Source of the DNA: Chloroflexi bacterium UBA4733
GTDB taxonomy: Bacteria; Chloroflexota; UBA4733
NCBI GenBank assembly: GCA_002404055.1
Contig: DHIZ01000246.1
Coordinates: 1-16,407 of the forward strand
DNA: 16,407 nt
Direction: 5' to 3'
The position numbers and the translations under genes are program-made. The notes under the pieces were generated by a model. The model worked only from the letters and a program-made list of their open reading frames with translations, had not been told where the DNA came from and ran no database searches. This document shows, piece by piece, positions 1 through 16,407 of the stretch (the first letter of the stretch is position 1; every line of letters starts with the position of its first letter).

Positions 1-143
1 TATGATTTCTGAAAGCCCTCTAAGCCGCTTACTGGTGTGCCTGCCACGGTCCCTCATGGCAAGCTGAACGAGTTCACCGCCTGGGGGGCGAAGCAGCGCG
101 ATGACGTTGAGCAGCGTCGCCGCAATGGTAGGCCGACGTCTAA

Positions 144-548
144 AAACTGGCGGCCGGCGGCTACCAGTTCCCGGCCATCAGTCCAACCGATGGCGCCAAC
201 GGCGGCCCCACCTACACCGTCACGCTCACGCCACCCCCCGGCTACGTCGTCGTGGGACCGACCAGTCAGACCGTGACGGTCGTGGCCGGCCAGGGCGCGG
301 AAGCCGACTTCACGCTGGCGCCCGCCTTCACCGCCTTCTGGGTGGAGAGTTTCGCACCCGACGCTCCCCTCTGGTCCAGCCCGGACGCGAATGCTGTCGC
401 CTTCGGTACGCGACCGCAATGGAGCCATTTCCTGGTGGTGCAGCCCCAGCACGTAGCACGCCTTTTCGTCTGGGACCCGGCGAGCCGCAACTACGCCTGG
501 CTGGACGCTGCCAACGTGGGGCCGTGCGGGCCGCCACCGGGCGCGTAG
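144..548 (+). pseudogene. C-terminal fragment of a secreted, beta-sandwich (prealbumin/CNA-B-like) protein
   Basis: The frame ending at the TAG at 546-548 reads back openly only to a TAA at 141-143. It begins inside a carboxypeptidase-regulatory/CNA-B-like beta-sandwich ('GGYQFPAISPTDANGG', then 'TLTPPPGYVVVGP' and 'TVTVVAGQGAEADFTLAP'). About 70 residues follow ('FWVESFAPDAPLWSSPDANA', 'RPQWSHFLVV', ending 'AANVGPCGPPPGA'), resembling a tail common on extracytoplasmic Chloroflexota proteins. The first ATG in frame is at 252, inside the domain, and no signal peptide or upstream repeats are present in any frame, so the 5' part is missing. I read this as the 3' remnant of a surface or secreted protein gene. 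The function of the intact protein cannot be inferred. The phylum link is from memory of the family. Confidence 0.55.
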
Positions 549-822
549 CACGTACCACAGAGAGGTCGTCTTACCGGCTCGAGTCACGACTTCCCTGTGC
601 GTCAAGGCGTGGCCATGGTGGAACCGCTCCGCCTCGTTCACGTCGATCAGCGGCTCACCCCTGTGGAGGAGGTGGCGCGGTACGAGTCACTGGCCTACGA
701 ACCTCTCCGCGACCAATTTCCGGGGCAGCGCGAGGCACCTGCCGGGTTCGTGCGTCTGACGCCACGAAAGGCAGGCGTCGTATTGAGATCGGGTATGCTC
801 AGGGCGGAACAGGATAGGTGCG
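549..822. other. Unassigned stretch between the fragment and the first antitoxin
   Basis: No recognisable gene was found here. A plus-strand frame is open from about 597 through the next gene, but its product resembles nothing I know and it runs out of frame into the antitoxin. The only signal is a -10-like TATGCT at 794-799, about 24 bases before the antitoxin start, without a convincing -35. It may drive that gene. Confidence 0.3.
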
Positions 823-1146
823 ATGATCGAACTGTCGCTCAGCAATACCCCAGAACAGCTTGCCGACCTACCCGACCAACTGCGCGACGGACAAACCGTG
901 ACCTTCCTCAAGGACGGGAAGCCGGTGCTGGCCGTGCTCCCGTGGGACCTGTACGAGGCCATGCTGGAACTCATTGAGATTCCGAGTGATGCTCAGACGC
1001 TGCTGGCTGCGCCAGCGGTGACGAGGGCGCGGTTGCTCACGGTTGCCGCCGCCCGTGCCGAAACCCTGTACCAGCAGGACCTTGATCTACTCGGATTTGA
1101 CGCCTTCGGAGACGACGACCTTGATGACGCTGCCGACCCGGGGTGA
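823..1146 (+). CDS. Phd/YefM-like antitoxin, partner of a truncated MazF
   Basis: This 107-residue protein has the compact Phd/YefM fold pattern. A start like 'LSLSNTPEQLADLPDQLRDG' precedes the strand-turn-strand 'QTVTFLKDGKPVLAVLPWDL' and a helix ('YEAMLELIE'). Family members bind operator DNA with this N-terminal half and neutralise a toxin with the C-terminal tail. Here the tail is acidic ('FGDDDLDDAADPG'), as expected for mimicking the RNA-binding face of a MazF-type nuclease. The ATG at 823 follows an AGGAT at 811-815. The 3' end overlaps the start of a MazF remnant by 23 bases, the usual translational coupling of toxin-antitoxin pairs. The toxin is broken, so the antitoxin is probably a survivor without a local target. 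The family call is fairly sure; the pairing is inferred from position. Confidence 0.7.
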   Translation: MIELSLSNTPEQLADLPDQLRDGQTVTFLKDGKPVLAVLPWDLYEAMLELIEIPSDAQTLLAAPAVTRARLLTVAAARAETLYQQDLDLLGFDAFGDDDLDDAADPG

Positions 1147-1336
1147 GATCTGGGCTGTCCGGTTCGATCCGTTCATTTGTATTGCGCCTTTCACCGACAC
1201 GCCCCGTGCGATTGTGTCCCTACCGGAGACGCTTGATAGCATGCGCCGCATCCTGGACGGGGCAGCGGACGACATCGAGGTCGAAGGCCTCCGCTACGTC
1301 AGCCGGCTTCCGCATTCTGGAGCAGAGGGACGTTGA
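1124..1336 (+). pseudogene. MazF-type toxin, truncated after its N-terminal strand
   Basis: The ATG at 1124 lies inside the preceding antitoxin gene. It opens a frame beginning 'MTLPTRGEIWAVRFDP', which matches the N terminus of MazF/PemK endoribonucleases (P-x-RGEIW-x-V-x-FDP). After the proline codon at 1169-1171 the similarity stops. The expected G-x-E-x-x-x-x-RPALV segment and everything after it are absent, and the frame ends in unrelated sequence at TGA 1334-1336, giving 70 residues against about 110 usual. This is best explained by a deletion or recombination joining the first ~48 bases of the toxin gene to other DNA. It would not be an active ribonuclease. Confidence 0.6.
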
Positions 1337-1440
1337 GGTACCTGACGACGGAGTGGGTGTCCCCATCGGCGCGACCTGGCAGGGTACACTGCCTGGTAAC
1401 CGGGCCATTGGGTTCTTGGACGCCTGTCCAGAGGGAGAGT
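1172..1440 (+). other. Unidentified coding-like remnant fused behind the MazF start
   Basis: The sequence after the MazF break keeps codon-like composition. One frame reads 'PRAIVSLPETLDSMRRILDG' and 'AADDIEVEGLRYVS' up to about 1305. A second frame then continues 'FRILEQRDVEVPDDGVG' and 'WQGTLPGNRAIGFLDACPEG' to a stop at 1440-1442. A single frame change around 1305-1312 would join them into about 90 residues. I do not recognise the protein. It may be an internal piece of another small accessory gene. A -10-like TACACT at 1385-1390 could serve the antitoxin gene that follows. Confidence 0.25.
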
Positions 1441-1443
1441 AGG

Positions 1444-1728
1444 ATGAAGCAGGTGGAAACGATTGATCTGCGCGAACTGCCGGAACTGGAATGCTTTGCC
1501 GATCGAGTTCAGGCCAGTGGCACACCACTGCTGTTACAGAAAGATAACGAGACAGTGGCAGTGCTCCGCCCGGCAAGATCGCGATACGGATCATCGGACC
1601 GGCGATCTCGTCCTCTGAGAGAGGACGATCCCCTATTTCAGCTGATTGGCATCGGTCATAGCGGCATTCCTGGCGGAGCGTCAGGGCGCAAGCACGAGCA
1701 GCTTGCCCGTGCCTATCGTCCGTCGTAG
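1444..1728 (+). CDS. Phd/VapB-type antitoxin
   Basis: This 94-residue protein starts at the ATG at 1444, placed six bases after a GGGAG at 1433-1437. Residues 1-45 have the Phd-like pattern of helix, strand, turn and strand ('TIDLRELPELECFADRVQAS', 'TPLLLQKDNETVAVLRP'). The C-terminal tail 'DDPLFQLIGIGHSG' followed by 'KHEQLARAY' matches the tail found in many VapB-like antitoxins paired with PIN toxins ('DDPLW.IIGIG.S....S..KH.YLA.AY'). The stop lies nine bases before the PIN toxin, so the two form one transcription unit. Expected role: bind and inhibit the toxin and repress the shared promoter. Confidence 0.8.
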   Translation: MKQVETIDLRELPELECFADRVQASGTPLLLQKDNETVAVLRPARSRYGSSDRRSRPLREDDPLFQLIGIGHSGIPGGASGRKHEQLARAYRPS

Positions 1729-1737
1729 CAGATCGGG

Positions 1738-2178
1738 ATGGCCGTTCCGCACACGCTCCGAGAGCGGAGGGCTTTTGTTGATTCCTCGGCGTATCTTGCT
1801 CTGCTCGACGCCGACGACCAGTATCCTCTGGAAGCAGAAGCAATCCTACGTCGTTTGGTCGCGGCGCGCTACCGCCAGTTCACGACAAACGTACTGCTGA
1901 TCGAAGCGCACGCCCTCATTCTCTCCACGCTCGGTAGAGACAGAGCAGCACAGTTCCTGGTGGCAATGGGAAGCAGCGCTACAACCGCCGTGCGGGTGCG
2001 AGCCGCCGATGAAACGCAAGCTCAGACGCTGCTTCTGCACCACACAGACAAAAGCTATTCCTTCGCAGACGCGATCAGCTTCGTGGTGATGGAACGCTTG
2101 GGCATTCGCGCTGTCTTCACATTCGACCGGCATTTCGCACAGTTCGGCTTGCTAATCTGCAACTCTCACCTCTTGTAG
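1738..2178 (+). CDS. VapC-type PIN-domain toxin (ribonuclease)
   Basis: This is a complete 146-residue PIN domain with its acidic metal-binding residues in order: D15 ('AFVDSSAYLALLD'), E56 ('TTNVLLIEAH'), D111 ('YSFADAISFVVM') and D130 ('AVFTFDRHFAQFG'). PIN toxins of the VapC group are Mg2+/Mn2+-dependent endoribonucleases that cut tRNA or rRNA and halt growth when released from the antitoxin. The ATG at 1738 lies nine bases after the antitoxin stop, with only a weak upstream purine stretch, consistent with coupled translation. This is the most complete toxin-antitoxin pair of the left arm. The target RNA cannot be inferred. Confidence 0.88.
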   Translation: MAVPHTLRERRAFVDSSAYLALLDADDQYPLEAEAILRRLVAARYRQFTTNVLLIEAHALILSTLGRDRAAQFLVAMGSSATTAVRVRAADETQAQTLLLHHTDKSYSFADAISFVVMERLGIRAVFTFDRHFAQFGLLICNSHLL

Positions 2179-2239
2179 CGACACGGCGACGCAGGTGAAC
2201 AGCGCCCCCTGAGCTCTGCTCGCGCCCCTTTGACCCTCC

Positions 2240-4777
2240 TCAAGACGGACGTTCCGCCTCCGTCAACTCCACCGCCCGGTAGCCGTTGGCTTCGATCGAC
2301 ACCGCCAGCGAACAGGCGACCTGGCCGGTGATGCGTTGGGTTGGCTCCCAGGCGCTGCGTTCGCTGTTGTAGATGCGCAGGTCGTAAGCGCCGGCGGCAT
2401 CGGCCACCTGCTGCAGGCCCAAGGGCGCCACCGTCGTGGAGGCGCCGACGTTGCCGACGAGCACCAGCAGGCAGCCCGGACGGCGCAAGGCCACCACTGC
2501 GGCGAAGGAGGAAAAGGCGTGAACCTGGCTGGAAACGTCTTCATCGAAGCGCTCCGTGGTGTGCGGCGTGTCGATGTCGGCATTAGCGTAGATATGGAAC
2601 TCGCCCTCCTGGCGGGCGGCAAAGTAGGTCAGGCTGGCGCCGTGGTAGGGCAACTGGCATAACGCCACCCACTTCCAGGTCGCCGGCACTAACGGACTGA
2701 TGCGCGGCGGGCCGGGTGTGAGCATCAGTCCGCAGACACCCTCCACCGCCGCCCACATGAAGCGCGGCGGCTCCCAGGGACTCAGCCGCATGCCACGGTT
2801 GACGAGGCTCTCGCCGTCGAACCACTCGCTGAACTGGCCGGGGACGGTGTTATTGATCCGCGGTGCGGCGGCATAGTGCTGAAACGAGGCGCGCAGGGCC
2901 TCGACCATGAACTCCGGGTGATAGCGGGCGGCCGCAAAGGCGTACCACCAGGTAAGGCCGGGCCAGACGCCGCCGATCAGCCCGACGAAGCGGAAAGGAT
3001 CGTAGAGTGGGTCGTGCCGCGAGGCGGTGCGCAGGCCGCCGCTGGTCCAGAAGTCCGGCGAGTTGAGGCGGCTGATGATGCGGAAGCCCACCTCCTCGTC
3101 GCAGACGCGGAACATCACCGGGAAGATCTCGTCACCGGTCACGTCGGTGTGAATATTGCCATCGGCGTCGATGTTGAGGTAGTAGAGTCCGTTCTGCGGG
3201 TTCAGCAGGTGCGTATCCATGGCCTCGCGCAGGTCCTGTGCCGCTGTGAAGAACGCCTGGATCTCCCGCTTGCCACGGCCCAGGTTTTCGGCGAGGTGGC
3301 CGGTGGAGCGCAGCGCCGCTGCACATTCGGCGTTGATCTCGGTGACCGCGCCGTTGAGGGTGTACTGCGGGATGACGTTACGCCAGCCGGCGATGGCCCA
3401 GACGTTGCCGCGCGGGTCCCTGGCCGAGCAGAAGACCAGACCGCGCTCATCTTCCTGGGAAATGATGTAGCGGGCCGCCTTGGCGACGACCGGGTAGATG
3501 GCCTTGAGCCACTCCAGGTCACCGGTGGCGCGGTAGTGGTGGTTGACAGCCAGGATGAAGAGCGGCGTGTCGTCGTTGATGTTCAGGCCGTAATCTTCTA
3601 CCCGGCCATCAAGCGCGTCGTAATACTCCGGGATTTTGCCGTTGGGATACTGCAAGCGGGCGAAGGTATCCAGCAGCGTCCGGGAAAAGGCCGGCAGGAA
3701 GTGGTCGTTGCCATAGACAAACCAGGCGATATCGCGGCCCACCACGTTGGAGGAGCCGCCGGGTTCGTTGGTGAAGGCCGGGCCCTGGGGGTAGCGGGCC
3801 ATCACGCGCCGCATGTTGACCTTGCTCCAGAGGGCTCCCTGGTTAATCACGGGATCGGGCGTCAGCACCTGCCCGCAGGAGAGCGTCTCTTCCAGGTGTT
3901 GCAAGGTGCTTTCCAGGGCTGCCGCCGCATCCTGTCCATCGCTGTAGGCGGCTATCGCCTTCGCTTCGCCCTCACTGGAAACGGCGGTGATGAAGGCCAA
4001 TTTAGCGCTCTCACCGGGGGCAAGTTGAAAATCGAGTTGGAGGCAAGCCAGGATGTCGCCCTTCGCCTCCGTCTTGTTGTCGAGCGGAGTCACATGCAGG
4101 CGAGTGTAGACGCGGGCGTAGTCGAAGCTGGTAGCGTAGCCACTGGGCGTCGCGGTCACGCCAAAGACGCGTACCGCATCGGGCCGCCCGGCACTGTGCG
4201 CCACCAGCGCTCGCAGCTCCGGGTCAAAGCGCGCCTCTACGTCGGCGTCCAGGCTGCCGCGCAGCCGCGCGTAGCCAAAGACACGCAGCCCTGTAGGCAC
4301 ATCGTTCTCGTTGCGCAACTCCACCATCTGGTAGACCAACGGTGGATCGCCCGGCCCATCCACGCTGCCAGTCAGCGGCAGAAAGGTAGTCTCGCTGACC
4401 TGCACCGCGCCGGCAATGGCGAAGCGATGGCGCTGGTAGGCCGGATGGAGGTCGAAAGTGCCGCGCTCTTCCTGGCTGAGGCCGACATAGGATGACGCAG
4501 TGCCTCCTTCGGGCGTGATGCCGCTCTCTTGCGGCCGGTGGCCGCGTCCGGCATAGCGAATGCATATGCTGTTGACCAGCAACTCGCCCAGTTGGACGTT
4601 GAAGACCTGCTGGATGGCGCCCGTCCCCAGGGTCGTCACCCACAGTTCGCTGTTCCCCAGGCTGGCGCCCATGTCCAGCGTGTCGTCGGCCACGCTATAC
4701 GAGGGCATCACCGAGTGGTGGGGCATGTGCGTGACGACATCGCTTTTCGCGAATTGCGTGGTACCTGTTGCTAGCAT
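2240..4777 (-). CDS. Six-hairpin ((alpha/alpha)6-barrel) glycosidase, substrate unknown
   Basis: This protein of about 845 residues resembles glucoamylase/glycogen-debranching-type hydrolases. It has an N-terminal beta-sandwich (about 20-290), an (alpha/alpha)6 barrel (about 300-690) and a C-terminal beta domain (about 710-845). Barrel landmarks are 'SSNVVGRDIAWFVYGNDHF', 'PNGKIPEYYDALDGRVEDYG', 'LNINDDTPLFILAVNHHYRA', 'NGAVTEINAECAAAL' and 'FSEWFDGES'. Likely acid/base candidates are D402/D403, E480 and E651. I chose ATG 4777 over the upstream ATG at 4834 because an AGAGGAG lies nine bases before it (4787-4793). No signal peptide or membrane segment is seen, so it should act in the cytoplasm. 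No sugar transporter or regulator is adjacent. Exact GH family and substrate are not determined; an alpha-glucosidase or trehalose/oligosaccharide hydrolase is possible. Confidence 0.8.
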   Translation of the reverse strand: MLATGTTQFAKSDVVTHMPHHSVMPSYSVADDTLDMGASLGNSELWVTTLGTGAIQQVFNVQLGELLVNSICIRYAGRGHRPQESGITPEGGTASSYVGLSQEERGTFDLHPAYQRHRFAIAGAVQVSETTFLPLTGSVDGPGDPPLVYQMVELRNENDVPTGLRVFGYARLRGSLDADVEARFDPELRALVAHSAGRPDAVRVFGVTATPSGYATSFDYARVYTRLHVTPLDNKTEAKGDILACLQLDFQLAPGESAKLAFITAVSSEGEAKAIAAYSDGQDAAAALESTLQHLEETLSCGQVLTPDPVINQGALWSKVNMRRVMARYPQGPAFTNEPGGSSNVVGRDIAWFVYGNDHFLPAFSRTLLDTFARLQYPNGKIPEYYDALDGRVEDYGLNINDDTPLFILAVNHHYRATGDLEWLKAIYPVVAKAARYIISQEDERGLVFCSARDPRGNVWAIAGWRNVIPQYTLNGAVTEINAECAAALRSTGHLAENLGRGKREIQAFFTAAQDLREAMDTHLLNPQNGLYYLNIDADGNIHTDVTGDEIFPVMFRVCDEEVGFRIISRLNSPDFWTSGGLRTASRHDPLYDPFRFVGLIGGVWPGLTWWYAFAAARYHPEFMVEALRASFQHYAAAPRINNTVPGQFSEWFDGESLVNRGMRLSPWEPPRFMWAAVEGVCGLMLTPGPPRISPLVPATWKWVALCQLPYHGASLTYFAARQEGEFHIYANADIDTPHTTERFDEDVSSQVHAFSSFAAVVALRRPGCLLVLVGNVGASTTVAPLGLQQVADAAGAYDLRIYNSERSAWEPTQRITGQVACSLAVSIEANGYRAVELTEAERPS

Positions 4778-4786
4778 CGACGGCTG

Positions 4787-4793
4787 CTCCTCT
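4787..4793 (-). promoter_or_regulatory. Ribosome binding site deciding the glycosidase start
   Basis: On the minus strand AGAGGAG stands nine bases before the ATG at 4777. The longer alternative start at 4834 has no such site, so the shorter protein is preferred. Confidence 0.7.
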
Positions 4794-4901
4794 GCATGCG
4801 GCGGCAACGCGCGGCCGCCTGCCCCGTACCGCATTCGCAGAAATCACGCCAGGAAACAGCCGAGAACTGACGTGACGCCGGAAAGGCAACGACTGGCCGC
4901 G

Positions 4902-4910
4902 TGGCATACT
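4902..4910 (+). promoter_or_regulatory. Extended -10 promoter, probably for the histidine kinase
   Basis: The sequence TGGCATACT contains an extended -10 (TG-n-CATACT) 128 bases before the kinase GTG. No good -35 is found 16-18 bases upstream, which extended -10 promoters tolerate. Transcription would begin near 4917. Confidence 0.35.
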
Positions 4911-5028
4911 ATGGCACGTAGCGTAAAGGAGCATCCCCAACCATTGCCGCCACTGCCCGCCGCCGACAGGGCGCGCCTGCAGGCGTTGTTCGGCAACGTG
5001 GGAGAGAACCTGGGGAACTGAGCGTTCT

Positions 5029-5052
5029 CTCTCTCCCGTGAGAGGGAGAGAG
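5029..5052. repeat. Inverted repeat CTCTCTCCC / GGGAGAGAG with the kinase start in its loop
   Basis: Perfect nine-base arms at 5029-5037 and 5044-5052 enclose the loop GTGAGA. A purine-rich tail follows (TTAGAGAGAGGGG, 5053-5065). The style resembles dispersed intergenic elements of the 'CTCTCCC...GGGAGAG...GTTAG...GAGGGG' kind found in many GC-rich genomes. The kinase GTG at 5038 is the first triplet of the loop. Confidence 0.7.
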
Positions 5053-7320
5053 TTAGAGAGAGGGGTCCCCCTGGAGCGGCAAGCGGAGGAACTGGCGGCG
5101 CTACGCGATGTCGGTCGTGCGCTCTCCGGCTCGCTGGAACTGGGCGATGTGCTGCAGGTCATACTGCGGGCGGTCACCGAGACGCTCGGCTTCGACATGG
5201 GCGCCATCGCCCTGGTGGACCCCAAGGACCACCTGATTCGCGGCGTCCTGGGCATCAACCAGGACGAGGCGGTCATTGCCGCCATTCGCTGCCGCCTGGA
5301 TAGTCCGGACATCCGGGCCGACGTCATTCGCACCGGCAAGGTGGAAGTCGTCGACGGCTGGGACCCGCGCCTGGACCGGGAGACGTTCGAGCAATACGGT
5401 CATCACAACCACGCCACCATCTTCGGGCCAATCACGGTCTATGGCGAGCGGATCGGCGTGCTCAGCGCCTCCCGCCAGCGCGCCACCCATTCGCCCATTA
5501 GCCAGCACGAGTTCGGCCTCTTCGCGCTGTTCCTGGACCATGCCGGCATCGCCTTACAGAACGCCAGAATCCTGGAGAACGAGCGAAAAAAGAGCCGGCG
5601 ACTGTGGGCAGTGAACGAGGTCGGCCGGCGGGCCACGGCCTCGCTGGAACTGAACCAGTTGCTGATCGACACAACGCAACTGGTGCGCGACACCTTCAGC
5701 TACCAGCGTGTGGCCGTCATGCTGATTGACCCGCACGAACCCGCGACGCTCTACCGCGCCGCCTACAGCGCCGTTTCCGACGAGGCCTGGCCGGTGTTGC
5801 GGCAGCCTATCGGCACCGGCATGATCGGCTGGGTAGCGCAGACCGGCCAGACCCAGCTTGCCAACGACACCAGGAACGACGCGCACTTTGTGCAAGCGCC
5901 TGGTCCGCACACCGGTTCCGAGTTGGACGTGCCGCTCAAGGTCGGCCCGCGCATCATCGGCGTCCTCAGCATCGAAGGGGAAACTGTCGAGAGCTTCGAG
6001 CCGGACGACATCCCGTTCCTGGAGACGCTGGCCGACCAGATCGCCATCGCCATCCACAACAGCCGGCTTTACCAGGCGGCCCAGCGGCAAACCCAACAAC
6101 TGGGGGCGATCAACACAGTGGCGCGCCGGATGAGCAGCCTGATGACCTCCCAGGAGCTCATGCCGTTTGTGGTGGCGTTGCTGCGGGAAACCTTTCATTG
6201 GTACAGCGTCTCCATCTTCCTGCGCCCAGCCGGCGACGACGCGGCGAGCATCGTGCTGGCTGCTGCGGCCGGCGGTGAGCCGGGGCCGATGCCGCCCGGC
6301 ACGCGTCTGCGGCTGGGCCAGGACGGTATCGTTGGTTGGGTCGCTGCTTCCGGCGACGCCTTGCTGGCGAACGACGTGCTGCACGAACCACGCTTCCTCG
6401 CCTACCCCGGTCTGCCGGATACGGCGGCGGAGGTGGCCGTGCCGATCCGCCGCGGCGACCGCATCGCTGGCGTCCTGGACGTACAGAGCGCGCAGCGCAA
6501 CGCCTTCGACGCCCTGGATGTCGCCACCTTGCAGACGCTGGCCGATCAGATCGGCATCGCCCTGGAGAATGCCCGCCTCTACACGGAGGCGGCCGAACGC
6601 GCGACGCATCTCGCGGCGGCGAACCAGCAACTGGCCGAGCTCGACCGCATGAAGTCGCACTTTATCTCCATGGTCTCCCACGAGTTGCGCACGCCATTAG
6701 GGCTGATCAAGGGCTACGTCGGCACGCTACAACGCAGCGACCTCGCCCTGGATGCAGAGAGCCGGCGGGAATTCCTGACCGTGATCGAAGAGGAGGCCGA
6801 CAATCTGGCGGACCTCGTCGGCAACTTGCTGGACGCCTCCCGGCTAGAGGCGGGTACCCTGGCGCTGGAGTTGCATCCAACACGGCTGCTCCCACTCATC
6901 CGCAAGGCGGTCCACGACGCCCGCGAACGCGCACCCGACTACCAGTTCGAGCTGGACCTGCCCGCCGAGCTACCACTCGTCAATGCCGACACTCGCCGTC
7001 TGGAGCAGGTGTTCCGTAACCTGCTGGACAATGCGGTGAAGTACTCACCGGTCGGCAGCACGATCACGATCAGCGCTGAAGCGGCGCAGGCAGGCGTCAT
7101 CGTGGCGGTGCGCGACGAGGGCCTCGGCATCGCCGATGAGCACAGCGAGCGCATTTTTGATCGCTTTTTCCGCGTTGACCAGACCGACAACCGACGCGGA
7201 GGAGGCTCGGGTCTCGGTCTGGCAATCACGAAGGGCATCATCGACGGCCACGGCGGCCGTATCTGGGTGGAGAGCGCGCCGGGCCTGGGCAGCACCTTTC
7301 GGATCTGGCTGCCGGGGTGA
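5038..7320 (+). CDS. Soluble GAF-GAF-GAF sensor histidine kinase (orphan)
   Basis: This 760-residue protein has three GAF domains (about 15-175, 190-340 and 345-512), a short linking helix ('LAAANQQLAELDRMKSHF') and a kinase core. The HisKA box is 'FISMVSHELRTPLGLIKGYV' with phospho-acceptor H548. The ATPase has an N box around N665 ('RNLLDNAVKYSP'), a G1 box D693-E-G-L-G697 and a G2 box 'GGGSGLGLAI' from G721. All residues needed for autophosphorylation are present. No transmembrane segment is visible, so it should sense a cytoplasmic ligand or redox/light signal through GAF domains; the ligand is unknown. No response regulator is in the window. The start is doubtful: GTG 5038 is the only start codon after the in-frame TAA at 4924, has no Shine-Dalgarno, and lies in an inverted repeat, so residues 2-9 are encoded by repeat DNA. 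Confidence 0.9.
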   Translation: MRGRELERGVPLERQAEELAALRDVGRALSGSLELGDVLQVILRAVTETLGFDMGAIALVDPKDHLIRGVLGINQDEAVIAAIRCRLDSPDIRADVIRTGKVEVVDGWDPRLDRETFEQYGHHNHATIFGPITVYGERIGVLSASRQRATHSPISQHEFGLFALFLDHAGIALQNARILENERKKSRRLWAVNEVGRRATASLELNQLLIDTTQLVRDTFSYQRVAVMLIDPHEPATLYRAAYSAVSDEAWPVLRQPIGTGMIGWVAQTGQTQLANDTRNDAHFVQAPGPHTGSELDVPLKVGPRIIGVLSIEGETVESFEPDDIPFLETLADQIAIAIHNSRLYQAAQRQTQQLGAINTVARRMSSLMTSQELMPFVVALLRETFHWYSVSIFLRPAGDDAASIVLAAAAGGEPGPMPPGTRLRLGQDGIVGWVAASGDALLANDVLHEPRFLAYPGLPDTAAEVAVPIRRGDRIAGVLDVQSAQRNAFDALDVATLQTLADQIGIALENARLYTEAAERATHLAAANQQLAELDRMKSHFISMVSHELRTPLGLIKGYVGTLQRSDLALDAESRREFLTVIEEEADNLADLVGNLLDASRLEAGTLALELHPTRLLPLIRKAVHDARERAPDYQFELDLPAELPLVNADTRRLEQVFRNLLDNAVKYSPVGSTITISAEAAQAGVIVAVRDEGLGIADEHSERIFDRFFRVDQTDNRRGGGSGLGLAITKGIIDGHGGRIWVESAPGLGSTFRIWLPG

Positions 7321-7367
7321 CGGGTTACGGTTACCCCGCGTAAACATGCCACGATGGATATCTGCGC

Positions 7368-8774
7368 TTAGCTCCGGGGCTTGCCATGCAGCGCCAGGCT
7401 AACGGCCGCCGAACACGCCGCCGCGAGGATGATCAGGGCGAAAACGTGCTTGACATCGGCCGTCGTGGGGGCCGAGGCGGTCAGCAGGATCGGCAGAACG
7501 CTGGAGCCGACGATGCTGCCGAGGTAGCGGCTCGTTGAGTACATGCCGGAGGCAGCGCCGGCCTCGCGGGCCGTGACGGCTTCCACGGCGGCGGTCTGCA
7601 TGCCGGGATTGGCGATGCCCAGTCCCGCTCCGGCTACGGCAAGCGAGAGCGTGAGCACCAGCCCAGACCAACCGGGCGCCTCCCGTAACAGCGGCAAGAG
7701 TGCCAAGGTGAAGAGCGTGAGGCCGCCGACCACGGGCGCGCGCCGGCCGTAGCGATCGGCCAGTCGCCCACCAAACGGCGTGCAGGTGACACTGACCGCC
7801 GACAAGGCGGTCAGCACCAGGCCGATATGGCTACTCGTCCAATGGGCTTGTCGGGTGAGGATCACCGGTAACGCCAGAATGATCGAATACATGGCCAGAT
7901 TACTGAGGGCGACAGCCGCCGTTGCGGCAGCGAAGGAACGGCGCAGAAAAAAGTGTGGATGGAAGACCGGTTCCGGGTGGTGCAGTTCGCGGAGGACAAA
8001 CAGCACAGCAAGCAGCAGCAGCACGCCACCGGCCAGCAGCAGAGGTGGCGCCGAGGCAGCGCCTGAGGCACGCAGCAACAAGGAGACGCCCACCAATATG
8101 CTGCACAGGAGCACCGCGCCCAGCAGGTCGAAGGACTGACCGCGCCGAGTAACCGTGTGACGCGGTAAGACGCGCCATCCCAGGAGGAAAGCGGCGAGGA
8201 CGATCGGCACGTTCATATAGAAGATGGCCTGCCAGCCAGCCGTACTCACCAACACGCCACCCAGCGGGGGGCCGGCCGCGGCGGCGATGCTCACGACCGC
8301 ACCCACCAGGCCGAAGCTGGCGGCACGCCGCTGCTCGGGGACAACCTCTCGCACCAGCGCCATCCCGTTGGGCAGGGCGATGGCAGCGCACATGGCTTGC
8401 AGCAGCCGAAACAGCACCAATACCGACAGGGAGGGCGCGATGAGCGCGCCCAGCGAGGCGAGGCCGAAGCCGGCCAGCCCACCCAATATGAAAGGGCGAC
8501 GGCCCAGTTGGTCGCCCAGCTTGCCCGCCACCGGTTGGATGGCGGCCATGGCCACCAGATAGGACGTCACCAACCAGCCGGCCGAGGCCAGTGATGCCCC
8601 ATAGGCCAGCATGATGGCCGGCAGGGCCACAGCGAGCATGGTGGAATTGAGCGGCGCCAGCATGCCACTCAGCGCGACGGTGGCGAGGACCGCGCGCTCC
8701 GTGCGAAGATCGCCGGTTTTCTCGCCCCGCGCGTCAGCTCGCGCTGAGGATGCGGACCAGACCGGCGTCGCCAT
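7368..8774 (-). CDS. MFS drug exporter, DHA2-like (14-helix) family
   Basis: A protein of about 468 residues, hydrophobic throughout, with the length of 14-helix DHA2 proton antiporters such as EmrB/QacA. The first helix carries 'APLNSTMLAVALP', the family motif with Asn where many members have Asp. Motif A is present between helices 2 and 3 ('GKLGDQLGRRPF'), the antiporter motif C in helix 5 ('AAAAGPPLGGVLVSTAGW') followed by 'QAIFYMNVPI', and a second motif A-like loop ('GGRLADRYGRRAP') in the second half. ATG 8774 follows GGTGGAGG closely; ATG 8795 is an alternative. Both starts lie inside the upstream phospho-histidine gene (stop at 8734), so translation is coupled. Predicted role: proton-driven efflux of a small molecule, possibly the product or substrate of the upstream enzyme pair. 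Confidence 0.9.
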   Translation of the reverse strand: MATPVWSASSARADARGEKTGDLRTERAVLATVALSGMLAPLNSTMLAVALPAIMLAYGASLASAGWLVTSYLVAMAAIQPVAGKLGDQLGRRPFILGGLAGFGLASLGALIAPSLSVLVLFRLLQAMCAAIALPNGMALVREVVPEQRRAASFGLVGAVVSIAAAAGPPLGGVLVSTAGWQAIFYMNVPIVLAAFLLGWRVLPRHTVTRRGQSFDLLGAVLLCSILVGVSLLLRASGAASAPPLLLAGGVLLLLAVLFVLRELHHPEPVFHPHFFLRRSFAAATAAVALSNLAMYSIILALPVILTRQAHWTSSHIGLVLTALSAVSVTCTPFGGRLADRYGRRAPVVGGLTLFTLALLPLLREAPGWSGLVLTLSLAVAGAGLGIANPGMQTAAVEAVTAREAGAASGMYSTSRYLGSIVGSSVLPILLTASAPTTADVKHVFALIILAAACSAAVSLALHGKPRS

Positions 8775-10431
8775 CAACCTCCACCATCTGGCCATCGTGT
8801 AAGGTTGCCGTCGCTGAGCCGACGCCGACGACCGCCGGAATGCGGTATTCGCGCGCCACGACAGCGCAGTGGCTGAGAATACCGCCGGTATCGGTCACTA
8901 CCGCCGCCGCCGTGGCAAACAGCGGCGTCCACGGCGGCGCTGTCGTTTCCGCCACCAGCACGTCGCCCTGCTGGAGCTTGCCGGCCTCCGTCAGCGAACG
9001 AAGCATGCGCACTGGACCGCGGATCACACCAGGTGAACCGGCATGGCCGTACAAGACGTTGGCATCGTCGGAAGGACGCGGCGGAGCGCCAAAGAACTTG
9101 CCCATCGCTCGGGCCAGCGGATTGTCCGGCGGTGGCCCCGGCGGCAGTGACCCGAGCGCCGGCGGCGCCTGGAGGGTTGCCAGCCGCGCCAGTTCCGTCT
9201 TCCGCGCCACCACAGTCTGCTGTTGCTGCAGCGCCGGCAGGACCGCTGCTGTGGCGCGGATCTCCGGCAGCGTGAGCAAGAAGACGTCGTTCGCCTCCGC
9301 CAACACCGCTGCTGCCACAAAGCGCCGGCCAAACTCCATGAACACCTGGCGGACCCGGTACATGACGCGCTGGTCGATCCAGAAGTTGTGGTCTTCGTGC
9401 AGTTGGTTACCCACCTGCGCCGCTTTCAAGAAGAACTCAAACTGGCCGACGACTTGCTGCGGGTAGCCTTGCAGTTGTCGGCGCGCCTGGGCGATCAACT
9501 GCTCACGCTCTGCCGCCAGCGTTGCCCGTTCCTGTTCTGGGTCCGGCTCCATCCGGCGACAGTAGTCTTGCAGCATCCGGATGGCTGGTCGTGGATCCTC
9601 GAGCCAGGATGGCGTGCTGAGCAGGTATTTGTCGCCACGCTGACCGTATTCCAGCAAGTACGCCTGGAACTCGGCCAGGAAGGCGCGACCGGATCGGGAC
9701 CGCTCTAAAGCCGACACGATGTCGTCGGCCGCTTCCTCAGCCAGCACCGTGTGCACCTCCGGCAGCATCAGCACCCGCCGGCTCAGCTTCCAGAGCGCTT
9801 CGCCCGCCTCCACCGACTTGTTGAGCATCCCTTGCAGCAGTTTGTAGGAGCCGAATTCGCTCTCCGTACCAAAGATGTCGCGATACAGTTCATCAAACAG
9901 ACTGATCGACACGAAGGCGGGGAACACGGTAAAAAAGTGAATGGCCCAGCAGCGCAGCATGCGCGTGACGGTGTCGTCCAGGTGGGCCAGGAGTTCCGCC
10001 GTGCCGGCTCCCTGCAGATCGAAGGTCGCCCACTGCTCCAGGTGCCGCTGCAACTCGGGCAGGGACTCTTCCCGCCACTGGCGGTCCAAGTCCGCGACCC
10101 GAGCGCTCATCTTCTCCTGGACACCTGCTTCCGCCGCATGCATTTCCTCCGGCGAAGTCATTGTCGGCGCCATTGCCATGTACATCCGGCCGTTGATGGC
10201 CCTGGCGTGCATCCGCACCGGCATGCCCATCGCCGCGAACGGCTGATTGAAGCTCTCGTTGTGGATTGGTTCCATCACCGCAGCATCAATTGGGGTGCAG
10301 ATGTCGGGGAAATGCATTCGGTCTTGTGTCCAGAAGAACCGCTGCTCGTGAGGTGAGTTCCACTGCACCGGGAAGTGCGGCGGTATCGGGATCACCTGGG
10401 GTGCTGCAGGTTCCAGGGCAGGTGCGGACAT
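8734..10431 (-). CDS. PEP-utilising-type phosphotransferase subunit: helical substrate domain plus swivelling phospho-His domain
   Basis: This 565-residue protein has two parts. Residues about 20-440 form a mostly helical region with motifs typical of the substrate domain of rifampin phosphotransferase and phenylphosphate synthase relatives: 'FFWTQDRMHFPDICTPID', 'EYGQRGDKYLLSTPSWLEDP', 'QLHEDHNFWIDQR' and 'EANDVFLLTLPEIRA'. A Pro/Ala linker follows (about 421-437). Residues about 465-565 are the PEP-utiliser mobile domain, 'TDTGGILSHCAVVAREYRIP', with phosphorylatable H521. There is no PEP/pyruvate TIM barrel and no ATP-grasp domain; the latter is the separate gene upstream. The ATG at 10431 follows an AAGGA. 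Predicted reaction: the histidine accepts phosphate from ATP via the partner and passes it to a small molecule. The substrate is unknown. Confidence 0.85.
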   Translation of the reverse strand: MSAPALEPAAPQVIPIPPHFPVQWNSPHEQRFFWTQDRMHFPDICTPIDAAVMEPIHNESFNQPFAAMGMPVRMHARAINGRMYMAMAPTMTSPEEMHAAEAGVQEKMSARVADLDRQWREESLPELQRHLEQWATFDLQGAGTAELLAHLDDTVTRMLRCWAIHFFTVFPAFVSISLFDELYRDIFGTESEFGSYKLLQGMLNKSVEAGEALWKLSRRVLMLPEVHTVLAEEAADDIVSALERSRSGRAFLAEFQAYLLEYGQRGDKYLLSTPSWLEDPRPAIRMLQDYCRRMEPDPEQERATLAAEREQLIAQARRQLQGYPQQVVGQFEFFLKAAQVGNQLHEDHNFWIDQRVMYRVRQVFMEFGRRFVAAAVLAEANDVFLLTLPEIRATAAVLPALQQQQTVVARKTELARLATLQAPPALGSLPPGPPPDNPLARAMGKFFGAPPRPSDDANVLYGHAGSPGVIRGPVRMLRSLTEAGKLQQGDVLVAETTAPPWTPLFATAAAVVTDTGGILSHCAVVAREYRIPAVVGVGSATATLHDGQMVEVDGDAGLVRILSAS

Positions 10432-10473
10432 GCGTTTATCCTTTCATGCTGTTATAGATGCGTCGTGACACGC

Positions 10474-11366
10474 TTACGCCACGCTTTCCGCGCGCAACGT
10501 GGTGATGGGACGGCACTGCAAGAGATAGATCTGCCCCTCCCGGTAGGCGCACTCGATGTCCACAGGCCAGCCCATGGCGTCTTCCAGGGAGCAGGCCAGG
10601 CGCGCCATAGCGGCGGCCTGGGCATCATCGAGCACCGGAACGGCGCGCAGCAGGCGCGGTACGTCGACCTCGCGGGTACCACCAGGTACCGGCACCGTCA
10701 TGCGCTGCTTCTCACCGATGCACCGGGAGCGCACCGTAAAGTCCATTTTGGCGACCACGTAGGTATCGGGCGTCACTGTGCCGCCCACAATGCTTTCCCC
10801 CAGTCCCCAACTGGCGTTGATCACCACCTCGTCGCTGCGGCTCGTCACCGGGTTGTTGCTGAAGACGACCGACGCCACATCGGCGGCGACGAGTTGTTGG
10901 ACGAGCACCGCCAGTTGCACGCCGCCTACCTGGAGGCCATGCTGACGCCGGTAGTCGAGCGCCCGTTCGGTCCCCGCCGACCGCCAGCAACGACGCACGG
11001 CTGCCGCCACTGCATCCAGACCACTAACTTGAGATAGGTGTCGTGTTGCCCGGCAAAGGAGACGTCCTGGCCGTCTTCGTCGACAGCGGAGGAGCGCACG
11101 GCGACGCACGGTTCCGCACTCCCGAGACGCTCCGCCAGGGTGCGGTAGGCGACCGCCAGGGCCGCATAGAGCGCGGCCGGCAGAGGCGGCGAGCCGCCAT
11201 CGCCCTGCATCTGCGGAGCCTCCAGCGCCTGCTGCGCCGCAAGCGTCGTGAGGCAAAAGCCGAGGGGCACGGGATACAGAGCGGCGAGGCGACTGAGGTT
11301 CGCAGTCTTACCGCCTACCAGACCAACACGGCAGCACTCCGCCTCTTCCAACCAGACAATTTGCAT
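10474..11366 (-). pseudogene. ATP-grasp (PPDK_N) subunit of a split PEP-synthase-like phosphotransferase, with one apparent frameshift
   Basis: The ATG at 11366, eight bases after GGGAG, opens the ATP-binding domain of the pyruvate phosphate dikinase/PEP synthase family. K20 lies in 'VGLVGGKTANLSRLAAL' and R91 in 'CVAVRSSAVDEDGQDVSFAG'. After 'DTYLK' (K113, 11028-11030) the frame is lost, and it resumes one base out as 'SGLDAVAAAVRRCW'. It then runs through 'VVFSNNPVTS', 'EVVINASWGLGESIVGGTV' and 'PVDIECAYREG' to the 'LLQCRPIT' end and the stop at 10474. One missing base near 11026-11030 (AAG-TT-AGT for AAG-GTT-AGT) would give a normal protein of about 297 residues. All catalytic motifs survive, so a sequencing error is as likely as true inactivation. 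The 42-base gap to the phospho-His gene indicates one operon. Confidence 0.8.
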
Positions 11367-11408
11367 CGCCGTGTCTCCCATAAATGGATCGCCGCAGGCC
11401 AGCATATC

Positions 11409-11423
11409 TTAACCCTAGGTTAA
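11409..11423. promoter_or_regulatory. Perfect palindrome TTAACC-CTA-GGTTAA upstream of the phosphotransferase operon (likely operator)
   Basis: Six-base arms with a three-base centre lie 43 bases before the ATG at 11366. On the minus strand a -10-like TATGCT (11401-11406) follows two bases after the palindrome, so a bound protein would block RNA polymerase. The TTAAC...GTTAA style is typical of MarR-family operators. No MarR gene is in the window; the regulator assignment is inference. Confidence 0.55.
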
Positions 11424-11599
11424 ATGGCTCCCCTTGCCCGAAAAGTACTACCTCGGGGTCCTTCTGCCGATGGCCGGGCGGCGAGGTCGGCGGACCCACC
11501 GCGTTGCTACCAATTTGCTACGGCGGGCGGACCAGTGTATGCGCCGCCGGCCGACTGGTGAAGGAGTTTGGCGACGACCCTGATCAACCCCCTCCCGAA

Positions 11600-12266
11600 C
11601 GGGCCACCTCCCGCCACCGAGGGCGTCGGATCGGTCGGGTCGTACCGATAGCAATCCGGACTCTCCGTCGTTGCTGCCGGCTCCGGGGCTAGCGCCCCGT
11701 CACCGTCGCCCGCCCGGAGCTACCACGGGGTCGGGGCAACCCCGGGCAGGGGCCAGGTCTCGGCGCCGAGCCAGACGTCCGGGCCGATCAGGTACACCCA
11801 CACCGGCGGGTCGGCGGCAATGTCGGTTGGGCGCTGCTGCAAATAGTGATAGTACCAGCGGCCACGAAACGCAGAGCATGCCGACGCGGCCGTTCGACCA
11901 TTCCTGGCCTGCGGCCCACTCACCCGTGTCGTAGCCATCCCCCGCGGGAGCGCCGGGCATCGGCCCGCGAAAGTCTCCCTCCGATTCGCGGCTGCCGCGC
12001 AGGTTCACGCCGAGGACGGCGTAGCCGCGCGCCGCGTAGTACTCCCCGGCCGGCCCGGTGCGTGACTGCAGGAGCTGCGGTCCGCGCTCGACGAGCACCG
12101 GGTAACGACCCGGCGTGGCGGAAAGCCACAGCGTCGCTTCGAGGCGCGTGCCATCGCGCATGGGTACCCGCAGCCCCGTCTCCACGCTGACCTGGTGCTC
12201 AGGAGGCCGGGCGACTGTCCGCGCCCCGAGCGAACTGACCACCAATCGTTCCCACACTTCAGTCAT
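11600..12266 (-). pseudogene. CocE/NonD-type alpha/beta hydrolase, pseudogene with internal deletion
   Basis: The ATG at 12266 has an excellent AGGAGG six bases upstream (12273-12278). It opens a typical X-Pro dipeptidyl-peptidase/cocaine-esterase N terminus: 'VPMRDGTRLEATLWL', 'YPVLVERGPQ', 'YYAARGYAVLGVNLRGSRES' and 'EWSNGRVGMLCVS' at the nucleophile elbow. Around 11865 the reading changes frame and jumps directly to the start of the C-terminal beta domain, 'RGRWYYHYLQ', 'DPPVWVYLIGPDVW' and 'PGVAPTPW'. About 190 residues are missing, including the rest of the elbow and the Asp/His region. The TAG at 11720-11722 stands where the family has Tyr, yet recognisable sequence continues past it ('YRYDPTDPTPSVAGG') to about 11603. 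Two or three disabling changes make it certainly non-functional. Confidence 0.8.
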
Positions 12267-12272
12267 GAGAAA

Positions 12273-12278
12273 CCTCCT
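12273..12278 (-). promoter_or_regulatory. Strong ribosome binding site of the CocE-type pseudogene
   Basis: AGGAGG on the minus strand, six bases before the ATG at 12266, fixes the ancestral start of this gene and rules out the in-frame ATG at 12326. Confidence 0.75.
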
Positions 12279-12353
12279 AAACTCTTTCGACACACGACGA
12301 CCCTCACGCCGCATGGTGGATGGCACGACGCCATCGGCACTTGGTCACGCCTT

Positions 12354-12383
12354 GCGGCACCAGGCGGAGAGGCCTGGTGCCGC
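12354..12383. repeat. Perfect 12-base-pair stem-loop between the ParE toxin and the CocE-type gene
   Basis: Arms GCGGCACCAGGC (12354-12365) and GCCTGGTGCCGC (12372-12383) enclose the loop GGAGAG. No T-run follows on either strand, so it is not a classic intrinsic terminator. If the promoter at 12421-12449 is real, the hairpin lies in the 5' leader of the CocE-type gene. Confidence 0.7.
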
Positions 12384-12420
12384 GACCACGCCGTTCAGCG
12401 CTGGCGGTCTCCGACAATCC

Positions 12421-12449
12421 ATTCTAGGCCCGGCCGATCACCGTGACCA
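12421..12449 (-). promoter_or_regulatory. Candidate sigma-70-type promoter of the CocE-type gene
   Basis: On the minus strand TGGTCA (12444-12449) and TAGAAT (12421-12426) are separated by 17 bases. The -10 matches consensus at five of six positions, the -35 at four. The leader would be about 150 bases and contain the 12354-12383 hairpin. Confidence 0.45.
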
Positions 12450-12492
12450 CACGGAATGCACGGTTGCATGCACGGTTTGGCGATTCCGTGTG
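12448..12492. repeat. Inverted repeat CACACGGAAT...ATTCCGTGTG with an internal direct repeat
   Basis: Ten-base perfect arms at 12448-12457 and 12483-12492 enclose 25 bases that contain GCACGGTT twice, separated by GCAT. It lies 50 bases after the ParE toxin stop and touches the candidate -35 of the next gene. It could be a transcription end hairpin or a regulator site; neither is shown. Confidence 0.55.
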
Positions 12493-12541
12493 TCGCGCCG
12501 TGTGTCCGCTGCCGAAGGCACAACGGTAAGGCGAGACGGCT

Positions 12542-12832
12542 CTACTGGCGGTCGGCGGGGGGCCATTCCTGGGCGCCGTGGAGCAGGCGTAAGATGCGCA
12601 GGCTCGTTTCTCTGGTGCGATAGACCACGACGTAGGGCGTGCCGGCGATAACCAACTCTCGCGTTCCTTCCAGCCGCCCCGGCCGGCCGCGTTGGGGAAA
12701 GTCGGCCAGGTGCTCCACCGCCTCGCGGATGGCCGCCTGCGCCTTCCGGGCGGCTGCGGGGCTACGTTCAGCCAGATAGACCAGGTGGGACCGGAGGTCA
12801 CGGCGCGCCGGAGCGGTCCAGACGATCTCCAC
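12542..12832 (-). CDS. ParE/RelE-superfamily toxin
   Basis: This 96-residue protein has the ParE/RelE fold signature: N-terminal strand 'MEIVWTAPARRDLRSHLVYL', two helices, 'VEHLADFPQRGRPGRLEGTR', then the beta-sheet 'ELVIAGTPYVVVYR' and 'LRILRLLHGAQEWPP' with the typical 'L..LHGAQ.WP' ending. Such toxins either inhibit gyrase (ParE) or cut mRNA at the ribosome (RelE); the ending favours the ParE side. The start is GTG 12832, which shares its first base with the antitoxin TAG stop (TAGTG), so the two are translationally coupled. It looks intact. Confidence 0.88.
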   Translation of the reverse strand: MEIVWTAPARRDLRSHLVYLAERSPAAARKAQAAIREAVEHLADFPQRGRPGRLEGTRELVIAGTPYVVVYRTRETSLRILRLLHGAQEWPPADRQ

Positions 12833-13089
12833 TACCGCTCGCTGGTCCGGTGGTCGCCCAGCAGCGACTCGGCCTCCGCCATCACCACATCATGCGCAAC
12901 GACATCGCCAGCATCGTCAGCGCGGATGCCTTCTTGCACCGCCTCGATGAACTGCTGCTCCGATTGGATATAGCCGCGGACAGCCTCCTCAATGACCCAC
13001 GAACGGTTCCGTCGGAGCGCCTGGGCGAGCGTCGTGATCTGCTGGCTCAGTTCTTCGGAAACACGGGCCGAAATGGTGACTTCTTTCAC
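12832..13089 (-). CDS. Ribbon-helix-helix (CopG/ParD-type) antitoxin
   Basis: This 85-residue protein begins with an RHH DNA-binding domain: strand 'KEVTISARVSEELSQQITTL', helix 'AQALRRNRSWVIEEAVRGYI'. A toxin-binding acidic helix follows ('EQQFIEAVQEGIRADDAGDV'). The start is GTG 13089, eight bases after GAGGAGG (13098-13104); the in-frame ATG further upstream would add 18 residues before the RHH strand and lacks such a site. It is followed by the ParE toxin with a one-base overlap. RHH antitoxins repress their own promoter, which should lie in the AT-richer stretch 13105-13150. Confidence 0.85.
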   Translation of the reverse strand: MKEVTISARVSEELSQQITTLAQALRRNRSWVIEEAVRGYIQSEQQFIEAVQEGIRADDAGDVVAHDVVMAEAESLLGDHRTSER

Positions 13090-13231
13090 CAGGGCAACCT
13101 CCTCAACAGCAGTCAGGTTAGCATAGAACGTAATACAATGCAAACACTATAAGGACGCACCGCCCGCGCCGCCAGGCGCATTGGCGGCACCGCCAGGGGC
13201 AGGAGCGCAGGCCGATCCGCAGCAGCCTTCC

Positions 13232-13260
13232 TTGACAGTACCAACCAGGCCCCGCATACT
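13232..13260 (+). promoter_or_regulatory. Near-consensus sigma-70-type promoter of the sulfatase
   Basis: TTGACA (13232-13237, perfect -35) is followed after 17 bases by CATACT (13255-13260, -10). The leader to the TTG start is about 70 bases. This is the best promoter in the window. Confidence 0.75.
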
Positions 13261-13335
13261 CCACGGCGAGGGGCGGTCGCGCCGCCGCATCAGCCGCCGC
13301 ACTCGAAACATGGTGTCGGGGAAGGAGCAGGAGCG

Positions 13336-14754
13336 TTGCCCAACGAGAGGCCCAACATTCTCCTCATCATGTCCGATGAGCACAATCCGGCCTACGCCGA
13401 GCCGTACGGCCACCCGTTCGTTCGCACCCCCAATCTCCAGCGGCTCGCCCGTGAGGGCGTCGTTTTCGATAGCTTCTCCTGCAACTCACCCCTCTGCGTG
13501 CCCTCGCGGATGTCCTTCATGACCGGTCGCTACGCGAGCCAGGTCGGCTCCTTCGACCTGGGCTGCACCCTCTCCAGTGATCACCCCACCTGGGCACACC
13601 TCCTCGCGAGCGCCGGGTACGACACGGCGCTCTGCGGCAAGATGCACTTCAATGGAACGGATCAACTGCACAGCTTCCGGCGACGTCCCATCGAGGATGT
13701 GACCGGCGCCGGCACCCCGGACGTCTTCCCCAACTGGTCGGACGCCAAGGGCGTGTGGCCATTCCGCGAGCTCATCCTGCAGGGGGGACACGTAGACGAC
13801 GGCACCGCGTATAAGAAGGGCAGTGTCGCCTACGATCGGCGTGTCCACGAACACGCCGTCCAGTACCTCGAGCAGTACGCAGTCTCCTCGCGTGAGCATC
13901 CCTTTTGCCTCGTTGCCGGCTACTACGCCCCGCACTGGCCTTACGCCTGCGAACAGCGCTACTGGAATCTGTACTGGCCCGACTATGCCGATCTGCCTCG
14001 GCACCCCATGCCGCCAGAGCACCCCGTCTACCGCCGTCTCCAGGAGATGGCCGGCTTAGACGAAACGATCGACGACATGCAGATCCGCCGCTGCCGCGCG
14101 GCCTACTACGGGCTGGTCACCTCTCTCGACGACCATATCGGGGGTCTGCTGGACACCATGGACCGCCTCGGACTCGCGGAGGACACCGTGGTGATCTATA
14201 CGTCCGACCACGGTGAGATGCTCGGCGAACGCGGCCTGTGGGGCAAGGAGGTCTTGCTGGAGGGCGCCAATCGCGTGCCATTCATCGCCCGCTGGCCTGG
14301 TCACTTCCCGAGCGCCCGGCGGGTTTCCGCTGTCGCCTCCCTCGTCGACCTCACGGCCACGCTCCTCGATCTTTCTGGAACCGAGCCCCCGCCGTGGGTG
14401 GAGGGTGCGAGCATCCTCCCACTCCTCTGCGGCGACGACGTGCCGTGGAAGGGTCAAGCCTTCAGCGAGTACCTCGCCCACGGCGTCATTCATCCCCAGT
14501 GCTCGCTCCGCCGCGGTCGATACAAGCTCAACCTCTTCGCAGGAGAAGGGTGCGAGTTGTACGACCTCCACGACGATCCTGACGAGTTGCACGACCTCGC
14601 TCTCGTTTCGGAGTACCGGCCCGTGGTGGCCGACCTGACCGCAGCCATCCCTCCCTGGTGGAACGCCACCTCCCTGGAATCGTTGATCCTCGAAAGCCAG
14701 GCGCTGCGGCGATGCACCCGGGCCGGGTCCCATGCTCTGGCAAAGTCGCTCTAG
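13336..14754 (+). CDS. Sulfatase (arylsulfatase/choline-sulfatase-like, type I)
   Basis: This 472-residue protein contains the sulfatase signature 'CNSPLCVPSRMSFMTGR', where C54 (C-x-P-S-R) would be converted to formylglycine by a separate enzyme. Metal and active-site residues are visible: 'ILLIMSDEHNP' (D14), 'GKMHF', 'YYAPHWPY' and 'VVIYTSDHGEMLGERGLWGK'. It hydrolyses a sulfate ester; the substrate may be choline sulfate, an aryl sulfate or a sugar sulfate. The start is TTG 13336, eight bases after AAGGAG, which places 'RPNILLIMSDEH' at the normal distance from the N terminus. There is no signal peptide, so it should act in the cytoplasm. No formylglycine-generating enzyme or transporter is adjacent. 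It stands alone under its own promoter. Confidence 0.92.
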   Translation: MPNERPNILLIMSDEHNPAYAEPYGHPFVRTPNLQRLAREGVVFDSFSCNSPLCVPSRMSFMTGRYASQVGSFDLGCTLSSDHPTWAHLLASAGYDTALCGKMHFNGTDQLHSFRRRPIEDVTGAGTPDVFPNWSDAKGVWPFRELILQGGHVDDGTAYKKGSVAYDRRVHEHAVQYLEQYAVSSREHPFCLVAGYYAPHWPYACEQRYWNLYWPDYADLPRHPMPPEHPVYRRLQEMAGLDETIDDMQIRRCRAAYYGLVTSLDDHIGGLLDTMDRLGLAEDTVVIYTSDHGEMLGERGLWGKEVLLEGANRVPFIARWPGHFPSARRVSAVASLVDLTATLLDLSGTEPPPWVEGASILPLLCGDDVPWKGQAFSEYLAHGVIHPQCSLRRGRYKLNLFAGEGCELYDLHDDPDELHDLALVSEYRPVVADLTAAIPPWWNATSLESLILESQALRRCTRAGSHALAKSL

Positions 14755-14853
14755 CCGTCGCGCCGCAACGCCTAAACGGAAGCCACGATGAAACCCGCAG
14801 CCCGCACGCGGCCAGGCATGTAGATCCCATCGCGCCTTCAGTGTAGGCGTTGG
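14755..14853. other. Short non-coding stretch after the sulfatase
   Basis: No gene, terminator hairpin or repeat is recognisable between the sulfatase stop and the HNH remnant that converges from the other strand. Confidence 0.4.
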
Positions 14854-15000
14854 TCATGGCTGTCCCGACTGTGGCCTGTCTGCGGGCGGATGCCAGCCGA
14901 CAGCCGTCCAGGCTTTGCGCGCACTGACCAAAGAGGCGCGATTGAGGTCGAGCGCGACCAGCGTTGCCCGTCCGATGGACGTGCGAGCGACGATGCTGTC
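14854..15000 (-). pseudogene. C-terminal remnant of an HNH endonuclease
   Basis: Directly after the antitoxin-like gene, a different frame reads 'SIVARTSIGRATLVALDLN', 'RASLVSARKAW' and 'VGWHPPADRP' to TGA at 14854-14856. This matches the C-terminal tail of the small HNH endonucleases (about 160-170 residues) encoded next to this antitoxin-like family, in which 'L-TPIGRATV--L-LN---V--RR' follows the HNH core. No start codon, zinc-binding cysteines or H-N-H residues remain: about 120 residues have been deleted. The match is from family memory and needs a profile search. Confidence 0.55.
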
Positions 15001-15004
15001 CTGT

Positions 15005-15385
15005 TCAGTGCTGCTTCAGCAGTAGCGCCGCATGCGCCCGAATCAGCATTGTTCGCTCGTACTGCCGAACCAGGCCCTCCAACTCTTGCGGTTCGCCAGC
15101 GTCCAGGCCGTCCCGCTGTCGCTTGAAGTGGAGGGACTCCAGTCGTCGGGCAGCCCTGCGACTGAGACGACTCTGCGCAGCACGGACGAGTGCTGCGTCA
15201 TTGAGGAAGGTGAGCTGGTCCACTGCCGCAGCAAGATCGTCCGGCAGTGCGGATGGATCAGGTACCGCACTGGCGACGACCTCGAGCAGTTCCTCCTCGA
15301 CCGAGCGATGGGTCCGGTCCGCCTCCTGTTTGACACGCTGGTAGAGATCATCAGGAACGTGGAGCGTTATCGCCTGTCCGGCCAT
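15005..15385 (-). CDS. Antitoxin-like protein with RHH-type N terminus, partner of a deleted HNH endonuclease
   Basis: This 126-residue protein starts 'MAGQAITLHVPDDLYQRVKQ' and 'THRSVEEELLEVVASAVP', a ribbon-helix-helix-like pattern. A helical half follows ('FLNDAALVRAAQSRLSRR', 'LESLHFKRQRDGLDAGEPQE', 'LEGLVRQYERTMLIRAHAAL'). It belongs to a family of about 130-residue proteins often followed by an HNH nuclease gene or another small toxin. The usual end continues a few residues after 'LLKQRG'; here it stops at 'LLLKQH', consistent with a deletion that also removed most of the nuclease. The ATG at 15385 follows a purine-rich AGAGGAGAGG stretch. Whether the pair is a toxin-antitoxin system is unproven. 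Confidence 0.7.
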   Translation of the reverse strand: MAGQAITLHVPDDLYQRVKQEADRTHRSVEEELLEVVASAVPDPSALPDDLAAAVDQLTFLNDAALVRAAQSRLSRRAARRLESLHFKRQRDGLDAGEPQELEGLVRQYERTMLIRAHAALLLKQH

Positions 15386-15453
15386 GAGACCCTGCCTCTC
15401 CTCTACCGCCCGAGGATACGCTCGCTCGGTCGCGCTCGTGCGGCGTCACGAGC

Positions 15454-15483
15454 AGTATAGGGAGCGTACCGCTGCCGCCACAA
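15454..15483 (-). promoter_or_regulatory. Candidate promoter of the antitoxin-like gene
   Basis: On the minus strand TATACT (15454-15459) is an excellent -10. A weaker TTGTGG (15478-15483) lies 18 bases upstream. The leader to the ATG at 15385 would be about 60 bases. Confidence 0.45.
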
Positions 15484-15562
15484 GGTAGGCAGTCTCCGAC
15501 AACGAGCTCGCCCGCCGCATCGGCTCTCCCGCACATGCACTTGATCTTCTGCGGACTCAACA

Positions 15563-16315
15563 TCAGACCGCTGCATCCATACGGAGGACGGGTTTCACCA
15601 CGTCCCCGCGTTCGGAGGCCGCGGCCGCCTCGTTGATCCGGATGAACGGGTAGAAGGCGATGAGTCGGTCGAACGGGAAACGTCCCTGGAGGTAGAGGTC
15701 GATCAAGGTCGGGATAAAGAGCTCCGGGATGCTATCCCCTTCGAGAATGCCTCGAATCGTCCGCCCCACGAGGACGGAACGGTACGACAGGGTCAACTCG
15801 GGCCCGGGTGGGTCAGCGCCGATCACTCCGCACGTGCCCGTCATCTGGAGCGCGTCGACGGCCAGGCGAATGACCTCGGGGCGGCTGGTGGTGTCCAGGG
15901 CAAAGTCGGCGCCGCCGGCGGTTAGCGAGCGGATAGCGTCGCCGACGTCGCCGTCGCTCGCGGCGATCTGGTGGGTCGCACCGAACTCGCGCGCCAGCGC
16001 CAGGCGGCCCGGGCGCAGGTCGACCGCGATGATCGTCGTACAGCCAGCCACGACGGCCGCTATGATGGCGCTCAGCCCCACTGATCCCGTCCCAAAAACG
16101 ACAAGGGAACTTCCCGCACGCGGGCGCAGGGCGTTGAGCACCGCGCCCGCGCCGGTTTGGATCCCGCAGCCGAGCGATCCCAGCAGTTCGAGCGGAACGT
16201 CCCGACGGACCTTCACCGTATTGCGTTCCGCAGCCAGGGCAGACGTGGCGAAGGAGGACTGGCCGAAGAATCGGCCGTACACGGTTTGGTCATCTTGCCT
16301 CAGGCTGATAGGCTC
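15563..16315 (-). CDS. Zinc-type alcohol dehydrogenase, 5'-truncated (NAD-binding domain only)
   Basis: The frame runs from 16315 to the TGA at 15563. It begins in mid-protein with 'ISLRQDDQTVYGRFFGQSSF', typical of aryl-alcohol-dehydrogenase-like MDR enzymes. Next come 'LGCGIQTGAGAVLNALRP' (a zinc-ligand Cys), a Rossmann motif 'VVFGTGSVGLSAIIAA' and 'IIAVDLRPGRL', whose Asp at the end of strand two predicts NAD+. The C terminus 'RINEAAAASERGDVVKPVL' is normal. About 130 N-terminal residues, with the other catalytic and all structural zinc ligands, are absent; a TAA stands at 16316-16318 and low-complexity sequence follows. GTG 16282 is the first possible start but would give an inactive piece. 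A contig-end artefact or a real truncation are both possible. Confidence 0.75.
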   Translation of the reverse strand, partial: EPISLRQDDQTVYGRFFGQSSFATSALAAERNTVKVRRDVPLELLGSLGCGIQTGAGAVLNALRPRAGSSLVVFGTGSVGLSAIIAAVVAGCTTIIAVDLRPGRLALAREFGATHQIAASDGDVGDAIRSLTAGGADFALDTTSRPEVIRLAVDALQMTGTCGVIGADPPGPELTLSYRSVLVGRTIRGILEGDSIPELFIPTLIDLYLQGRFPFDRLIAFYPFIRINEAAAASERGDVVKPVLRMDAAV

Positions 16316-16328
16316 TTACTGGCGGAGC

Positions 16329-16350
16329 GCCCGCCGCTGAAACGGCGGGC
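16329..16350. repeat. Perfect 8-base-pair hairpin GCCCGCCG / CGGCGGGC
   Basis: Arms at 16329-16336 and 16343-16350 flank the loop CTGAAA. Hairpins of this composition often act as terminators when followed by T residues, but here a run of C follows, so the role is unclear. Confidence 0.5.
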
Positions 16351-16407
16351 CCCCCCCCCGCCCGGCGGGGCCCCCCCCCCCGGGGGCCGGGCCCGCCCCC
16401 CCGCCGC
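16350..16407. other. G/C homopolymer low-complexity tail, probably contig-end artefact
   Basis: The last ~58 bases are almost only G and C, with runs of seven to thirteen C. No coding or structural logic is visible. This is the appearance of poor-quality reads at an assembly edge. Confidence 0.7.

What the first reader, a model, noticed from the sequence alone, without database searches (positions are those of the whole stretch)
7368..11366. Split rifampin-phosphotransferase-like enzyme fused by operon to an MFS exporter
Seen: an ATP-grasp gene (~297 codons), a 565-residue gene with a helical domain and phospho-His H521, and a DHA2-type exporter overlapping it. Established: rifampin phosphotransferase is a single ~866-residue chain with ATP-grasp, substrate and His domains in this order; phenylphosphate synthase divides the same modules between two subunits. 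Inference: 297 + 565 residues is close to the single-chain enzyme cut after the ATP-grasp domain. No phenylphosphate carboxylase (UbiD-type) gene is present in the window, while an efflux pump is translationally coupled, so a detoxifying 'phosphorylate and export' unit for an antibiotic or phenolic compound fits better than phenol catabolism.
Basis: partly seen in the sequence, partly recalled or inferred. Interest (0 to 1): 0.75.

Follow-up and report, generated by a model that had tools for sequence, protein, structure and literature searches.

The report
Split small-molecule kinase with its exporter
A bacterial enzyme made in two parts, which should put phosphate on an unknown small molecule, is encoded next to its own membrane pump; the pairing recurs in related bacteria and suggests coupled modification and export of a foreign compound, although in this stretch of DNA one half of the enzyme is out of frame.

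The parts
11032..11366 (-). ATP-grasp subunit, N-terminal piece, from the ATG used by relatives to the frame break near 11,030 (the ORF itself runs 11405 to 10926)
   Evidence: PF01326 profile positions 76-129; GGKT, VRSSAVDED, GQHDTY motifs
10474..11031 (-). ATP-grasp subunit, C-terminal piece, in a different frame (the ORF runs 11256 to 10474; homology starts at about 11,031)
   Evidence: PF01326 profile positions 128-316 at ORF residues 76-258; 58-66% identity to relatives' ATP-grasp genes over about 180 aa in the close loci
8734..10431 (-). 565-aa substrate-binding + swivel subunit (HpeH/PpsA-like architecture)
9142..10377 (-). substrate-binding domain, about residues 19-430
9388..9396 (-). 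E346-D347-H348 motif in place of the RPH Arg-Glu-Tyr-Pro-Lys block
   Evidence: E346 44/44 and H348 44/44 in the window group (43 distinct; P0001 is the window's own protein); Arg345 0/44, Lys349 0/44
8737..9063 (-). swivel (phosphohistidine) domain, about residues 457-565
   Evidence: PF00391; VIA matches to pyruvate kinase, enzyme I and PPDK carrier domains
8869..8871 (-). codon of phospho-accepting H521
   Evidence: H in 100 of 100 rows
7368..8774 (-). 14-helix DHA2-type MFS transporter; start at 8774 as in relatives (ORF opens at 8795), overlapping the kinase gene by 41 nt
   Evidence: PF07690 3.3e-59; closest solved sequences QacA, EmrB, EfpA; 14 long helices, pLDDT 86.5; Foldseek EfpA TMq 0.81, EmrB 0.82

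Best explanation
A two-component small-molecule dikinase of an uncharacterised branch, encoded with its own 14-helix exporter. The ATP-grasp subunit would bind ATP and pyrophosphorylate H521 of the large subunit's swivel domain; after loss of the gamma-phosphate the swivel would dock on the helical substrate domain and pass the phosphate to a hydroxyl of a small, probably phenolic or polyketide-like compound, with E346 and H348 in the active site. The coupled MFS would expel the compound or its phosphate, so that the unit detoxifies. Shown here: domain make-up, fold, motif, family position, recurrent linkage to the MFS and lack of the known catabolic partners. Inferred: the chemistry (from RPH and HpeHI), export rather than import, and detoxification. 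In this window the ATP-grasp gene is frame-broken, so this copy may be inactive unless an unlinked ATP-grasp subunit serves or the break is a sequence error.
For: Domains; fold match to RPH; HpeHI paper shows the same division of labour and loss of activity on changing the His (PMC12167813). Natural fusions of both subunits, 815-870 aa, in 4 loci. ATP-grasp gene within 1.5 kb in 14 of 16 loci of the window clade. MFS of the window's kind within 1.5 kb: window clade 8 of 16, clade B 7 of 22, clade C 6 of 6, against 0 of 7, 0 of 3, 0 of 9 in other branches and 0 of 10 RPH loci (one, L097, has no downstream flank). In 20 longer loci 9 such MFS genes in 55,885 bp beside the kinase and 0 in 221,005 bp further away. 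Reverse test: 31 of 53 fetched MFS loci are beside a kinase or ATP-grasp gene; 15 of 17 at 500 bits or more; 25 of 47 and 9 of 11 without the six whose MFS was in the query alignment (subtraction mine). Genomes holding both: 19 of 26 MFS-bearing genomes, expected 5.0, and 31 of 34, expected 6.6. Kinase and MFS divergence correlate, r 0.52, 0 of 5,000 permutations. Closest solved transporters are efflux pumps. 20 reference proteins of catabolic or related operons gave one hit (FAH family, L071) in 23 loci.
Against: 8 of 16 loci of the window's clade have no MFS of this kind within 1.5 kb; five of these have a large ATPase-LuxR-type regulator upstream instead, so export is not obligatory. Within the window clade alone the kinase-MFS divergence correlation is not significant (r 0.32, nominal p 0.10, 8 pairs). 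The MFS model used was built from kinase-linked MFS genes. Counts are of related genomes, not independent events, and genome size was not controlled. In clade B only 3 of 22 loci have an ATP-grasp gene nearby. The window's own ATP-grasp gene is broken. No substrate is known.
Confidence: 0.55

Rival explanations
1. Uptake and trapping: the MFS imports a phenolic compound and the kinase traps it as a phosphate ester for catabolism, as proposed for HpeHI.
For: The characterised two-component dikinases are catabolic, and trapping is the published rationale (PMC12167813; PMC9618137). The Glu-x-His motif is shared with them. One relative has an FAH-family gene beside it (L071); the Thermomicrobium-type kinase lies in an apparently catabolic operon (L012).
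Against: The MFS groups by sequence and fold with efflux pumps; the other catabolic references were not found in 23 loci; the three phenolic reference loci have no MFS of this kind.
Confidence: 0.2
2. Biosynthetic role: the dikinase activates a precursor, as the prodigiosin ligases PigC and RedH do, and the MFS exports the product.
For: RedH and PigC profiles match the large subunit (160.5 and 144.1 bits); an O-methyltransferase lies beside it in two relatives (L072, L081).
Against: Far below the RedH and PigC cut-offs (1350, 1300). Of the 30 flanking genes scanned, none matched a polyketide or peptide synthase family; neighbours differ from locus to locus.
Confidence: 0.12
3. The window copy is a decaying remnant: the ATP-grasp frame break and the truncated S15 peptidase gene upstream show that the unit is no longer used here.
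For: Two frames. A 99% identical protein from another record, P0125 (148 aa), starts at the internal GTG just after the end of the first frame, as a gene caller would do if the same break were present. The S15 gene matches only profile positions 1-114 of 262.
Against: The large subunit and the MFS are intact and conserved; P0125 may also be a fragment at a contig end; a sequencing or assembly error cannot be excluded; other long genes of the window are intact.
Confidence: 0.4
4. A true RPH cut in two, acting on rifamycins.
Against: Arg and Lys of the RPH catalytic block are absent, 0 of 44 and 0 of 44, though published as critical (Arg) or phosphate-network (Lys) residues (PMC4844700); 139.9 bits against a cut-off of 999; separate clade; genomes G067 and G028 carry an RPH over the cut-off as well as this pair.
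Confidence: 0.03

Closest known systems
HpeHI, CreHI and PpsAB (two-component phenolic dikinases; PMC12167813, PMC9618137)
   Same: Separate ATP-grasp and substrate+swivel subunits; T/SxxGGxxxH motif around the phospho-His; Glu-x-His in the substrate domain
   Different: Separate clade; 204.8 bits against 747-809 for the three references on NF006153, cut-off 578; no carboxylase, P450 or phosphatase partners but an MFS
Rifampin phosphotransferase RPH (PMC4844700; PDB 5hv1, 5fbu)
   Same: Three-module dikinase fold, phospho-His swivel, catalytic Glu
   Different: One chain; Arg-Glu-Tyr-Pro-Lys block that is not present here; 0 of 10 RPH loci have the MFS
Zearalenone phosphotransferase ZPH (PMC11768653, passages only)
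   Same: Described there as having ATP-, His- and substrate-binding domains and as inactivating a mycotoxin by ATP-dependent phosphorylation: a detoxifying precedent
   Different: Single chain in Bacillus; not compared here by sequence
DHA2-type multidrug pumps EmrB, QacA, EfpA
   Same: 14 helices in the model; best sequence and fold matches
   Different: Below the TIGR00711 cut-off (202.7 against 230.2); a subfamily largely found beside dikinase subunits
Modify-and-export self-resistance, e.g. the kalimantacin proposal (PMC6804068, passage only)
   Same: Export of an enzymatically inactivated compound
   Different: Other enzymes and transporters; in antibiotic producers

Membership tests
Rifampin phosphotransferase (NF041857) | NCBIfam score over the curated cut-off (999 bits) | tested here: not met
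   139.9 (large subunit), 50.5 and 140.4 (ATP-grasp pieces)
Rifampin phosphotransferase (NF041857) | Block-9 Arg-Glu and Lys (R666, E667, K670 in RPH-Lm) | tested here: not met
   Glu kept 44/44, Arg 0/44, Lys 0/44 in the window group; 9/9 each in nine RPH rows
Rifampin phosphotransferase (NF041857) | Fold of substrate and swivel domains | tested here: met
Rifampin phosphotransferase (NF041857) | Same clade as RPH | tested here: not met
   RPH rows are one side of a branch with SH-aLRT 100; window elsewhere (quick tree)
Rifampin phosphotransferase (NF041857) | Phosphorylates rifampin | not testable with these tools
   needs an assay
Two-component phenolic dikinases (PpsAB, CreHI, HpeHI) | Two polypeptides: ATP-grasp, and substrate+swivel | tested here: inconclusive
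   True of relatives (ATP-grasp within 1.5 kb in 14 of 16 loci of the clade); in the window the ATP-grasp gene is in two frames
Two-component phenolic dikinases (PpsAB, CreHI, HpeHI) | T/SxxGGxxxH around the phospho-His | tested here: met
   TDTGGILSH, H521
Two-component phenolic dikinases (PpsAB, CreHI, HpeHI) | NCBIfam NF006153 over cut-off (578) | tested here: not met
   204.8; references 808.9, 772.1, 747.0
Two-component phenolic dikinases (PpsAB, CreHI, HpeHI) | Same clade as the references | tested here: not met
   The three references form a clade with SH-aLRT 100 apart from the window; the window's 24-row set has 100 and with L022 and L024 91
Two-component phenolic dikinases (PpsAB, CreHI, HpeHI) | Neighbouring carboxylase, P450 or phosphatase genes | tested here: not met
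   0 of 16 such reference proteins from L013-L015 found in 23 loci by tblastn; of 4 further references from L012 one (FAH family) hit L071
Two-component phenolic dikinases (PpsAB, CreHI, HpeHI) | Phosphorylates phenols with ATP to AMP | not testable with these tools
   needs an assay
PEP synthase / PPDK | C-terminal PEP-binding TIM-barrel domain (recalled as PF02896) | tested here: not met
   Not among the Pfam matches of the two subunits or the MFS
Prodigiosin ligases PigC / RedH | NCBIfam cut-offs 1300 / 1350 | tested here: not met
   144.1 / 160.5
DHA2 (EmrB/QacA) drug:H+ antiporters | 14 transmembrane helices | tested here: met
   14 long helices in the model
DHA2 (EmrB/QacA) drug:H+ antiporters | TIGR00711 over cut-off (230.2) | tested here: not met
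   202.7
DHA2 (EmrB/QacA) drug:H+ antiporters | Drug export | not testable with these tools
   needs a transport assay

The most novel reading that the evidence does not exclude
A kinase-pump module widespread in Chloroflexota and present at least in Latescibacteria: a two-part phosphohistidine dikinase of a branch with no characterised member and a dedicated 14-helix MFS that travel together, in changing gene orders and also as kinase fusions, and modify and expel a class of natural toxins still to be found; the dikinase fold would then serve coupled modification and export, not only single-enzyme resistance (RPH) or phenol catabolism (PpsAB, CreHI, HpeHI).
Probability: 0.4. Interest if true: 0.7.

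Novelty: new variant of a known kind. Interest (0 to 1): 0.52.

Why it matters
The HpeHI authors called two-component small-molecule dikinases relatively unexplored and expected homologues in other processes (PMC12167813). This branch is abundant in environmental bacteria, has no characterised member that I found, and carries a physical clue to its role: a specific transporter. If it modifies and exports, it is a self-contained detoxification unit whose natural substrates could be found by testing one enzyme pair; if the transporter imports, it is a new entry route for aromatic compounds. Either answer would tell what this large kinase superfamily does beyond rifampin and phenol.

Tried and rejected
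Own genome: none is held. Plasmid search with the MFS found nothing at E<=1e-40. Programmed frameshift: not favoured, because the relatives' ATP-grasp genes P0121 and P0122 are each one continuous protein; no dedicated search for slippery sites was made beyond reading the sequence. RPH, PEP synthase, PigC/RedH and phenolic-dikinase membership were considered and rejected as in the membership table. Equal contig lengths among the three protein searches (lists capped at 120 each) are weak evidence: 7, 3 and 6 coincidences against 1.5, 1.4 and 1.6 expected; only the long lengths (80497, 117954, 38425, 13607, 13054) are telling. VIA's list showed no structure of an HpeH-type subunit; absence there excludes nothing. 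Rows dropped before counts: L002, L005, L006, L009 and L011 (duplicates or partial alternatives), L007, L031 and L035 (partial or double-length chains); L031 and L035 also have an MFS beside them but were not counted. Loci counted are the up to 30 best fetched per search, not all 77 of 400 and 57 of 294 genomes with a match. L088's large subunit was missed by the longest-ORF listing and found by the six-frame search. Paper searches on the kinase-exporter pairing listed none that describes it; listings only, and most subscription papers are not held.
Full report
What is there. On the minus strand lie, in order, an ATP-grasp gene in two frames (10474-11366), a 565-codon gene (8734-10431) and an MFS gene (7368-8795). 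Pfam finds PPDK_N (PF01326) in both ATP-grasp pieces, the PEP-utilisers mobile domain (PF00391) at the end of the 565-aa protein and MFS_1 in the third. The ATP-grasp gene is not one frame: 893 nt, two ORFs, N-terminal motifs in one and C-terminal motifs in the other. Relatives P0121 and P0122 are continuous. P0125, 99% identical to the window's second piece, begins at an internal GTG right after the end of the first frame, which hints that another record has the same break, but a contig end would look alike. The pieces were not joined. Close MFS relatives are annotated Chloroflexota (P0243, P0245).

Family. The split is known: HpeI is the ATP-grasp part and HpeH the substrate and swivel parts of an RPH-like dikinase, with CreHI and PpsAB as relatives (PMC12167813: abstract, parts 1-3 of 6 and discussion read). 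In a quick tree of 82 rows RPH (9 rows) and the three phenolic references each form a group with SH-aLRT 100, and the window lies in a third group (24 rows at 100; 26 with L022 and L024 at 91). NCBIfam scores agree: 204.8 on NF006153 against 747-809 for the references and a cut-off of 578; 139.9 on the RPH model against 999. The reference loci come from annotated plasmids: Azoarcus with ppc genes (L015), Rhizobium with biotin carboxylase genes (L013), Rhodococcus with a P450 (L014); that they are PpsA, HpeH and CreH is my reading of those neighbours.

Neighbours. Matches to the large subunit (E <= 1e-60) occur in 77 of 400 genomes of one phylum sample and 57 of 294 of one class sample, which overlap; only the best loci were fetched. 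An MFS like the window's lies within 1.5 kb in 8 of 16 loci of the window clade (window included), 7 of 22 of clade B, 6 of 6 of clade C, 0 of 7 Thermomicrobium-type, 0 of 3 phenolic and 0 of 9 other loci and 0 of 10 RPH loci (L097 lacks a downstream flank). A Fisher test of 21 of 44 against 0 of 29 gives 1.9e-6 but treats related genomes as independent. Gene order varies (ATP-grasp, kinase, MFS in line; ATP-grasp divergent; MFS upstream; MFS convergent with fused kinases), which argues for selection on the link rather than one inherited string. L086 and L089 have 4-nt overlaps of kinase and MFS genes. In 20 longer loci all 9 such MFS genes are beside the kinase, none in 221 kb further off (the model was trained on linked MFS). 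In the reverse search 31 of 53 fetched MFS loci lie beside a kinase or ATP-grasp gene, 15 of 17 among those at 500 bits or more; without the six loci in the query alignment 25 of 47 and 9 of 11 (subtraction mine). In three genomes (G568, G549, G604) the MFS sits with an ATP-grasp gene at a contig other than that of the large subunit. Genomes with both: 19 of 26 (5.0 expected) and 31 of 34 (6.6 expected). Divergence of linked kinase and MFS correlates (r 0.52, 0 of 5,000 permutations; 21 loci) but not significantly within the window clade (r 0.32, 8 loci). Outside Chloroflexota, Latescibacteria proteins P0093 (kinase) and P0323 (MFS) share a contig length of 117,954, which I take as one contig.

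Against. Eight window-clade loci lack this MFS. L021 has an MFS of another type beside it; L001, L020, L047, L017 and L048 have a large ATPase-LuxR-type regulator upstream; L017 and L048 also an O-methyltransferase; L016 has an FAH-like gene; L046 a YebC-like gene. Clade B has a nearby ATP-grasp gene in only 3 of 22 loci. The unit is therefore a frequent, not obligatory, association.

Transporter. Closest solved sequences are QacA, EmrB and EfpA; the model has 14 long helices and matches EfpA and EmrB with TMq 0.81-0.82. All these are efflux pumps, hence the preference for export; DHA2 placement is below the NCBIfam cut-off.

Catabolism test. Twenty reference proteins from L012-L015 (carboxylases, UbiD, UbiX, biotin enzymes, HAD phosphatase, P450, dehydrogenases and others) gave one hit, FAH family in L071, in 23 loci (all 20 found themselves).

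Verdict. A known kind of enzyme (two-component small-molecule dikinase), a branch without a characterised member that I found, in a gene partnership with a specific exporter that the papers listed in my searches do not describe. The mechanism of the kinase is well supported by homology; export and detoxification are the best guess; the window's own copy may be inactive.

Noticed in passing
window 11700-12326 (-): S15-type peptidase gene reduced to 208 codons; Pfam match covers only profile positions 1-114 of 262, so the gene looks truncated or frame-broken, next to the frame-broken ATP-grasp gene.
   Followed up: partly
window 2240-4834 (-) and L073 4730-7213 (-): An 864-aa MGH1-like glycoside hydrolase near the module has a 40% identical homologue near the kinase-MFS genes of L073; chance or shared context unknown.
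   Followed up: partly
L001, L075, L080, L072, L081: Window-clade loci without the MFS carry a large ATPase-LuxR-type regulator directly upstream of the kinase gene, an alternative partner that might sense the substrate.
   Followed up: partly
L072 11261-12304 (+), L081 3404-4348 (-): O-methyltransferase next to the kinase gene in two relatives, 62% identical to each other.
   Followed up: no
L030, L032, L040, L042; also L031, L035: Natural fusions of ATP-grasp and kinase subunits (815-870 aa), and double-length chains with two kinase regions, with an MFS beside them.
   Followed up: partly
G568, G549, G604 (loci L133, L137, L140): ATP-grasp gene paired with the MFS at a contig other than that of the large subunit.
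   Followed up: partly
window 12542-13143 (-): ParE-type toxin and ribbon-helix-helix antitoxin pair.
   Followed up: no
window 823-1146 (+) and 1738-2178 (+): A small gene without Pfam match and a PIN-domain gene, possibly remains of toxin-antitoxin pairs.
   Followed up: no
window 5038-7320 (+): Histidine kinase with three GAF domains, convergent with the MFS gene.
   Followed up: no
L012 (Thermomicrobium roseum plasmid): A further kinase branch lies in an operon with xanthine-dehydrogenase-like, FAH and cyclase-family genes, with its ATP-grasp gene about 3 kb upstream: probably another catabolic dikinase.
   Followed up: partly
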